A DNA stretch of 64,000 bases from assembly GCF_010994095.1 (NCBI RefSeq), contig NZ_WJYO01000003.1, forward strand, positions 310,001 to 374,000, in the 5' to 3' direction. Made by a program: the position numbers and the translations under genes. The stretch comes from Mumia xiangluensis (GTDB lineage: Bacteria; Actinomycetota; Actinomycetes; Propionibacteriales; Nocardioidaceae). Of the stretch, positions 1 to 64,000 are shown piece after piece. A model generated the notes under the pieces. The model made no database searches, was not told where the DNA came from, and saw only the letters and a list, made by a program, of their open reading frames with translations. The stretch's first letter is position 1; each line of letters starts with the position of its first letter.

Positions 1-2
1 CC

Positions 3-707
3 AGCGACCTCCGCGAGGAGGTGGCCCCTGAGGACACGCCGGCGCCTGAGTCAGGACCGCGCGAGATCATCACCACGACGTACGGCTCGGTCGAGGTCGA
101 CGACGCACCCACGTCGGCCGATGCGCTCTCGGGCTGGGTCGTCAGCGCCGGTGGACGCGTCGAGAACCGCTCCGAGTACTCCTCCGGCGACTCGACGCGA
201 GTCTCCCTCCGGCTCCGCGTGCCGGCTTCGCGTGCCAGCGATGCCACTGCACGCCTGCGCGACCTCGGGACACTCTCGGATCTCTCCATCGAGAGCACCG
301 ACGTCACAGCGCAGGGCCGCGACCTCGACGCACGCATCGCGGCGCTGCAGGCCTCGGTCGCGCGCCTCCAGCAATTCGTGGCCGATGCGCCGACGACGGC
401 GGCCCTCCTCGCTGCCGAGGAGACGCTGGCGCAGCGTCAGGGCGAGCTCGAGTCGTTGCAGGCCGAGCGCCGGGGCCTGTCCGACCAGGTGGCCATGGCG
501 ACGTACGAGCTGGAGCTCTCTGAGCCGCAGAAGGCGGACGAGCCGGATGCGTCGGGATTCCTCGGCGGGCTCACCTCGGGGTGGAACGGGCTGGTCGCGA
601 CGTTCGACGGCGCCGTCACGGTGGTCGGAGTGCTGCTGCCGTGGGCAGTGGTCCTGGCCCTCCTCGGCGGCGCGTACGTCGTGGGGCGCCGCGTCGTACG
701 ACGGTGA
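3..707 (+). CDS. DUF4349 domain-containing membrane protein (5' end outside window)
   Basis: The reading frame is open to the left edge, so the N-terminus, where this family carries a signal peptide or lipoprotein signal, is missing; the GTG at 21 is probably internal. What remains is the DUF4349 domain: a beta-rich part (ITTTYGSVEVDDAP, then LRLRVPASRASDATARLRDLG), an alanine/leucine/glutamine-rich coiled coil at about residues 105-155 (DLDARIAALQASVARLQQ), and a single C-terminal membrane helix at about 205-225 followed by an arginine-rich tail (GRRVVRR). The family is found in many bacteria, without an established biochemical role; an envelope-anchored protein with a periplasmic or extracellular coiled coil is the reasonable inference. 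A terminator hairpin follows 66 bp after the stop. Confidence 0.8.
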   Translation, partial: SDLREEVAPEDTPAPESGPREIITTTYGSVEVDDAPTSADALSGWVVSAGGRVENRSEYSSGDSTRVSLRLRVPASRASDATARLRDLGTLSDLSIESTDVTAQGRDLDARIAALQASVARLQQFVADAPTTAALLAAEETLAQRQGELESLQAERRGLSDQVAMATYELELSEPQKADEPDASGFLGGLTSGWNGLVATFDGAVTVVGVLLPWAVVLALLGGAYVVGRRVVRR

Positions 708-773
708 CGACTCGCTGGACACCTCCGTACGGCGAGCGACCATCCACGCTTGATGCCCGCCGACAGAACGACG

Positions 774-805
774 AAGGCCGGAACCACGGGTGTGGTTCCG
801 GCCTT
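774..805. terminator. Bidirectional intrinsic terminator
   Basis: A perfect 14-bp inverted repeat (AAGGCCGGAACCAC and its complement) flanks a 4-nt loop GGGT. It lies just 3' of the DUF4349 gene on the plus strand and 5 nt beyond the encoded CCA of the tRNA-Ala on the minus strand, so it can end both converging transcripts. The stem ends in AA/TT on each side. Confidence 0.75.
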
Positions 806-812
806 CGGCTGG

Positions 813-885
813 TGGAGCTACGGGGATTCGAACCCCGGACCTTCTCATTGCGAACGAGACGCGCTACCAACTGCGCCATAGCCCC
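813..885 (-). tRNA. tRNA-Ala (anticodon CGC)
   Basis: The minus strand folds as a full cloverleaf: acceptor GGGGCTA with TAGCTCC (one G-T pair), anticodon stem TCTCG/TGAGA, loop TTCGCAA with anticodon CGC reading GCG, and T-arm CCGGG-TTCGAAT-CCCCG. The discriminator is A and a CCA end is genomically encoded immediately after it (810-812 on the minus strand), which not every tRNA here has: the tRNA-Arg further on lacks it. Confidence 0.95.
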
Positions 886-948
886 AAAGCGAGATCGAGA
901 TTACCACGCGGGTGCGGGCTTCCCGAACCCCACCCCCTGCTTCAGCGG

Positions 949-1908
949 TCAGTCACCGACGGCGCGGCGCGAGGTGCCCGCATCGCCCTCGGAACCCTCG
1001 TCCTGAGCGCGCTCGGCGGCCGGGCCGTCCCCGAAGTCGATGGTGCGGACGGTCCGCGCGGCGGCAGGCTTCGTGACGTACGTCGGGAGCGTCACCGGCA
1101 CCGGGTCCCACAGGGTCGTGCCCGAGGTGGTGCTCAGCGGGACCGCCCCCAGCACCTGCTGGTCGAGCGCCCCCTCGGGGAGCGGACCGCGCTCCATGAC
1201 GTTGCGCCGACCGGGGTCGTGGTCCTCGAACTGGCCGGACAGCACGACCGTCAGCTCGGAGTCGGGGTCGACCTGGAGGTCGGCCTCGTCCTGGGCGTCA
1301 CGGGCGGCGCGGCGCTCGGTCTTGCGGATCTCCCGCTTGCGAGAGCGGGTGGCTCGTCCTTCGGAGGAGAAGGCGCGCGGCATGCGGACCGGTCGCCCGA
1401 TCTCACGACGCACCATGACGCGGCACAGCACCAGCCAGGCCACCACGATCCCCGCGGGGATGGCAGGTGCCCACGGCAGCAGGATGCCGGCGACGGCCAG
1501 GCCACCGACGATCGCGCACGCCGCGAGGAGCACGAGCAGCACGCGACGGCGGCGACGCGCGGCGATCCGTGCGGCGCGACGGTTGTAGCGGTGCGGGACG
1601 GGCGCCGGCGCCGCCGACGCGTCATCGGCCGAATCAGCCGACTCGTCAGACGCATCCTTCGCGGCCTCGGCCGACGGAGTGGACTCGGCCGACGGAGCGA
1701 CCTCGGCCGTGACCGGCTCAGCCTCGGCGTCGTCCTTGCGATGGGTGAGAACGCGCAGCGCTCCCGAGAAGCTGGTCACGCCTCCGGCACGGCTCGCCTC
1801 CTCGTGACGCCGCAGCGCCAGAGGGACGCCGTACGCCACCCAGATGGCGATCACGGCTGCGAAGATGAGACCCGTACCCACGGAAGAACCGTACGCGGAA
1901 GGCACCAT
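949..1908 (-). CDS. glpR: GlpR/SepX-like membrane receptor of gephyrin-like Glp
   Basis: A 319-residue membrane protein whose N-terminus (one membrane helix at about 12-30, then VPLALRRHEEASRAG and SFSGALRVLTHR) matches the actinobacterial family known as GlpR in corynebacteria and SepX in Streptomyces, which binds the gephyrin-like protein Glp and stabilises the FtsZ ring. A low-complexity Ala/Glu/Ser/Asp linker (about 60-105) is followed by two further membrane helices at about 122-155 and a charged cytoplasmic tail. It is the last gene of the minus-strand run UGPase-glp-moaC-moaB-GNAT-glpR, which is the neighbourhood in which the family is usually found. A GTG nine codons downstream (VGTGLIF) is an alternative start closer to homologues. 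The family call rests on motif memory plus synteny. Confidence 0.72.
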   Translation of the reverse strand: MVPSAYGSSVGTGLIFAAVIAIWVAYGVPLALRRHEEASRAGGVTSFSGALRVLTHRKDDAEAEPVTAEVAPSAESTPSAEAAKDASDESADSADDASAAPAPVPHRYNRRAARIAARRRRRVLLVLLAACAIVGGLAVAGILLPWAPAIPAGIVVAWLVLCRVMVRREIGRPVRMPRAFSSEGRATRSRKREIRKTERRAARDAQDEADLQVDPDSELTVVLSGQFEDHDPGRRNVMERGPLPEGALDQQVLGAVPLSTTSGTTLWDPVPVTLPTYVTKPAAARTVRTIDFGDGPAAERAQDEGSEGDAGTSRRAVGD

Positions 1909-1956
1909 GGCTCTCGGGGACCTCGTGCGGTGTGTCGCGAGGAGGTTGAGACCGAG

Positions 1957-2490
1957 TCAGCGCTCGGCGTCCGCGGAGTCGACCCGCGCGATGAGTCCGC
2001 CGGGCACGACCTGCTCGGCCGTGATCGCGAACAGCAGGTGGTCGCGCCAGTCGCCGTCGATGTGCAGGTAGCGCGGCGCGAGCCCGACCCGGTCGAACCC
2101 GAGCTTCTCGACGACGCGGAGGCTGGACCGGTTCTCAGGTCGGATCGCGATCTCGATCCGGTGCAGACCGAGCACCTCGAAGCAGTGGTCGGCCGCCATC
2201 GCGACGGCCGTGGTGGTGATGCCGCGGCCGGCGTGGCTGCGCGAGACCCAGTAGCCGATCTGCGCCCAGCGCGCGGACCCCCAGGTGATGCCGGAGACCG
2301 TCACCTGACCGACCATCTCGTCGCTGCCGTACGTCGTGACGAACGGCAGCGTCCGCCCCTGCGACGCCTGCTGGCGCAGCGAGCGCACGGCGGCGGCGTA
2401 CGAGCGGTTGCCCGACGGCACCGTGCTCGGCAGCGTCGCCTCCCAGCGCCCGAGCCACTCGGCCGAGTCCCGGCGCAGGCGCGCCCACAC
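1957..2490 (-). CDS. RimJ-like GNAT N-acetyltransferase (start probably further upstream)
   Basis: GNAT acetyltransferase of the ribosomal-protein alanine acetyltransferase type: WEATLPSTVPSG, then QIGYWVSRSHAGRGITTTAV, which carries the acetyl-CoA pyrophosphate loop, then LHRIEIAIRPENRSSLRVVEKLGF. The coordinates given use the first conventional start, a GTG. That start cuts off the first beta strand: the frame stays open upstream and encodes GPVGLRPIRRGDAR, a typical GNAT beginning, back to the stop of moaB. No ATG, GTG or TTG lies in that stretch in frame; a CTG at 2563-2565, overlapping the moaB stop and preceded by GAGGGCGG, is the best candidate. The same position is held by rimJ in the equivalent mycobacterial locus (Rv0995). 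Confidence 0.85.
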   Translation of the reverse strand: MWARLRRDSAEWLGRWEATLPSTVPSGNRSYAAAVRSLRQQASQGRTLPFVTTYGSDEMVGQVTVSGITWGSARWAQIGYWVSRSHAGRGITTTAVAMAADHCFEVLGLHRIEIAIRPENRSSLRVVEKLGFDRVGLAPRYLHIDGDWRDHLLFAITAEQVVPGGLIARVDSADAER

Positions 2491-2561
2491 CCGGGCGTCG
2501 CCGCGGCGGATCGGGCGCAGGCCGACAGGTCCGTGGTGCAGTGTCGCCGGCCATCCGGTGC

Positions 2562-3056
2562 TCAGGACGCACCGCCCTCGTCGCGGACGTGGTCGACCCC
2601 CGCGACCTGCTCGACGGCGTGCACCAGCACCCCGGCGAGGACGGCGAGCCCGTCGCGGACCCCGCCACGCGAGCCGGGCAGGTTCACGATCACCGTCTGG
2701 TCGGCGACCCCGGCGGTGCCGCGCGACAGCATCGCCGTCGGCACGCCTGCAGCGACGCCGTACGCGCGGATGGCCTCGGCGACGCCCGGGAGCTCGCGGT
2801 CGAGCAGCGCACGGGTCGCCTCGGGCGTCGCGTCGGTGGGGCTGATGCCGGTGCCGCCGGTCGTGACGACCGCGTCGTAGCGGTACTCGACGGCCTCGCG
2901 CAGCGCCTCCTCGACGGGATCACCGTCGGGGACGACCAGCGCGTCGTCCACCTCGAATCCCCACTCGCGCAGCGCTGCCACGATCATGGGGCCCGTCGTG
3001 TCCTCGTACACCCCGGCGGCCGCGCGGTTGGAGCACGTCACCACGAGAGCCTTCAC
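2562..3056 (-). CDS. moaB: MoaB/MogA-type molybdopterin-binding protein
   Basis: 164 residues, the usual length for the MoaB/MogA fold, which adenylylates molybdopterin before metal insertion. The MPT-binding signature [16 protein letters not shown] is at residues 65-80 and the C-terminal [12 protein letters not shown] resembles the PGNP-like loop. The start chosen is the GTG whose GTGA overlaps the TGA of moaC, giving a beginning ([22 protein letters not shown]) that aligns with family members; the same frame is open for another 80 codons upstream inside moaC, which is an overlap artefact. It lies between moaC and the GNAT gene in one operon. Confidence 0.93.
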
Positions 3057-3535
3057 ACCGACCAGTCTCCACTCTTGCCGCCCGACTTCGCCACGACGCG
3101 TACGTCGGTGATCACCGCGTGCTTGTCGACGGCCTTGATCATGTCGACGACGGTCAGCGCGGCGACGGTGACCGAGGTCAGCGCCTCCATCTCGACCCCC
3201 GTACGACCTCGGGTGCGGACCGTCGACGCGATCGCGACGCCGTCGTCGGTGACCTCGAGGTCGACCTCGACACCGGTGATCGGGAGCGGGTGGCACAACG
3301 GGACGAGGTCCGGGGTGCGCTTCGTCGCCATGATGCCGGCGACCCGTGCGACCCCGAGCGCGTCGCCCTTGGGCACGTCGCCGGAACGCAGCAGCGCGAC
3401 GACCTCCGACGTCGTCTGGACGAACCCGGTGGCGCGCGCCTCCCGCCGCGTCTCGTCCTTCGCCGAGACGTCGACCATGCGGGCGGCACCGTGCTCGTCG
3501 ACGTGCGTGAGCTGCTGCTTCGGCGGCTCGCTCAT
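3053..3535 (-). CDS. moaC: Cyclic pyranopterin monophosphate synthase
   Basis: 160 residues, full length for MoaC, which converts 3',8-cyclo-7,8-dihydro-GTP to cyclic pyranopterin monophosphate in molybdenum cofactor synthesis. Visible signatures are [13 protein letters not shown] (80-92), [27 protein letters not shown] (split across 112-138) with the catalytic Asp131 and Lys134, and KSGGKSGDW at the C-terminus. The ATG at 3535 overlaps the glp stop by one base (TGATG), so translation is probably coupled. No moaA, moaD or moaE is present in the window. Confidence 0.96.
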
Positions 3536-4755
3536 CAGAAGTCCCGGTCCAGCACGAGCACCTTGGCCGTGTCGCCGACGTGCAGCGCGGTCTCGTCCTC
3601 GTCGACGACCACGAGGCAGTTCGCTCGGGAGAGCCCCGCCACGAGGTGCGAGCCGGGCCCGCTGACCGGTGTGACGCGGGCCCCGCGGGACGAGACCTCG
3701 AACCAGCCCCGCAGGTACTGGCGGCGCCCCGACGGCGAGCGGATCTCCTCGGTCATGGTCGCCTGGACGAGCGGGCGCCGGTACGGGAGCTTGCCCATCA
3801 TGCGCCGCAGCATCGGCAGCACGAACACCTCGAACGAGACGTACGACGAGACCGGGTTGCCGGGGAGGGTCACGATCGGCGTCTTCTCCTCGCCGACGGT
3901 CCCGAAGCCCTGCGGCTTGCCGGGCTGCATCGCGACCTCCGCGAACTCCACGGTGCCGACGTCGGTCAGCGCGGCCTTCACCACGTCGTACGCGCCCTTG
4001 CTGATGCCGCCGCTCGTCACCACGAGGTCGGCCCGGACGAGCTGGTCGTTGAGGACGTCAGCGAACTCGCGCGGGTCGTCGGAGGTGATGCCGACGCGGT
4101 AGGCGATGGCGCCGGCGGCGCGGGCGCACGCGGCGAGCATGTAGGAGTTGCCGTCGTAGATCGAGTCGTAGTCGAGGCGCGAACCCGGCTCACGCAGCTC
4201 GGTGCCGGTCGACAGCACCACGACCCTCGGGCGCGGCCGCGCCCGCAGCCGCGCGAATCCCAGCGACGCGAGCAGTCCGACCTCGCGCGCACCGAGCACC
4301 GTGCCGGCCTCGGCGACGATCTCCCCCGCGGCGACGTCCTCGCCGGACGGGCGGACGTTCTCGCCCGCGCGGCGGGCCTGGTAGATCTGCACGTCGGCGT
4401 CGCCGCCGTCGGTGAGCTCGATCGGGACCACCGTGTCCGCACCGGACGGGAGCGGGGCTCCGGTCATGATCTTGACCGCGGTCTTCGAGGTGAGCGCGGT
4501 CGGTGTGCTCGACCCGGCAGCCTGCTCGCCGACCACGGGGAGGGTGACGGGGAACTCGCGGTTGGCACCCTGCACGTCGACTGCCCGGACCGCGTAGCCG
4601 TCCATCGCCGAGTTCGTGAACCGCGGCAGGTCGATCGGGCTCACGACGTCGTCGACCAGCGGCAGCCCGAGCGACTCCAGCAGCGGCTGGTCGTACGGCT
4701 GCAGCGGTCCGATCAGGTCGAGCAGCTTCGCGAGGTGCTCGTCGACGGTACGCAT
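3535..4755 (-). CDS. glp: Gephyrin-like molybdotransferase Glp (MoeA family)
   Basis: 406 residues with the complete MoeA/gephyrin E-domain layout: N-terminal dimerisation segment ([22 protein letters not shown]), SAIDGYA-like motif [15 protein letters not shown], the MoCF domain with [14 protein letters not shown] and [26 protein letters not shown], and the C-terminal beta-barrel domain ([11 protein letters not shown]). MoeA inserts molybdate into adenylylated molybdopterin. In corynebacteria the paralogue encoded at this locus (Glp) acts instead in cell division by bridging FtsZ and the receptor GlpR; since a glpR-like gene lies four genes downstream, Glp is preferred here, but both roles are possible. 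The ATG at 4755 is chosen because a further 34 codons upstream would overlap the preceding gene. Confidence 0.88.
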
Positions 4756-4765
4756 GGGCGACAGC

Positions 4766-6160
4766 CTAGGGCCCTTCGAGGAGTGTGCCGTCCTCGATCG
4801 TCCCTGGTGAGCCGTCCGCGGGCACCGTGACGTCTCCGACGACGCGGACGTCGGCACCGAACGTCCAGTCGCCGGTGACCGTGAACCCGGTCGCGTCGAC
4901 GAGCGAGACGGGGCCCTCGGGGAAGCGCGCGTCGAAGTCGTGGACGAGCTTGTAGTACGTCTTGTCGAGGCGCACCAGGGGTGCGTCCTCCTTCCGGGCG
5001 ACGAGGTGGAAGTCGTCGTCGAGGTCGTAGAAGTCGGAGCGGACGAGCAGGAGGTCGTCGGTCGTCTTCACCGGGAGGAACCGCTCACGGCCGACCTCGA
5101 TGGCCACGGCGCCGTCGAACACCTGGACAGCGGCGCCCATCGCGCACTCGATCTGGATCACCTCGGTCGAGTCCGGGTCGGTCGGGTCCACCGTCTTCAC
5201 GTTGCGGATCAGCGGCAGGCCGAGGACGCCGTCGCTCTCCTCGATGACGGCGGCGAGCGCCTCGAGGTCGAACCAGAGGTTGTTGGTGTGGAACCAGCGG
5301 TGCCGGGTGATGTCGTCGGCGAGCGCCAGGTCCTCCTTCGGCGTCTGCGCGGTCTCGCGGAGCACGAGCCGGCCGTCGGACTTGCGGCGTACGAGGTATC
5401 CGCCCTTGACGTCGGCCGGCGTCCGACGGCACACCTCGGCCGCGTACGGTGCGCCGGACTGCACGAACCAGCCCGCGATCCGCGGGTTCGGGAAGCTGCC
5501 GAGGTTGTCGGAGTTCGACACCGACGCGTACCGGTAGCCCGCGTCGAGGAGCGCCCGCAGCGCACCCGAGGCGTCGAGCGCCGTGTAGAGGTCGCCGTGG
5601 CCGGGCGGGGTCCACTCGAGTCCGGGGTCGGCAGGCCAGGAGACGGGGGTCAGGTCGTCCGAGCGGAGCTTCGGCTCCTTGTTCTGGAGGAAGTCCAGCG
5701 GCAGCCCCTCGACCGCGAGGTCCGGGTGCTGCGACAGCGCCGCGAGCGAGTCGTCGCGCGTGCGGAAGCTGTCCATGAGGATCAGCGGAAGCCTGACGTC
5801 GTACTTCTCGCGGACCCGCAGCACCTGTGCGGCGAGGACGTCCAGGAACGTACGGTCGCCGCGCACCGGGAGCAGGGACTTGGCCTTGTCCATCCCCATC
5901 GACGTGCCGAGCCCGCCGTTGAGCTTGATCACGACCGTGCGGGAGAGGGCGTCACGGATGGCTGCGTCGTCCACCTCGGCGTCGGCGAGTCGCGGCGGCG
6001 CCTCGATCGGGTCGATGTCCGCCTCGGGGATCATCCCGGTCGCGCCCGCCTCGAGCTCGGCGTAGTAGTGGGCGAACACCTCGATGGCGCGGGGAGGGAC
6101 ATCAGCCGCCTCCATCGCCGAACGGGCAGCTGCCAGTCCCTCTGCACTCATGCCGAACAT
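4766..6160 (-). CDS. UTP-glucose-1-phosphate uridylyltransferase, eukaryotic-type (UDPGP family)
   Basis: Makes UDP-glucose from UTP and glucose-1-phosphate. At 464 residues it is far longer than bacterial GalU (about 300) and belongs to the UDPGP/UGP2 family: uridine-binding loop LNGGLGTSMGMDKAKSLL (80-97), EPKLRSDD around 162-169, WTPPGHGDLYTAL (183-195), NSDNLGSFPN and the C-terminal left-handed beta-helix (FTVTGDWTFGADVRVVGDVTV). It occupies the slot that galU holds in mycobacteria (Rv0993), directly before the moeA-like gene, 10 bp away. ATGs at 6160 and 6151 are both usable starts. Divergent to the cyclo-ligase gene with only 21 bp between starts. Confidence 0.93.
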   Translation of the reverse strand: MFGMSAEGLAAARSAMEAADVPPRAIEVFAHYYAELEAGATGMIPEADIDPIEAPPRLADAEVDDAAIRDALSRTVVIKLNGGLGTSMGMDKAKSLLPVRGDRTFLDVLAAQVLRVREKYDVRLPLILMDSFRTRDDSLAALSQHPDLAVEGLPLDFLQNKEPKLRSDDLTPVSWPADPGLEWTPPGHGDLYTALDASGALRALLDAGYRYASVSNSDNLGSFPNPRIAGWFVQSGAPYAAEVCRRTPADVKGGYLVRRKSDGRLVLRETAQTPKEDLALADDITRHRWFHTNNLWFDLEALAAVIEESDGVLGLPLIRNVKTVDPTDPDSTEVIQIECAMGAAVQVFDGAVAIEVGRERFLPVKTTDDLLLVRSDFYDLDDDFHLVARKEDAPLVRLDKTYYKLVHDFDARFPEGPVSLVDATGFTVTGDWTFGADVRVVGDVTVPADGSPGTIEDGTLLEGP

Positions 6161-6181
6161 CGTAGGCACTACCGTCGGGGT

Positions 6182-6751
6182 GTGACCGAGAAGCAGCGTC
6201 TTCGCGAGCTCCTGCTCGAGCGGCGGGCCGGGCTCGACGAGCAGGCGCTGGACGCGGCAGGCGTCGCGCTCGCGGGGCGCGTGGCAGCAGTGGTCCACGA
6301 GCGGTCAGCGCGGTACGTCGCCGCGTACCTCTCGGTCGGCGGAGAACCCCCGACGTGGGAGCTGCTCGACGCGCTGCGCGCCGACGGCGTGACCGTCGTC
6401 GTGCCGCGCGCGCTCCCGGGGCGCCGGATGACGTGGCTGCGCTACGTCGGCCGTGACACGCTCACGGTCGGCCGGTTCGGGATCAGGGAACCCGACGGCG
6501 ACGGCGACCCCGACGCGCTGGCTCAGGCCGACGTCGTGGTGGTGCCGGCGCTCGCGGTGGACCGCGCAGGCTTCCGGCTGGGGCGCGGCGGCGGCTTCTA
6601 CGACGCCGCGCTGGCCGCCCACCCGGACCCGGTGCGCGTCGCGATGGTGCACGACCACGAGGTCGTCGACGACGTCCACCCCGAGGGGCACGACGAGCGT
6701 GTCGACGTCGTCGTCACCCCGACCCGGACGCTGAGCCTGCCGGCCCGCTGA
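6182..6751 (+). CDS. 5-formyltetrahydrofolate cyclo-ligase
   Basis: 189 residues; ATP-dependent conversion of 5-formyl-THF to 5,10-methenyl-THF, returning the storage folate to one-carbon metabolism. The family motif GRGGGFYD is at 134-141 with VVPALAVDRAGFRLG before it and basic residues in the first 15 residues (TEKQRLRELLLERR). The GTG start at 6182 is 21 bp from the divergent UGPase start; the longer open frame to the left is antisense to that gene and not credible. Same divergent arrangement as Rv0992c beside galU in mycobacteria. Confidence 0.93.
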   Translation: MTEKQRLRELLLERRAGLDEQALDAAGVALAGRVAAVVHERSARYVAAYLSVGGEPPTWELLDALRADGVTVVVPRALPGRRMTWLRYVGRDTLTVGRFGIREPDGDGDPDALAQADVVVVPALAVDRAGFRLGRGGGFYDAALAAHPDPVRVAMVHDHEVVDDVHPEGHDERVDVVVTPTRTLSLPAR

Positions 6752-6757
6752 GCCCGG

Positions 6758-9400
6758 TCAGCGCTCGAGGTCGGGCGTCAGGGTCAGGGTGTCCTCGGCA
6801 GCGTCGTCGACCTTCTCCTGCGTGAACGCCCACGGGAGCGTCTTGCCTTCTGCCCACAGCTCGGTCTGGTCCACGTAGTTGCGGTGGTAGGCATGGCCGG
6901 ACACGCCGGTCAGGTTGATCCAGCGCGACCGGTCGAGGTCGTCGAGGTCCACGACCATCCGCATCGACGGCACCGCCGTGACCTCGTAGCCCTTCGCGGC
7001 GTCCCACGCCGTCGCGTCGACGATGCCCGAGCCCCCGCTCAGCGCGTACGGGCCGCGGTTGAAGATCCGCTCGACCAGCCCGACGCCCGAGGTGCCCAGC
7101 GTCGCGTTCTCCAGGGTCAGCGTGTGCAGCCGCCCCCACGTCCACAGCTCCGGGTCCAGCGACTGCCTGCTCGTCATGTCGTCGCGGGCGTCACGCATCG
7201 CCGTACGGAGGATGTCGTCGCGCGACTCCCGCACCGTCTTCGTGGTCCGGTCGTCCCACCACAGGCTGTCGGGCGCGTTGAGGAGCCGGCGTACGACCTC
7301 GAACCACCGCTCGCCGCCGCTCGGCCACACGTCCTGCGGCAGGTCGTCGTGGAACGTCCGCGCAAGGAGGTTCCGCCAGACCGACGCGAAGTACGCGGCG
7401 GCCCCCGAGTCGCTGTCCTGCTTGAGGTCCCAGTCGGCGAGCAGCTCCTGGCCGTCCGCGTAGTAGCCCGAGCCGAGGTCGACGTCCAGCAGGTACGGCA
7501 TGAGCGTCGTCGCCTGCGTGTTGTGGGTGTCGACCTGGATCCTCGTCATGTCGTCGACGTCGAGCGTCGACGACCGGGTGATCAGGTCGACGATCCGCTG
7601 GCTGCGGTAGCCGGCAGCCTGCTCGGTGCCGATGAGGTACGGGTACTGGCGCCCGATCACCTGCTGGTTGGCGGTCACCACGTAGCCCTCCGGCGGGTTC
7701 AGGACCCGCGGGAGCTCGCCGTACGGGATGAACCCGTCCCACGCGTACGACGGGTCCCACCCGGGAGCGGGCCACGTGCCGTCGCCGCGCGTGCGGATCG
7801 GGATCCTGCCGGGCGCCTGGTAGCCGATGTTGCCGGCACGGTCGGCGTACACGAGGTTCTGCGAGGGCACGTCGAAGTGCCTCGCCGCGCGCCGGAACGA
7901 CTCCCAGTCCTTGGCCTTGTCGATGCCGAAGACCGCATCCATCGTGCGACCCGGGCTGAGTGCCGTCCACTGCAGCGCGACGCCGTAGGTCGATCCGCCG
8001 CCTGCGCGCTCACCGACGTCGGCGAGCGTGTCGTCCACGTCGGACAGGACAGGACCGTGCATGGTCTCGCGCACCGTGATCGTCTCGGGGTCGTCCTCGC
8101 CGGCGACCTCGAAGGTCTCCGTCCGCCGGGTCAGCGGCAGCCACCGGCCGTCGTGCAGGTAGCGGTCGCCCTCGATGCGCTCGACGTACAGGTCGGTCAC
8201 GTCCGCGTACATCGTGGTCAGACCCCACGCGATGTCGGCGTTGTGCCCGATGACCACCCCGGGCATGCCCGAGAAGGTGAATCCGGACACGTCGAACGGG
8301 CACTCGTCGGACACCGTGCGGCAGTGCAGCCCCATCTGGTGCCAGACCCCGGGCGCGCTCGGCGCGAGGTGCGGGTCGTTGGCGAGGATCGGCTTCCCGG
8401 TCGCGCTGCGGTCTCCCGAGACGGCCCACGAGTTCGAGCCGGTGCCGTCGCCGAAGCCGAGCAAGGTCGGGAGACCCGCGGCGACGCCCGCGACCCCGCG
8501 CATCGAGCCGATCACGTCGCGCAGCCCCTCGACGCCCAAACCCTTGACGCTCAGCCCCTCGGTCACCCGCTCGTCCGCGTCGCCGAGGGAGTCGGCGCTC
8601 TCGGGGTCCTCCGACGCCCGGTCGGTGTCCGCGTTGCGACGACGTCCGGCGGTCTGGTCGAAGTCGCCGCCGACGACCGTGCCCTTGGTGACGATCGGGT
8701 CGTGACGGCGGAAGGGGAAGCGCGGGTACAGCGCGTCCACCTGGGACCGGCTGAGCTTCTCGGTGGCGAGGACCCGGTCGATCTCGTCGGCCATGTTGCT
8801 GCGCAGGTCCCACGCCATCGCCTTGAGCCAGGCCAGCGAGTCGACCGCCGTCCACGGCTCGGGCTCGTAGTCGGAGCCCGTCAGCGCCAGGACGGAGTAC
8901 TCGAGCGCGAGGGCGCCCGGCTCGCGGTCCGCGATGTAGTCGTTGACCCCGTGCGCGTAGGCGTCGAGATAGCGCCGCGTCGCCGGCTGCAGCTCGTCGA
9001 GCTCCTGCTCGGCGACCTTGCGCCAGCCCATCGTCCGGACGACCTTGTCGGTCTCGAGCGCGCTCTCGCCGAACAGCTCGGCCAGGCGGCCCGCCGTGAC
9101 GTGCCGCCTGAAGTCCATCTCGAAGAACCGGTCCTGCGCGTGGACGTAGCCCTGAGCCATGAACAGGTCCTCGGCGGTGTCCGCGTAGACCTGCGGGATC
9201 CCCTGCTCGTCGCGGACGACGTCGACGTCTGCACCGAGCCCCGCCAGCTGCACGGTGCCGGCGTGCTCGGGGAACGGCCGGCGCACCGTCGTCACCGCCA
9301 GCGCGGCCACGGCGACGAGAGCGATCGCGACGACGACCGCGACACCGATCAAGAAGGGTCGGGTCAGGACAGGACGGAGTCGCAGGACCAGGGCGCGCAC
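6758..9400 (-). CDS. Membrane-anchored penicillin acylase family (Ntn) hydrolase
   Basis: 880 residues, of the penicillin/AHL acylase family, which is made as one chain and self-cleaves at the N-terminal nucleophile of the beta subunit. An N-terminal membrane helix (about 16-38) anchors it outside the cell. The alpha part has IPQVYADTAEDLFMAQGYVHAQDR and MDFRRHVTAGRLAELFG; the cleavage site is GTG-SNSW with nucleophile Ser322; later come LANDPHL, VTANQQVIGRQYPYL and HTLTLENATLG. Known substrates of the family are beta-lactams, acyl-homoserine lactones and other amides; nothing here decides between them. A roughly 50-residue acidic insertion (ADTDRASEDPESADSLGDAD) precedes the cleavage site. 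The GTG at 9400 is preferred because the 17 extra codons upstream would overlap the gene before it. Confidence 0.92.
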   Translation of the reverse strand: MRALVLRLRPVLTRPFLIGVAVVVAIALVAVAALAVTTVRRPFPEHAGTVQLAGLGADVDVVRDEQGIPQVYADTAEDLFMAQGYVHAQDRFFEMDFRRHVTAGRLAELFGESALETDKVVRTMGWRKVAEQELDELQPATRRYLDAYAHGVNDYIADREPGALALEYSVLALTGSDYEPEPWTAVDSLAWLKAMAWDLRSNMADEIDRVLATEKLSRSQVDALYPRFPFRRHDPIVTKGTVVGGDFDQTAGRRRNADTDRASEDPESADSLGDADERVTEGLSVKGLGVEGLRDVIGSMRGVAGVAAGLPTLLGFGDGTGSNSWAVSGDRSATGKPILANDPHLAPSAPGVWHQMGLHCRTVSDECPFDVSGFTFSGMPGVVIGHNADIAWGLTTMYADVTDLYVERIEGDRYLHDGRWLPLTRRTETFEVAGEDDPETITVRETMHGPVLSDVDDTLADVGERAGGGSTYGVALQWTALSPGRTMDAVFGIDKAKDWESFRRAARHFDVPSQNLVYADRAGNIGYQAPGRIPIRTRGDGTWPAPGWDPSYAWDGFIPYGELPRVLNPPEGYVVTANQQVIGRQYPYLIGTEQAAGYRSQRIVDLITRSSTLDVDDMTRIQVDTHNTQATTLMPYLLDVDLGSGYYADGQELLADWDLKQDSDSGAAAYFASVWRNLLARTFHDDLPQDVWPSGGERWFEVVRRLLNAPDSLWWDDRTTKTVRESRDDILRTAMRDARDDMTSRQSLDPELWTWGRLHTLTLENATLGTSGVGLVERIFNRGPYALSGGSGIVDATAWDAAKGYEVTAVPSMRMVVDLDDLDRSRWINLTGVSGHAYHRNYVDQTELWAEGKTLPWAFTQEKVDDAAEDTLTLTPDLER

Positions 9401-9416
9401 CCGTGCATTGTGCCGT

Positions 9417-10463
9417 TCACTTCCCTTCGGCGACACGGCGGGACGGGTCACGGACCTCCCCGACCAGCTCTTCGAGCACGTCCTCGAGCATCACCACGCC
9501 CAGCTCCTCGCCGTCGTCGCCCACGACGCGGGCCATGTGGGCCCCTCGCAGCTGCATCAGCCGGAGCGCGTCGTACAGCCGCGACCCCTGCCGTACGGAG
9601 CCGAGCGGGCGCAGCCACTTGGCGGGGATCGGGCGGGCCGGCTCGGACACCTCGAGCGCGTCCTTGATGTGGACGTAGCCCACGAGGTCGTCGTGGGAGT
9701 CGGTGACGGGGAAGCGGGAGAAGCCCGTACGCGCGCACGCGTCCTCCACGTCCGCACGTGCGGCGCCGACCGGCACCGTGACGAGGTCGGCGCGCGGCAG
9801 CAGCACCCGGTCGATCGACCCGGCCTCGAAGCCGAGCGCCCCGGAGACGAGCTCGTACTCCTCGGAGTCGAGCAGCCCCTCGCGGTGCGACTCGTCCAGG
9901 AGTCCCGCGACCTCGTCGGAGGTGTACGTGCTGCCGACCTCGTCCTTCGGCTGGAGGCGGACGAGCCGGATCGCACCGTTGGCGATGGCGTTGAGCGCGA
10001 CCACGAACGGCTTCAGCACCCAGATGACCCCGAGCATGAACGGGCCGAGCCACAGCACCGCCCGGTCGGGGCCGGCGAGCGCGATGTTCTTCGGAACCAT
10101 CTCTCCCAGCACGACGTGCAGGTAGGTGACGATCGTCATCGCGATCACGAACGAGATCGGGTGGATCCAGCCGTGCGGGACGTCGAGCGCCTCGAAGACC
10201 GGCTCGAACAGGTGCGCGATCGCGGGCTCGCCGACGGCGCCGAGCCCCAGCGAGCAGAGGGTGATGCCGAGCTGGGCCGCGGCCATCGCGAGGCTGACCC
10301 GCTCCATTGCGCGGATCGCCATCCGGGCGGCCGGGGACCCGGCGCGTGCCTTCGGCTCGAGCTGGGTGCGGCGCGCGGAGATCAGGGCGAACTCCGCGGC
10401 CACGAACAGGGCGTTCAGCGCGAGCAGGACGACGACGAGCGCGATCGCGAAGACGGGGTTCAT
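9417..10463 (-). CDS. CNNM/CorC-type hemolysin family protein (shorter)
   Basis: 348 residues: a CNNM transmembrane domain (about 1-190; VAAEFALISARRTQLE, LGITLCSLGLGAVGEPA, VLGEMVPKNIAL) followed by a CBS-pair region (SRFPVTDSHDDLVGYVHIKDAL, MLEDVLEELVGEV). Members of this family are membrane proteins linked to magnesium/cobalt efflux and homeostasis; the name hemolysin is historical. It ends right after the CBS pair and lacks the C-terminal CorC_HlyC domain present in its partner. Start ATG lies in a 4-bp ATGA overlap with the upstream paralogue, so the two are probably co-translated and may form a heterodimer. Confidence 0.92.
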   Translation of the reverse strand: MNPVFAIALVVVLLALNALFVAAEFALISARRTQLEPKARAGSPAARMAIRAMERVSLAMAAAQLGITLCSLGLGAVGEPAIAHLFEPVFEALDVPHGWIHPISFVIAMTIVTYLHVVLGEMVPKNIALAGPDRAVLWLGPFMLGVIWVLKPFVVALNAIANGAIRLVRLQPKDEVGSTYTSDEVAGLLDESHREGLLDSEEYELVSGALGFEAGSIDRVLLPRADLVTVPVGAARADVEDACARTGFSRFPVTDSHDDLVGYVHIKDALEVSEPARPIPAKWLRPLGSVRQGSRLYDALRLMQLRGAHMARVVGDDGEELGVVMLEDVLEELVGEVRDPSRRVAEGK

Positions 10464-11842
10464 CGGCGGCCCTCCCCTTCGCGTGCGCCGGCCGAGCCGG
10501 TGCCACCGGTGTCCGGGTCGACGGCCAGGATCACGCGATCGATGCGCCGGCCGTCCATGCGGTCGACGCGCAGGCGTACGCGAAGCATCGTCACCGACTC
10601 CCCTGCGACCACGGGTACGACGAGCGGGACCTCGTCCCCGACCTCGGCGAGGCGGCCGAGCTCCTGGGTGATGAGGCCGGCCACGGTCTCGTAGTCGTCG
10701 CCCTCGGGCAGGGGTACGCCCGTCTGCATGCGCACCTCGTCCGGCCGCAGCATGCCCGACAGGATCCAGGTGCCGTCGCGGCGCTCGCGCAGCCGGGCCG
10801 TGGCACGGTCGTGCTCGTCAGCGATGTCGCCGACGATCTCCTCGACGAGGTCCTCCAGCGTCACGACGCCGTCCGTGCCGCCGTACTCGTCGAGGACGAC
10901 CGCGATCTGCAGGCGCTGGGAGCGCAGGAGGACGAGCAGCGGATCGAGCTCGATCGAGTCAGGGACGGTCAGCGCCGGCGCGGCGAGGTCGGCCAGGCGC
11001 ACGGTCCGACGGCGTTCGGGAGCCACCGCGACGGCGTCCTTGACGTGGACCACACCGACGAGGTCGTCGTGGTTGTCGCCGATCACCGGGAAACGCGAGT
11101 GTCCCGTCGCGCTCACGGCGTCGAGAAGGTCCTGCGCGGTGTCGCGCCGGTCGAGGAACGTGACGCGGACCCGCGGGGTCAGCACGTCGGCAGCGGTACG
11201 GTCCCCGAACGCGATCGAGCGGGCCACCAGCTCGGCCGTGGGGCGGGCGAGGGCTCCCTCGTCGGCGGAGCGCTGCACGAGGGAGCTCAGCTCGTACGGC
11301 GAGCGCGCCGACCGCAGCTCCTCCTGCGGCTCGATGCCGATCCCGCGCAGGAGTGCGTTCGCGGACCCGTTGAGGCCGCGGATCGGCCACGCCATGGCCG
11401 TGGTGAAGCCCCGTTGGAGGCCCTGCACGGCTCGGGCCGTCGCCATGGGTACGGAGAGCGCGAGGTTCTTGGGGATGAGCTCGCCGACCAGCATCGTCAC
11501 GAACGTGCTCAGCAGCAGCGCGACCGCGTACGACGTCGCCGACAACGAGGAGCCCGTCAGGCCGAGGGCCTCGAGTGGGTCTCGGAGGAGCTGACCGATG
11601 GCCGGCTCGGCGAGGAAGCCGATCGCCAGGTTGGTGATGGTGATGCCCAGCTGGGCGCTGCTGAGCTGCGTGGACAGGGTGCGGAGGCCCTTGCGGAGCC
11701 CCACGGCGCGCTTGTCGCCGGCGTCAGCCGCGCGGTCGACCGACGGCCGGTCGACGGTCACGAAGGAGAACTCGGCGGCGACGAAGACACCGCAGGCCAG
11801 CATGAGGAGGAAGGACGAGAGAAGGAGTAACCACTCGGTCAT
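10460..11842 (-). CDS. CNNM/CorC-type hemolysin family protein (full length)
   Basis: 460 residues with the three expected parts: CNNM membrane domain (about 1-200; VAAEFSFVTVDRPSVDR, LGITITNLAIGFLAEPA, VGELIPKNLALS), two CBS domains (HSRFPVIGDNHDDLVGVVHVKDAV, IAVVLDEYGGTDGVVTLEDLVEEIVGDI) and the C-terminal CorC_HlyC domain (GTWILSGMLRPDEVRMQTGVPL, about 365-445). Paralogue of the gene immediately downstream. First gene of the pair; the penicillin acylase-family gene follows with a 16-bp gap and may share the transcript. Confidence 0.93.
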   Translation of the reverse strand: MTEWLLLLSSFLLMLACGVFVAAEFSFVTVDRPSVDRAADAGDKRAVGLRKGLRTLSTQLSSAQLGITITNLAIGFLAEPAIGQLLRDPLEALGLTGSSLSATSYAVALLLSTFVTMLVGELIPKNLALSVPMATARAVQGLQRGFTTAMAWPIRGLNGSANALLRGIGIEPQEELRSARSPYELSSLVQRSADEGALARPTAELVARSIAFGDRTAADVLTPRVRVTFLDRRDTAQDLLDAVSATGHSRFPVIGDNHDDLVGVVHVKDAVAVAPERRRTVRLADLAAPALTVPDSIELDPLLVLLRSQRLQIAVVLDEYGGTDGVVTLEDLVEEIVGDIADEHDRATARLRERRDGTWILSGMLRPDEVRMQTGVPLPEGDDYETVAGLITQELGRLAEVGDEVPLVVPVVAGESVTMLRVRLRVDRMDGRRIDRVILAVDPDTGGTGSAGAREGEGRR

Positions 11843-11989
11843 CAGGAGGCGATCCTACTCGGGGATCCAGGGAATCATGAGCGACCCGACTTGGTTCTAG
11901 CAGGTGGCGCCCCGCACAATGGGCGCTGGAATCGGTTCGGCCGCCCGCCAGGGGTGGCCGATCGCGTGAGTGCCGAAGGAACGAAGACC

Positions 11990-12301
11990 GTGCCGACATA
12001 CCAGTACCAGTGCACCGACTGCGGCGAGCCGCTGGAGGTGCAGCAGAGTTTCTCCGAGGACGCCCTGACCGTCTGCCCCTCCTGCGACGGACGCCTCCGC
12101 AAGGTGTTCAACGCGGTGGGTGTCGTGTTCAAGGGCAGCGGCTTCTACCGCAACGACAGCCGTTCCGGCTCGTCGAGCACCACGGCCGCGACCTCGACCA
12201 GCACGACGACGACCTCGACCTCGTCGGACTCCTCCAGCTCCAGCAGCGCGTCGACGAGCTCCAGCGGGTCCTCGACACCCGCAGCCGCCACGAGCGCCTG
12301 A
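11990..12301 (+). CDS. FmdB family zinc-ribbon protein with Ser/Thr-rich tail
   Basis: 103 residues. The first 55 are a FmdB-type zinc ribbon: PTYQYQCTDCGEPLEV with Cys8 and Cys11, and VCPSCDGRLRKVFNAVGVVFKGSGFYRND with Cys29 and Cys32. The remainder (57-103) is almost only Ser, Thr and Ala, which is common in actinobacterial members. The start is the GTG giving the family-typical PTYQYQC beginning, with AAGGA about 9 nt upstream. FmdB was named from an amidase operon, where it was proposed as a regulator; its general function is unknown. Confidence 0.9.
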   Translation: MPTYQYQCTDCGEPLEVQQSFSEDALTVCPSCDGRLRKVFNAVGVVFKGSGFYRNDSRSGSSSTTAATSTSTTTTSTSSDSSSSSSASTSSSGSSTPAAATSA

Positions 12302-12327
12302 GCACGAACGCCTGAGCACGAACGCCT
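12300..12327. repeat. Two perfect 14-bp tandem repeats after fmdB
   Basis: GAGCACGAACGCCT occurs twice in direct succession, beginning on the stop codon of the FmdB gene; a degenerate partial copy (CACGAGCGCCT) precedes it inside the last codons. This looks like a local slippage duplication in the 3' untranslated region. Confidence 0.7.
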
Positions 12328-12341
12328 GAGCGCACCCTGCC

Positions 12342-12369
12342 GACCCCGTCTCCCTGTGGAGGCGGGGTC
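12342..12369. terminator. Intrinsic terminator after the FmdB gene
   Basis: A 12-bp stem (GACCCCGTCTCC with GGAGGCGGGGTC, one T-G pair) closes a 4-nt loop CTGT, 40 bp past the FmdB stop. There is no long U run, as is usual at this GC content. Confidence 0.65.
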
Positions 12370-12431
12370 GTCCTGTGCCTCCCTGTGGACGACGCACCCC
12401 GCGGCCCCCTCCGGCGGGCCACAGTGCCTGC

Positions 12432-13055
12432 ATGGCCGACTCCGCGCTCGCCGACCTGCTGACCTCGCTGCGACGCCGGGTCCGGACGCACCGGCGGCCG
12501 CTGGCAGCGCTGTGCGCGGCCGGCGCCGTCGTCGCGACCGTCCAGGCCGCGCAGCCCGATCCCGGGCCGACCCAGCAGGTCCTCGTCGCCAACACCACCC
12601 TGCGGTCGGGCAGCCTGGTCGGCCCGGGTGACGTCGAGGCGACAGCCGTGCCCGCCGCCCTGGTGCCCGCGGGCGCGCTCGCCTCGATCGACGACACTCG
12701 CGGCCGGATCGTCGCCGCCCCGGTGCCGGAAGGCGCGATGATGACGCGGCTCTCCCTCGTCGGGCCGGGTCTGCTCGACGGCTACCGCCGCGGGACGGCG
12801 CTCGTGAGCGTGCGGGTCGCGGACGCCGCCGGGGTCACCGCCGTGCGGGTCGGGGACGCCGTCGACGTCGTCGGGACGGACCCGCGCGGGACGAGTGCAC
12901 CCAAGGTGCTCGCACGCCGCGCGCAGGTGGCCGCGACACCGTCGGACGAGGGGGACGACCGAGCGGTCCTCGTCCTGGCCGTCGACGCCGACACGGCCCG
13001 GACGCTGTCGGGTGCCGCCGTGTCGTGGCACCTGTCCGTGACCGTCGTCGCATGA
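12432..13055 (+). CDS. SAF domain-containing membrane protein (CpaB/RcpC-like)
   Basis: 207 residues. After a basic N-terminus (TSLRRRVRTHRRPLAAL) and one membrane helix (about 25-42) comes a SAF domain: VLVANTTLRSGSLVGPGDVEATAVPAALVPAG, the segment that in CpaB/RcpC-type proteins forms the beta-clip fold, followed by a second beta-rich region (ALVSVRVADAAGVTAVRVGDAVDVVG). CpaB proteins belong to Flp/Tad pilus assembly, but no tad genes are nearby, and such lone SAF proteins are common in actinobacteria. ATG at 12432 chosen; the frame is open 19 codons further up through the terminator region. Confidence 0.8.
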   Translation: MADSALADLLTSLRRRVRTHRRPLAALCAAGAVVATVQAAQPDPGPTQQVLVANTTLRSGSLVGPGDVEATAVPAALVPAGALASIDDTRGRIVAAPVPEGAMMTRLSLVGPGLLDGYRRGTALVSVRVADAAGVTAVRVGDAVDVVGTDPRGTSAPKVLARRAQVAATPSDEGDDRAVLVLAVDADTARTLSGAAVSWHLSVTVVA

Positions 13056-13133
13056 AGCGCGCTGCGGGTCGCCAGACGCCGAGGACTGTGATGGGGTGGA
13101 GGGCAATCCATCACACCACGGGAGACTTCACCT

Positions 13134-13568
13134 ATGGCCGGGATCGTCGCAGGGTTCAAAGAGTTCGTCTTGCGGGGCAACGTCGTCGACCTCGCGGTCG
13201 CGGTCGTCATGGGCACCGCCGTCACCCAGCTCGTCACGGCCTTCACCGCGTCCTTCATCAATCCCCTGCTCGCCTCGATCGGTGGCGCCGACGCCAACGG
13301 GTGGGGGTTCCAGATCACCGGGGACAGCAAGGAGACGTTCGTCGACGTCGGTGCCTTCATCACCGCGCTGATCAACTTCGTGATCATCGCGGCCGTGCTC
13401 TACCTCGTCCTCGTCATGCCGATGAACAAGTTCCGCGAGAAGTTCGCGAAGCCGAGCGACGACGCGCCACCGCCGGAGGACATCGCCCTGCTGCGGGACA
13501 TCCGCGACGAGCTGCGCAAGAACCGCGAGGGCGGCACGTCCGCCGGACCCGGGTCGGCGTCCGACTAG
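13134..13568 (+). CDS. mscL: Large-conductance mechanosensitive channel MscL
   Basis: 144 residues; the pentameric channel that opens under membrane tension on osmotic downshock. The N-terminal amphipathic helix and first membrane helix (FKEFVLRGNVVDLAVAVVMG) are diagnostic, the second membrane helix is at about 80-102 (ALINFVIIAAVLYLVLV), and the C-terminal cytoplasmic bundle helix (IALLRDIRDELRKNR) is preceded by an acidic, proline-rich linker. GGGAGA lies 9 nt before the ATG. It ends 3 bp before the stop of the convergent small gene. Confidence 0.96.
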   Translation: MAGIVAGFKEFVLRGNVVDLAVAVVMGTAVTQLVTAFTASFINPLLASIGGADANGWGFQITGDSKETFVDVGAFITALINFVIIAAVLYLVLVMPMNKFREKFAKPSDDAPPPEDIALLRDIRDELRKNREGGTSAGPGSASD

Positions 13569-13571
13569 ACG

Positions 13572-13793
13572 TCAGCCGCCGTGGTGGGGCGGCACGTCGC
13601 GGCGCAGGTCCTCGTCACGGCTGGCGTCACGCTCGCCCCAGCCTTCGGCGGTCTCGTCGCGGGTCGTCGCCGGGACGACCTCGCCGAGCAGCCGAGCGGC
13701 ACGCAGGCGGCGGCGACGCTCCTCCTCGGGGGTGCGCACCGCCGTCGGCGTCGCGTCGGGCGTCTCCTCGTCGGGCGTCTCGCCGTCAGGCAC
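13572..13793 (-). CDS. Conserved small hydrophilic protein
   Basis: 73 residues, strongly charged, no membrane segment. N-terminal part is acidic and threonine-rich (DGETPDEETPDATP), then a basic helix (EEERRRRLRAARLLGEVVP) and a C-terminal part (WGERDASRDEDLRRDVPPHHGG). The pattern helix followed by trypthophan-glycine and a terminal DVPPHH resembles a short actinobacterial family of unknown function that I recall near mscL. It overlaps the end of the upstream epimerase gene by 8 bp on the same strand, suggesting co-expression. Function not known. Confidence 0.7.
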   Translation of the reverse strand: MPDGETPDEETPDATPTAVRTPEEERRRRLRAARLLGEVVPATTRDETAEGWGERDASRDEDLRRDVPPHHGG

Positions 13794-14700
13794 TGGCGGC
13801 CTCGGACACCATCGGTGTCAGCCAGCCGGCGTCGAAACGTGGGTGCGCGGCCTTCCAACCCGTGACGGTCCGGAAGCGCTCCGAGCTGACCCGCTGCGAA
13901 CGCGTCATCCACTCCAGGCGGTCACCGCCGAGGCGCAGCGCGAAGCGACGGTAGAACCCTGCCTGCTCCTGCCCGACGGCCTCGGCGAACGCAGCGACAA
14001 GCTCACCGCGGCGTACGGGCTCGGCGCCGACGTTGTAGGTGCCGGACTCGGCGGTGAGGGCCGTGAGGACGGCGCTGCCGATGTCGTCGGAGTGGACGAC
14101 GTGGGTCCACGACTGAGGCTTGCCGAGACCGACGGCCTGGCCGGCCCGCGCGCGAGAGAGCCGCCAGCGGGTGAAGGAGTCGTCGCCCACGATGGTGCCG
14201 AAGCGGAGCACGACCGCCTCGCGGTGCTTCGTCGCGAACTGCTCGGCGTGCGACTCCGCGAGGACGACGGGCTCCGCGGCGCACGACACCGCGATCGGGC
14301 TGTCCTCGGTGATGAGGCGCTCGCCCTGATCGGCGTACACGAAGGAGACGCTCTCCTGGACGAGCCGGGTGACACCGGCCTCCAGCGCCGCAGCGGCGAC
14401 GTTGCGCGAGCCCTCGACGCGGATGCGGTCGTTCGACTTCCACGCGCCGGGCCGGATGCCGGTGGTGCCCACAGGGATGTGCGTCGCAAGGTTGGCGACG
14501 GCGTCGGAACCCTGCATCGCCTCGATCAGACCGGCGCGGTCGAACAGGCTCGCCCGGGCCGGGGTGATGCCGCGGGACCGCAGAACCGAGGCGCTCTCCT
14601 CGCTGCGAGCGAGGGCGACGACCTCATGACCGGCGGAGTGGAGCGCCGCCGTCACCGAGCGGCCCATCACTCCTGTGCCTCCTGTGACGAAGACTCTCAC
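13786..14700 (-). CDS. NAD(P)-dependent epimerase/dehydratase (extended SDR)
   Basis: 304 residues. Rossmann nucleotide-binding motif GGTGVMG near the N-terminus (RVFVTGGTGVMGRSV) after a GTG start, LARSEESASVLRSRGI, then the SDR core VANLATHIP, ESVSFVYADQGER and a C-terminal half with HVVHSDDIGSAVL and GTYNVGAEPVRRGELV. The classical YxxxK motif is modified (HAEQFATKH region), as in atypical extended SDRs. Substrate not predictable. GTG at 14700 is preferred since the 44 codons upstream are not Rossmann-like and a GGAG sits 9 nt before it. Confidence 0.85.
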   Translation of the reverse strand: MRVFVTGGTGVMGRSVTAALHSAGHEVVALARSEESASVLRSRGITPARASLFDRAGLIEAMQGSDAVANLATHIPVGTTGIRPGAWKSNDRIRVEGSRNVAAAALEAGVTRLVQESVSFVYADQGERLITEDSPIAVSCAAEPVVLAESHAEQFATKHREAVVLRFGTIVGDDSFTRWRLSRARAGQAVGLGKPQSWTHVVHSDDIGSAVLTALTAESGTYNVGAEPVRRGELVAAFAEAVGQEQAGFYRRFALRLGGDRLEWMTRSQRVSSERFRTVTGWKAAHPRFDAGWLTPMVSEAASA

Positions 14701-14807
14701 CGCGGTGCAACTCCAGTGGCTCCTACGGGCGCTGCGCGCCAGAACCGGGGGGATTCCATCACAAAAGGGTAACGGATCATCCGCTGATGCGACCACCAGG
14801 ATGCAAA

Positions 14808-15881
14808 TCAGGCCTCGCTCGACCCTGCCCACAGATTGAGGTCGCCCTCGACGGCGTGCTCGTCGATCCGGCGCAGCTCCTCGTCGTCGAACGTCGTGCT
14901 GCGGAGCGCTCCGAGGCTGTCCTCGAGCTGCGCGACGCTCGACGCGCCGACCAGCGCCGACGTCACCCGCGGCGACCGCAGGACCCAGCTGATCGCCATC
15001 TGGGCCAGCGTCTGGCCACGGTCCTGCGCGATCGCGTGCAGCGCCCGGACGTGCTCGAGATTGCGCTCGACGACGGCGGGATCGAGCGACTTGTCGTCAG
15101 CGGCGCGCGACCCGGCGGGAATCCCGTCCAGGTAGCGGTTCGTCAGCACTCCTTGAGCCAGCGGCGAGAACGCGATGGCGCCCACACCGGACTCCTCGAG
15201 GACGTCGAGAAGCCCGTCCTCGACCCACCGGTTGAGCAGCGAGTACGACGGCTGGTGGATCAGCAGCGGTGTGCCGAGGTCGCGCAAGATCTCGATGGCG
15301 TCACGGGTGCGCTCCGGACCGTACGAGCTGATCCCGACGTAGCGCGCCTTGCCCGAGCGGACTGCGGCGTCGAGCGCGCCCATGGTCTCCTCGAGCGGGG
15401 TGTGCGGGTCGAACCGGTGGCTGTAGAAGATGTCGACGTAGTCCAGACCCATCCGCTGGAGGGAGTCGTCGAGGCTCGCGAGGAGGTACTTGCGCGAGCC
15501 GAGGAAGCCGTACGGGCCCGGCCACATGTCCCAGCCTGCCTTGGTCGAGATCACGAGCTCGTTGCGGTACGGGGCGAAGTCCTCGGCGAGGATCCGGCCG
15601 AAGTTCTTCTCGGCGGCGCCGTACGGGGGTCCGTAGTTGTTCGCGAGGTCGAAGTGCGTGACTCCGAGGTCGAAGGCGCGCCGCAGGATCGCCCGCTGGT
15701 TCGCGAGCGGCGCGTCGTCGCCGAAGTTGTGCCAGAGCCCGAGCGAGATCGCCGGCAGCTGCAGGCCGGACCTCCCGCACCGGCGGAAGGACGCCGAACC
15801 GCCGTCGTCGAGGGCGGCGTACCGGGAGTCCGCCGCCCGGTAGAGGTCGTGGGGATCGAGGATCGTACGGCGCTCGCTCAT
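14808..15881 (-). CDS. Aldo/keto reductase (YghZ/Tas-like)
   Basis: 357-residue (beta/alpha)8 NADPH oxidoreductase. Catalytic tetrad residues can be placed: Asp and Tyr in FDLANNYGPPYGAAEKNFG, Lys in LVISTKAGWDMWPGPYGFLGS, His in YVDIFYSHRFD. The insertion GPPYGAAEKNFGRIL and RKYLLASLDDSLQRMGLDYVDIFYSH resemble L-glyceraldehyde-3-phosphate reductase of the YghZ type, which detoxifies aldehydes. The ATG at 15881 has GGAG five bases upstream; the frame also allows a GTG two codons earlier inside the 4-bp overlap with the HAD gene, so the two are likely co-translated. Confidence 0.92.
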   Translation of the reverse strand: MSERRTILDPHDLYRAADSRYAALDDGGSASFRRCGRSGLQLPAISLGLWHNFGDDAPLANQRAILRRAFDLGVTHFDLANNYGPPYGAAEKNFGRILAEDFAPYRNELVISTKAGWDMWPGPYGFLGSRKYLLASLDDSLQRMGLDYVDIFYSHRFDPHTPLEETMGALDAAVRSGKARYVGISSYGPERTRDAIEILRDLGTPLLIHQPSYSLLNRWVEDGLLDVLEESGVGAIAFSPLAQGVLTNRYLDGIPAGSRAADDKSLDPAVVERNLEHVRALHAIAQDRGQTLAQMAISWVLRSPRVTSALVGASSVAQLEDSLGALRSTTFDDEELRRIDEHAVEGDLNLWAGSSEA

Positions 15882-15883
15882 GG

Positions 15884-16690
15884 TCACTCCGATTCGGTCG
15901 GGGGCGGCGGCACGATGTCGTCGACGAGGTCCGCGACCGAGTCCACGACGCGCGTCGGGCGATAGGGGAAGCGCTCGACCTGGTCACGGGTCGTCGATCC
16001 GGTGAGGACCAGGACCGTCCGCAGGCCCGCTTCCATGCCCGAGACTACGTCGGTGTCCATGCGGTCACCGATCATCACGGTGGTCTCGGAGTGGGCGTCG
16101 ATGCGGTTGAGAGCGTTGCGCATCATCAGCGGGTTGGGCTTGCCCACGAAGTACGGCTCGACGCCGGTCGCGCGCGTGATCAGCGCCGCCACCGAACCGG
16201 TCGCCGGGAGCGGGCCAGCAGGCGACGGACCGGTCGAGTCCGGGTTGGTGGCGATGAACCGTGCACCGTTGACGATCAGCTGGATCGCGGTCGTGATCGC
16301 CTCGAACGAGTACGTGCGGGTCTCGCCGAGCACGACGTAGTCCGGGCGGCTGCGCGTCAGGACGTAGCCGACCTCGTGCAGCGCCGTCGTCATGCCGGCC
16401 TCGCCGACGACGTACGCGCTGCCGCGCGGTCGCTGGTCGGAGAGGAACTGGGCGGTGGCGAGCGCCGAGGTCCAGATGTTCTCCTCGGGGACGTCGAGCC
16501 CCGACTCGGCCAGTCGGGCGCGCAGGTCGCGCGGCGTGTAGATCGAGTTGTTGGTGAGGACCAGGAACTTGCATCCGGACTCGGTGAGTCTCCGGAGGAA
16601 CTCCGCAGCCCCCGGGATCGCGTCCTCCTCGCGGACCAGGACCCCGTCCATGTCGGTGAGCCATGTCATGACGGGCCGCTTCTCGCTCAT
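15884..16690 (-). CDS. HAD-IIA family hydrolase (NagD-like)
   Basis: 268 residues, a NagD-type HAD phosphatase. Motif I is [17 protein letters not shown] with the nucleophile and acid Asp pair, motif II LVLTNNS, motif [16 protein letters not shown] and [17 protein letters not shown]. The type IIA cap lies between motifs II and III. Substrates of NagD relatives are nucleotide or sugar phosphates; the specific one is not visible. ATG at 16690 chosen because the upstream frame runs into the tandem repeat region. Confidence 0.92.
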
Positions 16691-16720
16691 GTCCGGAAGT
16701 ATCCCGCAGGTGGTCCCGAT

Positions 16721-16880
16721 CCTCCGCCGGCGCGCCTTCCCCGCTGGTAGGCGCGTCATCGCCATCCCCCGCTGGCCGGCGCGCCATCCCCCGCTGGCCG
16801 GCGCGCCATCCCCCGCTGGCCGGCGGACCTTCCCCCGCTGGCCGGCGGACCTTCCCCCGCTGGCCGGCGGACCTTCCCCC
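16721..16880. repeat. Tandem array of 22-bp units in a divergent intergenic region
   Basis: Five 22-bp units start at 16771, 16793, 16815, 16837 and 16859; the first two share GCTGGCCGGCGCGCCATCCC and end in two more C, the last three differ only in the middle (GGACCTT for GCGCCAT). Two degraded units precede them at 16721 and 16743, the latter 28 bp long. The array lies between the divergent HAD and luciferase-like genes, so it sits in the 5' region of both. Unit length is not a multiple of three, and the open frames across it are artefacts. Confidence 0.9.
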
Positions 16881-16910
16881 GCTGGTCGAGGCGCGAAGCG
16901 ATCGAGACCA
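16881..16910. repeat. Dispersed palindromic element, short copy
   Basis: GCTGGTCGAGGCGCGAAGCG followed by ATCGAGACCA: an imperfect palindrome (TGGTCGAG...TCGAGACCA) with arms around a GCGCGAAGCGA centre. It is the end point of the 22-bp array and begins with the same GCTGG. A longer relative occurs at 43702-43772. Elements of this look are common between genes in Nocardioidaceae genomes. Confidence 0.65.
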
Positions 16911-16924
16911 CTAACGTCGTCCGC

Positions 16925-17959
16925 GTGACCACACTCCTCGAGCTCGGCCTCGACACGTTCGGCGACATCACCGCAGACGAGCACGGCGACCCGGTGCCTG
17001 CGCCCGTGGTGCTCCGTCAGGTGGTCGAGCAGGCTGTCCTCGCCGACGAGGTCGGGTGCGCCTTCATCGGACTGGGCGAGCACCACAGGGCCGACTTCTC
17101 GATCACGAGCCCGGACGTCGTCCTCGCGGCGATCGCCAGCAGGACGGAGAGGATCCGGCTCGGGTCAGCGGTCACGGTGCTGAGCTCCGACGACCCGATC
17201 CGCGTGTACGAGCGGTTCGCGACGCTCGACGCGCTCTCCCACGGCCGCTCGGAGGTGATCCTCGGCCGTGGCTCGTTCATCGAGTCGTTCGGGCTGTTCG
17301 GCTACGACCTCGGTGACTACGAGGTGCTCTTCGACGAGAAGCTGGACCTCTTCGCGACGCTCCTCGAGGAGGAGCCCGTGACCTGGTCGGGTTCGATCCG
17401 GCCACCGCTGACCGACCAGCGCGTCTTTCCCCCGACGGAGTCCGGCCGGCTGCGCACCTGGATCGGCGTCGGCGGCACCCCGGCCTCGGTGGACCGCGCG
17501 GTGCGCTATCGGATCCCGATGATGCTCGCGATCATCGGCGGACCGCCGCTCCAGTTCGTGCCGTACGCGGACTACTACCGACGCAGGCTCGCCGAGGACG
17601 GCGTCGCGCCGCTCCCCGTCGGCATGCACTCCCCCGGCTACGTCGCCGACACCGACGAGCAGGCGCGCGAGGAGCTCCACGAGCACTGGATGGCGCAGCG
17701 CACGCAGATCGGCCGAGAGCGTGGCTGGCCGCCGGCCACCCGCAACGACTTCGCCCAGGCGGCCGGGCCGGACGGAGCGCTCTACGTCGGCTCCCCGGAG
17801 ACGGTCGCACGCAAGATCGCCCGCAACGCAGCCGCGCTCGGCGTCAGCCGCTTCGACCTGAAGTACGCCAACGGCGCGATGCGCCACGACCAGCTCCTGC
17901 ACTGCGTCGAGCTGTACGGGTCGCAGGTCGCGCCGCTGGTGCACGACATGATGGCCTGA
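16925..17959 (+). CDS. LLM class flavin-dependent oxidoreductase
   Basis: 344-residue bacterial luciferase-like TIM barrel. Typical elements: [24 protein letters not shown] (the EHH motif of the FMN-binding group), [79 protein letters not shown] and [14 protein letters not shown]. These enzymes use FMNH2 or F420H2 to oxidise or reduce varied substrates; the substrate is not predictable. It starts with GTG 44 bp past the repeat array and overlaps the next gene by one base (TGATG). Confidence 0.92.
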
Positions 17960-18450
17960 TGCAGATCCGTACGGCGACCGAGACCGACTGGCCCCGCATC
18001 TGGCCGTTCTTCGACACGATCGTCACGGCGGGTGACTCGTACGCGTTCCCGCTCGACCTCGACGTCGAGACCGCGCGAGGCTGGTGGATGGAGACGCCGC
18101 CGGGCCGGACGACGGTCGCCGTCGACGACGACGGTGTCGTGGTCGGCTCGGCGAAGATGGGGCCGAACCGCCCCGGCCGAGGGGCGCACGTGGCCACCGC
18201 GAGCTTCATGGTCGATCCGTCGGCACGCCGTGGGGGGATCGGCCGAGCACTCGGCGAGGACATGGTCGCCTGGGCGCGCGCGGAGGGCTTCCACGGGATC
18301 CAGTTCAACGCCGTGGTCGAGACCAACACCGCCGCGGTGCGGCTGTGGCGCGAGCTCGGGTTCGACGTCGTCGGGACGGTCCCCGAGGCGTTCGACCACG
18401 CCACCCACGGCCTGGTCGGGCTCCACGTGATGTACCTGCCGCTGGCGTAG
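17959..18450 (+). CDS. GNAT N-acetyltransferase
   Basis: 163 residues with a complete GNAT fold: IRTATETDWPRIWPFFDTIV at the start, VVGSAKMGPNRPGRGAHVATASFMVDPSARRGGIGRAL containing the acetyl-CoA loop RRGGIG at about 94-99, and FNAVVETNTAAVRLWRELGFDVVGTVPEAF, a C-terminal end usual for small-molecule or amino-acid acetyltransferases. The ATG overlaps the stop of the flavin oxidoreductase gene, so the two are translated together. Confidence 0.92.
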   Translation: MQIRTATETDWPRIWPFFDTIVTAGDSYAFPLDLDVETARGWWMETPPGRTTVAVDDDGVVVGSAKMGPNRPGRGAHVATASFMVDPSARRGGIGRALGEDMVAWARAEGFHGIQFNAVVETNTAAVRLWRELGFDVVGTVPEAFDHATHGLVGLHVMYLPLA

Positions 18451-18451
18451 A

Positions 18452-19087
18452 TTGGCGGTCGTGGGGGTCGTCCACCGCAGACTCGGGTTCGCGGCGACGA
18501 GCGGGTCCGTCGCCGTGCTGGGAGGTCTCGCGGCCTTCCAGGTCTTCCGCGGTTCCGGCCGCGACCTCGCGATCCTCACCTGCCTGGCCCTGGTCGCACT
18601 CCTCGGGATCGGCCGTACGACGCCGCGTGTCGCCGTACCGCGCCCGAGCCGCGACGTGGGGGCCGTCGTCCTCCCGGCCGCCGCAGTCGCCGGGCTGCTG
18701 CTCGTCGCCACGCCTCGGTACGCGCCGGTCGCGGTCGTCGTGGTGTCGACCGTGGGCCTGCTCGCACTCCTCGTCGCGTGGGGTCCGGACGACCGGCTCG
18801 ACCGCGCCGTCTCCGAACTCGAGCCCGCGCGTCGTCGCCCGATCGCCCGCGCGGCAACGGCCTGGCTGGGGATCGTCGCCGTGGTCGCGCTGTGGCAGCT
18901 CGTCTCGTACGTGCCGGGGCCGACGTTCAGCGACCTGTTCGATCCGTGGGTCGACGACGTTCCCGGACGGGCCGCGTTCGTCATCGTCTGGCTCGCCGGA
19001 CTGTGCGGGCTGCTCCGCCACGGATGGCGGCCGGCGCCCCGTCGGCTTCGTCAGCAGGCCCCTGCCGCCGCCGAAGGACCGCCATGA
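18452..19087 (+). CDS. Hypothetical multi-pass membrane protein
   Basis: 211 residues, about six hydrophobic helices: FAATSGSVAVLGGLAAFQVF, DLAILTCLALVALLGIG, VGAVVLPAAAVAGLLLVA, APVAVVVVSTVGLLALLVAWG, ATAWLGIVAVVALWQLVSYV and AAFVIVWLAGLCGLL, joined by short arginine-rich loops and ending in an Ala/Pro-rich tail. No family recognised. A TTG at 18452 and a GTG at 18461 are both possible starts. It overlaps the following small membrane protein by 4 bp (ATGA); the pair probably forms one unit, perhaps one complex. Confidence 0.7.
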   Translation: MAVVGVVHRRLGFAATSGSVAVLGGLAAFQVFRGSGRDLAILTCLALVALLGIGRTTPRVAVPRPSRDVGAVVLPAAAVAGLLLVATPRYAPVAVVVVSTVGLLALLVAWGPDDRLDRAVSELEPARRRPIARAATAWLGIVAVVALWQLVSYVPGPTFSDLFDPWVDDVPGRAAFVIVWLAGLCGLLRHGWRPAPRRLRQQAPAAAEGPP

Positions 19088-19293
19088 GCGTCGGGATCGT
19101 CGTCAGCGTGTACGCCGCGATCGTCGCCGCCGCGGTCGCTCTGGCCGTCTACGGGCGTCGCCACCCGGACCGCGTGGCGACGTGGGGCGAGCTGCTCGAC
19201 GTCGCGATGGCAAACCGCGCACTGCGGCTCGCGGTGGTCGGGTACTGGTGGTGGCTGGGCTGGCACTACCTGGTCGGACCGACGATCATCTGA
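19084..19293 (+). CDS. Small membrane protein, DUF6186-like
   Basis: 69 residues: an N-terminal membrane helix (IVVSVYAAIVAAAVALAVYG), a short basic loop (RRHPDRVATWGELLDVAMANRALRL) and a second helix ending WWWLGWHYLVGPTII. Small actinobacterial proteins with a terminal WWWLGWHF-like signature are classed as DUF6186 as far as I recall. Function unknown. Start ATG overlaps the stop of the upstream membrane protein. Confidence 0.7.
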   Translation: MSVGIVVSVYAAIVAAAVALAVYGRRHPDRVATWGELLDVAMANRALRLAVVGYWWWLGWHYLVGPTII

Positions 19294-19301
19294 TCGCGGC
19301 G

Positions 19302-19340
19302 CGACCCGGCCGCAGGAGCAGCGCCCGTGCGGCCAGGTCG
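19302..19340. terminator. Hairpin between convergent genes
   Basis: CGACC-c-GGCCGCA pairs with TGCGGCC-a-GGTCG around a 13-nt loop: 12 base pairs with one C/A mismatch. It fills the 62-bp gap between two converging genes and can stop transcription from either side. No U tract. Confidence 0.55.
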
Positions 19341-19355
19341 CACTGGCACGCCTCG

Positions 19356-20621
19356 TCAGGAGGCGGGCCCGCTCCAGCCGATCGGCAGCTGGGCGATCCG
19401 AATTCGCTGAGGGTGGTCCCCGACCGGGACGGAGGTGATCTTCTGGCCCGTGGCGAAGTCGATCGCCGTCACCTGGTCGGCGGCGCTCTCGGAGATCACG
19501 CACGCGTTGCCGTCCCCGCTGACGGTCGCCCAGTACGGCTTCGCGGCAGGGACGAGCGGCCCTTCCTGGAGCGTCGCCCGATCGACGACGGTGGCGTACT
19601 CGTCCATGGTGCCGGCGATGCAGAGCTTCGTCCCTGACGGGTTCATCGACATCCCGTGGTGGCGGGAGTCGTTGACGAAGGTCGTACGGTCGTCGTCGGT
19701 GGCGGGGTTCTCCGGCAGGGTCTTCATCCGGGTGATCTTGTCGGCAGCCACGTCGTACTCGAAGAAGCCGTTGAAGAACGAGACCTGGAAGTAGAGCGTC
19801 GACTCGTCCGGCGTGAACGCGACCGGGCGAACCGAGTCGGACTTGCCGGTCTGTCCGAAGGCGTCGAGGCGCTGCCGCATGTCGATGATCTTCACCGTGC
19901 CGAACGTGGTGGTGTCGACGACGGTGATCTTCCGATCGCCCTTGAGGGCGTCGAGTGCGGGCGCGTCCAGGTCGTTGTTGACCTCACCGATCGACATGTT
20001 CCACAGGCGCGACCCGTCGGCGGAGAACACGTTCTCGTGCGGTTTGTCACCGGTCTTGAAGGACCCGACCTCCTTCCCGGTGCGGATGTCGAGGACGTGG
20101 ACGGTGTTGCCCGTCGATGCCGACACCGCGACACGGTTGCCGTCCGGCGAGACTGCCATGTGGTCGGCGCGGTAGCCCGAGACCCTGAAACGCCAACGGA
20201 GCTTGCCGGTAGCGGTGTCGATCGAGGCGACGTCGGCGAAGCTGGGCCGCGAGACGACGATGGCCGAGCCGTCGGGCGTCGTGTACATGTCGTCGACGAA
20301 CTGGTCGTGCCCCTCGCCGACGGTCAACCGGATCCCCAGGAAGAACGCCAGACGCACGGGGTTGAGGTAGATCTCGGTGAGTCGCTTGGTCTTGTCGGGC
20401 ACGAGGTTGATGCGCCCGATCTTGGCGAAGTCGCCGGTCGAGCGGATGACGTCGGCCGTCCCGTCCCAGTTGTTGCCGACGAGCATCACCTCCTGCAGCC
20501 CGGGTGGAGGCGTCGCGGCTGCGGCTCCGCCGCTCAGCCCCATCGAGCCAGCGGACAGGGTGATCGCGGCGAAGCCGGCGACCAGGGATGCGCGTCGGCG
20601 CGCGCGGGCGAGTGTTTGCAT
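19356..20621 (-). CDS. Secreted YncE-like beta-propeller protein
   Basis: 421 residues. A basic start (MQTLARARRRASLVAG) and hydrophobic stretch ending GGAAAA form a signal peptide. The mature part is built of about seven propeller repeats of the YVTN/YncE type: DIRTGKEVGSFKTGDKPHENVF, AVSPDGNRVAVSASTGNTVHVLD, VDTTTFGTVKIIDMR, AFTPDESTLYFQVSFFNGFFEYD, DSRHHGMSMNPSGTKLCIAG and CVISESAADQVTAIDFATG. Two cysteines late in the chain could form a disulfide. Such proteins bind surface or extracellular partners; no enzyme motif is visible. Confidence 0.85.
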   Translation of the reverse strand: MQTLARARRRASLVAGFAAITLSAGSMGLSGGAAAATPPPGLQEVMLVGNNWDGTADVIRSTGDFAKIGRINLVPDKTKRLTEIYLNPVRLAFFLGIRLTVGEGHDQFVDDMYTTPDGSAIVVSRPSFADVASIDTATGKLRWRFRVSGYRADHMAVSPDGNRVAVSASTGNTVHVLDIRTGKEVGSFKTGDKPHENVFSADGSRLWNMSIGEVNNDLDAPALDALKGDRKITVVDTTTFGTVKIIDMRQRLDAFGQTGKSDSVRPVAFTPDESTLYFQVSFFNGFFEYDVAADKITRMKTLPENPATDDDRTTFVNDSRHHGMSMNPSGTKLCIAGTMDEYATVVDRATLQEGPLVPAAKPYWATVSGDGNACVISESAADQVTAIDFATGQKITSVPVGDHPQRIRIAQLPIGWSGPAS

Positions 20622-20723
20622 GGCGGACCCTCCAGTGGGATGTCGGAGACAGACGAACCCGATTCCGGAGTCACATGGAGGGTCAAACCGAGTTGCACCA
20701 CCGTAGCGGAGGTGAGACGCAGG

Positions 20724-21347
20724 TCACAAGGCGTTGCCTGGGGTGACCGACGCGCCGTGCGCGAGGACGCCCGCAGCAGCCGCGAAGTACGCCTCGCGGT
20801 CGAATCCGTCCACCAGCGCGTTGTGGACGATGTAGCCCTGGCAGACGCCGACGTAGACGGGGTACTCCGCCGCGGCACGGGCCCGCGCGTCCTGCTCGTC
20901 GACGCCGCGCGACACGTACCAGCGCTCGAGGTGATCGCGGAACAGTCGCCCGATCTCCGCCAGTCCCCCGGCGACGCTCTCCTTCAGCTCCGGGTCGAGC
21001 TGGGCCGTCGACCAGACCTGGAGCACCATCCCCGGCGCCTGGCCGGCGATCTCGGACACGCTACGGAGGAACTGCACGAGAAGGTCGCCGGGCGGCGTGA
21101 CCTCGTCGGCGGACGCGCCGCGCTCCAGCTCGGTGAACCGACCGACGACGACGCTGCGCATCGCCTCACGGACGAGCTCGTTCTTGTTGCGGTAGTAGCC
21201 GTAGATCGCGCCGGCCGACAACCCGGACTCCCTGATGATGTCGGCCATCGACGTGCCCGCGTACCCCTTGGTCGCGAAGCAGCGGAGCGCCGCACGGGCG
21301 ATCTCCTCGCGGCGGGCGGCCTTGTGCTCCTCAGACACCTTCGGCAT
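20724..21347 (-). CDS. TetR/AcrR family transcriptional regulator
   Basis: 207 residues with the N-terminal TetR helix-turn-helix at about 10-57: REEIARAALRCFATKGYAGTSMADIIRESGLSAGAIYGYYRNKNELV. The C-terminal ligand domain is not assignable. The ATG at 21347 is chosen over one 12 codons earlier because the extra codons overlap the operator region. It is divergent from a membrane-protein gene with 97 bp between starts, and two similar palindromes there make autoregulation and control of the neighbour very likely. Confidence 0.93.
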   Translation of the reverse strand: MPKVSEEHKAARREEIARAALRCFATKGYAGTSMADIIRESGLSAGAIYGYYRNKNELVREAMRSVVVGRFTELERGASADEVTPPGDLLVQFLRSVSEIAGQAPGMVLQVWSTAQLDPELKESVAGGLAEIGRLFRDHLERWYVSRGVDEQDARARAAAEYPVYVGVCQGYIVHNALVDGFDREAYFAAAAGVLAHGASVTPGNAL

Positions 21348-21365
21348 GCCGCCCACCGTAAAACG

Positions 21366-21423
21366 AACGAACGTTCTTGACAACGGCGAACAGCGGGTCG
21401 ACTATAAAGAACGATCATTCGTT
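21366..21423 (+). promoter_or_regulatory. Promoter with two TetR-type operators
   Basis: A perfect -35 TTGACA (21377-21382) and an AT-rich -10 around GACTATAAA (21400-21408) drive the plus-strand membrane protein. Two related 14-bp sites flank it: AACGAACGTTCTTG (21366-21379), overlapping the -35, and AACGATCATTCGTT (21410-21423), just after the -10, both of the form AACGA-N4-TC(G/T)TT. The first contains the perfect octamer GAACGTTC. A repressor bound to both would cover the whole promoter. Ribosome site GGGAGGG is at 21435. Confidence 0.7.
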
Positions 21424-21444
21424 TTTCTTCCACCGGGAGGGACC

Positions 21445-22494
21445 ATGTCCACCACCACACGATCCGCGTCCGCCCCGGCGTGGGGTCGAGCCGCCGGCGC
21501 CGCCGCGCTCGCCGCCTTCGTCGTCACCCTCGTCGTCGCCGCGTTCGTGTGGCCGGCGGCGACCACCACGCCCCACGACCTTCCGGTCGTCGTCACCGGC
21601 CCGCCGGCAGCGGTGGACGGCGTCACGGCGACGCTCGAGGAGTCGGCGCCGGGCCGCTTCGACCTCGCCACCGTCGCCGACCGGGAGGCCGCGGTCGAGG
21701 CCGTCGAGCAGCGCGACGCGTACGGCGCGATCGTGCTGGGGGCCGAGCCCGAGGTGCTCACCGCCTCGGCTGCAGGTGGCCCCTCCCACCAGGCGATGCT
21801 CCGACTCGCCGACGAGCTCAGCGCAGCGCTCGCTGCCCGGTCCGGCGCCCCTGCACCGCCGACACCTGCGGTCACCGTGACCGACGTCGCGTCGCTGTCG
21901 ACCGACGACGCCCAGGGGATCGGCATGACCGCGGCCGCGTTCCCGCTGGTCATCGGCGGCATCGCCGGTGGTGTGGTGATCTCGCTGCTCGTCACCGGAC
22001 GGACTCGCCGCCTCGCGGCGCTCGCGCTGTACGCCGTCCTCGCCGGAGCCTCGACGACGGCGGTGGTCCAGGGCTGGTTCGACATCCTCCAGGGCAGTGC
22101 CGTGGAGAACGCCGGCGCGATCGGGCTGGCGTTCCTCGCGACCAGCTCGATGCTGGTCGGCCTGTCGAGCCTCATCGGCCGTGCCGGGATCGGCGTCGGC
22201 GCCCTCCTGACGCTGCTCGTCGCCAACCCGATCGCGTCCGCAGCGCAGCCGCCCGAGTTCCTGCCGGGCGCGTGGGGCGAGATCGGTCAGCTCTTCGTCC
22301 CCGGCGCCGCGCTCACCCTGCTGCGCAGCCTCTCCTACTTCCCGGAGGCCGACCTCGCACGACCGCTGCTCGTGCTCGGCGCATGGGCGGCCGCCGGGAT
22401 CGCGATGGTGCTCATCGGCCGGAAGGGCGACGACCCTGACACGGCCGCTCCCGCCCCTCGCGAGGAGGCCGAGGCGACCTACGCCACCGCATGA
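21445..22494 (+). CDS. YhgE/Pip-like or ABC-2 permease-like membrane protein
   Basis: 349 residues. One membrane helix at about 15-38, a 110-residue extracytoplasmic domain (LPVVVTGPPAAVDGVTATLEE, AYGAIVLGAEPEVLTAS), then about six helices (MTAAAFPLVIGGIAGGVVISLLV, GLAFLATSSMLVGLSSLIG, GIGVGALLTLLVANPIASA, PLLVLGAWAAAGIAMVLIG). This order, helix plus loop domain then C-terminal membrane block, is that of YhgE/Pip and ABC-2-like export proteins, here without an ATPase beside it. Expression is probably induced when the divergent TetR protein binds a ligand. Confidence 0.8.
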   Translation: MSTTTRSASAPAWGRAAGAAALAAFVVTLVVAAFVWPAATTTPHDLPVVVTGPPAAVDGVTATLEESAPGRFDLATVADREAAVEAVEQRDAYGAIVLGAEPEVLTASAAGGPSHQAMLRLADELSAALAARSGAPAPPTPAVTVTDVASLSTDDAQGIGMTAAAFPLVIGGIAGGVVISLLVTGRTRRLAALALYAVLAGASTTAVVQGWFDILQGSAVENAGAIGLAFLATSSMLVGLSSLIGRAGIGVGALLTLLVANPIASAAQPPEFLPGAWGEIGQLFVPGAALTLLRSLSYFPEADLARPLLVLGAWAAAGIAMVLIGRKGDDPDTAAPAPREEAEATYATA

Positions 22495-22509
22495 GCGGCG
22501 CAGGCTCTG

Positions 22510-22869
22510 TCACCCGCGCCGCGCAGCCCGCGCGGCGCGGGTGCACGCGATGATCGCGGCCACGCCGAGCACGAGCGCGACGATCTGGGTGGTCCAGTCG
22601 AAGATCGACTCCCGCGCGTAGAACGGCAGGAAGGCGAGCTCGATCGCGACCAGGACGGCGACGAGGACGACGCCTCCCATCCCCGGCCGCCCGGCCCACC
22701 AGGCGCCGACCGCGAACAAGACGCCGAAGAAGGCGGCAGCGAACGGGAAGTCCATCCAGGCGGCGATCGCGAGCTCGAAGACAGCCCAGGCGGCGGCGAC
22801 CGCCTGAACCGGGATGCGAGAGGCGTCGGTGGTGCGTGCTGTCTTGGAGGTACGTGCTGTGTCGGTCAT
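22510..22869 (-). CDS. Hypothetical membrane protein
   Basis: 119 residues with four hydrophobic helices (IPVQAVAAAWAVFELAIAAW, FPFAAAFFGVLFAVGAWWAG, GVVLVAVLVAIELAFLPF, TTQIVALVLGVAAIIACT) after a short Thr/Ala-rich cytoplasmic start. No family recognised. ATG at 22869 preferred; a frame extension of 26 codons upstream is mostly basic and unlikely. Its last codons are encoded by the arm of a strong hairpin shared with the convergent gene. Confidence 0.75.
   Translation of the reverse strand: MTDTARTSKTARTTDASRIPVQAVAAAWAVFELAIAAWMDFPFAAAFFGVLFAVGAWWAGRPGMGGVVLVAVLVAIELAFLPFYARESIFDWTTQIVALVLGVAAIIACTRAARAARRG
22511..22543. terminator. Terminator hairpin embedded in 3' coding end
   Basis: CACCCGCGCCGCGC pairs perfectly over 14 bp with GCGCGGCGCGGGTG around the loop AGCCC. 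It starts one base inside the stop of the minus-strand membrane-protein gene, so the hairpin encodes the C-terminal TRAARAARRG of that gene, while for the plus-strand gene it lies 17 bp past the stop. It can serve as terminator for the plus-strand gene. Confidence 0.6.
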
Positions 22870-22987
22870 GGCACCAATCTCGCCCCAGGCACCCGTGCGC
22901 CGCGTCGGCCGTACGGCCGATCCTCGTGCGACCGATGTCTGTCGCAAGACAGACGAGGACCGGCTCCGTCTCCTCTAGATTTCGCCT

Positions 22988-24100
22988 ATGGCCCTCCGCC
23001 CGCAGGTGGTCGATCGGTCACTGGCGGCGGTCATCGGCGTCGGGGGCTCGATCGAGGCCGTCGCCGGCAGCCACGGGAGCCGCGTCTGGTTGGGCATCGC
23101 AGCGAGCACGATCCTCGCCGTCCCTCTGGCGTGGCGAAGGGTCGCGCCCCTCCTTCCGGTGCTCGTGCTCGCTGGGGTGTTCGTGGCGGTGATCGAGGCG
23201 TCTGGCGAGATCCCGACGTCAGCCGCGATGTTCGTGGCATGGCTGACCGCCTCGTACTCGGTAGCCGCTTTCGGTGACCTCCGCCTGGCGCTGGCGGGGC
23301 TGGCGGTGTCGACGGTGCTGCCCGTGGTGGCGGTGCTCATGGGGGCGCTCGACGAGGACGACCTGCGGCCCGGCGACTTCGCCATCGCGGTGGTTCCGTG
23401 GGCCGCCGGCCGCGCCATCCGCAGCCATCGTGCCCAGTCCGACCGGCTGGCGGAGGCGACGCGGACGCTCGAGGCGGAGCGGGAGGACCATGCTCGTACG
23501 GCGGTCGCGCTCGAGCGTGCCCGGGTCGCCCGAGACGTCCACGACGTCGTTGCCCACACGGTCAGCGCGATCGCGGTCCAGGCGGACGCCGCAGCAGCGG
23601 CGCTTCCCGTAGATCCCGAGGCCGCGTCGCAGCGGCTCGAGCGCATCCAGGCAGCCGCTGCCGCTGCGGTGGACGACCTGCGGACCGTCGTCGGCGGGCT
23701 GCGCCAGAACGACACGGTCGCGCGCCCGCAACCGGGTCTGCAGGATCTCGACGCACTGGTGGACGCGGCCCGCGAGAGCGGCCTCGAGGTCGACGTCACC
23801 GTCACCGTCGACCGGCTGAGCGACGGACGCGCGCTCGCCGTCTACCGGATCGTCCAGGAGGCGCTGACCAACGTCCGCCGCCACGCGAACGCCACGCACG
23901 CGTGGATCGAGGTGTCGCGGTCGGGCCACGGGGTCCACGTCCAGGTGTGCGACGACGGAGTCGGCTGCGACGGGTCGCGGGTCGGGCACGGCCTCACCGG
24001 CATCCGAGAGCGGGCCGAGGCGTACGGCGGCCGGCTCGAGGTCGAGGCCGTCGGTGGCGGCACACGTCTGGTCGCCGTCCTACCGGAGCGGGCCCCGTGA
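22988..24100 (+). CDS. Sensor histidine kinase, NarL/HisKA_3 type
   Basis: 370 residues. An N-terminal membrane domain of about five helices (residues 30-140) lacks a large sensor loop, so the signal is probably sensed in or at the membrane. A short coiled coil (EATRTLEAEREDHARTAVALE) leads to the HisKA_3 dimerisation box RARVARDVHDVVAHTVSAIA with phosphoacceptor His185, then the ATPase domain with YRIVQEALTNVRRHANAT (N box) and DDGVGCDGSRVGHGLTGIRERAEAYGG (G boxes). Overlaps its response regulator by 4 bp (GTGA). Confidence 0.94.
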   Translation: MALRPQVVDRSLAAVIGVGGSIEAVAGSHGSRVWLGIAASTILAVPLAWRRVAPLLPVLVLAGVFVAVIEASGEIPTSAAMFVAWLTASYSVAAFGDLRLALAGLAVSTVLPVVAVLMGALDEDDLRPGDFAIAVVPWAAGRAIRSHRAQSDRLAEATRTLEAEREDHARTAVALERARVARDVHDVVAHTVSAIAVQADAAAAALPVDPEAASQRLERIQAAAAAAVDDLRTVVGGLRQNDTVARPQPGLQDLDALVDAARESGLEVDVTVTVDRLSDGRALAVYRIVQEALTNVRRHANATHAWIEVSRSGHGVHVQVCDDGVGCDGSRVGHGLTGIRERAEAYGGRLEVEAVGGGTRLVAVLPERAP

Positions 24101-24771
24101 TCCGGGTGGCGCTGGTCGACGACCAGGAGCTCGTACGCGACGGCTTCCGCGCGATCCTCGAGCTGGAGCCCGACATCACGGTGGTGGGTGAGGCCGCCGA
24201 CGGTGTCGAGGCGCTGGCGCTGATCCGGGCCACGGCACCGGACGTCGTCCTGCTCGACGTCCGGATGCCTCGGCTCGACGGCATCGGCGTGCTCCGTCGG
24301 CTCTCCGCCACCCCGTCTGCGACGCGGGTCCTCGTGCTCACGACGTTCGACCTCGACGACGACGTCAGCAGCGCGTTCGCCGCTGGAGCGAGCGGCTTCC
24401 TCGTCAAGAACTGCGGACGTGCCGCGCTGGTCGAGGCGGTCCGAGCAGTGGTGACGGGCGACGAGCTGGTGGCCCCGCAGCTCACCCGTCGGCTGATCGA
24501 GCGGTTCATCGCCACGACCGGCAGCACCGTGCCGGACGCGCGTGTCGAGGCCCTCTCGAACCGGGAGCGCGAGGTGCTCGTGCTGATCGCCCGCGGGATG
24601 TCCAACGCGGAGATCGCCGACGCCCTCTTCGTCTCGACCGGCACCGTCAAGACGTACGTGGCCCGCCTGCTGCCGAAGCTGGGGGCGCGCGACCGCCTGC
24701 AGGCCGCCGTCCTGGCGTACGAGCTGGGCCTGGTCCGGCCCGGAGGGCGGGACGTGGCGGGCCTGCGGTGA
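24097..24771 (+). CDS. NarL/FixJ-type response regulator
   Basis: 224 residues. Receiver domain with acidic pocket VDDQE (Asp8, Asp9), phosphoacceptor Asp54 in VVLLDVRMP and conserved Lys104 in GFLVKN; LuxR-type helix-turn-helix at about 155-215 (LSNREREVLVLIARGMSNAEIADALFVSTGTVKTYVARLLPKLG). The GTG start overlaps the kinase stop, so expression is translationally coupled. No transporter gene is adjacent, unlike the second two-component system of the window, so its target is unclear. Confidence 0.95.
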   Translation: MIRVALVDDQELVRDGFRAILELEPDITVVGEAADGVEALALIRATAPDVVLLDVRMPRLDGIGVLRRLSATPSATRVLVLTTFDLDDDVSSAFAAGASGFLVKNCGRAALVEAVRAVVTGDELVAPQLTRRLIERFIATTGSTVPDARVEALSNREREVLVLIARGMSNAEIADALFVSTGTVKTYVARLLPKLGARDRLQAAVLAYELGLVRPGGRDVAGLR

Positions 24772-24779
24772 CGCTCTTG

Positions 24780-24852
24780 TGCCCCCGGCAGGATTCGAAC
24801 CTGCGACACCCGCTTTAGGAGAGCGGTGCTCTATCCCCTGAGCTACGAGGGC
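24780..24852 (-). tRNA. tRNA-Arg (anticodon CCT)
   Basis: The minus strand gives a full cloverleaf: acceptor GCCCTCG with CGGGGGC, D-arm GCTC-AGGGGATA-GAGC, anticodon stem CCGCT/AGCGG with loop CTCCTAA (anticodon CCT, reading AGG), T-arm GCAGG-TTCGAAT-CCTGC, discriminator A. CCA is not encoded. It lies 8 bp past the stop of the response regulator on the other strand. Confidence 0.95.
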
Positions 24853-24878
24853 GCACGGCCCAAGAGTAGCGGGACGTG

Positions 24879-25448
24879 TCACCAGTCGAGCAGCGGCACG
24901 AACCGGTAGGCGCCGTGCTCGGTGACGACGGCGCTTCCGTCGGCGCCACGCACGACCCGCGTCATCACTCCCCGCACCGGCACCACGAGGATGCCGCCGT
25001 CACCGAGCTGCTCGACGAGCGGCGTCGGCAAGGACCTCGCCGCGGCGGAGACGAGCACCCGGTCGTACGGCGCCTCGACCGGCCATCCGAGCACGCCGCG
25101 CTCGGCCAGCTCGACCCTCGCGTGACGAGGATCGAAGCGTCCGAGCGCGGCCGTCGCACGCTCACGAAGCTGCGGCACGATCTCGACACCGACCACGCTC
25201 CCGCTCTCGCCGACCAGGTGCGCGAGCAGCGCCGTCGTCCATCCGGAGCCCGCTCCGACGTCGAGGACGCGCATCCCGGCACCGACCTCGAGGAGCCGCA
25301 GCATCGCCTCGACCGTGTGCGGCTGCGAGTTCGTCTGCCCCCACCCGATCGGCAGCGGCGCATCGATCGCAGCCTGCGCCCGCTGCCCCTCGGGAAGGAA
25401 GTCCTCGCGAGACACAGAAGCCATCGCCGCGCGGATCGGGTCGCTCAT
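24879..25448 (-). CDS. Protein-L-isoaspartate O-methyltransferase family protein
   Basis: 189 residues, SAM-dependent Rossmann methyltransferase of the PCMT family, which starts repair of isoaspartyl damage in aged proteins. Motifs are VSREDFLPEGQRAQA, GWGQTNSQPHTVEAML (family consensus has TIS where TNS stands here), the SAM-binding MRVLDVGAGSGWTTALLA (59-76) and GGILVVPVRG. Somewhat short and missing parts of the usual C-terminus, so a related methyltransferase with another target cannot be excluded. Divergent to the small membrane-protein gene with 22 bp between starts. Confidence 0.87.
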   Translation of the reverse strand: MSDPIRAAMASVSREDFLPEGQRAQAAIDAPLPIGWGQTNSQPHTVEAMLRLLEVGAGMRVLDVGAGSGWTTALLAHLVGESGSVVGVEIVPQLRERATAALGRFDPRHARVELAERGVLGWPVEAPYDRVLVSAAARSLPTPLVEQLGDGGILVVPVRGVMTRVVRGADGSAVVTEHGAYRFVPLLDW

Positions 25449-25470
25449 GCCCTCCAGTATGGTTCGGCCC

Positions 25471-25815
25471 ATGGAAACGCTCCGCCTGATCCTGCTGGCG
25501 CTCCACCTGCTCTCGTGGGCCTTCGTCGTCGGCGCCTGGGCCTCACGGCTCCGCACCCCCGTCCCGGTCGCCAAGGGCGTCTCCCACGCGGCCGCATTCG
25601 CGCTGCTGACTGGACTCCTGCTCGTCGGCGTCCGCGAGATGGACGACCTCGACGTCAACCACGCCAAGATCGGCGTCAAGCTGGTGGTCGCGCTGACCGT
25701 CACCGTCCTCGCCTTCGTCGCGGACCGCAAGGCCGACCGCACGCCGGTCTGGATGGCGCATGCGATCGGCGGCCTCGCCGTCGTCAACGTCCTGATCGCG
25801 GTGCTCTGGCAGTAG
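25471..25815 (+). CDS. Hypothetical four-helix membrane protein
   Basis: 114 residues, four hydrophobic helices: LRLILLALHLLSWAFVVGAWA, GVSHAAAFALLTGLLLVGV, HAKIGVKLVVALTVTVLAFVA and VWMAHAIGGLAVVNVLIAVLW. Histidines in helix 1 and between helices 2 and 3 (DVNHAKIGVK) recall small haem-handling or CopD/YkgB-like membrane proteins, but no metal-binding pair is certain. No family recognised. ATG at 25471 is the first one after the divergent methyltransferase start. Confidence 0.75.
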   Translation: METLRLILLALHLLSWAFVVGAWASRLRTPVPVAKGVSHAAAFALLTGLLLVGVREMDDLDVNHAKIGVKLVVALTVTVLAFVADRKADRTPVWMAHAIGGLAVVNVLIAVLWQ

Positions 25816-25830
25816 CCGGCGCCGCCGAGG

Positions 25831-26346
25831 TCAGACCTCGGACTCCTCGTCGTCCCGCGACGGGGCGTCGAGCTCCTGCTCGTCGAGCGAGGACGCGTCG
25901 TCCTCGACCGAGCCGTACCGGAACCGCGCCACGCTGTAGACGACGAGCGTGAGCGCGATCAGCGACGAGATCATCATGCTGAGCCCCGTGGCCCAGCCGC
26001 TGAACGGCAGCTCGTCACCGAAGGGACCGATCTCCGGGACCTTCGGCCCGACCCACCAGATGACGCCGAACGCCATCACGATGCAGGCACCGAGGACGCT
26101 CAAGGCGATGCGGGGCCAGGTCTCCACCCCGAAGCGGGCGGCGTCGAACGCCTTGACCTTGATCGGCTCGACCCGACGCTCGGCCCACTCGTAGCGGTTC
26201 GACAGCACGGCGAGCCCGGCCACCATCATGAGGAGCCCAGGACCGGGCAGCACCAGTGCTGCCACGCCCGTGACGACGAGCAGCCAACCGACCAGCTCGA
26301 CCCCTGTCGCGCGCACCCACGACGCCAACCCGCGCAGCCACGTCAT
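25831..26346 (-). CDS. PGPGW domain membrane protein (TIGR02611-like)
   Basis: 171 residues. Contains the name-giving stretch VTGVAALVLPGPGLLMMVAGLAVLS in the first pair of helices, the following amphipathic WAERRVEPIKVKAFDAARFG, a third helix (IALSVLGACIVMAFGVIWWVG), a fourth (GLSMMISSLIALTLVVYSVA) and an acidic C-terminal tail (about 145-171, rich in Asp, Glu, Ser). Such proteins are widespread in actinobacteria, function unknown. Convergent with the upstream small gene at a 15-bp gap. Confidence 0.88.
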   Translation of the reverse strand: MTWLRGLASWVRATGVELVGWLLVVTGVAALVLPGPGLLMMVAGLAVLSNRYEWAERRVEPIKVKAFDAARFGVETWPRIALSVLGACIVMAFGVIWWVGPKVPEIGPFGDELPFSGWATGLSMMISSLIALTLVVYSVARFRYGSVEDDASSLDEQELDAPSRDDEESEV

Positions 26347-26416
26347 GCCTGTGTCATCTCCACGAGAACCAGGATGCCAAAACGTGTGAAATCGCGGTGA
26401 TCAGCCCGCGCCTTCG

Positions 26417-28765
26417 TCATGACCGCCGCAGCGACGACGTACGTGCACGCTGCGCCGCCCACCGCACCAGCGTCGCCGGGCTCATCGGGCCACCGAAGTA
26501 GTACCCCTGGAACGAGATGGCCCGGCGGCTCTCGGCGCCACGGTCGGCGAGGACGGCCTCGACCTGTGCGAGCCGCTCGATCCCCTCGACGACCACGCGC
26601 AGGTCGACCGCGGAGGCCATCTCGAGCATCGAGTCGAGGAAGGCGCCGCGGCTCTCGTCGGTGTCGATCTCCCGCGAGAAGATCCGGTCCAGCTTCAGCA
26701 CCTGCACGGGGAGCCGCATCAGCCGCTCCAGCGACGAGAACCCGACGCCGAAGTCGTCGACGGCCAGCACCGCACCGCGCGCGATCAGGTCCTCCATCAC
26801 GCGCGACTCGATCACGTCCTCGCTGATCGACTCGGTCTCCGTGATCTCGAGGGTGAGCGGGTGCGGCGCCAGGACGTCCACGGCGCGCTGGACGCTGGCC
26901 AGGAACTGCGGCGAGCCGAGCTGGCGGGCCGACAGGTTGACGGCGATCGCGGTGTCCGGCTCGAGCGCCTGGTCGAGCTGCTCGCGGTCGTCGCACACCT
27001 GCTCCAGGACGAACCGTCCGATCGCCTCGATCAGGTTGGCCTCCTCGGCGAGCGGGATGAACTCCTCCGGAGACACGACCTCGCCGTCCTCGGTCCACCG
27101 GGCGAGCGCCTCGACCGCGAGGATGCGCTCGTCGTACGCCGCCACGATCGGCTGGTACACGACCCGCAGCCGCCGCTCCTCGATCGCGCGCCTCAGCCGG
27201 TCGGCGAGCTCGAGGGAGCGGACCCGCTCGATGCCCATCGCGTCGCGGTAGACGACGATCCGGTCACGGCCCTCGCGCTTGGCGACGTACATCGCGATGT
27301 CGGCGTTGCGCAGCAGCTGGTCGGCGGAGGTCGAGGTGTCGTCCGTCGACGCGATGCCGATGCTGACGGTGATGTCGATCGTCCGGCTGTCGACCAGGAT
27401 CGGGCGCGCCACGATGGTGCGGACGTCCTCGGCGATCTGCTCGGCGTACTCCGCCGCACCCTCGGGCGAGCCCGCGGGTGGGCCGACCAGGATCGCGAAC
27501 TCGTCACCGCCGAGGCGAGCGACGTGGACGTCGTCGGGGAGCTCGTCGGCCAGCCGTCGAGCGATCGCGATCAAGGCACCGTCCCCGCTGGCGTGGCCGA
27601 ACTGGTCGTTGACCTTCTTGAAGCCGTCGAGGTCGCAGAACAGGATCGCGCACGGAGCGACGTCTCCCTGCGGTCCGCCCGCCATCACTTCGGCCACGGT
27701 CGCCAGGAAGACGGACCGGTTCCGGAGCTTGGTGAGGGGGTCGCGCTGGGCGTTGGCGACCAGGTCGCGATTCATCCGCATGCGTGACAGCGCCTCCTCG
27801 GCCTGCTGGGCGATCGACTCCAACGCCTCGACGTTGCGCAGCGTACTGGCCTGCGGCCCACGCTTGCCCTCGATCACCAGCCAGTAGACGTCGTCGCCGG
27901 AGATGATCAGTCGTCGGAGGTCGGTCGCTTCCGGCAGGTCCGTCCGGAGCCCGGACCCCGGCGACTTGCCGAGCTGACGGGTCCCGGCGTCGAGGACGGC
28001 CAGCACCTGCTTCTCGGTGGCCGCCGAGTGAAGAGCGTTCGCGGTCTCGAAGAGGACGTTCAGCCGGCGAGCGGTCTCGCGCTCCCGCGTCACACCCTTC
28101 GCGGCGATCAGGACGATCGCGAGCGCGGGGACGACCGCCAGCAACGCGGTCGGCGACTCGGTCCGGTAGAGCAGGACCGCCACGTAACCCATCGCCGTCA
28201 CCCCGGCGTACACGGCGTACAGCGTGAGGATCTCGTACGCCCGCGACTCGAGGCTGCCTGCGCCCGGAGGTCCGGCGGCGCGGATCCGCAGGACGGAGGC
28301 GCCGATGTCGACGAGGAAGGCCAGCGTGAACGCGATGACGACGGCCACGACCTCCCGCAGCCCGAACATGCCGTCGTCGAGGACGGCCAGCACCGCGACG
28401 GCGACCGCGCCGGCCACGATCGACCGCGCGGCGTTGAACGGCCGCGAGCCGCGCGCCGCAGGCAGGCACTGCGCCAGGGCGATGCCGACGATCCACAGCA
28501 CCAGCGCGTCCTGCCACTCGAGCGTGAGCGCGAGGAGGACGAGGACGCACGACTCCGTGCCGACGACGAGCCAGTCGTCGTAGCGGTCGAGGTAGAGCGG
28601 CGCCGAGCTGGCGAGCATGATCGCGGGGACCGTGAGAAGCCACCACGGGCTCGGGACGCCGGGGTCGGTCAGCGCGGCGACGATGGTGCAGGCCGTGACC
28701 ACCGCGGCCGCGACGAAGATGCCGACGGTCAGGAGTCGGCTCGCCGGGCGCGGAACGACGGTCAT
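26417..28765 (-). CDS. Membrane-bound GGDEF-EAL protein (cyclic di-GMP turnover)
   Basis: 782 residues. About seven to eight membrane helices fill residues 10-215 (a MASE-like sensor), followed by a linker that could fold as a small GAF-like domain (LFETANALHSAATEKQVLAVLDAG), a diguanylate cyclase domain with intact GGDEF at 419-423, and a phosphodiesterase domain with EAL at 552-554, later VDDFGVGFSSLERLMRLPVQVLKLD and the terminal FQGYYFGGPMSPATL. Both active sites keep their signature residues, so either or both activities are possible. ATG at 28765 is chosen over one 22 codons upstream. It is monocistronic. Confidence 0.93.
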   Translation of the reverse strand: MTVVPRPASRLLTVGIFVAAAVVTACTIVAALTDPGVPSPWWLLTVPAIMLASSAPLYLDRYDDWLVVGTESCVLVLLALTLEWQDALVLWIVGIALAQCLPAARGSRPFNAARSIVAGAVAVAVLAVLDDGMFGLREVVAVVIAFTLAFLVDIGASVLRIRAAGPPGAGSLESRAYEILTLYAVYAGVTAMGYVAVLLYRTESPTALLAVVPALAIVLIAAKGVTRERETARRLNVLFETANALHSAATEKQVLAVLDAGTRQLGKSPGSGLRTDLPEATDLRRLIISGDDVYWLVIEGKRGPQASTLRNVEALESIAQQAEEALSRMRMNRDLVANAQRDPLTKLRNRSVFLATVAEVMAGGPQGDVAPCAILFCDLDGFKKVNDQFGHASGDGALIAIARRLADELPDDVHVARLGGDEFAILVGPPAGSPEGAAEYAEQIAEDVRTIVARPILVDSRTIDITVSIGIASTDDTSTSADQLLRNADIAMYVAKREGRDRIVVYRDAMGIERVRSLELADRLRRAIEERRLRVVYQPIVAAYDERILAVEALARWTEDGEVVSPEEFIPLAEEANLIEAIGRFVLEQVCDDREQLDQALEPDTAIAVNLSARQLGSPQFLASVQRAVDVLAPHPLTLEITETESISEDVIESRVMEDLIARGAVLAVDDFGVGFSSLERLMRLPVQVLKLDRIFSREIDTDESRGAFLDSMLEMASAVDLRVVVEGIERLAQVEAVLADRGAESRRAISFQGYYFGGPMSPATLVRWAAQRARTSSLRRS

Positions 28766-28897
28766 CGGCACGTCCCGTACCCCCCGCACGCGGGACCGCT
28801 TGCCGGGCTCATGCTCCCCATGCAACCGCACACGGTGGTGTGATGGCCATGTTTGTCCATGATTGCCCGACGTCGCCGCCCTAGGACCGGGCGCGCG

Positions 28898-29608
28898 TCA
28901 CGGCCGGGTCACGAAGATGTGGCTCGCTGCGTCGGCGTCGATCTCGGCCGTCTCCCCACCCCGAGCGACGACGACGCCGCCGTCCGGAGCGGACGAGACC
29001 AGGACGTCGTTGCCGGGAAGGACCCCGACCCGCCGCAGGACCGACATCGCGGTCGTGTCCTTCTGGAGCTCCTCGCCGATGCGCCGCACGAGCAGGCGGG
29101 ACGCGTCGCCGTTGGCCGGCAACGCGGCCGTCAGGTGCATGACGCCCTGGCCGAGGAAGTCCTCCTCGGCCACGGAGCGCTCGCCGAGCTCGCCGAGGCC
29201 GGGGATCGGCGTGCCGTACGGGGACTCCGTCGGGTGCTCGAGGAGAGCGACGAGCTTGCGCTCGACCTGCTCGGAGATCACGTGCTCCCAGCGGCACGCC
29301 TCCTCGTGGACGAACTCGATCTCGAGACCGATGACGTCGGTCAGGAGGCGCTCGGCGAGGCGGTGCTTACGCATGACGCGGGTGGCGAGGGCCCGACCGT
29401 GCTCGGACAGCTCGAGGTGGCGGTCGCCCTCGACGGTCAGGAGCCCGTCGCGCTCCATCCGTGCGACGGTCTGGCTGACCGTGGGGCCGCTCTGGTGCAG
29501 GCGCTCGGCGATGCGTGCCCGCAGGGGGATGATCCCTTCTTCCTCGAGCTCGTAGATGGTCCGGAGGTACATCTCGGTGGTGTCGATCAGGTCGCTCACC
29601 TGAGCCAT
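28898..29608 (-). CDS. ideR: Iron-dependent regulator IdeR (DtxR family)
   Basis: 236 residues with all three domains: winged helix (DTTEMYLRTIYELEEEGIIPLRARIAERLHQSGPTVSQTVARMERDGLL), dimerisation/metal domain and a C-terminal SH3-like domain. Metal ligands of mycobacterial IdeR are conserved with a shift of three: His82, Glu86 and His101 for the ancillary site, Met13, Cys105, Glu108 and His109 (HEEACRWEHVIS) for the primary site. In the family, iron-loaded protein represses siderophore and uptake genes and activates storage. The frame open upstream of the ATG is antisense to the photolyase gene and not used. Confidence 0.95.
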   Translation of the reverse strand: MAQVSDLIDTTEMYLRTIYELEEEGIIPLRARIAERLHQSGPTVSQTVARMERDGLLTVEGDRHLELSEHGRALATRVMRKHRLAERLLTDVIGLEIEFVHEEACRWEHVISEQVERKLVALLEHPTESPYGTPIPGLGELGERSVAEEDFLGQGVMHLTAALPANGDASRLLVRRIGEELQKDTTAMSVLRRVGVLPGNDVLVSSAPDGGVVVARGGETAEIDADAASHIFVTRP

Positions 29609-29654
29609 TGTTCCAGATCGGACGAGCACCACACACACCGTGGAAGATGAGGAG

Positions 29655-31001
29655 ATGGCGAGGTCGGTGATGTGGTTCCGCCGGGATCTGCGGCTCCGCG
29701 ACAATCCCGCGCTCCTCGAGGCCGTGGACGCCGGCCCGGACGGCGTCGTACCCCTGTTCGTACTGGACCCACGGCTGTGGGACAGCGCTCCGCCGGCCCG
29801 GCGCGCGTACCTCGCACGGTCGCTGCGGGATCTCTCCGCCCGCCTCGGCGACGTGGGCCTCCACGTCGTGCGCGGTGACCCCGCCGAGGAGGTGGTCCGG
29901 GTCGCTCGCCGCGTCGACGCGGTCAGCGTCCATGTGGCCGCCGAGCACACGCCGTACGGACGCCGTCGGGACCAGGCCGTCGCAGCAGCGCTCGCCGACC
30001 ACACCCTCCCGCTCGTCGCGACCGGCTCCGCGTACGCCGTGTCGCCGGGGCGGGTGCGCAAAGGCGACGGCGGCCGATACCGGGTCTTCACGCCGTTCTA
30101 CGCGACCTGGCTCGAGCACGGCTGGCGCAGCCCAGCCACGGATGCCGGCGTGGTGCCGTGGCTCGCGGCCGGCGGGCGGACCCACCAGGTCCCCGAGGTG
30201 CCGGTCCCCGCCGGGCTCACCCTCCCGACGCCCGGCGAGGACGCGGCGCACGAGCGGTGGCGCGCGTTCGTCGCCCGGGACCTCGACGACTACGGCACGG
30301 CGCGCGACCTCCCGGGGGACGACCGCACGTCGCGGATGTCGGTGCACCTGCGGTGGGGCGAGATCCACCCCCGCACGATGCTCGCCGCACTGGGCCGCGG
30401 CGCCGGCGCGGAGGCGTACCGTCGCGAGCTGGCGTTCCGCGAGTTCTACGCCGACGTGCTGGACCAGCGCCCCGACTCGGCGTGGGACTACTACTCCGCC
30501 CCGTTCGCGGCGATGCAGTACGACAGCCCTGGGAGCGACCTCGTGGCGTGGAAGGAGGGCCGCACGGGCTTCCCCATCGTCGATGCGGGCATGCGTCAGC
30601 TGCTCGCGCAGGGGTGGATGCACAACCGCGTCCGCATGATCGTCGCGAGCTTCCTCGTCAAGGACCTGCACCTCGAGTGGCAGCACGGCGCACGCCACTT
30701 CGCCGAGCACCTGGTCGACTTCGACCTCGCCTCGAACCAGCACGGGTGGCAGTGGGTGGCGGGCTCCGGGACGGACGCGTCGCCGTACTTCCGCGTCTTC
30801 AACCCGGTCGCCCAGGGCAGGAAGTTCGACCCCGACGGCACCTACGTACGCCGCTGGTTGCCCGAGCTCGCCGACGTGCCGACGGCATCGGTGCACGAGC
30901 CGTGGCGGCTGACGCAGCCCCCTGCGGACTACCCGTCCCCGCTGGTCGACCACGCGGACGAGCGCCGTGAGGCCCTGCGACGGTACGAGGCGATCCGCTG
31001 A
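29655..31001 (+). CDS. phr: Deoxyribodipyrimidine photo-lyase
   Basis: 448 residues, class I CPD photolyase/cryptochrome family. N-terminal antenna domain starts SVMWFRRDLRLRDNPAL; the FAD domain shows RMSVHLRWGEIHPRT, FREFYADVLDQRPD, WKEGRTGFPIVDAGMRQLLAQGWMHNRVRMIVASFLVKDL and HGWQWVAGSGTDASPYFRVFNP. Light-driven repair of pyrimidine dimers is the expected role; a cryptochrome is unlikely since no C-terminal extension exists. Divergent from ideR with 46 bp between starts. A GTG five codons upstream (29640) is an alternative start. Confidence 0.95.
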   Translation: MARSVMWFRRDLRLRDNPALLEAVDAGPDGVVPLFVLDPRLWDSAPPARRAYLARSLRDLSARLGDVGLHVVRGDPAEEVVRVARRVDAVSVHVAAEHTPYGRRRDQAVAAALADHTLPLVATGSAYAVSPGRVRKGDGGRYRVFTPFYATWLEHGWRSPATDAGVVPWLAAGGRTHQVPEVPVPAGLTLPTPGEDAAHERWRAFVARDLDDYGTARDLPGDDRTSRMSVHLRWGEIHPRTMLAALGRGAGAEAYRRELAFREFYADVLDQRPDSAWDYYSAPFAAMQYDSPGSDLVAWKEGRTGFPIVDAGMRQLLAQGWMHNRVRMIVASFLVKDLHLEWQHGARHFAEHLVDFDLASNQHGWQWVAGSGTDASPYFRVFNPVAQGRKFDPDGTYVRRWLPELADVPTASVHEPWRLTQPPADYPSPLVDHADERREALRRYEAIR

Positions 31002-31045
31002 CACCCGTGGTCGATTCGTCCGCCGGGCGTGAGAGCGTGGCAGGC

Positions 31046-31771
31046 ATGAGCACGACGACGATCGCCCGGCAGTTCAACGGTCCCGACCACTCCGGCAACG
31101 GTGGTTACGTCGCGGGGCTCGTCGCTGGCCCCGTGGCCGCGGGTGGCGGCGCCGTCACGTCGACCCTGCGGGTCCCGCCGCCGCTCGAGGTCGCGCTCGA
31201 CCTCAGCCTCGACGGGAGCCGATCGGTCCTTGCCGACGGTGCGACCGTGGTCGCCGAGGCGGCCCCGGGTGCGTTCGACGTGGACCCGGCGCCGTTCGTC
31301 GGCGAGGACCTCGCCCGCAAGGGCTTCGAGGCGTACGCGGGCCGCGTCGAGCACCCGTTCCCCCACTGCTTCACGTGCGGGACCGCACGCGCGCCCGGTG
31401 ACGGGCTGCTCGTCTTCACCGGCCCGGTCGACGACCCCACCTATCCCGACACGGTCGCCGCGACGTGGACACCGCACGCAGCGTTCGCCGACACCGACGG
31501 CCACCTCGGCAGCGAGGTCACCTGGGCGGCGATCGACTGCCCGGGAGGGTGGGCCGCCGACATCGACGAGACGCCGATGGTCCTCGGCCGCATGACGGGC
31601 GAGATCCTGTCTCCCGTCAGGGCGGACCACGAGTACGTCGCGGTCGGCACCAGGCGCGGCGTCGACGGCCGCAAGCACCACACCGGGACCGCGCTCTACG
31701 CGCTCGACGGGACGCTCGTCGCACGGGCGGAGCAGACCTGGATCGCGATCGACATCAGCAGCTTCCGCTGA
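31046..31771 (+). CDS. Hot-dog fold-like conserved protein
   Basis: 241 residues, cytoplasmic. It has two similar halves: FNGPDHSGNGGYVAGLVAG with RVPPPLEVALDLSLDG in the first, and HCFTCGTARAPGDGLLVFTGP, TWTPHAAFADTDGHLGSEVTWAAIDCPGGWA and VAVGTRRGVDGRKHHTGTALYALDGTLVARAEQTWIAID in the second; the last pattern resembles double hot-dog thioesterase/dehydratase proteins. The invariant-looking HCFTCG motif is shared by a family I know only as conserved in actinobacteria. Whether it acts on acyl-CoA is not shown. ATG at 31046 starts the MSTTTIARQFNGPDHSG sequence. Confidence 0.72.
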   Translation: MSTTTIARQFNGPDHSGNGGYVAGLVAGPVAAGGGAVTSTLRVPPPLEVALDLSLDGSRSVLADGATVVAEAAPGAFDVDPAPFVGEDLARKGFEAYAGRVEHPFPHCFTCGTARAPGDGLLVFTGPVDDPTYPDTVAATWTPHAAFADTDGHLGSEVTWAAIDCPGGWAADIDETPMVLGRMTGEILSPVRADHEYVAVGTRRGVDGRKHHTGTALYALDGTLVARAEQTWIAIDISSFR

Positions 31772-31868
31772 CCGTCGCAGGTTGCCGCCGACGCCTAGAC
31801 TGGCGGGGTCGTGCTCGCACCGCCGCGGGCCGCGGACTCTGCCGCCGCCCTCCCGGAGGAACTCTCTC

Positions 31869-33485
31869 GTGACCTTTGCCTCGGACTCGCGCCTGCCCTG
31901 GTGGCGCAACGCCGTCTGCTACCAGATCTACGTCCGCTCGTTCGCCGACGGCGACGGCGACGGGATCGGTGACATCGCAGGGATCACCTCGCGGCTCGAC
32001 TACCTCGAGGGCCTCAACGTCGACGCCCTGTGGCTGACCCCGTTCTACCGGTCGCCGCAGGCCGACCACGGCTACGACGTGGCCGACTACCGCGACGTCG
32101 ACCCGCTGTTCGGCACGCTCGCCGACTTCGACGAGATGCTCGCCGGGGCGCACGACCGCGGGCTCAAGGTCATCGTGGACCTCGTCCCCAACCACACGTC
32201 GGCCGAGCACGCATGGTTCCAGGAGGCGCTCGCGGCCGGGCGCGGGAGCCGGGCCCGGGACCGCTACAAGTTCAGCGACGGCCGCGGACCCGACGGGTCG
32301 GAGCCTCCCAACAACTGGCAGTCGATCTTCGGCGGGTCCGCGTGGACCCGCGTGGACGACGGCCAGTGGTACCTCCACCTCTTCGACTCCAGCCAACCCG
32401 ACCTCAACTGGGACGATCCGGAGGTCGGAGACGAGTTCGAGTCGATCCTGCGGTTCTGGCTCGACCGCGGCGTCGACGGCTTCCGCGTCGACGTCGCCCA
32501 TGGCCTGTTCAAGGCGTCGGGTCTCCCCGACGTGGCCGGCTTCGGCCCCGGCGGCGAGACCCTCGACGCCACCATGTCGCAGTGGGACCGCCCTTACTGG
32601 GACCAGCCGGGGGTGCACGACGTCTACCGCCGGTGGCGCAAGGTGCTGGACTCCTACCCCGGCGACCGCATGATGATCGGGGAGGCGTGGGTCGGGTCGC
32701 CGGAGTCGATGGCGCGCTACGTCCGTCCGGACGAGATGCACCAGGTCTTCAACTTCCACTGGCTCTCGACGCCGTTCTCGGCGCCGGCGCTGCGCCAGGT
32801 CATCGACGAGACGTACGCCGCGGTCGGCCCGGTGGGTGCGAGCCCGACATGGGTGCTCTCCAACCACGACGTGGTCCGCACGGTCACCCACTACGGCGGC
32901 GGCGACCTCGGGCTCTCGCGCGCGAAGGCGTCGATGCTGACGATGCTCGCGCTGCCCGGGTCCGCGTACGTCTACCAGGGCGAGGAGCTGGGGCTCCCGC
33001 AGGTCGACGTGGCACCGGAGGACCGCCAGGACCCGACCTGGCTCCGCGGAGGCGGCGTCGGTCGCGACGGCTGCCGCGTGCCGCTGCCGTGGTCGGGGTC
33101 GGAGCCGCCGTTCGGCTTCTCCCCCGGCGGCCCGGGCGAGGTCCGCACGTGGTTGCCGCAGCCCGAGTGGTTCCGTGAGTACACGGTCGAGCACCAGTCG
33201 CGAGACCCCTACTCCACCCTCGGGTTCCTCCGGTACGCCGTCGCTCGTCGGCGCGGGCTCGTCGGAGGCCTGTCGGGGTCGATCGAGATGCTCGAGCGCC
33301 GTGACGACGTGGTGGCCTTCCGCCGCGCCGGCGTCGACGGGGCTCCCGGGCTGATCTGCGTGGTCAACTGCGGCACCACCGACCACGTCGTCGACGACCT
33401 CGGGGCGCCTGTGGTGCTCTCGGCGGCGCTCGCGGAGGGCACCGGTCAGCTGTTGCCCAACTCGGCCGCGTGGTTCCTCGCCTGA
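31869..33485 (+). CDS. Glycoside hydrolase family 13, alpha-glucosidase-like
   Basis: 538 residues; (beta/alpha)8 enzyme of the oligo-1,6-glucosidase/alpha-glucosidase branch. Begins WWRNAVCYQIYVRSFADGDGDGIGDIAGI. The four GH13 regions are present: DLVPNHTS, GFRVDVAHGL with the nucleophile Asp, MMIGEAW with the acid/base Glu, and VLSNHDVVR with the third Asp. No signal peptide, so it acts in the cytoplasm on maltose-type sugars, isomaltose, trehalose or sucrose-like substrates. GTG at 31869 has GGAGG 11 nt upstream. The last 40 bp overlap the convergent gene. Confidence 0.94.
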   Translation: MTFASDSRLPWWRNAVCYQIYVRSFADGDGDGIGDIAGITSRLDYLEGLNVDALWLTPFYRSPQADHGYDVADYRDVDPLFGTLADFDEMLAGAHDRGLKVIVDLVPNHTSAEHAWFQEALAAGRGSRARDRYKFSDGRGPDGSEPPNNWQSIFGGSAWTRVDDGQWYLHLFDSSQPDLNWDDPEVGDEFESILRFWLDRGVDGFRVDVAHGLFKASGLPDVAGFGPGGETLDATMSQWDRPYWDQPGVHDVYRRWRKVLDSYPGDRMMIGEAWVGSPESMARYVRPDEMHQVFNFHWLSTPFSAPALRQVIDETYAAVGPVGASPTWVLSNHDVVRTVTHYGGGDLGLSRAKASMLTMLALPGSAYVYQGEELGLPQVDVAPEDRQDPTWLRGGGVGRDGCRVPLPWSGSEPPFGFSPGGPGEVRTWLPQPEWFREYTVEHQSRDPYSTLGFLRYAVARRRGLVGGLSGSIEMLERRDDVVAFRRAGVDGAPGLICVVNCGTTDHVVDDLGAPVVLSAALAEGTGQLLPNSAAWFLA

Positions 33486-34390
33486 CGCTCGTAGCGCACG
33501 ACCTCGTCGAAGCGGTCGCGGTTGCCGAGGAAGTACTCGCCGAGCCCTTCTGAGGCCGCACCCTGGCTGGCCTGGCGCCGCCGGAACCGGGCGACGTCCA
33601 GGACCAGCACGGCGTCGGCGTCACCCGAGCGAAGCAGGCTGTGCTCGACACGCAGCGGGCCGGCGAGCAACCGCCGGCGTCCCTCGCGGGTGAAGTCGCG
33701 GTGGGTGAGCCCCGGTCCCAGGCGCCCGACACCCGCGACGACGAGATCGGCGCGAACCGCCGCGACGGCACGCTCGAGCTCGAGGGAGCTGACCCGCTCG
33801 GGCAGCCGGACGTAGTCGGTGGGCAGCTGGTACTCCTGACGGATGGCTGCGGCGAGCTCGGCGTCCGCGCCCCGGACCCCCGGTCGTACGCGCTCGTCGT
33901 CCCTCCCGCCGACGACCAGCTTCGTCAACGTGGCGCCGTTGAGGAGCGCGGCGAGGGTGGCGACGAGCAGCAGCGAGCCGGAGGACTGCCCGTGGGTCGC
34001 CACGACGAGGACCCTGCCCACCGAGTACCGCGGCGTCCCGCGCAGGGCCTGGACCGCGACGGCGGGCCATGCGTCGTTCGCGAGCCGCGCGACGGCGTCG
34101 ATGCTGGACAGCAGGATCCGCTCCGCCGAGAACAGCGAGGACGGGATGGTCACGTACGGTGCGCCGACGTCCCGGGCGGTGCGGAAGATCCGGTCCACGG
34201 TGAGGGCTGCCACCGGCTCCTCGACGGCTTCGGCGACGTCCTCGTCGGGTGGCGGGATGGACGCGCGGAAGATCACCACGGTCTCCTCCGTCAGCGCGCG
34301 AACCCGCTCGTAAGCGAGGTGCGCTGCTTCCGACCCGTCGTGGGCGATGACGTGGACCAACGGCAGCCGAGGACGCTCGTCTCCGGGCAC
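33446..34390 (-). CDS. Universal stress protein-like protein
   Basis: 314 residues. The fold looks like two alpha/beta units: the first VHVIAHDGSEAAHLAYERVRALTEETVVIFRASIPPP with YVTIPSSLFSAERILLSS, the second VLVVATHGQSSGSLLLVATLAALLNGATLTKLVVGG, AVRADLVVAGVGRLGPG and ADAVLVLDV. The alternating beta strands with glycine loops and hydrophobic helices suggest tandem USP-like domains, but the usual GxxG-9x-GS ATP-binding motif is not clear. The family is not firmly recognised. GTG at 34390 chosen; 46 codons of open frame upstream run into the PadR promoter. Its 3' end overlaps the alpha-glucosidase gene. Confidence 0.7.
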   Translation of the reverse strand: MPGDERPRLPLVHVIAHDGSEAAHLAYERVRALTEETVVIFRASIPPPDEDVAEAVEEPVAALTVDRIFRTARDVGAPYVTIPSSLFSAERILLSSIDAVARLANDAWPAVAVQALRGTPRYSVGRVLVVATHGQSSGSLLLVATLAALLNGATLTKLVVGGRDDERVRPGVRGADAELAAAIRQEYQLPTDYVRLPERVSSLELERAVAAVRADLVVAGVGRLGPGLTHRDFTREGRRRLLAGPLRVEHSLLRSGDADAVLVLDVARFRRRQASQGAASEGLGEYFLGNRDRFDEVVRYERQARNHAAELGNS

Positions 34391-34447
34391 GCTCCACCCC
34401 CTGACACGCTCCCACCATCGTAGATCTCGGGCGTCGCGGCAGCACGC

Positions 34448-34479
34448 TTGCGTTAGCGATATATCGCGATGTAGCATCG
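34448..34479 (+). promoter_or_regulatory. PadR promoter with two palindromic operators
   Basis: A plus-strand promoter TTGCGT (34448-34453), 18-bp spacer, TAGCAT (34472-34477) is covered by two palindromes: GCGATATATCGC (34456-34467, perfect 12 bp) in the spacer, and CGATGTAGCATCG (34467-34479, perfect 5-bp arms around TAG) over the -10. A third half site, GCATCGCGA, follows at 34482. The setting just before a PadR gene suggests autorepression. Confidence 0.65.
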
Positions 34480-34533
34480 AGGCATCGCGAGATTCACCAC
34501 CGTGGTGAGTCACGAACCATAAGGACACATCTC

Positions 34534-35148
34534 ATGCGAACCCCAGACTTCACCCCCCAGGACACGTTCGACCCGACCTCCGGCCGGCGACGGCCACGCC
34601 CCGACCGACGCGATCCCCGAGGCCACGGCCGCGGATACGGACGCGGCGACGTGGGCATCGGCCCGGGCGGCTTCGGCCCCGGCTTCGGCGACCGTCGCCG
34701 CGGGGGCGGCCCTCGTGCACGACGCGGCACGGTCCGCCTCGCCGCACTCTCGGTGATCGCCGAGAACCCCACCAACGGCTACGGCCTCATCAACGCCTTT
34801 GGCGAGCGCACCGACGGACGGTGGCTCCCGAGCCCTGGCTCGATCTACCCGGTCCTGCGCCGGCTCACCGACGACGGGCTCATCGAGCCGACCGACGACG
34901 AGGCCGGCCAGTTCCGGATCACCGAGGCCGGCACGGCCTACCTCGGCGAGCACGCCGACGAGGTGGCCGGCGCGTGGGAGGGCAGCCGCCCTCGCTCGAA
35001 GAGCCAGGAGGACCTCGCCTCCAGCGCCCGCAAGCTCGTCCGGGCCGCCCGCCAGCTGGCCGACGACGCCAGTGACGACCAGCGCGAGCGCGCCACCGAG
35101 ATCCTCGACGAGGCCCGGCGCAGGCTCTACGGCCTGCTGGCCGAGTGA
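34534..35148 (+). CDS. PadR family transcriptional regulator
   Basis: 204 residues. An unusually Arg/Gly-rich, probably disordered N-terminus (about 1-65: RRRPRPDRRDPRGHGRGYG, GIGPGGFGPGFGDRRRGGG) precedes the PadR winged helix: TVRLAALSVIAENPTNGYGLINAFGERTDGRWLPSPGSIYPVLRRLTDDGLIEP. A C-terminal helix (about 160-204) gives dimerisation. AAGGAC lies 12 nt before the ATG. The MFS gene on the opposite strand ends only 3 bp past its stop, so co-regulation would have to be in trans. Confidence 0.92.
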   Translation: MRTPDFTPQDTFDPTSGRRRPRPDRRDPRGHGRGYGRGDVGIGPGGFGPGFGDRRRGGGPRARRGTVRLAALSVIAENPTNGYGLINAFGERTDGRWLPSPGSIYPVLRRLTDDGLIEPTDDEAGQFRITEAGTAYLGEHADEVAGAWEGSRPRSKSQEDLASSARKLVRAARQLADDASDDQRERATEILDEARRRLYGLLAE

Positions 35149-35151
35149 TGC

Positions 35152-36420
35152 CTACGGCTGCGGGTGGCGTGCGTCGTACCGGAGGAAGCCGCGCTGCAAA
35201 GTGACGGCGACCACGGCGCCGACCATGCACGCCACCCCGCCGTAGAGCATCGCTCTTCCGGGCGTCGTGAGCTCAGCGACCGACCCGGCAAGGAAGTCCC
35301 CAAGACGTGGCCCGCCGGCCACGACGACCGTGAAGACCCCCTGGAGCCGCCCGCGCAGCGCATCGGGTGCCGCCTGCTGGAGCATCGTGCTCCGGTACGC
35401 CGAGCTCACCATGTCCGCTCCCCCGGAGAAGGCGAGCATGGTCACGAGGAGCCACAGCACGCCGGGCGCGCCGATCGCGCTGACTCCGGCCAGAGCGACC
35501 GAACCCCCGTACGCCAGCACCGCGACGAGCACCGCGATGCCGTGACGGTGCACCCGACTGATCCATCCCGAGAACGCGAACGCCACGAGCGACCCGATCG
35601 CCGGAGCCGCCTGGAGCAGGCCGAGCGTCGACGGCCCGCCGACGTACACGGTGAGCGCCAGGGCTGGGAACAGCGCCCGAGGCTGTGCGAGCACCATCGC
35701 GAGCAGGTCGAGCACGAACGTCGTCCGCAGGTTCGCGGCGCCGCGCAGCCACGTGAAGCCCTCGACCACCGACCGCAGGCCCGGGACACGTCCCGTCGCG
35801 CCCTCGGGCGGGACCGGTTGGAGTCGCACCAACGCGTACAGCGCTGCCGTGAACGTCACCAGATCGATCGCGTACGTCGCTGCGACCCCCACCCACGCGA
35901 TCACCACCCCGCCCACGAGCGGCCCGACGGTGAAGCCGAGGTTGAACGCCGCCATGCCGAGCGCGTTGGCAGCGGGCAGCATCTCCGCGGGGACGAGCCG
36001 CGGGATGATCGCCGACCGTGCAGGGTTGTTCACCGCGAACAGGCCGGACTGGACAGCCACCACCCCGTACAGGAGCGCGACCGACTCGAGGTCCAGCAGT
36101 GCCTGCACGAGCAGCACCGCCGTACAGACCCACAGCCCGAGCGCGGTCACGATCGCGACCTTGCGCCGGTCGAAGTGGTCCACCAGCGCACCGCCGTACA
36201 GCCCCAGGGCGATCAGGGGCACCAGCGCGAACATCCCCACGAGCCCGACCGCGAACGACGACCCGGTGATCACGAAGACCTGGTAGGCCACGGTGACCGT
36301 CGCCATCTGCTGACCGAGCTGCGACACGGTCTGGCCGATCCACAACCGCCGGTAGTCGGCCGACTCCCGCAGCGGACGGATGTCGGTGAGGATCCTCCCG
36401 AACCCCCGACGTCTCGTCAC
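35152..36420 (-). CDS. MFS transporter (EntS/transmembrane secretion effector type)
   Basis: 422 residues, 12 membrane helices. The first segment (LRESADYRRLWIGQTVSQLGQQMATVTVAYQVF), ALVDHFDRRKVAIVTALG in loop 2-3, and NNPARSAIIPRLVPAEMLPAANAL are typical of the enterobactin-exporter/secretion-effector branch of the major facilitator superfamily. Members export siderophores, macrolides or other small compounds; the substrate is unknown here. A duplicate-family member lies at 54067-55440. Convergent with the PadR gene. Confidence 0.92.
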   Translation of the reverse strand: MTRRRGFGRILTDIRPLRESADYRRLWIGQTVSQLGQQMATVTVAYQVFVITGSSFAVGLVGMFALVPLIALGLYGGALVDHFDRRKVAIVTALGLWVCTAVLLVQALLDLESVALLYGVVAVQSGLFAVNNPARSAIIPRLVPAEMLPAANALGMAAFNLGFTVGPLVGGVVIAWVGVAATYAIDLVTFTAALYALVRLQPVPPEGATGRVPGLRSVVEGFTWLRGAANLRTTFVLDLLAMVLAQPRALFPALALTVYVGGPSTLGLLQAAPAIGSLVAFAFSGWISRVHRHGIAVLVAVLAYGGSVALAGVSAIGAPGVLWLLVTMLAFSGGADMVSSAYRSTMLQQAAPDALRGRLQGVFTVVVAGGPRLGDFLAGSVAELTTPGRAMLYGGVACMVGAVVAVTLQRGFLRYDARHPQP

Positions 36421-36475
36421 CAGACGATTGTCCCGCGCAACCAGCCCGGCGCCGTCCGACCGTCCGGATATTGGG

Positions 36476-36504
36476 TTGGCCGAACCCCCGATGCGGCGTA
36501 GCGT
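36476..36504 (+). promoter_or_regulatory. Promoter of an isolated plus-strand small-RNA/peptide unit
   Basis: TTGGCC (36476-36481), a 17-bp spacer and TAGCGT (36499-36504) form a plus-strand promoter of the common actinobacterial pattern. Both flanking protein genes run on the minus strand, so the promoter serves only the short region to its right. Predicted transcription start near 36511, ahead of the Shine-Dalgarno at 36521. Confidence 0.5.
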
Positions 36505-36536
36505 CGGTCGTACACGGGAAGGAGGTGGTCCGAAGA

Positions 36537-36575
36537 ATGAAGAGCTTCAGGACATGTGAGGTGGCTGTCAGCTAG
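36537..36575 (+). CDS. Putative 12-residue peptide MKSFRTCEVAVS
   Basis: An ATG follows the strongest ribosome site of the window (GGAGGTGG at 36521-36528, 8-nt spacing) and opens a 12-codon frame, MKSFRTCEVAVS, ended by TAG. One cysteine at position 7. A second, overlapping frame from ATG 36491 ends GGGPKNEELQDM, but its start lies inside the promoter spacer and so would not be transcribed from it. The nucleotide stretch around it looks like a segment I have seen conserved in other actinobacteria; this is memory, not a search result. It may be a leader peptide or part of a dual-function small RNA. Confidence 0.45.
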   Translation: MKSFRTCEVAVS

Positions 36576-36626
36576 TCACGGTTGTCGGGGATCACCCGCA
36601 CCGTGCGGCGAGTCCCAGCAGCCACC

Positions 36627-36678
36627 CGACCCGCGGGGGCCGAGGCGTTGTCCACTCGGCACTCAACCCCGCGGGTCG
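36627..36678 (+). terminator. Compound hairpin downstream of the small peptide frame
   Basis: Outer stem: CGACCCGCGGGG pairs perfectly over 12 bp with CCCCGCGGGTCG. Inner stem: GCCGAG with CTCGGC closing a 10-nt loop; a 6-nt bulge ACTCAA separates the two stems on the 3' side. It could end the small plus-strand transcript, or the pdxH transcript from the other side (pdxH stops 26 bp away), or be the functional structure of a small RNA. Confidence 0.65.
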
Positions 36679-36704
36679 TTCCATGCCCGGCGCAGGATCG
36701 GTCC

Positions 36705-37346
36705 CTACGGGGCGAGGCGCTCGCGCAGCCAGTGACCGTCGACCGCACGGAACCGGAGGCGGTCGTGCATGCGCCCGGTGCGCCCCTGCCAGAACTCCAC
36801 GGACTCCAGCGCCACGCGGTAGCCGCCCCACCACGGCGGCCTCGGCACGTCGCCGGGGTACGACGCGTCCGCTGCGTCGTACGCTCGCTCGAGCTCGACC
36901 CGGTCCTCCACCACGCGAGACTGGTGCGACGCGATCGCGCCGAGCCGCGACCCGCGGGGGCGCGAGGCGAAATAGGTGTCGGCCTCGTCGTCGCTGACCC
37001 GGCTCACCGCACCCTCGATCCGGACCTGTCGCTGGAGCGGGTGCCACAGCATCGCGAGCGCGGCGTGAGGATTGACCTCGAGCTCGTCGCTCTTGCGCGA
37101 CTCGTGGTTCGTGTAGAAGACCGCGCCGTCCGCGTCGAAGCCCTTGAGCAGCACGATGCGGACCGACGGGAGCGCGCCCGGCGACGCCGTCGCGAGCGCC
37201 ATCGCGTTGGGGTCGCGGAGGCCCGACGCCACCGCCTCGTCGAACCACCGGCCGAACAGTGCCACGGGGTCGTCCCCCGCGTCCGCCTCGGTCAGCCCGG
37301 CCGCCTCGTACTCCTCGCGCAGTGCCGCGATCGCCTCCGACTCCAT
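36705..37346 (-). CDS. pdxH: Pyridoxamine 5'-phosphate oxidase
   Basis: 213 residues; FMN enzyme making pyridoxal 5'-phosphate from pyridoxamine or pyridoxine phosphate. Signatures: DPNAMALATASPGALPSVRIVLLKGFDADGAVFYTNHESRKSDELEVNPHAALAMLWHPLQRQVRIEG (read in parts) for FMN binding, ASRPRGSRLGAIASHQS, and the C-terminal PROSITE-like VEFWQGRTGRMHDRLRF with RLAP end. ATG at 37346 gives MESEAIAALREEY; another ATG three codons up is possible. It is divergent from citrate synthase 2 with 52 bp between starts. Confidence 0.96.
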   Translation of the reverse strand: MESEAIAALREEYEAAGLTEADAGDDPVALFGRWFDEAVASGLRDPNAMALATASPGALPSVRIVLLKGFDADGAVFYTNHESRKSDELEVNPHAALAMLWHPLQRQVRIEGAVSRVSDDEADTYFASRPRGSRLGAIASHQSRVVEDRVELERAYDAADASYPGDVPRPPWWGGYRVALESVEFWQGRTGRMHDRLRFRAVDGHWLRERLAP

Positions 37347-37398
37347 GAACAGCACCCTACGAGACTGCGCCGGGTGTGATCAGGGGCACAATGGCCCA

Positions 37399-38517
37399 AT
37401 GACTGACGCACCCGACACGGCAAAGGTCCACGAAGGCCTCGAAGGCGTCATCGCCTTCGCGACGGAGATCGCCGAACCGGACAAGGAAGGCTCCGCGCTG
37501 CGCTACCGCGGAGTCGACATCGAGGACCTCGTCGGCAGCGTGCCGTTCGAGAAGATCTGGGGCCTCCTGGTCGACGGGACGTACGAGCCGGGGCTGCCGC
37601 CGGCGGAGCCGTTCCCCATCCCGGTGCACTCCGGTGACATCCGTGTCGACGTGCAGAGCGCGATCGCGCTGACGGCACCTGCGTGGGGGCTGCGCCAGCT
37701 GTACGACATCGAGCCGGAGCAGGCCCGTGACGACCTGGCGCGCACCGCGGTGATGGTGCTGTCGTACGTCGCGCAGGCGGCCCGCGGAATCGGCCAGCCG
37801 ATGGTGCCGCAGGCCGAGATCGACAAGGCGACCACGATCACGGAGCGCTTCTTGACCCGGTGGCGCGGCGAGGCGAACCCGGCGCACGTGAAGGCGATCG
37901 ACGCGTACTGGGCGTCGGCCGCCGAGCACGGCATGAACGCCTCCACGTTCACCGCGCGCGTCATCGCGTCGACGGGCGCCGACGTCGCCGCTGCGCTGTC
38001 GGGTGCCGTCGGCGCGATGTCCGGCCCGCTGCACGGCGGCGCTCCCTCGCGAGTGCTCGGCATGATCGCCGACGTCGAGAAGAGCGACGACGCCCGGACG
38101 TACGTGAAGGGGCTGCTCGACTCCGGCGAGCGCCTGATGGGGTTCGGCCACCGCGTCTACCGTGCGGAGGATCCGCGCGCGCGGGTGCTCCGCCGTACGG
38201 CCCGTGAGCTGGATGCTCCGCGCTACGCGGTCGCCGTCGCCCTCGAGGAGGCGGCGCTGGCCGAGCTGCGCGAGCGTCGCCCGGACCGTGTCCTGGAGAC
38301 CAACGTCGAGTTCTGGGCGGCGATCGTGCTCGACTTCGCGGAGATCCCGCCGCACATGTTCACGTCGATGTTCACCTGTGCCCGCACGGCCGGGTGGAGC
38401 GCGCACATCCTCGAGCAGAAGCGCAAGGGCCGCCTGATCCGCCCGTCGGCGATCTACACCGGCCCGCCGTCGCGCAAGCCGCAGGACGTCGCCGGCTGGA
38501 ACCCCGCCTGGGGCTAG
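37399..38517 (+). CDS. citA: Citrate synthase 2
   Basis: 372 residues, short type II-like citrate synthase, condensing acetyl-CoA (or propionyl-CoA in methylcitrate enzymes) with oxaloacetate. Catalytic histidines are at 212 (GPLHGGAPSRVL) and 251 (MGFGHRVYRAEDPRA); EHGMNASTFTARV is at 176-188. The third catalytic residue, Asp in the usual NVDFYSG, is replaced by Glu304 in TNVEFWAAIVLDFAEIPPHM. That pattern is, to my knowledge, normal for actinobacterial citrate synthase 2. Arginine for the terminal carboxylate is at KRKGRLIRPSA. A short ATG at 37391 is out of frame with the gene. Confidence 0.92.
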   Translation: MTDAPDTAKVHEGLEGVIAFATEIAEPDKEGSALRYRGVDIEDLVGSVPFEKIWGLLVDGTYEPGLPPAEPFPIPVHSGDIRVDVQSAIALTAPAWGLRQLYDIEPEQARDDLARTAVMVLSYVAQAARGIGQPMVPQAEIDKATTITERFLTRWRGEANPAHVKAIDAYWASAAEHGMNASTFTARVIASTGADVAAALSGAVGAMSGPLHGGAPSRVLGMIADVEKSDDARTYVKGLLDSGERLMGFGHRVYRAEDPRARVLRRTARELDAPRYAVAVALEEAALAELRERRPDRVLETNVEFWAAIVLDFAEIPPHMFTSMFTCARTAGWSAHILEQKRKGRLIRPSAIYTGPPSRKPQDVAGWNPAWG

Positions 38518-38531
38518 CGGGACGCCGCCGC

Positions 38532-38578
38532 GTGAGCTGGTGCGGGTCTGACGATCCGCGGTTACCGCACCAGCTCAC
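38532..38578. terminator. Bidirectional terminator between citA and meaB
   Basis: GTGAGCTGGTGCGG pairs perfectly over 14 bp with CCGCACCAGCTCAC around a 19-nt loop. It lies 14 bp past the citrate synthase stop and 29 bp past the meaB stop on the other strand, so it serves both converging units. Confidence 0.75.
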
Positions 38579-38607
38579 ACCAGAACCGAGTCGCCCCGGC
38601 GGGCTGG

Positions 38608-39597
38608 TCAGCGCTGGTCGTACGCGGCCAGGATCGCGTCGGCGGCGTTCGTGGCAGGCATCTCCCCGGACAGGACAGCCGCACGGACGTCGTCCAGCAC
38701 ACCCCGCACCGCCTCCGAGCGCCGCAGCCGCTGGTCGAGCTCGTCACGCACGAGTGCCCACATGAACTCGAGCTGCTGTGCCGCGCGCTTCTCGCGCAGA
38801 CCCGCGGCGCCGAGGAACTCGCGGTGCCGCAGCACGCGCAGCCAGACCGTGTCCACGTCGACGCCCTCGAGGCCGGAGCAGGTGAGCACCGGCGGGACCC
38901 ACCCCGTACCTCCGGCGTGGACCAGCCGGATCGCGCCGGCGAGGTCCTTCGCGGCGACCCGGGCCTCCGGCTCGCGGTCACCGTCGGCCTTGTTGACCGC
39001 GATGACGTCGGCGATCTCGAGGATGCCCTTCTTGATGCCCTGGAGCTGGTCGCCGGTGCGCGCCAGCGTGAGGAACAGGAACGTGTCCACCATCCCGGCG
39101 ACGGTGACCTCCGACTGCCCGACACCCACGGTCTCGACCAGCACCACGTCGAAGCCGGCGGCCTCCAGCACCAGGATCGCCTGCGTGCTCGCGCGAGCCA
39201 CACCGCCGAGGGTGCCGGCCGACGGCGAGGGACGGATGTACGCCCGGGGGTCCGCCGCGAGCTCCGGCATCCGGGTCTTGTCCCCGAGCACCGAGCCCCC
39301 CGTGCGTACCGACGACGGGTCGACCGCGAGCACACCGACCTTGTGGTCCGTCCCGGTCAGATAGGTCCCGAGCGTCTCGATGAAGGTCGACTTGCCGACG
39401 CCGGGGACGCCCGAGATGCCGACACGCACGGCCCCGCCCGCGTGCGGGGTCAGCAGCGCGAGCAGCTCGCGCGCTGCCGCGCGGTGGTCGTCGCGACGCG
39501 ACTCGACCAGCGTGATCGCGCGCGCGACCGCGGCACGCTGACCGTCACGCACGCGCGCGGCCAGCTCCTCGACGTCGATCGAGCGCGCGTCGCTCAA
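38608..39597 (-). CDS. meaB: Methylmalonyl-CoA mutase-associated GTPase MeaB
   Basis: 329 residues, G3E-type P-loop GTPase that protects methylmalonyl-CoA mutase and gates delivery of adenosylcobalamin. P-loop GVPGVGKST at 63-71, then VLAVDPSSVRTGGSVLGDKTRM, VETVGVGQSEV (switch II region), and the base-recognition NKADGD. The C-terminal dimerisation arm is present (REKRAAQQLEFMWALVRDEL). It follows mutB at 7 bp in the operon mutA-mutB-meaB. Confidence 0.96.
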   Translation of the reverse strand: MSDARSIDVEELAARVRDGQRAAVARAITLVESRRDDHRAAARELLALLTPHAGGAVRVGISGVPGVGKSTFIETLGTYLTGTDHKVGVLAVDPSSVRTGGSVLGDKTRMPELAADPRAYIRPSPSAGTLGGVARASTQAILVLEAAGFDVVLVETVGVGQSEVTVAGMVDTFLFLTLARTGDQLQGIKKGILEIADVIAVNKADGDREPEARVAAKDLAGAIRLVHAGGTGWVPPVLTCSGLEGVDVDTVWLRVLRHREFLGAAGLREKRAAQQLEFMWALVRDELDQRLRRSEAVRGVLDDVRAAVLSGEMPATNAADAILAAYDQR

Positions 39598-39604
39598 GCC
39601 GGCG

Positions 39605-41791
39605 TCACCCGTGCTTCAGCGACGTGCGGAGCGTGTCGAGCAGCTCCAGCGCCGACTCGGCGATGACCGTGCCCGGCAGGAACACCGACGCCGCACCCAT
39701 CTCCTTGAGCGTGGCGACGTCGTCCGGAGGGATCACGCCGCCCACGACGACCAGCACGTCGGGGCGCCCCAGCTCGGCCAGCGCGTCACGCAGCGCGGGC
39801 ACGAGCGTGAGGTGGCCGGCAGCCAGCGACGACACACCCACGACGTGGACGTCTGCGTCGACCGCCTGCTGCGCCACCTCCTCCGGGGTGGAGAACAGCG
39901 GGCCCACGTCGACGTCGAACCCCATGTCGGCAAAGGCGGAGACGATGACCTTCTGGCCGCGGTCGTGCCCGTCCTGGCCCATCTTGGCCACCAGGATGCG
40001 CGGCCGGCGTCCCTCTGCCTCCTCGAAGGCGTCGGTCGCCGCGATCACACGCTCGACGTTGTCGGCCTTGCCCGCCTCGGATCGGTACACACCAGAGATC
40101 GTACGGATGACGGCCTTGTGGCGTCCGTAGACCTTCTCGAGCGCATCCGAGATCTCGCCCACCGTGGCCTTGGCGCGCGCCGCGTCGACGGCGAGCGCGA
40201 GCAAGTTGCCGTCGAGCGTCCCGTCCTTGCTGGCACCGCGCCCGGCCGACTCGGTCAGCGCGTGCAGCGTACGGCGGACCTCGTCGTCGTCCCGCTCGGC
40301 GCGGAGCCGTTCCAGCTTCGCGACCTGCGCGGCGTACACGGCACGGTTGTCGACCTTGAGGACCTCGAACGGCTCCTCGGTGTCGACGCGGTAGGTGTTG
40401 ACGCCGATCACGGCCTGCTGCCCGGAGTCGATCCGCGCCTGCGTGCGGGCGGCGGCCTCCTCGACGCGCATCTTGGGGATGCCCGCCTCGATGGCCTTGG
40501 CCATGCCGCCGGCCTTCTCGACCTCCTGGATGTGTCCCCAGGCCCGGCGAGCGAGGTCGTGCGTGAGCTTCTCGACGTAGTACGAGCCGCCCCACGGGTC
40601 GATCGTCGCGGTCGTGCCGGACTCCTGCTGGAGGAGCAGCTGGGTGTTGCGGGCGATGCGCGCGGAGAAGTCCGTCGGCAGCGCGATCGCCTCGTCGAGC
40701 GCGTTGGTGTGCAGCGACTGGGTGTGCCCCTGGGTCGCGGCCATCGCCTCGATCGCGGTGCGCTGCACGTTGTTGAAGACGTCCTGCGCGGTGAGCGACC
40801 AGCCGGAGGTCTGCGAGTGCGTCCGCAGCGAGCTCGACTTCGGGTTCGCAGGTTCGAACTCCGACACGAGCCGCGACCAGAGCGCGCGTGCGGCACGCAT
40901 CTTCGCGATCTCCATGAAGAAGTTCATCCCGATGGCCCAGAAGAACGACAGGCGCGGCGCGAACGCGTCGATGTCGAGGCCCACGTCGAGGCCGGCGCGG
41001 ATGTACTCGACACCGTCGGCCAGCGTGTAGGCGAGCTCGAGGTCGTTCGTCGCCCCGGCCTCCTGGATGTGGTAGCCGGAGATCGAGATCGAGTTGAACT
41101 TCGGCATCTTCTGCGCGGTGTAGGCGAAGATGTCGGAGATGATCCGCATCGACGGCGCCGGCGGGTAGATGTAGGTGTTGCGGACCATGAACTCCTTGAG
41201 GATGTCGTTCTGGATCGTCCCCGCGAGCTGCTCCGGCTTCACCCCCTGCTCCTCGGCCGCGACGATGTAGAGCGCGAGCACTGGGAGCACCGCGCCGTTC
41301 ATCGTCATCGAGACGCTCATCTTGTCGAGCGGGATTCCGTCGAAGAGCGTGCGCGTGTCGTAGATCGAGTCGATGGCGACACCGGCCATGCCGACGTCGC
41401 CGACCACGCGCGGGTTGTCGGAGTCGTAGCCGCGGTGGGTCGCAAGGTCGAAGGCGACGGACAGGCCCTTCTGACCCGCCGCGAGGTTGCGCCGGTAGAA
41501 CGCGTTCGACTCCTCGGCGGTCGAGAACCCCGCGTACTGGCGGATCGTCCACGGCTGCGTCGTGTACATCGTCGGGTAGGGACCGCGCAGGAAGGGCGCG
41601 ACTCCCGGGTACGTGTCGAGCGCGTCGAGGCCGCTCAGGTCGGCGGCGGTGTAGAGCGGCGCGACGTCGATGCCCTCGGGCGCGGCCCACGACTCGGCGC
41701 CGTCGGTGCTCGCGTCGTACGCCGCGCGGTCCGCCGCGTACGGAGTCTCGGGATCCAGCGGCAGGCCCGCGAAGGACTCGGGGATGCTCAT
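39605..41791 (-). CDS. mutB: Methylmalonyl-CoA mutase large (B12-binding) subunit
   Basis: 728 residues; adenosylcobalamin-dependent interconversion of methylmalonyl-CoA and succinyl-CoA. TIM-barrel substrate domain: [69 protein letters not shown] (read in parts) and [27 protein letters not shown]-terminal B12 domain: [13 protein letters not shown] with the cobalt-ligand His609 and [21 protein letters not shown]. The ATG overlaps the mutA stop (ATGA). A much longer open frame covering mutA in another reading frame is spurious. Confidence 0.97.
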
Positions 41792-43629
41792 GCGTCTGCT
41801 CCGTTCTCGCCGGCGGGCACGCCCGCCGGTGCACCCAGGTGGCCGCGGGTCTCGTGCAGGAAGGCGAGCGCGTCCACACCCATCGCCGCCGTGGCGTCGA
41901 CGTCGACGCCGTCGACCGGCCTGCCTGCCATGATCACCCGCTGAGCTCCTGCTGCCCGCAGCGCCGCGACGAGGTCGGCGCCCCACTCGGCGTACGCGCG
42001 GTCGGCGCCGGCGAGGCAGACCACCGGCGCGCCGTCGTACGCCGCGAGGACGTCCTCGACCCCGGTCGTCGCTCCGGCTGCGACGGTCTCGATGCCGCCG
42101 GACGCGAGCAGGTTCGCGATGAAGGTGACCCGGGCGGTGTGCGCCGCGATCGGGCCCATCGTCGCCAGGAAGACAGGAGTCGCGACCGGGTTGTCGCGCA
42201 GGACCTCGAAGGCGGCGCCGTAGCGGTGGACCGGCTCGGAGCCCTCGGGGTACGGGGTGCGCTCGGGCAGCGCCTCGCGCAGGTTCGGGAACTCCGAGAG
42301 TCCCGTGAGCGGGCGCTTGCGCTGGGCGATCTGGTGCTCGCGCTCGCGGGCGACCGCGGCGTGGCGCGCGGCGAGCGAGCCGTCGGCGATCGCGGCGGCG
42401 ATCCCGCCGGCCTCCTCGATCCTCCCGAGCTCCTCCCACGCCGCGCGTGCGAGGTCGTCGGTGAGGCGCTCCACGGCGTACGCGCCGCCGGCCGGGTCGG
42501 TCACGGCGCCGACGTGCGACTCGGCCACCAGCAGCGACGACGTGTTGCGGGCGATCCGGCGACTGAAGGCGTCGGGGAGCCCGAGCGGCGCGTCGAACGG
42601 AAGCACGGTCACCGAGGTCGCACCGCCGACACCCGCGGCGAAGGTGGCCACGGTGGTCCGCAGCATGTTGACCCACGGGTCGTACTTGCTGAGCATCACG
42701 CGCGAGGTGACGGCGTGCTGGACCTGGCCGCGTGCGACCTCGGCGGCGCCGGACAGCTCGGCGAGTCGGTTCCAGGTCTGTCGCGCGGCGCGCAGCTTGG
42801 CGATGGTCGTGAACTGCTCGTCGGTCGCTGCGAACCGGAACTCGATCTGGGAGAGCGCATCCTCGACGGTGAAGCCTGCGCCGGTGAGCTGGCGCAGGTA
42901 GGCGGCGCCGACGGCGAGGGCGTACCCGACCTCCTGCGCGTCCGACGCTCCCCCGTCGTGCGCCGCGGTGGCGTCGACAACGACAGCGGCGATGCCGCGC
43001 TCGGCGGCCTTGCGGGCGCCCTCGACCACGACCGTGCCCTGGTCGAGGCCCGACTCGTACCCGCGCAGTGACCCACCGATCGGGTCGAGGCCGAGGTTGG
43101 TGCCGGGGGCGGGGGTGACCGCCCGCTCGTCGAGGTAGCGGCAGAACGCCTCGGCGGCTCCGAGAGCGTCCGCCCGAGCCTCGATGACAACCGGAGCGAG
43201 ATCGACGAAGACCCGGTCGAGCACCGTGCCGAGGCTCGCGGGATCGACGGCTTCGGGCCCGAGCCGCAGCCACACCGAGGTGGCTCCGTTCTCGAGGTCG
43301 GTGAGGACGGCCTCTGCGGTCCTGTCCGCGTCGGGGTCCTCGTGGAGGACGCGGACGTCCCACGAGCCGTCGTCACGACGCGCCTGGGTCCCTCGGACGT
43401 ACGGCGCTTGGCCGGGGAGTCCGGGGTCCGGCAGGCCGGCGACCGTGTCGGGCGTGCCCAGCGGCGTGACCGCGATGCCGTCGAGCGTGCGGGTCGCGAG
43501 GGCGTCCCACACGGCGTCGTCGGGCTGGTCGTCGGTCAACCGCCCCGACTTGCGGAGGACCGCGGCCGCGGACTTCTCCCAGGCTTCACGGGAGTACGTC
43601 GCGTCGCCGCTCAAGGACAACTCGCTCAT
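41788..43629 (-). CDS. mutA: Methylmalonyl-CoA mutase small subunit
   Basis: 613 residues, homologous to mutB but with the cobalt-binding DxHxxG motif lost, as expected of the structural subunit. Visible family stretches: [78 protein letters not shown] (read in parts), [31 protein letters not shown]. First gene of the operon; its ATG is followed by SELSLSG. No cobalamin riboswitch is visible upstream, where instead a dispersed palindrome sits at 43702. Confidence 0.95.
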
Positions 43630-43701
43630 TTGCGCATCGTACGGATGACGCCTGCGTTACAGCCACCCGCCGGGGCGCGGTGTGACGCACCGCACGCCAC
43701 C

Positions 43702-43772
43702 GCTGGTCGAGCGAGCCTGCGAGTCGAAACCACCCGGCCCGCGGTTTCGACCCGCTTCGCTCGCTCAACCGA
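43702..43772. repeat. Dispersed palindromic element, long copy
   Basis: A 70-bp imperfect inverted repeat: GGTCGAGCGAGC...GTCGAAACC on the left and GGTTTCGAC...GCTCGCTCAACC on the right, with CACCCGGCCCGC between. It lies between the start of mutA and the end of the ABC permease gene. Same family as the short copy at 16881. It may act as an RNA hairpin at the end of the permease transcript. Confidence 0.75.
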
Positions 43773-43781
43773 CGGAAGTGC

Positions 43782-44609
43782 TCAGATCGTGCGCTTCACC
43801 TTCCAGATGCCGACCCACAGGCCGACCGCGCAGGTCGCGATCGCCGCGAGCAGACCCCACGCCACGGTGGAGTCCCACATCGTCCCGGCGAACAGCGTCC
43901 GCTCCGCGTCGACGATGTAGGTCAACGGGTTGAACTTCGAGACGGTCTGCATCCACTCCGGGCCCGCCTCCAGCGGCAGCATCATGCCCGCGAGCAGCAG
44001 TAGCGGGAAGATCAGCGACTGCTGGACGCCCCAGAACACCCACTCGCGGTTCTTCGACGCCAGACCCAGGGCGTACGACAGCGAACCCAGGCCGATCCCG
44101 AAGATGCCGAGGATCAGCAGCCCGAGGAGGACGTGCGCGGGATAGAACTCGAGCCCGAACGGGATCGCGACGACCGTGATGAGGAGGGCCTGCACGACCA
44201 GCGGCGCGAACTCCTTGAGCGCCCGCCCGACCAGGATCGACGAGCGGTCGAGCGGCGTCGCGAGGATCCGCTCGTACGCGCCGGTCATCAGCTCGTAGAG
44301 CAGGTTGCCGCCGACCATGCCGGTGCCGAAGATCGCGATCATCACGAGCACCCCCGGCAGAAACCACTGCAGGGCCGACTCGCCGTCGATGGTCCCCTCG
44401 CCGAGCATCCCGTCGAGGAGGGGACCGAACAGCCCGAGGAACACCAGCGGCTGCAGCAGGGAGAAGATCAGCGTGAACGGGTCGCGCATCACCACGAGGA
44501 TCTCGCGGACGAACACGGCGGACGTGTCGTGCACCCACTTGGCGACCCGGGTGCGCTGGGGCAGCGGGCTGGACGTGGTGGGTGTCGTGGTCTCGGTGAG
44601 GGCGGTCAT
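43782..44609 (-). CDS. ABC-2 type transporter permease
   Basis: 275 residues, six membrane helices, DrrB/daunorubicin-exporter type: VFVREILVVMRDPFTLIFSLLQPLVFLGLFGPLL at the start, LPGVLVMIAIFGTGMVGGNLLYELMTGAYERILATPLDRSSILVGRALKEF (the conserved EFA-like cytoplasmic loop, read in parts), and FPLLLLAGMMLPLEAGPEWMQTVSKFNPLTYIVDAER near the end. Downstream partner of the ATPase with a 4-bp ATGA overlap. Confidence 0.94.
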   Translation of the reverse strand: MTALTETTTPTTSSPLPQRTRVAKWVHDTSAVFVREILVVMRDPFTLIFSLLQPLVFLGLFGPLLDGMLGEGTIDGESALQWFLPGVLVMIAIFGTGMVGGNLLYELMTGAYERILATPLDRSSILVGRALKEFAPLVVQALLITVVAIPFGLEFYPAHVLLGLLILGIFGIGLGSLSYALGLASKNREWVFWGVQQSLIFPLLLLAGMMLPLEAGPEWMQTVSKFNPLTYIVDAERTLFAGTMWDSTVAWGLLAAIATCAVGLWVGIWKVKRTI

Positions 44610-45619
44610 GCTGCTGCCTCCTCGCGCAGGCTCCGGCCGGTCAGGTTGAGGAAGACGTCGTCGAGCGACGCCTGCTTGACGTCCGCGGACCCGACGGTCA
44701 CGCCGACCGCGCCGAGGGCACGCAGCACCGACGGGACGAGCTCTGGCCCGTGGTTGGTGGCGAGGACCAGACGCACCGAGCCGTCGCTGTCGACGTGGTC
44801 CTCGACGCGGTTCACGTCCGCCGGGACGATCGAGCGCGCCCTCTCGACGACGACGGCCGCGGTGTCGTCACCGGGCACGAGCCCGATCGTCACGACGTCG
44901 TCGGCGAAGTCACGCTTGAGCGCCGCCGGTGTCGCGTCCGCGATGACGGTGCCGTGGTCGATGAGGACGATCCGCTCGGCCATCGAGTCGGCCTCGTCGA
45001 GGTAGTGCGTGGTGAGCAGCATCGTCATGTTGTTCTCGACGCGCAGCCGCATGATGTGCTCCCAGAGGTTGGCGCGCGCGTGCGGGTCGAGCCCGGTGGT
45101 CGGCTCGTCGAGGAACAGCAGGCCTGGGTGGTTCATCAGGCCCATCGCCACGTCGAGGCGACGACGCTGGCCGCCGGACATGGAGAGGACCGTGCGCTTC
45201 TCCATGCCCGACAGCTCGAGCGCGTCGAGAAGGTCGCTCGCGCGCTTGCGGGCGACCTCGGTCGGGACGGAGTAGAAGCGCCCCTGGTTCATCAGCTCGT
45301 CGTGGACGCGGTAGGAGTAGCCACCGGCGTTGCCCTGGCCGATGTAGCCGATCCTGGCCCGCACCTCGGCGGGATTGCGGACGACGTCGTACCCGGCGAC
45401 TGTCGCGGTGCCCGAGGTCGGCTTCAGCAACGAGGTCATCATGCGCATCGTGGTGGACTTGCCGGCTCCGTTCGGCCCGAGGAACGCCACCAGCTCCCCG
45501 TCGGCGACATCGAGGTCGACGTTCTTGACGGCCTCGACGGTCTCCTTCTTCCGCGTGAAGGTCTTCGTGAGACCCCGCGCGGACACCATCTTTCTCGTAC
45601 GGCGTACTGGATCTGTCAT
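44606..45619 (-). CDS. ABC transporter ATP-binding protein, DrrA type
   Basis: 337 residues. Walker A GPNGAGKST at about 50-58, Q-loop IGQGN, signature MSGGQRRRLDVAMGLM, Walker B LLFLDEPTTGLD, H-loop LLTTHY. A C-terminal 100-residue extension (from about 230) ending VKQASLDDVFLNLTGRSLREE is typical of drug exporters such as DrrA. The ATG at 45619 is only 7 nt from the -10 element of its promoter and has no Shine-Dalgarno before it, so the mRNA is probably leaderless. It is divergent from a TetR gene. Confidence 0.95.
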   Translation of the reverse strand: MTDPVRRTRKMVSARGLTKTFTRKKETVEAVKNVDLDVADGELVAFLGPNGAGKSTTMRMMTSLLKPTSGTATVAGYDVVRNPAEVRARIGYIGQGNAGGYSYRVHDELMNQGRFYSVPTEVARKRASDLLDALELSGMEKRTVLSMSGGQRRRLDVAMGLMNHPGLLFLDEPTTGLDPHARANLWEHIMRLRVENNMTMLLTTHYLDEADSMAERIVLIDHGTVIADATPAALKRDFADDVVTIGLVPGDDTAAVVVERARSIVPADVNRVEDHVDSDGSVRLVLATNHGPELVPSVLRALGAVGVTVGSADVKQASLDDVFLNLTGRSLREEAAA

Positions 45620-45655
45620 GAAGCCAACGGTACGCTGTACGATAAAGCCAGGCAA
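45597..45655 (-). promoter_or_regulatory. Leaderless-type promoter with GTACnnnGTAC operators
   Basis: On the minus strand TTGCCT (45655-45650), a 17-bp spacer and TACCGT (45632-45627) stand directly before the ATPase ATG at 45619. Two 11-bp palindromes GTACGCTGTAC (45630-45640) and GTACGGCGTAC (45597-45607) share the form GTAC-N3-GTAC; one covers the -10, the other lies in the first codons of the gene. The adjacent divergent TetR protein is the likely ligand of these sites. Confidence 0.55.
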
Positions 45656-45687
45656 GCGGTTTTGACAGGCGATCTCGAGGAGCTCGG

Positions 45688-46536
45688 ATGGACGACGCAG
45701 AGACACCCGTCGCGGCTTCGTCCAGCCCGCCGTCGCGGGATCGCTTCGCACCGCTGTGGGAGCCCCCGCCCACCTCCCGGCGTGGACGCCCGCCGCGCGT
45801 CAGCCGCGACCAGGTGGTCGACGCCGCCGTCGCCATCGCCGACGCCGACGGGCTCGACGCCGTCTCGATGCGGACGGTCGCCCGCTCCCTCGACGTCGGG
45901 GCGATGACGCTCTACTCCCACGTGCCCGGGCGCGACGAGCTGGTCGACGCGATGGTCGACCGGGCGTACGCCGACCTCGCGCTCCCCGACGCCGACCTGT
46001 CCTGGCGCCCCGCGCTCGAGCAGTACGCCCACGGCTACTGGTCGTTGCTGCGCGACCACCCGTGGCTCCTCGATCTCAACACCTGGCGGCTGCCCCTGGC
46101 ACCCCACGTGTTCGATGCCGAGGAAGCCGCGTACCGCATCCTGCTCGACACCGGTCTCTCCGGCACCCGCGTCGTCGAGACCGTCCGGATCGTCAACAAC
46201 ACCGTCGCCGGGTTCGCGCGGGCCGCCGCCGCGGAGGACGCCGACGCCCGTGCGCACGGCACCGACTACGCGAGCTACTGGGAGGCGTCGACCGACTTCT
46301 GGGAGCACCTCTTCGACCCGGCCCGCTATCCGTCGATGACCCGCCTGTGGAGCGTGGGAGCGTTCGACAGCTCGTCGATGCCGTTCGACCTGCACATCTC
46401 CGGCCTCCTGGACACCCTCGAGCTCCTCATCGACCGCGCGCAGGCCGACGGCCCGGCGCACATCCCGACGTACGAGGAGTGCATGACGCACTACGACGAC
46501 CGGGTCGCCGACGAGCTGCACCCACCTCAGCCCTGA
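45688..46536 (+). CDS. TetR family regulator of the adjacent ABC exporter
   Basis: 282 residues. A proline-rich N-terminal extension (about 1-35) precedes the helix-turn-helix RGRPPRVSRDQVVDAAVAIADADGLDAVSMRTVARSLDVGAMTLYSHVPGRDELVDAM (read in parts). The C-terminal domain is of the tetracycline-repressor C type, with LLDLNTWRLPLAPHVFDAEEAAYRILLDTGLSG. GAGGAG lies 8 nt before the ATG. It diverges from the exporter operon and its 3' end overlaps the alpha/beta hydrolase gene on the other strand by 10 bp. Confidence 0.93.
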   Translation: MDDAETPVAASSSPPSRDRFAPLWEPPPTSRRGRPPRVSRDQVVDAAVAIADADGLDAVSMRTVARSLDVGAMTLYSHVPGRDELVDAMVDRAYADLALPDADLSWRPALEQYAHGYWSLLRDHPWLLDLNTWRLPLAPHVFDAEEAAYRILLDTGLSGTRVVETVRIVNNTVAGFARAAAAEDADARAHGTDYASYWEASTDFWEHLFDPARYPSMTRLWSVGAFDSSSMPFDLHISGLLDTLELLIDRAQADGPAHIPTYEECMTHYDDRVADELHPPQP

Positions 46537-47399
46537 CCGTCGAGGACCTGCCGCAGCGCCTTGGCGAAGGCCTCCGGCTCGCCGGTCTGCCCGTGCTCGC
46601 CACCCATGAAACCGCCGTGGTCGCCGGGGAAGACGACCGCCTCGCTGCCGATCCGCTCGGCCACGACCTTGCCGGCGCGCGACGCGAGCTGGCCCTCGGA
46701 GCCCTCGCCGACGACGACGACGACGCGGGTCTGCGCGGCCCGCAGGGCCTCGAAGTCCGGCTCGTAGTGGGTGCAGGTGACGAGGTTCTGGCCGAGGAGC
46801 ACGTCGTCGCGTGACCCGTCGTCCTCGGCGGACAGGCCGAACGCCGACGGGTCAGGCGCAGGCGCCTCCACGAACCCCTCGGGGACCGGGCCCTGGTGCA
46901 TGACGAGGAGGATGAACTTCACCATCGCGGGCCCTGCGCCCTCGCTGCCGTAGAGGCGGCGGATGCCCTGCACGGCGGCGAGCGCCTGCGCAGCGTCGGG
47001 GACGACCGCGGCGACCGGAGGCTCGTGGGCCACGAGCGTACGGACATCGTCGGGGTGCTGCGCCACCAGCGCGAAGGCATTGATCGCGCCGCCGCTCGTC
47101 GCGAACACGTCCACCGGCCCGCCGCCGAGCTTCTCGATCAGGCGGTGCAGGTCGTCGGCGTGCTCCTCGGGAGTCGTCTCCGAGGCGCCGTCGGTGCGTA
47201 CGCTGCGCTCCGCCCCGCGCGGGTCGTACGTCACGACGGTGCGGTCGGCGAAGCGGCCGGCGAGCGTGCCGAAACCGCTGGCCGCCATCGGCGAGCCGAA
47301 CACGAGCAGCGGCGGCTCGGTGCTGTCGGGGTTGGCGCGCACGTCGTACGCCAGCTCGGCGGTCGGCACGACCAGGCGGTGGGTCTGGGTCTCGGTCAT
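46527..47399 (-). CDS. Alpha/beta hydrolase
   Basis: 290 residues. Oxyanion segment LLVFGSPMAASGFGTLAGRFADRTVVTYDPRGAERS, nucleophile elbow replaced by FATSGGAINAFALVAQHP (Ser in G-x-S-x-G-like TSGGA), acidic residue around VVVVVGEGSEGQLASR and His in FPGDHGGFMGGEHG. An esterase or peroxidase-type hydrolase is plausible; substrate unknown. ATG at 47399 preferred; 83 codons of upstream open frame are low in quality. Downstream of the TCS/ABC operon by 80 bp, independent promoter probable. Confidence 0.88.
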   Translation of the reverse strand: MTETQTHRLVVPTAELAYDVRANPDSTEPPLLVFGSPMAASGFGTLAGRFADRTVVTYDPRGAERSVRTDGASETTPEEHADDLHRLIEKLGGGPVDVFATSGGAINAFALVAQHPDDVRTLVAHEPPVAAVVPDAAQALAAVQGIRRLYGSEGAGPAMVKFILLVMHQGPVPEGFVEAPAPDPSAFGLSAEDDGSRDDVLLGQNLVTCTHYEPDFEALRAAQTRVVVVVGEGSEGQLASRAGKVVAERIGSEAVVFPGDHGGFMGGEHGQTGEPEAFAKALRQVLDGQG

Positions 47400-47478
47400 C
47401 GCGGGCTCCTCGTCACAAGTGCTGTCCCCCCTCCGACCGGCGCGGGCCGCGGAACTCATCGCAGCACCGTGCGCGACC

Positions 47479-48105
47479 TCACGGGTCTCCGAGCAGCCAG
47501 CCGTTCTCGACCGCCACGCGTACGGCCTCGGCGCGGGTGCGCGCCGCTGTCTTGCCGATCGCGCTCGAGAGGTGGTTGCGCACCGTGCCTTCCGAGAGGG
47601 CGAGAGCCTTCGCGATGTCGGCCACGGTTCCCCCTCCGCGCGCGGCACGAAGCACGTCGGTCTCGCGCTCGGTCAGGGGCGAGTCCCCGTACGCCAGCGA
47701 GTCGGCCGCAAGCGCAGGGTCGACCACCCGGAGTCCGGAGTGCACCCGGCGCACCGCGTCCGCGAGCTGGCGCGCGGGGGTGTCCTTCACGACGAATCCC
47801 GACGCCCCGGCGGCGAGCGCACGGCGCAGGTAGCCCGGTCGGCCGAAGGTGGTCACCATGAGGACCCGGCAGGCGGGCAGCGCCGCACGCAGCGCGGCCG
47901 CCGCCGCCACGCCGTCCATGCCCGGCATTTCCACGTCCAGCAGCGCAACGTCGGCGTGGTGCTGGACTGCCGCGGCCACCACCTCCGTACCGTCGGACAC
48001 CTCCGCGACGACGTGGAGGTCCGGCTCCAGGTCGAGCAGCGCGGCGAGCGCCCCACGGACGAGCGCCTGGTCGTCGGCCAGCAGCACCTTGATCGGCTCG
48101 GTCAC
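47479..48105 (-). CDS. NarL/DesR-type response regulator
   Basis: 208 residues: receiver domain with VLLADDQALVRGAL, phosphoacceptor Asp57 in VALLDVEMPGMDG and Lys107 in GFVVKDTP, then a LuxR-type helix-turn-helix (LTERETDVLRAARGGGTVADIAKALALSEGTVRNHLSSAIGK). The sequence GFVVKDTPARQLADAVRRVHSGLRVVDP is that of the DesR-like group that controls neighbouring ABC exporters. GTG start overlaps the kinase stop (GTGA). Last gene of the ABC-kinase-regulator operon. Confidence 0.95.
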   Translation of the reverse strand: MTEPIKVLLADDQALVRGALAALLDLEPDLHVVAEVSDGTEVVAAAVQHHADVALLDVEMPGMDGVAAAAALRAALPACRVLMVTTFGRPGYLRRALAAGASGFVVKDTPARQLADAVRRVHSGLRVVDPALAADSLAYGDSPLTERETDVLRAARGGGTVADIAKALALSEGTVRNHLSSAIGKTAARTRAEAVRVAVENGWLLGDP

Positions 48106-49241
48106 GCGCCTGCCTCCTCCTGGCCCGCTGCCGGCACCACGACCGCCACGGACATCCCGGCTCCCCCGAGGCCAGGCCCCAGGACGAGCGCTGCACCGGC
48201 CTGCGCCGCGCGCTGCCGCAGGCCGAGCAGCCCGGACCCGTCGCTCACGCCCTCGATCATGCCGCGGCCGTCGTCGGCCACGGACACACCGGCGGCGCCG
48301 AGCCGGACGACGCACCGTGTCGCACCGCTGTGGCGGATCACGTTGGTGACGCCTTCGCGGACGGTCCACGCGAAGAGCTCGCGCATGCGCGTCGGCACGT
48401 CGTCGGCCACCGTCGGAAGGTCGGCCTCGATCGCCGCGGACCGTAGCGCCGACCGCGCGGCGGCGATCTCGCCCGGGAGCGACACCCCGCGGACGTCGCG
48501 GACCGTCGCGCGGACATCGGTCAGCGCGTCGCGCGTCAGGCTGCGGACGTCGGCGAGCTCACTGCGTGTGCGTTCGGGATCGACGTCGAGCATCCGCTCG
48601 GCCAGCTCGGTCTTCACCGCGATGACGGTCAGCGAGTGGCCGAGGATGTCGTGGAGGTCGCGCGCGATCCGGGAACGCTCCTCCTCCAGCCGGGCGTCGC
48701 CGAGCTCGCGCTCCGCGGCGACGAGGGCCCGCTGCCGGTGGATCGCGGCGCGGAGGAAGAAGACCGCCATCGCCGCCAGGATCAGCGCGAAGCCGTTGCC
48801 GCCGTCGGACCAGCCGGGCACCAGGCGGGTGGAGACCTCGACCACGACGAGGAGGACCGCGACCCAGCCCCAGGCCCACCGGGGCGACAGCGTGCTCATC
48901 GCGGCCGCGGCGACGAAGACGAGCGCGGTCAGAGCCTGGTCGCCCGCACCGGGGATCATCGCCACCGTGCACAGCAGGAGCGTGATCAGCCACGGCCACG
49001 TCTCCCAGCGCGGCCCGCGGGACTCGAAGTCGACGAACCGGCGGTTGCGACCGATCAGCACCAGGTACGTCGCGACGAAGACCGCCACAGCCACCAGACC
49101 CAGCACCCGCTCCCACCCTCCGGCGCCGGAGATCGCGACCACGGGCGACCAGAGGTAGACGAGCCAGACGCCGGCGGCGAGGAACCGCCACCACGGCGGC
49201 CCCGGAGCGGGGTCGCCGTGCGGACGTGGCGGTGGTGTCAC
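48102..49241 (-). CDS. Sensor histidine kinase, DesK type
   Basis: 379 residues. Five membrane helices fill residues 18-165, with no extracellular sensor domain. HisKA_3 box EERSRIARDLHDILGHSLTVIAVKTELAERMLDVDPERTRSELADVRSLTRDALTDVRATVRDVRG (read in parts) with phosphoacceptor His197, and ATPase domain REGVTNVIRHSGATRC, VADDGRGMIEGVSDGSGLLGLRQRA. A kinase that senses membrane state or the neighbouring exporter is typical. GTG start at 49241, 14 bp after the permease stop. Confidence 0.94.
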   Translation of the reverse strand: MTPPPRPHGDPAPGPPWWRFLAAGVWLVYLWSPVVAISGAGGWERVLGLVAVAVFVATYLVLIGRNRRFVDFESRGPRWETWPWLITLLLCTVAMIPGAGDQALTALVFVAAAAMSTLSPRWAWGWVAVLLVVVEVSTRLVPGWSDGGNGFALILAAMAVFFLRAAIHRQRALVAAERELGDARLEEERSRIARDLHDILGHSLTVIAVKTELAERMLDVDPERTRSELADVRSLTRDALTDVRATVRDVRGVSLPGEIAAARSALRSAAIEADLPTVADDVPTRMRELFAWTVREGVTNVIRHSGATRCVVRLGAAGVSVADDGRGMIEGVSDGSGLLGLRQRAAQAGAALVLGPGLGGAGMSVAVVVPAAGQEEAGA

Positions 49242-49255
49242 ACCGCTCAGGGTAT

Positions 49256-50035
49256 TCACACCCGAGCCGTGTCCCGGCGGAACCGCCACACGGCGCCACC
49301 CACGAAGACGCCCAGCCAGACCAGCACGTTCAGCGCCGCCACCCACAGGTTGGCGTCGGCTCCCAGCGGGGCGCGGACGATCTCGGCGGCGCCGTACACC
49401 GGAGTGAGCTGGGCGACCGTGCCGAAGACGTCCCCGAGCTGATCCACGGGGACGAAGAGGCCGCCCGCGAACGCCAGCACCGCCAGGACCGGCCCGAGCA
49501 CCTGCATGACGTTCTCGCTCGGCAGCAGGTAGCCCATGAACAACCCGAACGCCGCGAAGACCAGCGAGCACACCCAGGCGAGGAGGGCGCAGGCGAGCGC
49601 CCGGTCCCACGGCAGGCTTGCGCCGGACAGCCGGCCGACGACGGTGACGACGACGACCGACGCTCCTCCGAGCACCATGGCGACGCACACCTTGACGTCG
49701 ACGTAGGCGAGGGGGTTGAGCGGGGTCAGCCGCAGCTGTCGGCTCCACCCGAGCGCTCGCTCGGTCGCGACCATCGCGCCGCCGCTGGTCGTGGCCACCA
49801 TCGCGCCGTACAGCGCCATGCTCACCATCACGTAGGCCGTGACGTTGCCCGCACCGGCCGACTGGTCGCGATAGCTGCTGCTGGTGCCGAAGAGGAGGAA
49901 GAACGCCGCGGGCATCACCAGCGTGAAGACCACCGTGCGGCGGTTGCGCAGCATCCGCCGCAGCTCCAGGCGGAGGAAGGTCGGCGAGAGGCCGCCCAGC
50001 GGCGGGACGCGACGGTCGAGCGCGGTGGTGCTCAT
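49256..50035 (-). CDS. ABC-2 type transporter permease
   Basis: 259 residues with six helices: TFLRLELRRMLRNRRTVVFTLVMPAAFFLLFG, VTAYVMVSMALYGAMVATTSGGAMVATERALGWSRQLRLTPLNPLAY (read in parts; the loop of ABC-2 permeases), VCVAMVLGGASVVVVTVVG, LLAWVCSLVFAAFGLFMGYLLP, VLGPVLAVLAFAGGLFVPVDQLG and LWVAALNVLVWLGVFVGGAVW. ATG at 50035 sits in the ATGA overlap with the ATPase. Confidence 0.93.
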   Translation of the reverse strand: MSTTALDRRVPPLGGLSPTFLRLELRRMLRNRRTVVFTLVMPAAFFLLFGTSSSYRDQSAGAGNVTAYVMVSMALYGAMVATTSGGAMVATERALGWSRQLRLTPLNPLAYVDVKVCVAMVLGGASVVVVTVVGRLSGASLPWDRALACALLAWVCSLVFAAFGLFMGYLLPSENVMQVLGPVLAVLAFAGGLFVPVDQLGDVFGTVAQLTPVYGAAEIVRAPLGADANLWVAALNVLVWLGVFVGGAVWRFRRDTARV

Positions 50036-50991
50036 GCGAGGACTCCTTCGGGCGTACGGCCCGGGCGGGCGTGCTCGGTGTCGGACGTGAGGGCGACGAA
50101 GGCGTCCTCGAGGTTGCGCGAGGTGATCTCGACGTCGCGGGCCGCGGTGCTGGTCAGGAGGTAGCGGGCGACCGCGTCGCTGTCGTCGGCACGGACGGCC
50201 ACCACATCGCCCCGGATCTCGACCGACTCCACCCCGGGGATCCGGGCCAGCGCGGTGCCGTCTGCCGCCGGGAGCGTCGCGCGCACGAGGCGTCCCGACG
50301 CGAGCGCCTTGATCTCGGCCGGCGTGCCGTCCGCGACGATCCGGCCGTGCCGGACGAGCACGATCCGATCGGCGTACGCGTCGGCCTCCTCGAGGTAGTG
50401 GGTCGCGAACAGCGTCGTCCTTCCTCGTACGGCGTCGGCGCGGATCGCGGCCCAGAAGTCTCGGCGCCCCTCGACGTCCATGCCGGTCGTCGGCTCGTCG
50501 AGGATGAGGAGGTCCGGGTCGGACAGCAGCGCCATCGCGAAGCGCAGCCGCTGCTGCTGCCCGCCGGAGCACTTGCCGACCAGGCGCCCGCGGACATCGG
50601 CGATCCCGGCACGCTCGAGCACCTCGTCGACCGGCCGCGCGGAGGGGTGGAGGCTCGCGACGAGCGCGACGGTCTCGGCGACGGTGTAGTCCTTGAGCAA
50701 CCCCCCGGTCTGCATCACCGCCGACACTGCTCCGCGCGCGATCGCAGCGCGTGGAGCCATCCCGTACACGCTGAGCGCGCCGGCGTCGGGCTCGGAGAGG
50801 CCGAGCACCAGGTCGATGGTCGTGGTCTTCCCGGCGCCGTTCGGTCCGAGGAACGCGACGACCTCTCCCGGCTGGACGACGAGGGAGAGATGGTCCACGG
50901 CCGTGACGCGTCCCCCGGCGGAGGGGAACGTCTTCACCACGTCGTCCAGGAGCACCGCCGGGGTGCCGTGCGGGTCGGTGTGCTTCGTCAT
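50032..50991 (-). CDS. ABC transporter ATP-binding protein
   Basis: 319 residues: Walker A GPNGAGKTTT, Q-loop MQTGG, signature CSGGQQQRLRFAMALLSDPDLLILDEPTTGMD with Walker B, H-loop FATHYLEEADAYADR. The signature begins C-S-G-G-Q rather than LSGGQ. C-terminal extension of about 90 residues (TSTAARDVEITSRNLEDAFVAL). First gene of the ABC-kinase-regulator operon; probably exports a membrane-active compound, with the kinase monitoring it. Divergent from serC, with 86 bp between starts. Confidence 0.95.
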   Translation of the reverse strand: MTKHTDPHGTPAVLLDDVVKTFPSAGGRVTAVDHLSLVVQPGEVVAFLGPNGAGKTTTIDLVLGLSEPDAGALSVYGMAPRAAIARGAVSAVMQTGGLLKDYTVAETVALVASLHPSARPVDEVLERAGIADVRGRLVGKCSGGQQQRLRFAMALLSDPDLLILDEPTTGMDVEGRRDFWAAIRADAVRGRTTLFATHYLEEADAYADRIVLVRHGRIVADGTPAEIKALASGRLVRATLPAADGTALARIPGVESVEIRGDVVAVRADDSDAVARYLLTSTAARDVEITSRNLEDAFVALTSDTEHARPGRTPEGVLA

Positions 50992-51077
50992 GTCTCGATC
51001 GTCGTCCGGTCCGGCCCCGCGCCCGTACGCCGAACGTCACGACCTCGCCCTGACATCTGTCACGCCCACCGTGAAGA

Positions 51078-52253
51078 ATGGCGCTCGTGCAGATCCCGAA
51101 GAAGCTCCTCCCGTCCGACGGACGATTCGGCTCCGGCCCCTCCAAGGTCCCCCATGCAGCCCTCGAGGCACTGGCGGGGTCGGCGGTGATCGGCACCTCT
51201 CACCGTCAGGCGCCCGTCCGCGAGCTCGTCGGCTCCGTACGCGCGCAGATGCGCGAGCTGTTCTCGCTCCCGGACGACTACGAGGTCGTCCTCGGGGTCG
51301 GCGGGTCGACGGCGTTCTTCGATGCCGCGACCTTCGGTCTGGTGCGTGAGCGCAGCCAGCACCTGGCGTTCGGCGAGTTCGGCGCGAAGTTCGCCAAGGC
51401 CGTGGCGGGCGCGCCGTTCCTCGACGAGCCGACCGTGCTGCGCAGCGAGCCGGGGACCCACCCCGACCCGGTCGCCGAGGAGGGCATCGACGCGTATGCG
51501 TGGGCGCACAACGAGACGTCGACCGGGGTCATGGCGCCGGTCCGCCGGGTCGACGGCGCCGCCGACGACGCGCTCGTGCTCATCGACGGCACCTCCGCTG
51601 CTGGTGCGACGCCGCTCGACGTCACCCAGAGCGACGTCTACTACTTCGCTCCCCAGAAGGCCCTGGCGTCCGACGCCGGGCTCTGGTTCGCGCTGATGTC
51701 ACCCGCAGCGGTCGCGCGGGTCGAGGAGATCGCGGCGTCCGGGCGGTGGATCCCGGCGTTCTTCGACCTCACGCTGGCCCTCGAGAACTCCCGCAAGGAC
51801 CAGACCCACAACACGCCGCCGGTCGCGTCGCTGTTCTGGACCGACCACCAGCTGCGTTGGCTGCTCGACAACGGCGGGCTCCCCTGGTCCGTGGCGCGCT
51901 GCGAGGACTCGTCGTCGCGGCTGTACGGCTGGGCGGAGCAGTCGGACTACGCGACGCCGTTCGTCTCCGACCCCGGCAAGCAGTCGTCGACCGTCGTCAC
52001 GATCGACCTCGAGGGTGTCGAGGCCGCCGCGGTGTCGGCGGCGCTGCGCGAGAACGGCATCCTCGACGTCGACGGCTACCGCGGTCTCGGTCGCAACCAG
52101 CTCCGGATCGCGACCTTCCCGGCGATCGACCCGGACGACGTCTCGCAGCTCGTCCGGTGCATCGACCACGTCGTGGAGAAGCTCAGCGTGGAGAAGCTCG
52201 GCGTCGAGAAGCTCGGCGTCGAGAAGCGCGGGGTCGACCACCCGGCGGAGTGA
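51078..52253 (+). CDS. serC: Phosphoserine transaminase
   Basis: 391 residues, PLP enzyme converting 3-phosphohydroxypyruvate to phosphoserine in serine synthesis, of the actinobacterial type. Core motifs: RFGSGPSKVPHAALEAL, IGTSHRQAPVRELV, GVGGSTAFFDAATF, AWAHNETSTGVMAPVRRV, LIDGTSAAGATPLD and YYFAPQKALASDAG with PLP-lysine 194. The C-terminus carries four copies of a five-residue repeat (VEKLS, VEKLG, VEKLG, VEKRG; residues 366-385) that is not part of the fold. GTG at 51087 is an alternative start; the Shine-Dalgarno for either is weak. Confidence 0.95.
   Translation: MALVQIPKKLLPSDGRFGSGPSKVPHAALEALAGSAVIGTSHRQAPVRELVGSVRAQMRELFSLPDDYEVVLGVGGSTAFFDAATFGLVRERSQHLAFGEFGAKFAKAVAGAPFLDEPTVLRSEPGTHPDPVAEEGIDAYAWAHNETSTGVMAPVRRVDGAADDALVLIDGTSAAGATPLDVTQSDVYYFAPQKALASDAGLWFALMSPAAVARVEEIAASGRWIPAFFDLTLALENSRKDQTHNTPPVASLFWTDHQLRWLLDNGGLPWSVARCEDSSSRLYGWAEQSDYATPFVSDPGKQSSTVVTIDLEGVEAAAVSAALRENGILDVDGYRGLGRNQLRIATFPAIDPDDVSQLVRCIDHVVEKLSVEKLGVEKLGVEKRGVDHPAE
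52173..52232. repeat. 15-bp tandem repeat in the 3' coding region of serC
   Basis: Four units of 15 bp: GTGGAGAAGCTCAGC, then three variants with GGC or GGG in the last codon and GTC for GTG. The unit is a multiple of three, so each change adds five residues (VEKLx) without breaking the frame. Copies differ at only 1-3 positions, which suggests recent slippage expansion. Confidence 0.9.
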
Positions 52254-52259
52254 GCGGCC

Positions 52260-53159
52260 TCAGTCGAGGTCGATGATCCCGCTGGCGGGAGCGAGCATGG
52301 CGGCTCGCTGCTCCTCCGGAAGGGTGACGCGCTGGATCGGCGAGGGGAGCCCTTCGCTGCCCACCAGGACCGAGGTGCCGTCGGGCTCGGCGGCGAGGGA
52401 CTCGCTCTGGCGGGTCTCGGGCAGGGTCGCGGACCAGGTCTCCTGCCAGGTGGTCGCGTCGAGGACGTGGACGCCGAGGTACGTGCGGAGCACGACCTGC
52501 GCGCCGTCGGGCAGGAAGTCGCCGTCGGTGACCAGGGCAGGCGCCTCGGCCTCGGCCATGGGCTGGGCGACGTTCACGCTCGTACGGCTCAGGGGCTGCG
52601 GCAACCGGTAGACCTGACCGCCGAGCAGTCCCTTGGACACGATGAACATGCCGTGCCCGGACGGGTCGGCGAGCAGCGCCTCGGCATCGGCGCTGCCGTC
52701 TGCGTAGCGCACCTCGTAGCGCAGCGGCCGGACCGACTTCTCCCCGAGCACGGGCTCCTCGATGGCGAGCAGCGAGACCGTCGACCGGATCGCGTCGTTG
52801 TCGCCGATGTCGGCGACCCAGAGCGTGCCGTCGTGGTCGATCGCGAGCGCCTCGGTGTCGACGACCTCGGCGCCGGCCAGCCGCGTCGCGCCGACCACGT
52901 CGCCGGTGGACACCTCGATGGTGAACACGGTCGGGACGTTGCCGGAGTCGTTGATCGTGTAGGCCAGCTCAGGGTCCCGCTTGCTCACCACGAGCGCACT
53001 GGACTCCGGGACACGCGCGTCGGTGATCGTGCTGACGCGCTCGACATCGACCTCGCCGTCGGCGGCCCGCGCCTCGCGCGCGAGCGCTGCGACCAGGACG
53101 ATGACGAGAAGGACCACGAGAAGGCCCGGGATCAAGGCCCTGCGGTGTCGCGGATTCAT
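52260..53159 (-). CDS. Exported beta-propeller-like protein
   Basis: 299 residues. N-terminal membrane helix/signal (RALIPGLLVVLLVIVLVAALARE), possibly uncleaved. The rest has about five propeller blades: TINDSGNVPTVFTIEVSTGDVVGATRLAG, TEALAIDHDGTLWVADIGDNDAIRSTVSLLAIEEP, YADGSADAEALLADPSGHGMFIVSKG, VVLRTYLGVHVLDATTWQETWSAT, SESLAAEPDGTSVLVGSEG. Acidic loop motifs such as DIGDND recall calcium-binding or esterase-like extracellular proteins; no family is certain. Ends 6 bp from serC, convergent. Confidence 0.75.
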   Translation of the reverse strand: MNPRHRRALIPGLLVVLLVIVLVAALAREARAADGEVDVERVSTITDARVPESSALVVSKRDPELAYTINDSGNVPTVFTIEVSTGDVVGATRLAGAEVVDTEALAIDHDGTLWVADIGDNDAIRSTVSLLAIEEPVLGEKSVRPLRYEVRYADGSADAEALLADPSGHGMFIVSKGLLGGQVYRLPQPLSRTSVNVAQPMAEAEAPALVTDGDFLPDGAQVVLRTYLGVHVLDATTWQETWSATLPETRQSESLAAEPDGTSVLVGSEGLPSPIQRVTLPEEQRAAMLAPASGIIDLD

Positions 53160-53252
53160 GAGGTCGGGGTCGCTCCTGCTTGGTGATCGACTGAACTGCC
53201 CCCGATCGCCGAGAGTATCGGGTCGACCCCCGGCGCGTACAGACGGCCGCGC

Positions 53253-54014
53253 CTACGCGCCTGCCTCCGCGAAGCGCCCGGCGACCTCCTCGAGGAGCTC
53301 CTTGCGTCCGTCCACCGTGAACGTCGTCGCGTCGCCGCGTCCCCACAGCCACAGGTAGATGTCGTGCGGGTGCCCTTCGACGGTCAGGTCAGGGGTGTCG
53401 TGCTCCCCCGCCGTCACGACGACCTCGCTGCGCGAGAGGTCGACCGTCCACGCGCGCTCGTCGGTGCGGACCACGACCACGGCGTCGACCGGGTGCGCTG
53501 TCTCGTCCTCGTCGTCCCACCACGGGCCACCGACGAGGACGGTCAGGAACTCGTCGATCCCGTCCTGGGCGACCGCGCTCTCGACCTGTCCAACCTCGGC
53601 GCCGGCGGCCTGCTCGGCGTCGACACGATGCATCGTCGCCTCGAGCGCCATCCGCCGGAACCAGAAGCCGTTCGTGCGGTCCTCGGGATACCAGGTGTAG
53701 CGGACCTGACGGGGGCCGCGCTGCTGGAGCTCGGCCAGCAGGACGGCCGACTCGTCGGCGAGCAGGCGGCGTACGTCGGAGGTGTCCAGGCCGGTGACGG
53801 GCCAGGGCGGCTCGCTCGCCGTACGGATCGACTCGACCTTGTGGCGGAACACGCGGGCGACGTGCTCCAGCAGGTCGCGGACCGTCCAGCCAGGACAGTT
53901 CGGCACCGACGCATCGAGATCCTCGGAGATCTCGAGCATCCGCTCGACCTCCGTCTTGAGCACGGCCAGGTAGACGTCCCAAGGGAGACGGTCCTCGACA
54001 TCGCTCGGAGCCAT
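53253..54014 (-). CDS. Maleylpyruvate isomerase family mycothiol-dependent protein
   Basis: 253 residues of the MDMPI/DinB-like four-helix bundle family. Metal/thiol site pieces: NCPGWTVRDLLEHVARVFRHKVESI near residues 40-65 (H in LLEHVARVFRH) and the later ALEATMHRVDAEQAAG. A C-terminal domain (about 160-250) with TAGEHDTPDLTVEGHPHDIYLWLWGRG is the MDMPI C-terminal domain. Such proteins use mycothiol in thiol chemistry in actinobacteria; the physiological reaction is unknown for most. ATG at 54014 chosen. Confidence 0.87.
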   Translation of the reverse strand: MAPSDVEDRLPWDVYLAVLKTEVERMLEISEDLDASVPNCPGWTVRDLLEHVARVFRHKVESIRTASEPPWPVTGLDTSDVRRLLADESAVLLAELQQRGPRQVRYTWYPEDRTNGFWFRRMALEATMHRVDAEQAAGAEVGQVESAVAQDGIDEFLTVLVGGPWWDDEDETAHPVDAVVVVRTDERAWTVDLSRSEVVVTAGEHDTPDLTVEGHPHDIYLWLWGRGDATTFTVDGRKELLEEVAGRFAEAGA

Positions 54015-54066
54015 GCGTCCAGCCTGCCACGGCGAGCGGATCAGACCAGGGTTTCTCGCGGGCTGG

Positions 54067-55440
54067 TCACACGTCCGAGCGCACCGGCGCCGGAACCTCC
54101 GCGACCGCGGCGTCCAGCCGGGCGGCGTCGTCGAGCGCCTCGACGGCGTCGCCGCGGCGCACGGCGGCACGAGGATCACGCGGAACCACCGCGAGGCGCG
54201 GACGAGTGCGTACGTCGAGCTGCAGCTGCAGCCCGCCGCGCACGAGGTAGTAGGCGGTGGCCGACCCGATGCCGATCGCGGCGACGATGCCGCCGAGGAT
54301 CAGCGTCCAGCGGGCACCGAAGGTCTCGCCGACCCATCCGATGGCCGGGGCGCCGAGGGGGGTGCCACCCATGAACACCATCAGGTAGAGCGCGGCGACG
54401 CGGCCACGCATCTGGGGAGTCACCGTGAGCTGGATGTAGGCGTTCGCGGCAGTGACCATCGTCAGCGCACTGAGACCGAGGAGCGGAAGCACGAGCGCGA
54501 ACGCGAGGTAGGTCGGCATGAGCCCGGCAGCGATCTCCACGGCGACGAACACGAGCGCGGCGCCGACGACGAGCCTCCGCGTGGGTCGCTCCCGCCGGGC
54601 AGCGAGCAGCGCGCCGGCGAGCGACCCGATTGCCATGATCGAGCCGAGCACACCGTACGCCTGGGCGCCCTTGCCGAACACCTCGGTCGCCATGAGGGCC
54701 GACGTCATCTGGAAGTTCATCCCGAACGTACCGACGAAGAACACGGTGGCGAGGATCAGGATCAGGTCGGGACGTGACCGGACGTATCGCACGCCGGCTC
54801 GGACCGCCCCTCTCCCGCGTGACGCCGGCGTCGCGGGCCGCAGGTCGTGGGTCCGCAGTGCGAGCAGGGACATGAACACCGCGAAGTAGCTCACAGCGTT
54901 GAGCAGGATCACCCAGCCCGTGGCGACGACGCCCGACCCGAGGGCCGCGATCATCACGCCGGCGACCGCTGGGCCGATCATGCGTCCCGAGTTGAACGAG
55001 GCGCTGTTGAGGCCGACGGCATTGGCGAGATCGTCCTTGCCGACCATCTCGACCACGAACGACTGGCGTGCGGGCGCGTCGAACGCCGTCGCGACGCCGA
55101 AGACGAACGCGAGGACGTACACGTGCCAGGCCTGCGCGACGCCCGTGATGGCGAGGACGCCGAGGACGGCGGCGGGCACGGCCATCGCGACCTGGGTGAG
55201 CATCAGGACCCGTCGCTTGGGGAACCGGTCGGCGACGACGCCTGCGAGCGGGGAGAACAGGAGCGCCGGCAGGAGCTGCAACCCGGTCGTGATGCCGAGG
55301 GCGAGCCCGCTGCCGGTGAGGGCGAGGACGAGCCAGTCCTGGGCGACACGCTGCATCCAGGTGCCGATGTTGGAGATCAGGGCACCAGAGGCGTACACCC
55401 GGTAGTTGCGGACGGAGAGCGCACGGAACGTGGGGCTCAC
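54067..55440 (-). CDS. MFS transporter (EntS-like)
   Basis: 457 residues, 12 helices: SVRNYRVYASGALISNIGTWMQRVAQDWLVLALTGSG (read in parts), GVVADRFPKRRVLMLTQ, DAPARQSFVVEMVGKDDLANAVGLNSASFNSGRMIGPAVAGV. Same branch as the protein at 35152-36420. It carries a long C-terminal cytoplasmic tail (about 60 residues, Arg/Asp/Ala-rich). The gene follows a MarR gene with a 4-bp ATGA overlap, so the MarR protein probably represses both. Confidence 0.93.
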   Translation of the reverse strand: MSPTFRALSVRNYRVYASGALISNIGTWMQRVAQDWLVLALTGSGLALGITTGLQLLPALLFSPLAGVVADRFPKRRVLMLTQVAMAVPAAVLGVLAITGVAQAWHVYVLAFVFGVATAFDAPARQSFVVEMVGKDDLANAVGLNSASFNSGRMIGPAVAGVMIAALGSGVVATGWVILLNAVSYFAVFMSLLALRTHDLRPATPASRGRGAVRAGVRYVRSRPDLILILATVFFVGTFGMNFQMTSALMATEVFGKGAQAYGVLGSIMAIGSLAGALLAARRERPTRRLVVGAALVFVAVEIAAGLMPTYLAFALVLPLLGLSALTMVTAANAYIQLTVTPQMRGRVAALYLMVFMGGTPLGAPAIGWVGETFGARWTLILGGIVAAIGIGSATAYYLVRGGLQLQLDVRTRPRLAVVPRDPRAAVRRGDAVEALDDAARLDAAVAEVPAPVRSDV

Positions 55441-55850
55441 TCGCTCACGACCAGCTTCTCGAGGAGCGCGGCTGCGTCGCGGAGGACGGCGCGCTCCTCG
55501 GTGGTGAGGGCGGCGAGTCGGCCGGCGAGCCAGGTGTCACGACGGTCGCGCTCGACCGCGAGACCTTCCCGGCCCTCCTGGCTGATCGAGACGACGACCT
55601 GGCGTCGGTCCGTCGGATGGGTCGTGCGCTCCACGAGGCCGTTGTCCACCAGGCAGTTCACGGTGCGGGTGACCGACGGCGGCTGAACCTGCTCGATGGC
55701 GGCGATCGCGCCCGGCGTCAGGGGGCCGTGGTGGTGGAGAGTCCCGAGGATGCTGATCTGGTTGGGCGTGAGGTCGGAGTGACGCTCCTGGCGAAGGCGG
55801 CGGTTGAGACGCGCGATCGCAGCGGCGAGCTTCTGGGCGTCGGTAGGCAT
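55437..55850 (-). CDS. MarR family transcriptional regulator
   Basis: 137 residues, complete MarR fold: helix 1 AAAIARLNRRLRQERHSDLTPNQISILGTLHHHGPLTPGAIAAIEQVQPPSVTRTVNCLVDNGLVERTTHPTDRRQVVVSISQEGREGL (read in parts); the wing includes the conserved DRRQV. It is translated together with the downstream MFS exporter. An AT-rich block with the inverted repeat GTTAA-N9-TTAAC lies just upstream. Confidence 0.95.
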   Translation of the reverse strand: MPTDAQKLAAAIARLNRRLRQERHSDLTPNQISILGTLHHHGPLTPGAIAAIEQVQPPSVTRTVNCLVDNGLVERTTHPTDRRQVVVSISQEGREGLAVERDRRDTWLAGRLAALTTEERAVLRDAAALLEKLVVSE

Positions 55851-55875
55851 ACGTCCAGACTAGGTCGTTGCCTCG

Positions 55876-55894
55876 GTTAATTAAAACTGTTAAC
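55876..55894 (-). promoter_or_regulatory. MarR-type operator in an AT-rich promoter
   Basis: GTTAATTAAAACTGTTAAC is a 19-bp block with 5-bp inverted ends (GTTAA/TTAAC) and the inner palindrome TTAATTAA. It is by far the most AT-rich stretch of its neighbourhood and lies 26 bp before the marR start on the minus strand. Autorepression is the likely meaning. Confidence 0.55.
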
Positions 55895-55908
55895 GAATGA
55901 GTCGCGTC

Positions 55909-55943
55909 ACCCTGGGCGGCGCCGTACGGTCGCCGCCCAGGGT
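55909..55943 (-). terminator. Terminator of the purine permease gene
   Basis: ACCCTGGGCGGCG pairs perfectly over 13 bp with CGCCGCCCAGGGT around the loop CCGTACGGT. It begins 6 bp past the stop of the NCS2 permease gene on the minus strand and shields the MarR promoter downstream. Confidence 0.75.
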
Positions 55944-55949
55944 CCGCGC

Positions 55950-57401
55950 TCAGCTGATCCAGCGGGTGATCGGGTCGATCGCGAAGTACAGGAGGAACAT
56001 CACCGCGACGATCCACATCAGGAGGTGGACCTCGCGCGCCTTCCCCCGGACGACCTTGATGAGCACGTACGACAGGAACCCGGCACCGATGCCGACGCTG
56101 ATCGAGTACGTGAACGGCATCAGGGCGATCGTCAGGAAGGCAGGGATCGCGAGCTCGATGTCCTTCCACGGGATCTCGCTCACCTGCTGCATCATCAGGA
56201 AGCCGACGAGCACGAGCGCCGGGACCGCCGCCTCGTTCGGGATGTGGGACACCACCGGCGAGAAGATCGTCGCGAGCAGGAACAGCACGCCGGTGACGAT
56301 CGCCGCGAGGCCCGTGCGAGCACCGTCGCCGACACCGGACGCCGACTCGACGTACGCCGTGTTGCTGGAGACGCTCGCCGCACCACCCGCAACGGCGCCG
56401 ATGGAGTCGACGACGAGGATCCGCTGAGCACCCTCCGGGGTGCCGTCCTCGTCGTTGAGGTCGGCCTCGGCGCCGATCGCCGTCATCGTGCCCATCGTGT
56501 CGAAGAAGTCCGCGAGCAGGAGCGTGAAGACGAGCAGGACCGCCGTGACGAAGCCGACACGCTCGAACGAGCCGAGCAGCGAGAAGTCACCCAGGAGCGA
56601 GAAGTCCGGCATGTCGACGAAGGTGTCCGGGATGGTCGGGACGTTGAGGTTCCAGCCCTTCGACGCCGCGTCGCCGCCCGACGCACCCGCGTCGGTGATC
56701 GCCTCGACGACCACGGCGATGACGGTCGTCGCGAGGATGCCGATCAGGATCGCGCCGCGGACACCACGGGCGTACAGGCCGATCATCAGGGCGAGGCCGA
56801 TGCAGAACACGAGGACGGGCCAGCCGGAGAGCTCGCCGCCGATGCCCAGGCCGATGGGCGGGGACGGGTTGCCGGTCGTCCGGACCACACCCGCATTGAC
56901 GAGACCGACCAGCGCGATGAACAGACCGATGCCGACGGAGATCGCCATCTTGAGCGGCAGCGGGACCGCATCGAAGACCGCCTTCCGGAAGCCCGTGAGG
57001 ACGAGCACCAGGATGACGAGACCCTCGATGACGACCAGGCCCATCGCGTCGGCCCACGTCATCTGGCTCGCGACGGAGTAGGCGACGAAGGCGTTGAGGC
57101 CGAGCCCCGTCGCCATCGCCAGCGGGAAGTTCGCGACCGCACCCATGAGGATGCTCATCACGCCCGCCACGAGGGCCGTGGCTGCAGCGACGAGTGCGAA
57201 CGCCTCGGCCTGCGAGCCGCCGCCGAGGTAGTTGCCGTCGACGTCCGGAACGCCGGCGATGATGATCGGGTTGAGCACGATGATGTACGCCATCGTGAAG
57301 AACGTGACGACTCCGCCACGAACCTCACGTGCGACGGTGGACCTTCGCTGGGAGATCTTGAAATAGCGGTCCAGTGAACCGGTCGCGGTCTGGGTGGACA
57401 T
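55950..57401 (-). CDS. NCS2 family purine permease (AzgA-like)
   Basis: 483 residues, 12-14 helices; proton-coupled uptake of adenine, guanine or hypoxanthine in the AzgA/GhxP branch. Signatures: LDRYFKISQRRSTVAREVRGGVVTFFTMAYIIVLNP, TALVAGVMSILMGAVANFPLAMATGLGLNAFVAYS, LLLADFFDTMGTMTAIGAEADL, SSNTAYVESASGVGDGARTGLAAIVTGVLFL (each read in parts; the TAYVESASG motif is typical). A loop between helices at about 230-265 is longer than usual (DAGASGGDAASKGWNLNVP). Divergent from the DUF2530 gene at 49 bp. Confidence 0.94.
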   Translation of the reverse strand: MSTQTATGSLDRYFKISQRRSTVAREVRGGVVTFFTMAYIIVLNPIIIAGVPDVDGNYLGGGSQAEAFALVAAATALVAGVMSILMGAVANFPLAMATGLGLNAFVAYSVASQMTWADAMGLVVIEGLVILVLVLTGFRKAVFDAVPLPLKMAISVGIGLFIALVGLVNAGVVRTTGNPSPPIGLGIGGELSGWPVLVFCIGLALMIGLYARGVRGAILIGILATTVIAVVVEAITDAGASGGDAASKGWNLNVPTIPDTFVDMPDFSLLGDFSLLGSFERVGFVTAVLLVFTLLLADFFDTMGTMTAIGAEADLNDEDGTPEGAQRILVVDSIGAVAGGAASVSSNTAYVESASGVGDGARTGLAAIVTGVLFLLATIFSPVVSHIPNEAAVPALVLVGFLMMQQVSEIPWKDIELAIPAFLTIALMPFTYSISVGIGAGFLSYVLIKVVRGKAREVHLLMWIVAVMFLLYFAIDPITRWIS

Positions 57402-57449
57402 GAAGCTCCTGACGGTACGAATTAGGACAGTTCCCCAGGGAGGTACTGT

Positions 57450-58010
57450 ATGGGCGTGGCGGCAGGCAAGCGGAAACTCACATCGGAACCGGCTCCGAAG
57501 CGTGGTCGCGGTCACACCGGCAGCCGCAAGGCTGATCGTGCCCAACCTGAGGAGAAGCCCGCAACCGGGCGACGTGCCGCTCGCTCGACTCCTCCACCTG
57601 CACCCGCAGCCGCCCCCGAGCCGGTCGTCCCGGCCACGCCAGCGCCCGTCGCGTCGTCGCCGGTCTCAGAACCCGCCACCGAGCCCACCGCGCCGCGTCG
57701 TCGCGCGCACGGCCTCGACCGTCCGGAGGTCACCGAGCTCGAGATCGGGAGCACCGTCCACCGCGTGGTCCCGGACCCGAAGCCGCTGGACGTCGACGGC
57801 ATCCGGACGATGACGGTCGGGTCGATCCTGTGGCTCGCTGCCTTCCTCGGGCTGCTCCCGTTCCTCGGCACCCTGCAGCGCAACGGCGACGTCTGGTGGC
57901 TGTGGACCTGCCTCGCCGGCTTCGGCCTCGGCCTCCTCGGCGTCGAGTACTGCCGCCGTCGCAAGGTCGCGCTCGAGGCCGAGGACGAGACCGACGCGAC
58001 CGCCGGCTGA
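57450..58010 (+). CDS. DUF2530 domain-containing protein
   Basis: 186 residues. The N-terminal 90 are disordered, Pro/Ala/Thr/Arg-rich. The C-terminal part is DUF2530: VPDPKPLDVDGIRTMTVGSILWLAAFLGLLPFLGTLQRNGDVWWLWTCLAGFGLGLLGVEYCRRRK (read in parts), with two membrane helices and the PDPKPLDVDG lead-in. The family is actinobacterial and of unknown function. GGGAGG lies 8 nt before the ATG. In mycobacteria a DUF2530 gene also lies close to a marR gene and serC, as far as I recall. Confidence 0.92.
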   Translation: MGVAAGKRKLTSEPAPKRGRGHTGSRKADRAQPEEKPATGRRAARSTPPPAPAAAPEPVVPATPAPVASSPVSEPATEPTAPRRRAHGLDRPEVTELEIGSTVHRVVPDPKPLDVDGIRTMTVGSILWLAAFLGLLPFLGTLQRNGDVWWLWTCLAGFGLGLLGVEYCRRRKVALEAEDETDATAG

Positions 58011-58023
58011 CCCACCACGGACG

Positions 58024-58059
58024 ACGAGGGGCCGCTCCCGATCGGGAGCGGCCCCTCGT
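58024..58059. terminator. Bidirectional terminator (36-bp perfect palindrome)
   Basis: ACGAGGGGCCGCTCCCGA followed by its exact complement, giving 16 or more base pairs around a GATC tip. It lies between the DUF2530 gene (stop 58010) and the convergent exporter gene (stop 58076) and can stop both transcripts. Confidence 0.85.
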
Positions 58060-58075
58060 ACGTTCCGGGCGGACG

Positions 58076-59650
58076 TCAGCGGGCAGCGACCTCCGCCAGC
58101 TCGCCCTCGGGCTCGGCCGCGTCGTGCTTGCGGACCGTGGTCCGCAGCGGGACCTCCTTGATGAAGAGGACCGCGAGCAGTGCGATGACCGCGACACCCG
58201 CAGCGACGAGGAAGATCTCCCCGGTCGCATCGCCGTACGAGGTGCGCACGAGCCCGGCGATCGCCGGCGGCATGTGCGCGAGGTCGAGCGTGCCACCCGC
58301 GCTCGACTCCGAAGCCGGGACGCCGAGGGCCGCGAGACCCGAGGTGATCTTGTCCGTCACGCTCGAGGCGAGGATCGCGCCGAGGACCGACACACCGACG
58401 GTGCCGCCGAGGGAGCGGAAGAACGCGACAGCGCCCGACGTCGCGCCGATCTCGGTGACGTCGACGGTGTTCTGCACCGCGAGCACGAGGTTCTGCATGA
58501 GCATGCCCATGCCGAGCCCCATCAGGAACATGAAGATCCACAAGTGCCACAGCACCGTCGCGTGGTCGATCGTGCCGAGCAGGCCGAGGCCGGCGATGAG
58601 GAGCGCCGAACCCGCGACCAGGAAGCCCTTCCACCGGCCGTACCGGACGATGAGGTTGCCGGAGCCGATCGTGCCGATCAACGACCCGATCATCATCGGG
58701 ATCGTGATGAGGCCGGCCTCGGTCGGGCTGTAGCTGCGGGCGACCTGGAGGTACTGACCGAGGAAGACCGAGCTGCCGAACATGGCGATGCCGACGGCGA
58801 CGCTCGCGATGATCGCCAGGGCAGTCGTACGGTCGCGGAAGACCTTCAGCGGGACGATCGGCTCGGCGACCTTCGACTCGACGATCACGAAGGCGACGGT
58901 CGCCACGACCGTGCCGCCCACGAAGAGCGCGCTCTGCCACGACAGCCAGGCGTACGAGCTCCCGGCGAACGTGACCCACAGGAGCGGCAGGCTCGCCGCG
59001 ATCGCGATCAGGACGGCTCCGACGTAGTCGACCTTCACGTCCTTCACGAGCGTCGGGAGCTTGAGGTAGCGCTGGAGGATCACGAGGCTCATGACGGCCA
59101 GCGGCACGCACACGAAGAACGTCCAGCGCCAGCCGAGGGAGGAGTCGACGATGACGCCGCCGACGAGCGGTCCGCTGACGGTCGCCAGTGCCATCACACC
59201 GCCCATGTACCCGGCGTAGCGGCCACGCTCACGGGGCGGGATGATCGAGCCGATGATCGCCTGGGCGAGCGCCGTGATGCCGCCCATGGCGAGGCCCTGG
59301 AGGCCGCGGGCGACCAGGAGCATCGGCACGCTCTGCGAGAACCCGGCGATGACCGAGCCGGCGACGAAGGTGACGATCGAGAGCTGGATGAGCAGCTTCT
59401 TGTTGAAGAGGTCCGAGAGCTTCGCCCAGATCGGCGTGGAGACGGTCATCGCGAGGAGCGAGGTCGTGACGATCCACGTGTACTGGGACTGGGTGCCGTC
59501 GAGGTCGGCGATGATCGTGGGAAGCGCGTTGGCGACGATCGTCGAGCTGACCAACGCGGTGAAGAGCGCGGCCAGCACGCCGACCATCACTTCCATGATG
59601 GCGCGGTGGCTGAGCTCCTCGCTGGTGTCGATGGGCGAGGTGGTGGTCAC
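58076..59650 (-). CDS. MFS multidrug exporter, DHA2 (EmrB/QacA) type
   Basis: 524 residues, 14 helices. Motifs: DLDGTQSQYTWIVTTSLLAMTVSTPIWAKLSDLFNKKLL, GRGLQGLAMGGITALAQAIIGSIIPPRERGRYAGYMGGVMALATVSGPLVGGVIVDSSLGWRWTFFVCVPLAVM (read in parts; motif C of drug/proton antiporters is GPLVGGVIVD). The GTG start overlaps the MarR stop (GTGA). Proton-driven efflux of lipophilic drugs is expected, with substrate recognition unknown. Confidence 0.95.
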   Translation of the reverse strand: MTTTSPIDTSEELSHRAIMEVMVGVLAALFTALVSSTIVANALPTIIADLDGTQSQYTWIVTTSLLAMTVSTPIWAKLSDLFNKKLLIQLSIVTFVAGSVIAGFSQSVPMLLVARGLQGLAMGGITALAQAIIGSIIPPRERGRYAGYMGGVMALATVSGPLVGGVIVDSSLGWRWTFFVCVPLAVMSLVILQRYLKLPTLVKDVKVDYVGAVLIAIAASLPLLWVTFAGSSYAWLSWQSALFVGGTVVATVAFVIVESKVAEPIVPLKVFRDRTTALAIIASVAVGIAMFGSSVFLGQYLQVARSYSPTEAGLITIPMMIGSLIGTIGSGNLIVRYGRWKGFLVAGSALLIAGLGLLGTIDHATVLWHLWIFMFLMGLGMGMLMQNLVLAVQNTVDVTEIGATSGAVAFFRSLGGTVGVSVLGAILASSVTDKITSGLAALGVPASESSAGGTLDLAHMPPAIAGLVRTSYGDATGEIFLVAAGVAVIALLAVLFIKEVPLRTTVRKHDAAEPEGELAEVAAR

Positions 59651-60135
59651 GCGTCGGGGGTCCTCTCGTTCGGTGGGGAGTCGAGCTCGGCGGACATGCG
59701 CTCCGCGGCGAGGTCGATGAGTTCTGCCATCCGCCGTGCCTCGGAGTCGTCGAACTCGTCGAGGGCGCGGTGGACGAAGGTTGCGTAGCGGCGGGTGATG
59801 TCCGCGAGGCGCTCACGACCGGAGTCCGAGAGCCGGATCAGCACGACCCGCGCATCGGTCGGGTCGACACGACGCTCGACCAGTCCGTCGTGCTCGAGGG
59901 CGGCGACCTGCCTGCTGATGACCGACACGCTCACGCACTGCGGCTCGGCGAGGTCGCTCAGTCGCTGCTCTCCGTCGTGCTGGAGCCGCCGCAGGAGCGG
60001 CACGTCCGTACGGCGGACGCCGATGTCGAGCCTGTCCCACCGGTGCGCGGAGGACCTGAGGACTCGACCGAGCTTTCCGAGTGCGGCGGCGACGCGTTCG
60101 GCTGTCTCGTCCGTCAGCACAAGCGTCACCCCCAC
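59647..60135 (-). CDS. MarR family transcriptional regulator
   Basis: 162 residues, winged-helix MarR fold (RRTDVPLLRRLQHDGEQRLSDLAEPQCVSVSVISRQVAALEHDGLVERRVDPTDARVVLIRLSDSGRERL, read in parts). It is translated together with the DHA2 exporter downstream and is probably its repressor, released by toxic compounds. Only one cysteine is in the DNA-recognition region (CVSVSVI), which could give thiol sensing, but this is a guess. Promoter and operator lie 20-60 bp upstream. Confidence 0.94.
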   Translation of the reverse strand: MGVTLVLTDETAERVAAALGKLGRVLRSSAHRWDRLDIGVRRTDVPLLRRLQHDGEQRLSDLAEPQCVSVSVISRQVAALEHDGLVERRVDPTDARVVLIRLSDSGRERLADITRRYATFVHRALDEFDDSEARRMAELIDLAAERMSAELDSPPNERTPDA

Positions 60136-60153
60136 GAGTCGAATTGGTTTAGC

Positions 60154-60195
60154 AACGCAACTATATGACGGAAACTTTCATAACACAACTAAATG
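60154..60195 (-). promoter_or_regulatory. MarR promoter with direct-repeat operator
   Basis: On the minus strand TTGTGT (60188-60183), a 17-bp spacer and TATAGT (60165-60160) form a near-consensus promoter. Two similar 14-mers 28 bp apart, AACGCAACTATATG (60154-60167) and AACACAACTAAATG (60182-60195) on the plus strand, cover the -10 and the -35. The repeats match at 12 of 14 positions. Autorepression by the MarR protein is likely. Confidence 0.6.
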
Positions 60196-60252
60196 TGCGT
60201 GGGACAACCCTGAGCGTGGTGGCGCGGGATGTTGGGCAGGCCTGGCGCAGCG

Positions 60253-61116
60253 TCAGGCGGGCGTGACGCCGTCGGCCGGGGCCGCATCCGAGGCCGCGTC
60301 GGTGGTGACGACGTCGACGACCACGGGATCGACCGTCACCGTGTCGTGCACCGGCGGAGCTGTCGGGTCGGGCCCTCGCTTGACCCTGGCCTCGGAGTGC
60401 GCGCCGCAGCCGTGGTCGAACGAGACGACCTTGCCGTCGTCGTTGGCCATCGCGTTCGCGCAGACACCGAAGAGGGACCCGAGCGGCGGCGCGAGCCACA
60501 CCATGAACCCACATCCACGGCAGCGGCCGGGGGCCTGCTGGGCCATCGGCGTCGACGGGCCGCCGTCCCCGTCGTACCAGCGCTGAGCCGCCGCATCGCG
60601 TCCCTCGAGCGACAGCACGTGGACCCGGCCGATCGCGACCTCGTCGGCGACGGGGCGGACAGAGGTGGGGTCGATCAACGGATCCACGGCGTCGTCGCCG
60701 ACGAACCACGCCGGTGCGAGGCGTACGTCGTCGCTCTCGGGAGGCAGAAGGTCACCGGGGCTCATGTCGCCGGGGCGGACGCGGTCCTTGTACGGCGTCC
60801 AGTCCGGGGAGATGATCGCGTCGTCGCCCGGCAGAAGGACGACCTCGTCGACCGTGACCTTCTTCTGGCGGGACGCTCGGGTGACCGTGACGGACCAGTG
60901 CCATCCCTGGTAGCCGGCGAGGCGGGTGGCGAAGACGTGCGTGACGACCCGGTCGCCCTCGGCCCGCACACCGAGGTGCTCGCCGACCTGCGCCTCCCCC
61001 ACCTCCTCGATCAGCGCGGCGCGTGCGACGTCGACCGCACCAGCGGTCACGGCATCGAGCTTGGGGGCACGCGCGGAGGTGCTCCGCGCGCCGGCACCGC
61101 GGATGGAGGCAGGCAT
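60253..61116 (-). CDS. DUF3027 domain-containing protein
   Basis: 287 residues, actinobacterial family of unknown function. Middle segment is the conserved part: LAGYQGWHWSVTVTRASRQKKVTVDEVVLLPGDDAIISPDWTPYKDRVRPGDMSPGDLLPP (read in parts). A cysteine cluster follows, CRGCGFMVWLAPPLGSLFGVCANAM, and DHGCGAHSEAR: at least four cysteines that can bind zinc. The last 40 residues are Ala/Thr/Val/Asp-rich and look disordered. ATG at 61116, with GGAAGA about 8 nt before it. Next to a cold-shock gene. Confidence 0.92.
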   Translation of the reverse strand: MPASIRGAGARSTSARAPKLDAVTAGAVDVARAALIEEVGEAQVGEHLGVRAEGDRVVTHVFATRLAGYQGWHWSVTVTRASRQKKVTVDEVVLLPGDDAIISPDWTPYKDRVRPGDMSPGDLLPPESDDVRLAPAWFVGDDAVDPLIDPTSVRPVADEVAIGRVHVLSLEGRDAAAQRWYDGDGGPSTPMAQQAPGRCRGCGFMVWLAPPLGSLFGVCANAMANDDGKVVSFDHGCGAHSEARVKRGPDPTAPPVHDTVTVDPVVVDVVTTDAASDAAPADGVTPA

Positions 61117-61169
61117 GCAGCCATTCTTCCGCACCTGGCAAGTCCGGACCAGGCCGGGTCCGCGACGTG

Positions 61170-61565
61170 TCAGGCGGAGAGCTCGTCGGCCAGCGCGCGC
61201 AGGAGGGCCGCCGTCTGCTTGGACGTCCGCCCCTCAGGGAAGCGGCCTGCGCGGAAGGTGCCACCGAGCTGGTCGAGCAGGCGGATCGTGTCCTCGACGA
61301 TGACGACCATGTCCTCGGGCGACTTGCGGCGGGCCTTGGCCTGCTGCTTCGCGACAGAAGGCGTCGGCTCGAGCACCCGGACCTGGAGCGCCTGGTCGCC
61401 GCGACGACCCGCGGCGACGCCGAACTCGACCCGCGTGCCCGGCTTGAGCGACGTGACACCGGCCGGCAGCGCGTCGGCGCGCACGTACACGTCTTCGCCG
61501 CCCTCGCGGCTCAGGAACCCGAAGCCCTTGTCGGCGTCGTACCACTTGACCTTGCCAGCAGGCAC
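61170..61565 (-). CDS. Cold-shock domain protein with C-terminal extension
   Basis: 131 residues. The first 65 are a CspA-type OB fold: GKVKWYDADKGFGFLSREGGEDVYVRADAL with the RNP1 motif KGFGFL and the aromatic RNP2 patch VYV, less acidic loop; ARRKSPEDMVVIVEDTIRLLDQLGGTFRAGRFPEG is an extra C-terminal helical domain seen in the longer actinobacterial Csp. Nucleic-acid binding is expected. Upstream of the DUF3027 gene on the same strand, 53 bp apart. Confidence 0.93.
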   Translation of the reverse strand: MPAGKVKWYDADKGFGFLSREGGEDVYVRADALPAGVTSLKPGTRVEFGVAAGRRGDQALQVRVLEPTPSVAKQQAKARRKSPEDMVVIVEDTIRLLDQLGGTFRAGRFPEGRTSKQTAALLRALADELSA

Positions 61566-61642
61566 GTCTTGACCTCACCTTCGTCGCGGGCGGCCGGCGG
61601 CCGCTGGGACAACGACCTAGCCTAGGCCACCACGGCCTGCGC

Positions 61643-62263
61643 TCACAGCGTGTCCAGCACGTGCGCCAGCTCGGCGAGGGACCCGACGACGGCAGCGGCG
61701 CCGGCTGCCTCGAGCTCCGTACGGCTCGAGGGTCCGGTGGTCACGCCCACCCCGGGTACGCCGGCCAGTCCGGCCGCCTCCATGTCGTGCACGTGGTCAC
61801 CCACGTACGCCTCGGCGCCGAGCTCACCGAGTGCATCGGCCTTGCCCGCCCGCCAGGCCCGCCCCCGTACCTCGTCGGCATGCAGGCCCAGGTGATCGAG
61901 GTGCGCGGCGGCGTCGCGTGCGTTCTTCGCCGTGATGACCGCGACGCGACCACCACGGGCACGGACCGCGGCGAGGGCGTCGTACGCCCCGGGCAGGGCT
62001 TCGATGCGCGCGATCGCGATCCCTGGGTAGAGCGAGCGGTAGAGGTCGGCCATTGCGTCGACGGCGTCGTGAGCGAACCAGTTCGCCAGCTCGACCTCCA
62101 CGGGAGGGCCGAGCCGTGACACGACCAGAGACGAGTCGATCTCCACCCCGGTACGGGTGGAGATCTCGTCGTAGACGGCTTGGATTCCTGGGCGCGAGTC
62201 GATGAGCGTCATGTCCAGGTCGAACCCGATGAGCGGGGAGGTCCCGAGATTGAAGGTGGGCAC
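61643..62263 (-). CDS. HAD family hydrolase (phosphoglycolate phosphatase-like)
   Basis: 206 residues. Motif I GFDLDMTLIDSRPGI with the Asp nucleophile, motif II VAVITAKN (Thr), motif III Lys in WRAGKADALG and motif IV EAYVGDHVHDMEAAGLAGVPGVGVTTG. The helical cap lies between I and II (about 20-85). Sugar-phosphate or phosphoglycolate phosphatases have this form; the substrate is unknown. GTG at 62263 chosen, start PTFNLGTSPLIG. Confidence 0.92.
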   Translation of the reverse strand: MPTFNLGTSPLIGFDLDMTLIDSRPGIQAVYDEISTRTGVEIDSSLVVSRLGPPVEVELANWFAHDAVDAMADLYRSLYPGIAIARIEALPGAYDALAAVRARGGRVAVITAKNARDAAAHLDHLGLHADEVRGRAWRAGKADALGELGAEAYVGDHVHDMEAAGLAGVPGVGVTTGPSSRTELEAAGAAAVVGSLAELAHVLDTL

Positions 62264-62291
62264 TCCCGCAGCGTACGTGGGCGACCGGCGC

Positions 62292-62423
62292 TCAGGACGA
62301 CTTCGCGGCCTCCCTGGTGACGCGCTCGGCACCGCCGACGGCTGCCCGTCGGAGTGCGACCAGCTGCGCGATGCGCAGCCGAGCGGCCCTTCGTTGGCGT
62401 TCTGCAAGATCGATGTGCGACAT
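62292..62423 (-). CDS. Small basic helical protein, 43 residues
   Basis: A short minus-strand frame from ATG 62423, MSHIDLAERQRRAARLRIAQ..., ending KSS. It is helix-rich and strongly basic (nine arginines). A purine run (GTAGGGGG) precedes the ATG by 6-12 nt, and the region upstream is AT-richer than the surrounding genes. It runs into the HAD gene 28 bp later on the same strand and may be its first cistron. The long open frames crossing it in other phases are poor. No family recognised. Confidence 0.5.
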   Translation of the reverse strand: MSHIDLAERQRRAARLRIAQLVALRRAAVGGAERVTREAAKSS

Positions 62424-62563
62424 CAGTGCCCCCTACACCTCGTGCCGTACGTTGTGCTTACTGTAGACGCGAGAGGTACTCAGATTGTTTCCGTTCCGCG
62501 GTAACGGTTGCGTAACAGTGCGTGACAGACTAGTGACAGTTCAACTATCAGCGGTTGCTCCTC

Positions 62564-64000
62564 TCATTGCGCGAGCCTCCTCGTGAGCGGGAGCTTCCCG
62601 CGTGTGAAGACCGCCGAGGCGAGCACGGCCACCAGCGGGACTACGAAGACGATGGCCGCGAGCACGCCCCAGGGGATGTCCACGATCGGCCCGCCGTCGG
62701 CACCCTCGAGCGATCCCCAGCGGTCCGAGGTCAACGGCCACGTCGCGGCGAGGCCCGGCGCGAAGCCGACCGCCACTCCGAGCAGTGCGCCGAGGACCCC
62801 GAGGACGGCAGCCTGCGAGGCGGCGACGACCCGTCGCGTACGAGGGGCCGCGCCGACGGCGGCGAGCGTCGCCAGGTCCGCACGTGCGTCGGCGAGCGCG
62901 AGACCCGTCGCGGTCAGTGTGCCGAAGAGCACGGCGAGCCCGCCCGCTCCGACCAGCAGGAGCAGCTGGAGCGTAAAGGTCTCTTGGAAGCCCCGCTCGG
63001 TGCGAAGGCTCGCGTCGACCTCGACGTCCTTCGCGGCGGCCTTTGCCGCAGCCAGCTGCTCGGCCGTCAGCTTCCCCGCCGACCGGTCCGCGATCGCGGT
63101 CGTGGTGCTGACGGGGATCCCGTGTGCACGCGCCGCCTCAGGCGAGATCACCGCTCGAGCCACCTCGGGCTCACGACCCTGCGGGACCTCGCCGAGCCCG
63201 AGGTCGGCGACGACTGCGTCCAGCTCCGCCGTCGTCCCCTCCACCGAGCCGTCCAGGCTCTCCGGGTGGACCCCGATCGTCACGCGTCCGTCGGCAGTGA
63301 GCCGCGCGTCGTTCCCGACGAGCGCCGTGCCCTCACGCAGCGCGGCAGCCTGGTCCGGAGTCAGCTCCACGCCCCATGCGGCGAGCGTCTCCGGCGTCGC
63401 GACCGCGATCTCGCGGTAGCCGCTCCACATGTCCTCGTCGCCCGACTCGAGAGAGACGTAGGCGTACGCATCCTGCACGGTGCTGCCGCCCTCGCCGATC
63501 GGGACGAAGTCGACCCCTGAAGCCTCGCTCGCCGCGGCAGCGGACTCCTCGACCGCCTGCGGAGCGGACAGGGTCGTCACGCCGGGCGGCGTGAGGTACT
63601 CGTACAGCCGCCGGCTCTGCTCGAAGTCGCTCGAGCTCGCGATGGCGAGCGCCGTGATGCCAGCGACCGTCGCCATCACCGCGGCGATCGCCGGTGCGCT
63701 GCGGGCGCGCTGCCGTGCGGTGTCGCGGACGGCGAGCCTCAGCGGCAGTGGGAGCATCCCCCCGATGCGCCCGACCAGCCCGATGAGGAGCGGGGTGAGG
63801 AAGACTGCGCCGAGCACGACCCCGATCGTGCCGGCGGCGACCGCGTTCTCGCCGCCGGGCTGGGTCCCCGCGGTGAAGCAGACCCCGAGCCCTGCCGCGA
63901 TCAGGAGGACGCCGACGACCGGCCATCCGTTCCTGGTGCGAACGACACCGCTCCGGCCGGCGAGGACGGCGGCCACGTCCTGCTTCGCCACCTGGCGGGC
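62564..64000 (-). CDS. FtsX-like ABC transporter permease (5' end outside window)
   Basis: 478 residues of the C-terminal half; the frame is open to the right edge. Order: two helices (WPVVGVLLIAAGLGVCFTAG and AAGTIGVVLGAVFLTPLLIG), AVRDTARQRARSAPAIAAVMATVAGITALAIASSSDFEQSRRL, a 210-residue extracytoplasmic domain, then the FtsX C-terminal block LLLLVGAGGLAVLFGTLTATGLALADARADLATLAAVGAAPRTRRVVAASQAAVLGVLGALLGVAVGFAPGLAA (read in parts) and a last helix. This is the layout of MacB/LolC-like permeases of about 850 residues. The ATPase gene would be expected upstream, outside the window. Confidence 0.88.
   Translation of the reverse strand, partial: ARQVAKQDVAAVLAGRSGVVRTRNGWPVVGVLLIAAGLGVCFTAGTQPGGENAVAAGTIGVVLGAVFLTPLLIGLVGRIGGMLPLPLRLAVRDTARQRARSAPAIAAVMATVAGITALAIASSSDFEQSRRLYEYLTPPGVTTLSAPQAVEESAAAASEASGVDFVPIGEGGSTVQDAYAYVSLESGDEDMWSGYREIAVATPETLAAWGVELTPDQAAALREGTALVGNDARLTADGRVTIGVHPESLDGSVEGTTAELDAVVADLGLGEVPQGREPEVARAVISPEAARAHGIPVSTTTAIADRSAGKLTAEQLAAAKAAAKDVEVDASLRTERGFQETFTLQLLLLVGAGGLAVLFGTLTATGLALADARADLATLAAVGAAPRTRRVVAASQAAVLGVLGALLGVAVGFAPGLAATWPLTSDRWGSLEGADGGPIVDIPWGVLAAIVFVVPLVAVLASAVFTRGKLPLTRRLAQ

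Follow-up and report, generated by a model that had tools for sequence, protein, structure and literature searches.

The Ms_IGR-5 RNA of Mumia xiangluensis combines a leader complementary to the 16S rRNA tail with a conserved short reading frame inside its fold

What is the function of a small plus-strand unit with a promoter, a strong Shine-Dalgarno (SD) sequence, a 12-codon open reading frame (ORF) and a compound hairpin that lies between two minus-strand genes? The question was raised by positions 36476-36678 (+) of the window, the whole stretch of 64,000 nucleotides analysed here (Mumia xiangluensis, contig NZ_WJYO01000003.1). An earlier note, written from the letters of the window, had described a self-contained unit at this place and had offered a dual-function small RNA, a leader peptide or a regulatory peptide as explanations. 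All the parts that it named were located in the window sequence, and its description of the unit was borne out: the locus is flanked by two minus-strand genes, an MFS gene and pdxH, of which pdxH is convergent.

Family, spread and promoter of the RNA

The search with Rfam models revealed that positions 36512..36684 (+) matched family RF02471 (Ms_IGR-5, entered as "Actinobacteria sRNA") with 102.8 bits against a gathering cut-off of 45 (E 3.2e-23). The match covered model positions 1-184 of 184 and was not cut off, so that both the score above the cut-off and the coverage of the whole model place the RNA in this family, and it was the single match in the genome. The earlier note had suspected conservation across actinobacteria and had suggested a covariation-aware search of their genomes; the match to the family was full-length, and helices covaried among the homologs. 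At E<=0.001, RF02471 was found in 249 of 394 class-wide genomes (247 above the cut-off), in 29 of 30 relatives (all 29 above) and in 70 of 396 phylum-wide genomes (35 above), and in 0 of 14 named control genomes. A pattern made of the SD and a GAGGTG core matched 103 of the 396 phylum-wide genomes, some of them by chance, as the reversed-pattern control matched 15 genomes. Ms_IGR-5 is not universal across the phylum and is therefore dispensable. In one sister genus of the family of the window (g2; G214 and others), 11 of 12 genomes gave no match while the other sampled genera did, which is a clade-wide loss or divergence.

For comparison, a set of 135 homologs was assembled from the 75 best matches and 60 loci picked from the match lists to span families; 27 of them (L081-L095 and L124-L135) scored 25-45 bits, below the Rfam cut-off. 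The ORF, P1, P2 and 16S counts take in all 135, and the shuffling and strand re-dealing controls leave shared ancestry in. The promoter that had been proposed (36476..36504, +) was confirmed in sequence, with a -35 element TTGGCC (36476-36481), a 17-nt spacer and a -10 element TAGCGT (36499-36504). At the expected position, 116 of 135 homologs had the -10 form TANNNT, which occurred in 0.9% of shifted control windows; 95 of these 116 showed TTG, TTC or GTG at a spacing of 16-18 nt, a -35 count that was uncontrolled. A simple scan of 36000-37500 found neither sigma-70 sites nor T-tailed terminators.

The 16S-complementary leader and the short reading frame

The SD GGAGGTGG (36521-36528, +), followed after 8 nt by the ATG at 36537, lay within an extended SD (36516..36532, +), a 17-nt complement, with G-U pairs allowed, of the 16S 3' tail. 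This was established by comparison of the homologs and with the tail of the genome's own 16S, which was read and recognised as SSU rRNA. Contiguous complementarity of the same kind extended over 16-20 nt in 134 homologs and over 12 nt in one, 20 nt being the full length of the tail supplied for the count. From SD positions -4 to +10, the variation among the 135 homologs was almost only A/G or C/T, and therefore pairing with an invariant partner was kept. The earlier note had called this the best SD of the window, and its duplex with the 16S tail was indeed the strongest when both strands were scored every 3 nt (-29.5 kcal/mol), but the runner-up sites followed at -29.1 and -28.8 kcal/mol. Ranking by duplex energy alone was rejected because these other sites came within 0.4-0.7 kcal/mol. 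Uniqueness by a 12-nt SD pattern, AGGAGGTGRTCC, was likewise rejected because the genome contains this pattern 7 times. Distinctiveness is limited to the longer match: RRRAGGAGGTGRTYC, the exact pattern of 15 nt, occurred at 2 places, the Ms_IGR-5 leader and the antisense of 16S.

The pairing of the leader stopped at the last U of the tail, which we take to be the mature 16S 3' end. In the precursor an A follows, and T was found opposite to this A in none of the homologs. An end of pairing at the mature end fits binding to mature subunits, and the leader may accordingly bind mature 30S subunits. At position 36528, 129 of 135 homologs had G, a base that pairs less well with 16S than A would; perhaps this G serves a second partner inside the RNA. 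An alternative local hairpin, in which GGUCC in the SD pairs with GGAC in the ORF, was inseparable from the 16S pairing by conservation.

The 12-codon ORF that had been read from the window was present, encoding MKSFRTCEVAVS at 36537..36575 (+), from the ATG at 36537 to the TAG at 36573-36575. An in-frame ORF of 10-15 codons was found in 135 of 135 homologs, starting 6-11 nt after GGAGGTG (9 nt in the window). The start codons were ATG in 54, TTG in 51, GTG in 14, CTG in 8, ATT in 4, ATC in 3 and ACG in 1, and the stop codons TAG in 116, TGA in 14 and TAA in 5. With ATG, GTG or TTG starts only, the count was 119 of 135, compared with 2.9 (max 8) for the same caller when both free ends were shuffled and 17.9 (max 30) when only the 5' part was; with all near-cognate starts, the corresponding null values were 6.2 (max 12) and 41.4 (max 57). 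ATG, GTG or TTG was used by 104 of 108 homologs above the Rfam cut-off and by 15 of 27 below it, which places the unusual starts mostly in deep lineages. ATT, which is unusual as a start codon outside infC-like cases, recurred in distant lineages (L043, L086, L087, L126, L312, L313 and L314).

Inside the ORF, a second SD-like element, GAGGTG (36558..36563, +), was present in all 135 homologs, and the stop codon began 15 nt after its first base in the window and in 131 homologs, and 14 nt after it in 4. The distance from the SD to GAGGTG was spread over the three frames (73/42/20), whereas the distance from the start codon to GAGGTG was a multiple of three in 131 homologs. In the other four (L124, L125, L126 and L133, all below the cut-off) this distance left a remainder of 1, so that the core stood in another frame and the peptides were unrelated, and yet the place of the stop (14 nt) was nearly kept. 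Since this place is kept across a frame switch, selection seems to concern that translation takes place and where it ends more than which peptide is made, and the ORF seems to outlive its peptide. Comparison of the homologs shows a short ORF under selection, and it is very likely translated.

A leader of this kind could in principle work as a sponge for 30S subunits, in which the RNA need only bind the 16S tail and hold the subunits, with translation as a by-product. The length of the complementarity and its energy (a mean of -31.2 kcal/mol over the homologs, against -13.1 kcal/mol for a hand-entered AGGAGG yardstick) speak for such a sponge, as does the frequency of weak starts. Pure binding has no need of a frame, a start and a stop, however, and these were kept in 135 of 135 homologs and in other phyla, so that we consider this explanation unlikely.

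A fold that runs through the reading frame

The predicted fold had a free energy of -84.6 kcal/mol (z -3.54), and none of 200 shuffles was equally stable. Helix P1 joins the bases just upstream of the SD purines, CACG (36513..36516, +), to the bases of the ORF that end at the G of GAGG, TGTG (36555..36558, +), with one G-U pair. At least four contiguous pairs of P1 were formed in 125 of 135 homologs: 100 of 108 above the cut-off, compared with 72.7 (max 80) after re-dealing of the strands, and 25 of 27 below it, compared with 8.1 (max 14). Among 53 distinct strand pairs, which included CACG/CGTG, CACA/TGTG, CCAG/CTGG, CTTC/GAAG, CGTA/TACG and CAGG/CCTG, 44 were paired against 21.6 (max 32) re-dealt. 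Helix P2, derived from pairing in the homologs, joins GGTGGCTGT in the ORF (36560..36568, +) to GCAGCCACC (36618..36626, +). Its general form, GGTGGCTGC with GCAGYCACC, was paired at 8 or 9 of 9 positions in 112 of 135 homologs. Over 67 distinct combinations, P2 had a mean of 6.91 Watson-Crick pairs against 6.22 (max 6.57) in the control, and 50 combinations had at least 8 positions paired against 39.7 (max 47), a thin margin.

The 3' part of the RNA is a terminator-like hairpin (36627..36678, +), in agreement with the two-part hairpin of 18 bp in the earlier note: P3 contributes 12 bp (36627-36638 with 36667-36678) and the inner P3a 6 bp (36639-36644 with 36655-36660). The loop of P3a contains TGTCC (36649..36653, +), which pairs with GGACA of the ORF (36550..36554, +) to form a pseudoknot, in general GGACN with NGUCC. 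Over 86 distinct combinations, the mean was 5.07 Watson-Crick pairs against 4.44 (max 4.74). The base after GGAC matched the base before GUCC in 74 of 108 homologs (TA 26, GC 21, CG 17, AT 10), and the other flanking column was weaker (51 of 108 Watson-Crick); 21 loci whose structure by itself gave no P3a loop were left out of the pseudoknot count, and among the loops that were called some were visibly wrong. Between the ORF and the hairpin, the internal stem CACGGT/ACCGTG was present one base away from where it had been placed, at 36577..36605 (+; CACGGT 36577-36582, ACCGTG 36600-36605), in a middle region of variable length among the homologs. Before the 3' strand of P2, GAGTCCCA (36610..36617, +) was the local form of a conserved AAUNCC-like motif, which 107 of 135 homologs contained, compared with 10% of shuffled segments.

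These comparisons among homologs show P1, P2 and the pseudoknot, and each conserved stretch of the ORF doubles as a strand of one of them, the pseudoknot joining it to the terminator loop. As to the contrast that the earlier note had drawn between conservation of codons and compensatory change in hairpins, the reading frame was kept in 135 of 135 homologs, and the conserved codons are strands of covarying helices. Because the ORF shares its codons with P1, P2 and the pseudoknot, a translated RNA should be unable to fold, and a folded one should resist translation.

On balance, with little more than even confidence, we read the stand-alone Ms_IGR-5 RNA as a mini-mRNA toggled by the ribosome. 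Its own promoter and terminator would yield an RNA of about 170 nt, and the leader, by pairing with as many as 17 nt of the 16S 3' tail, would capture 30S subunits strongly. A ribosome would initiate 9 nt after GGAGGTG, read 12 codons and terminate, and to do so it would have to open the pseudoknot, P1 and P2; the folded RNA, conversely, would block the first codons and hinder the loading of ribosomes. When the stop codon occupies the A site, GAGGTG would stand 6 nt ahead of the codon in the P site, much as an SD is spaced for initiation, and the terminating ribosome may be held there by it. The RNA would in this way report, or act on, ribosome occupancy, and might sense or buffer 30S or initiation capacity. 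The combination of weak starts with an extreme SD suggests that initiation, not elongation, is the gauge. The architecture of Ms_IGR-5 is nearly certain, and its role in ribosome supply is a working guess.

The in-frame conservation also fits a micropeptide gene, in which the 12-residue product would be the effector and the RNA its mRNA. Thr-x-Glu-Val was found in 120 of the 131 homologs with the common frame, and Glu-Val in 131 of 135. However, the conserved codons coincide with helix strands, which may account for Glu-Val, codons 2-4 vary widely (by eye), and the residue before Glu-Val was Arg in 68, Cys in 42, Leu in 12 and another in 9 of the 131. As Cys was thus not kept (42 of 131), the regulatory Cys peptide of the earlier note, in the form of a Cys-responsive peptide, was rejected. 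The unrelated peptides of L124, L125, L126 and L133 further disfavour a micropeptide, since its sequence is not kept in every homolog, and we rate this explanation as quite unlikely.

A noncoding sRNA acting in trans would pair with target mRNAs, and the ORF would be incidental. Ms_IGR-5 was found as an sRNA in M. smegmatis; a review (PMC4109619) states that northern blots confirmed the sRNAs of that study and that their ends were mapped by 5' RACE, and PMC10454040 makes IGR-5 a member of this set, overlapping ncMSMEG15794c and with RNA-seq support. The copy of S. lividans is described as validated by RNA-seq (PMC8079986), and Ms_IGR-5 of S. avermitilis is listed among small-RNA transcription units delimited by mapping of where they start and end (PMC8780764). 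For M. abscessus and M. smegmatis, PMC4974804 gives significant ribosomal reads on MS_IGR-5, with the caution that noncoding RNAs may turn up in ribosome preparations. These data of others support transcripts in mycobacteria and streptomycetes and ribosome footprints in mycobacteria; a separate small transcript is thus reported in relatives and predicted in Mumia xiangluensis. In the same review (PMC4109619), mycobacteria are said to be without an Hfq homolog, and the passages of PMC8388888 and PMC11133741 that were covered had no bearing on Ms_IGR-5. The portions of the literature covered, which left the original M. smegmatis study and most subscription papers outside their scope, contained no function of Ms_IGR-5 and no ORF, 16S-tail complement or non-actinobacterial occurrence for it. 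Against an incidental ORF stand the ORF counts far above the shuffle nulls and the constant distance of the stop in independently retrieved sets, and a purely trans-acting sRNA is in our judgement very unlikely.

A leader peptide or attenuator acting in cis, for which the short ORF followed by a terminator-like hairpin might speak, can hardly be entertained and was rejected on gene order, because the next gene on the plus strand is that of citrate synthase (from 37399), beyond the convergent pdxH, and the nearest called downstream gene was on the opposite strand in 86, on the same strand in 44 and absent in 5 of the 135 homologs (86 of the 130 having one), a rough count, as the crude caller overlooked pdxH itself and put the locus of the window among the 44, and flanking proteins vary by lineage (by eye). 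Comparison of loci likewise points to the lack of a gene controlled in cis. By Pfam, the genes around the RNA were MFS_3 (-), pyridoxamine phosphate oxidase, that is pdxH (-), and citrate synthase (+). No conserved neighbour gene emerged, the largest cluster of similar flanking ORFs taking in 39 of 135 loci with shadow ORFs mixed in. Where the citrate synthase gene ends, 38514-38576 (+) weakly matched Rfam Ms_IGR-8 (20.6 bits against a cut-off of 44), and this match is perhaps the terminator hairpin of that gene.

Occurrence beyond Actinobacteria and comparison with known systems

Named genomes were searched with the pattern of SD plus GAGGTG core, which is blind to start, stop and fold. Of the 80 matches listed, 70 had actinobacterial titles, and 67 of these loci contained the ORF; 10 had other titles, and 9 of these contained it. 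The 9 were, among the matches listed, Sumerlaeota, Deltaproteobacteria (2), Bryobacterales (2), Zixibacteria, Nitrospirae, a doubtful Planctomycetaceae copy in another frame and one Acidobacteriota bin; the tenth, under another Acidobacteria title, lacked the ORF. L213, titled Acidobacteriota, carries a copy of acidimicrobial type and is probably a misbinned acidimicrobial contig. In the order of one Bryobacterales genome, the pattern occurred in 15 of 61 genomes (reversed control 1), with the ORF in 14 of 15 loci, all with ATG starts; in the phylum of the Zixibacteria genome, it occurred in 15 of 98 genomes (reversed control 0), with the ORF in 15 of 15. In two largely coinciding samples of 198 genomes from the phylum of the two Deltaproteobacteria genomes, the ORF was confined to the seed genomes: five other pattern-matching genomes were without it, and among the 7 loci retrieved it was present only in that of the seed genome itself. 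In every ORF locus of these pattern sets the stop lay 15 nt from the core, except in the doubtful Planctomycetaceae copy, where it lay at 14.

Under a looser rule, P1 was formed in 58 of the 67 loci with actinobacterial titles among the matches listed and in 13 of 15 loci of the Zixibacteria phylum, compared with 4.5 (max 9) re-dealt, and in 0 of 14 loci of the Bryobacterales order, where the SD-ORF module is present. What is common to the whole set is therefore this module and not the fold. Several non-actinobacterial copies have a hairpin with a T-run at the place of P3. When 8 non-actinobacterial loci were scanned with RF02471, L198 (Zixibacteria) reached 55.9 bits, above the cut-off, and five scored 24.5-29.5. 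In the doubtful Planctomycetaceae copy, the 3' part (L203 3914-3992, -) weakly matched Rfam Pxr (RF01812; 31.5 bits, cut-off 80).

A phage or plasmid origin was rejected: blastn with 36470-36700 matched no phage record, 0 of 12 pattern matches in viral contigs had the ORF, and the sole "plasmid" record matched was Nocardia farcinica plasmid 2, of 2.66 Mb, which lists 2 features altogether and none at the matching place.

Ms_IGR-5 could belong to an ancient class of "ribosome-gauge" RNAs that spans several phyla and of which it would be the actinobacterial branch, a tentative proposal that we rate as less likely than not. In such RNAs, a very long complement of the 16S tail would load a ribosome at an often weak start, 10-15 codons would give a single pass through the RNA's own fold, an internal SD at a constant distance would hold the ribosome at the stop, and the supply of free 30S subunits or initiation-factor capacity would be sensed or buffered; CC2171 may be a further branch. 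Were the RNA to gauge ribosome supply, it would give direct access to the link between RNA regulation and translation capacity in actinobacteria, and each part of it yields a prediction that can be checked in laboratory strains.

Among known systems, tmRNA has a short internal ORF and a pseudoknot and acts on ribosomes. The short ORF and the pseudoknot are alike in Ms_IGR-5, but the tRNA-like domain is absent from the locus, and a tmRNA-like reading was rejected, as ARAGORN found 0 tRNA or tmRNA genes at 35500-37500. The Caulobacter sRNA CC2171 (RF01867) has in its consensus, close to the 5' end, GAAAGGAGGUGAUCCAG, which is complementary to the 16S tail over 17 nt, and it was the only other Rfam family matched by the antisense of the tail (E 8.2). 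A putative frame led by GTG, of about 22 codons, can be read in the consensus by eye, and the printed form is without the GAGGUG core. RF01867 gave no match at E<=1 in 35000-39000 of the window and 0 of 9 at E<=0.001 in the genomes behind the loci with non-actinobacterial titles; L230 2351-2528 (-) scored 25.5 bits for CC2171 (cut-off 75) beside 27.0 for RF02471. A relation of CC2171 to Ms_IGR-5 is a lead.

Of the three explanations in the earlier note, the dual-function small RNA came nearest. Dual-function sRNAs such as SgrS/SgrT and RNAIII/hld are RNAs of regulatory size with a translated short ORF, in which the peptide acts as one effector and base pairing as another. Ms_IGR-5 shares the regulatory size and the short, apparently selected ORF with them; in contrast to them, the identity of its peptide is not strictly kept and its ORF overlaps its fold. 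The nearest known system is RF02471 itself, which the window matches over its full length and above the gathering score. As drawn in Rfam, the family pairs the SD region with the tail of the ORF, while the homologs compared here support P1, P2, the pseudoknot and the ORF. The complement of the leader to the 16S tail, the conserved ORF, the fixed internal GAGGTG, the fold that overlaps the ORF and the recurrence outside Actinobacteria are added by the present analysis: in a family filed as an actinobacterial sRNA there are a leader complementary to 16S and a reading frame, both of which occur again in other phyla.
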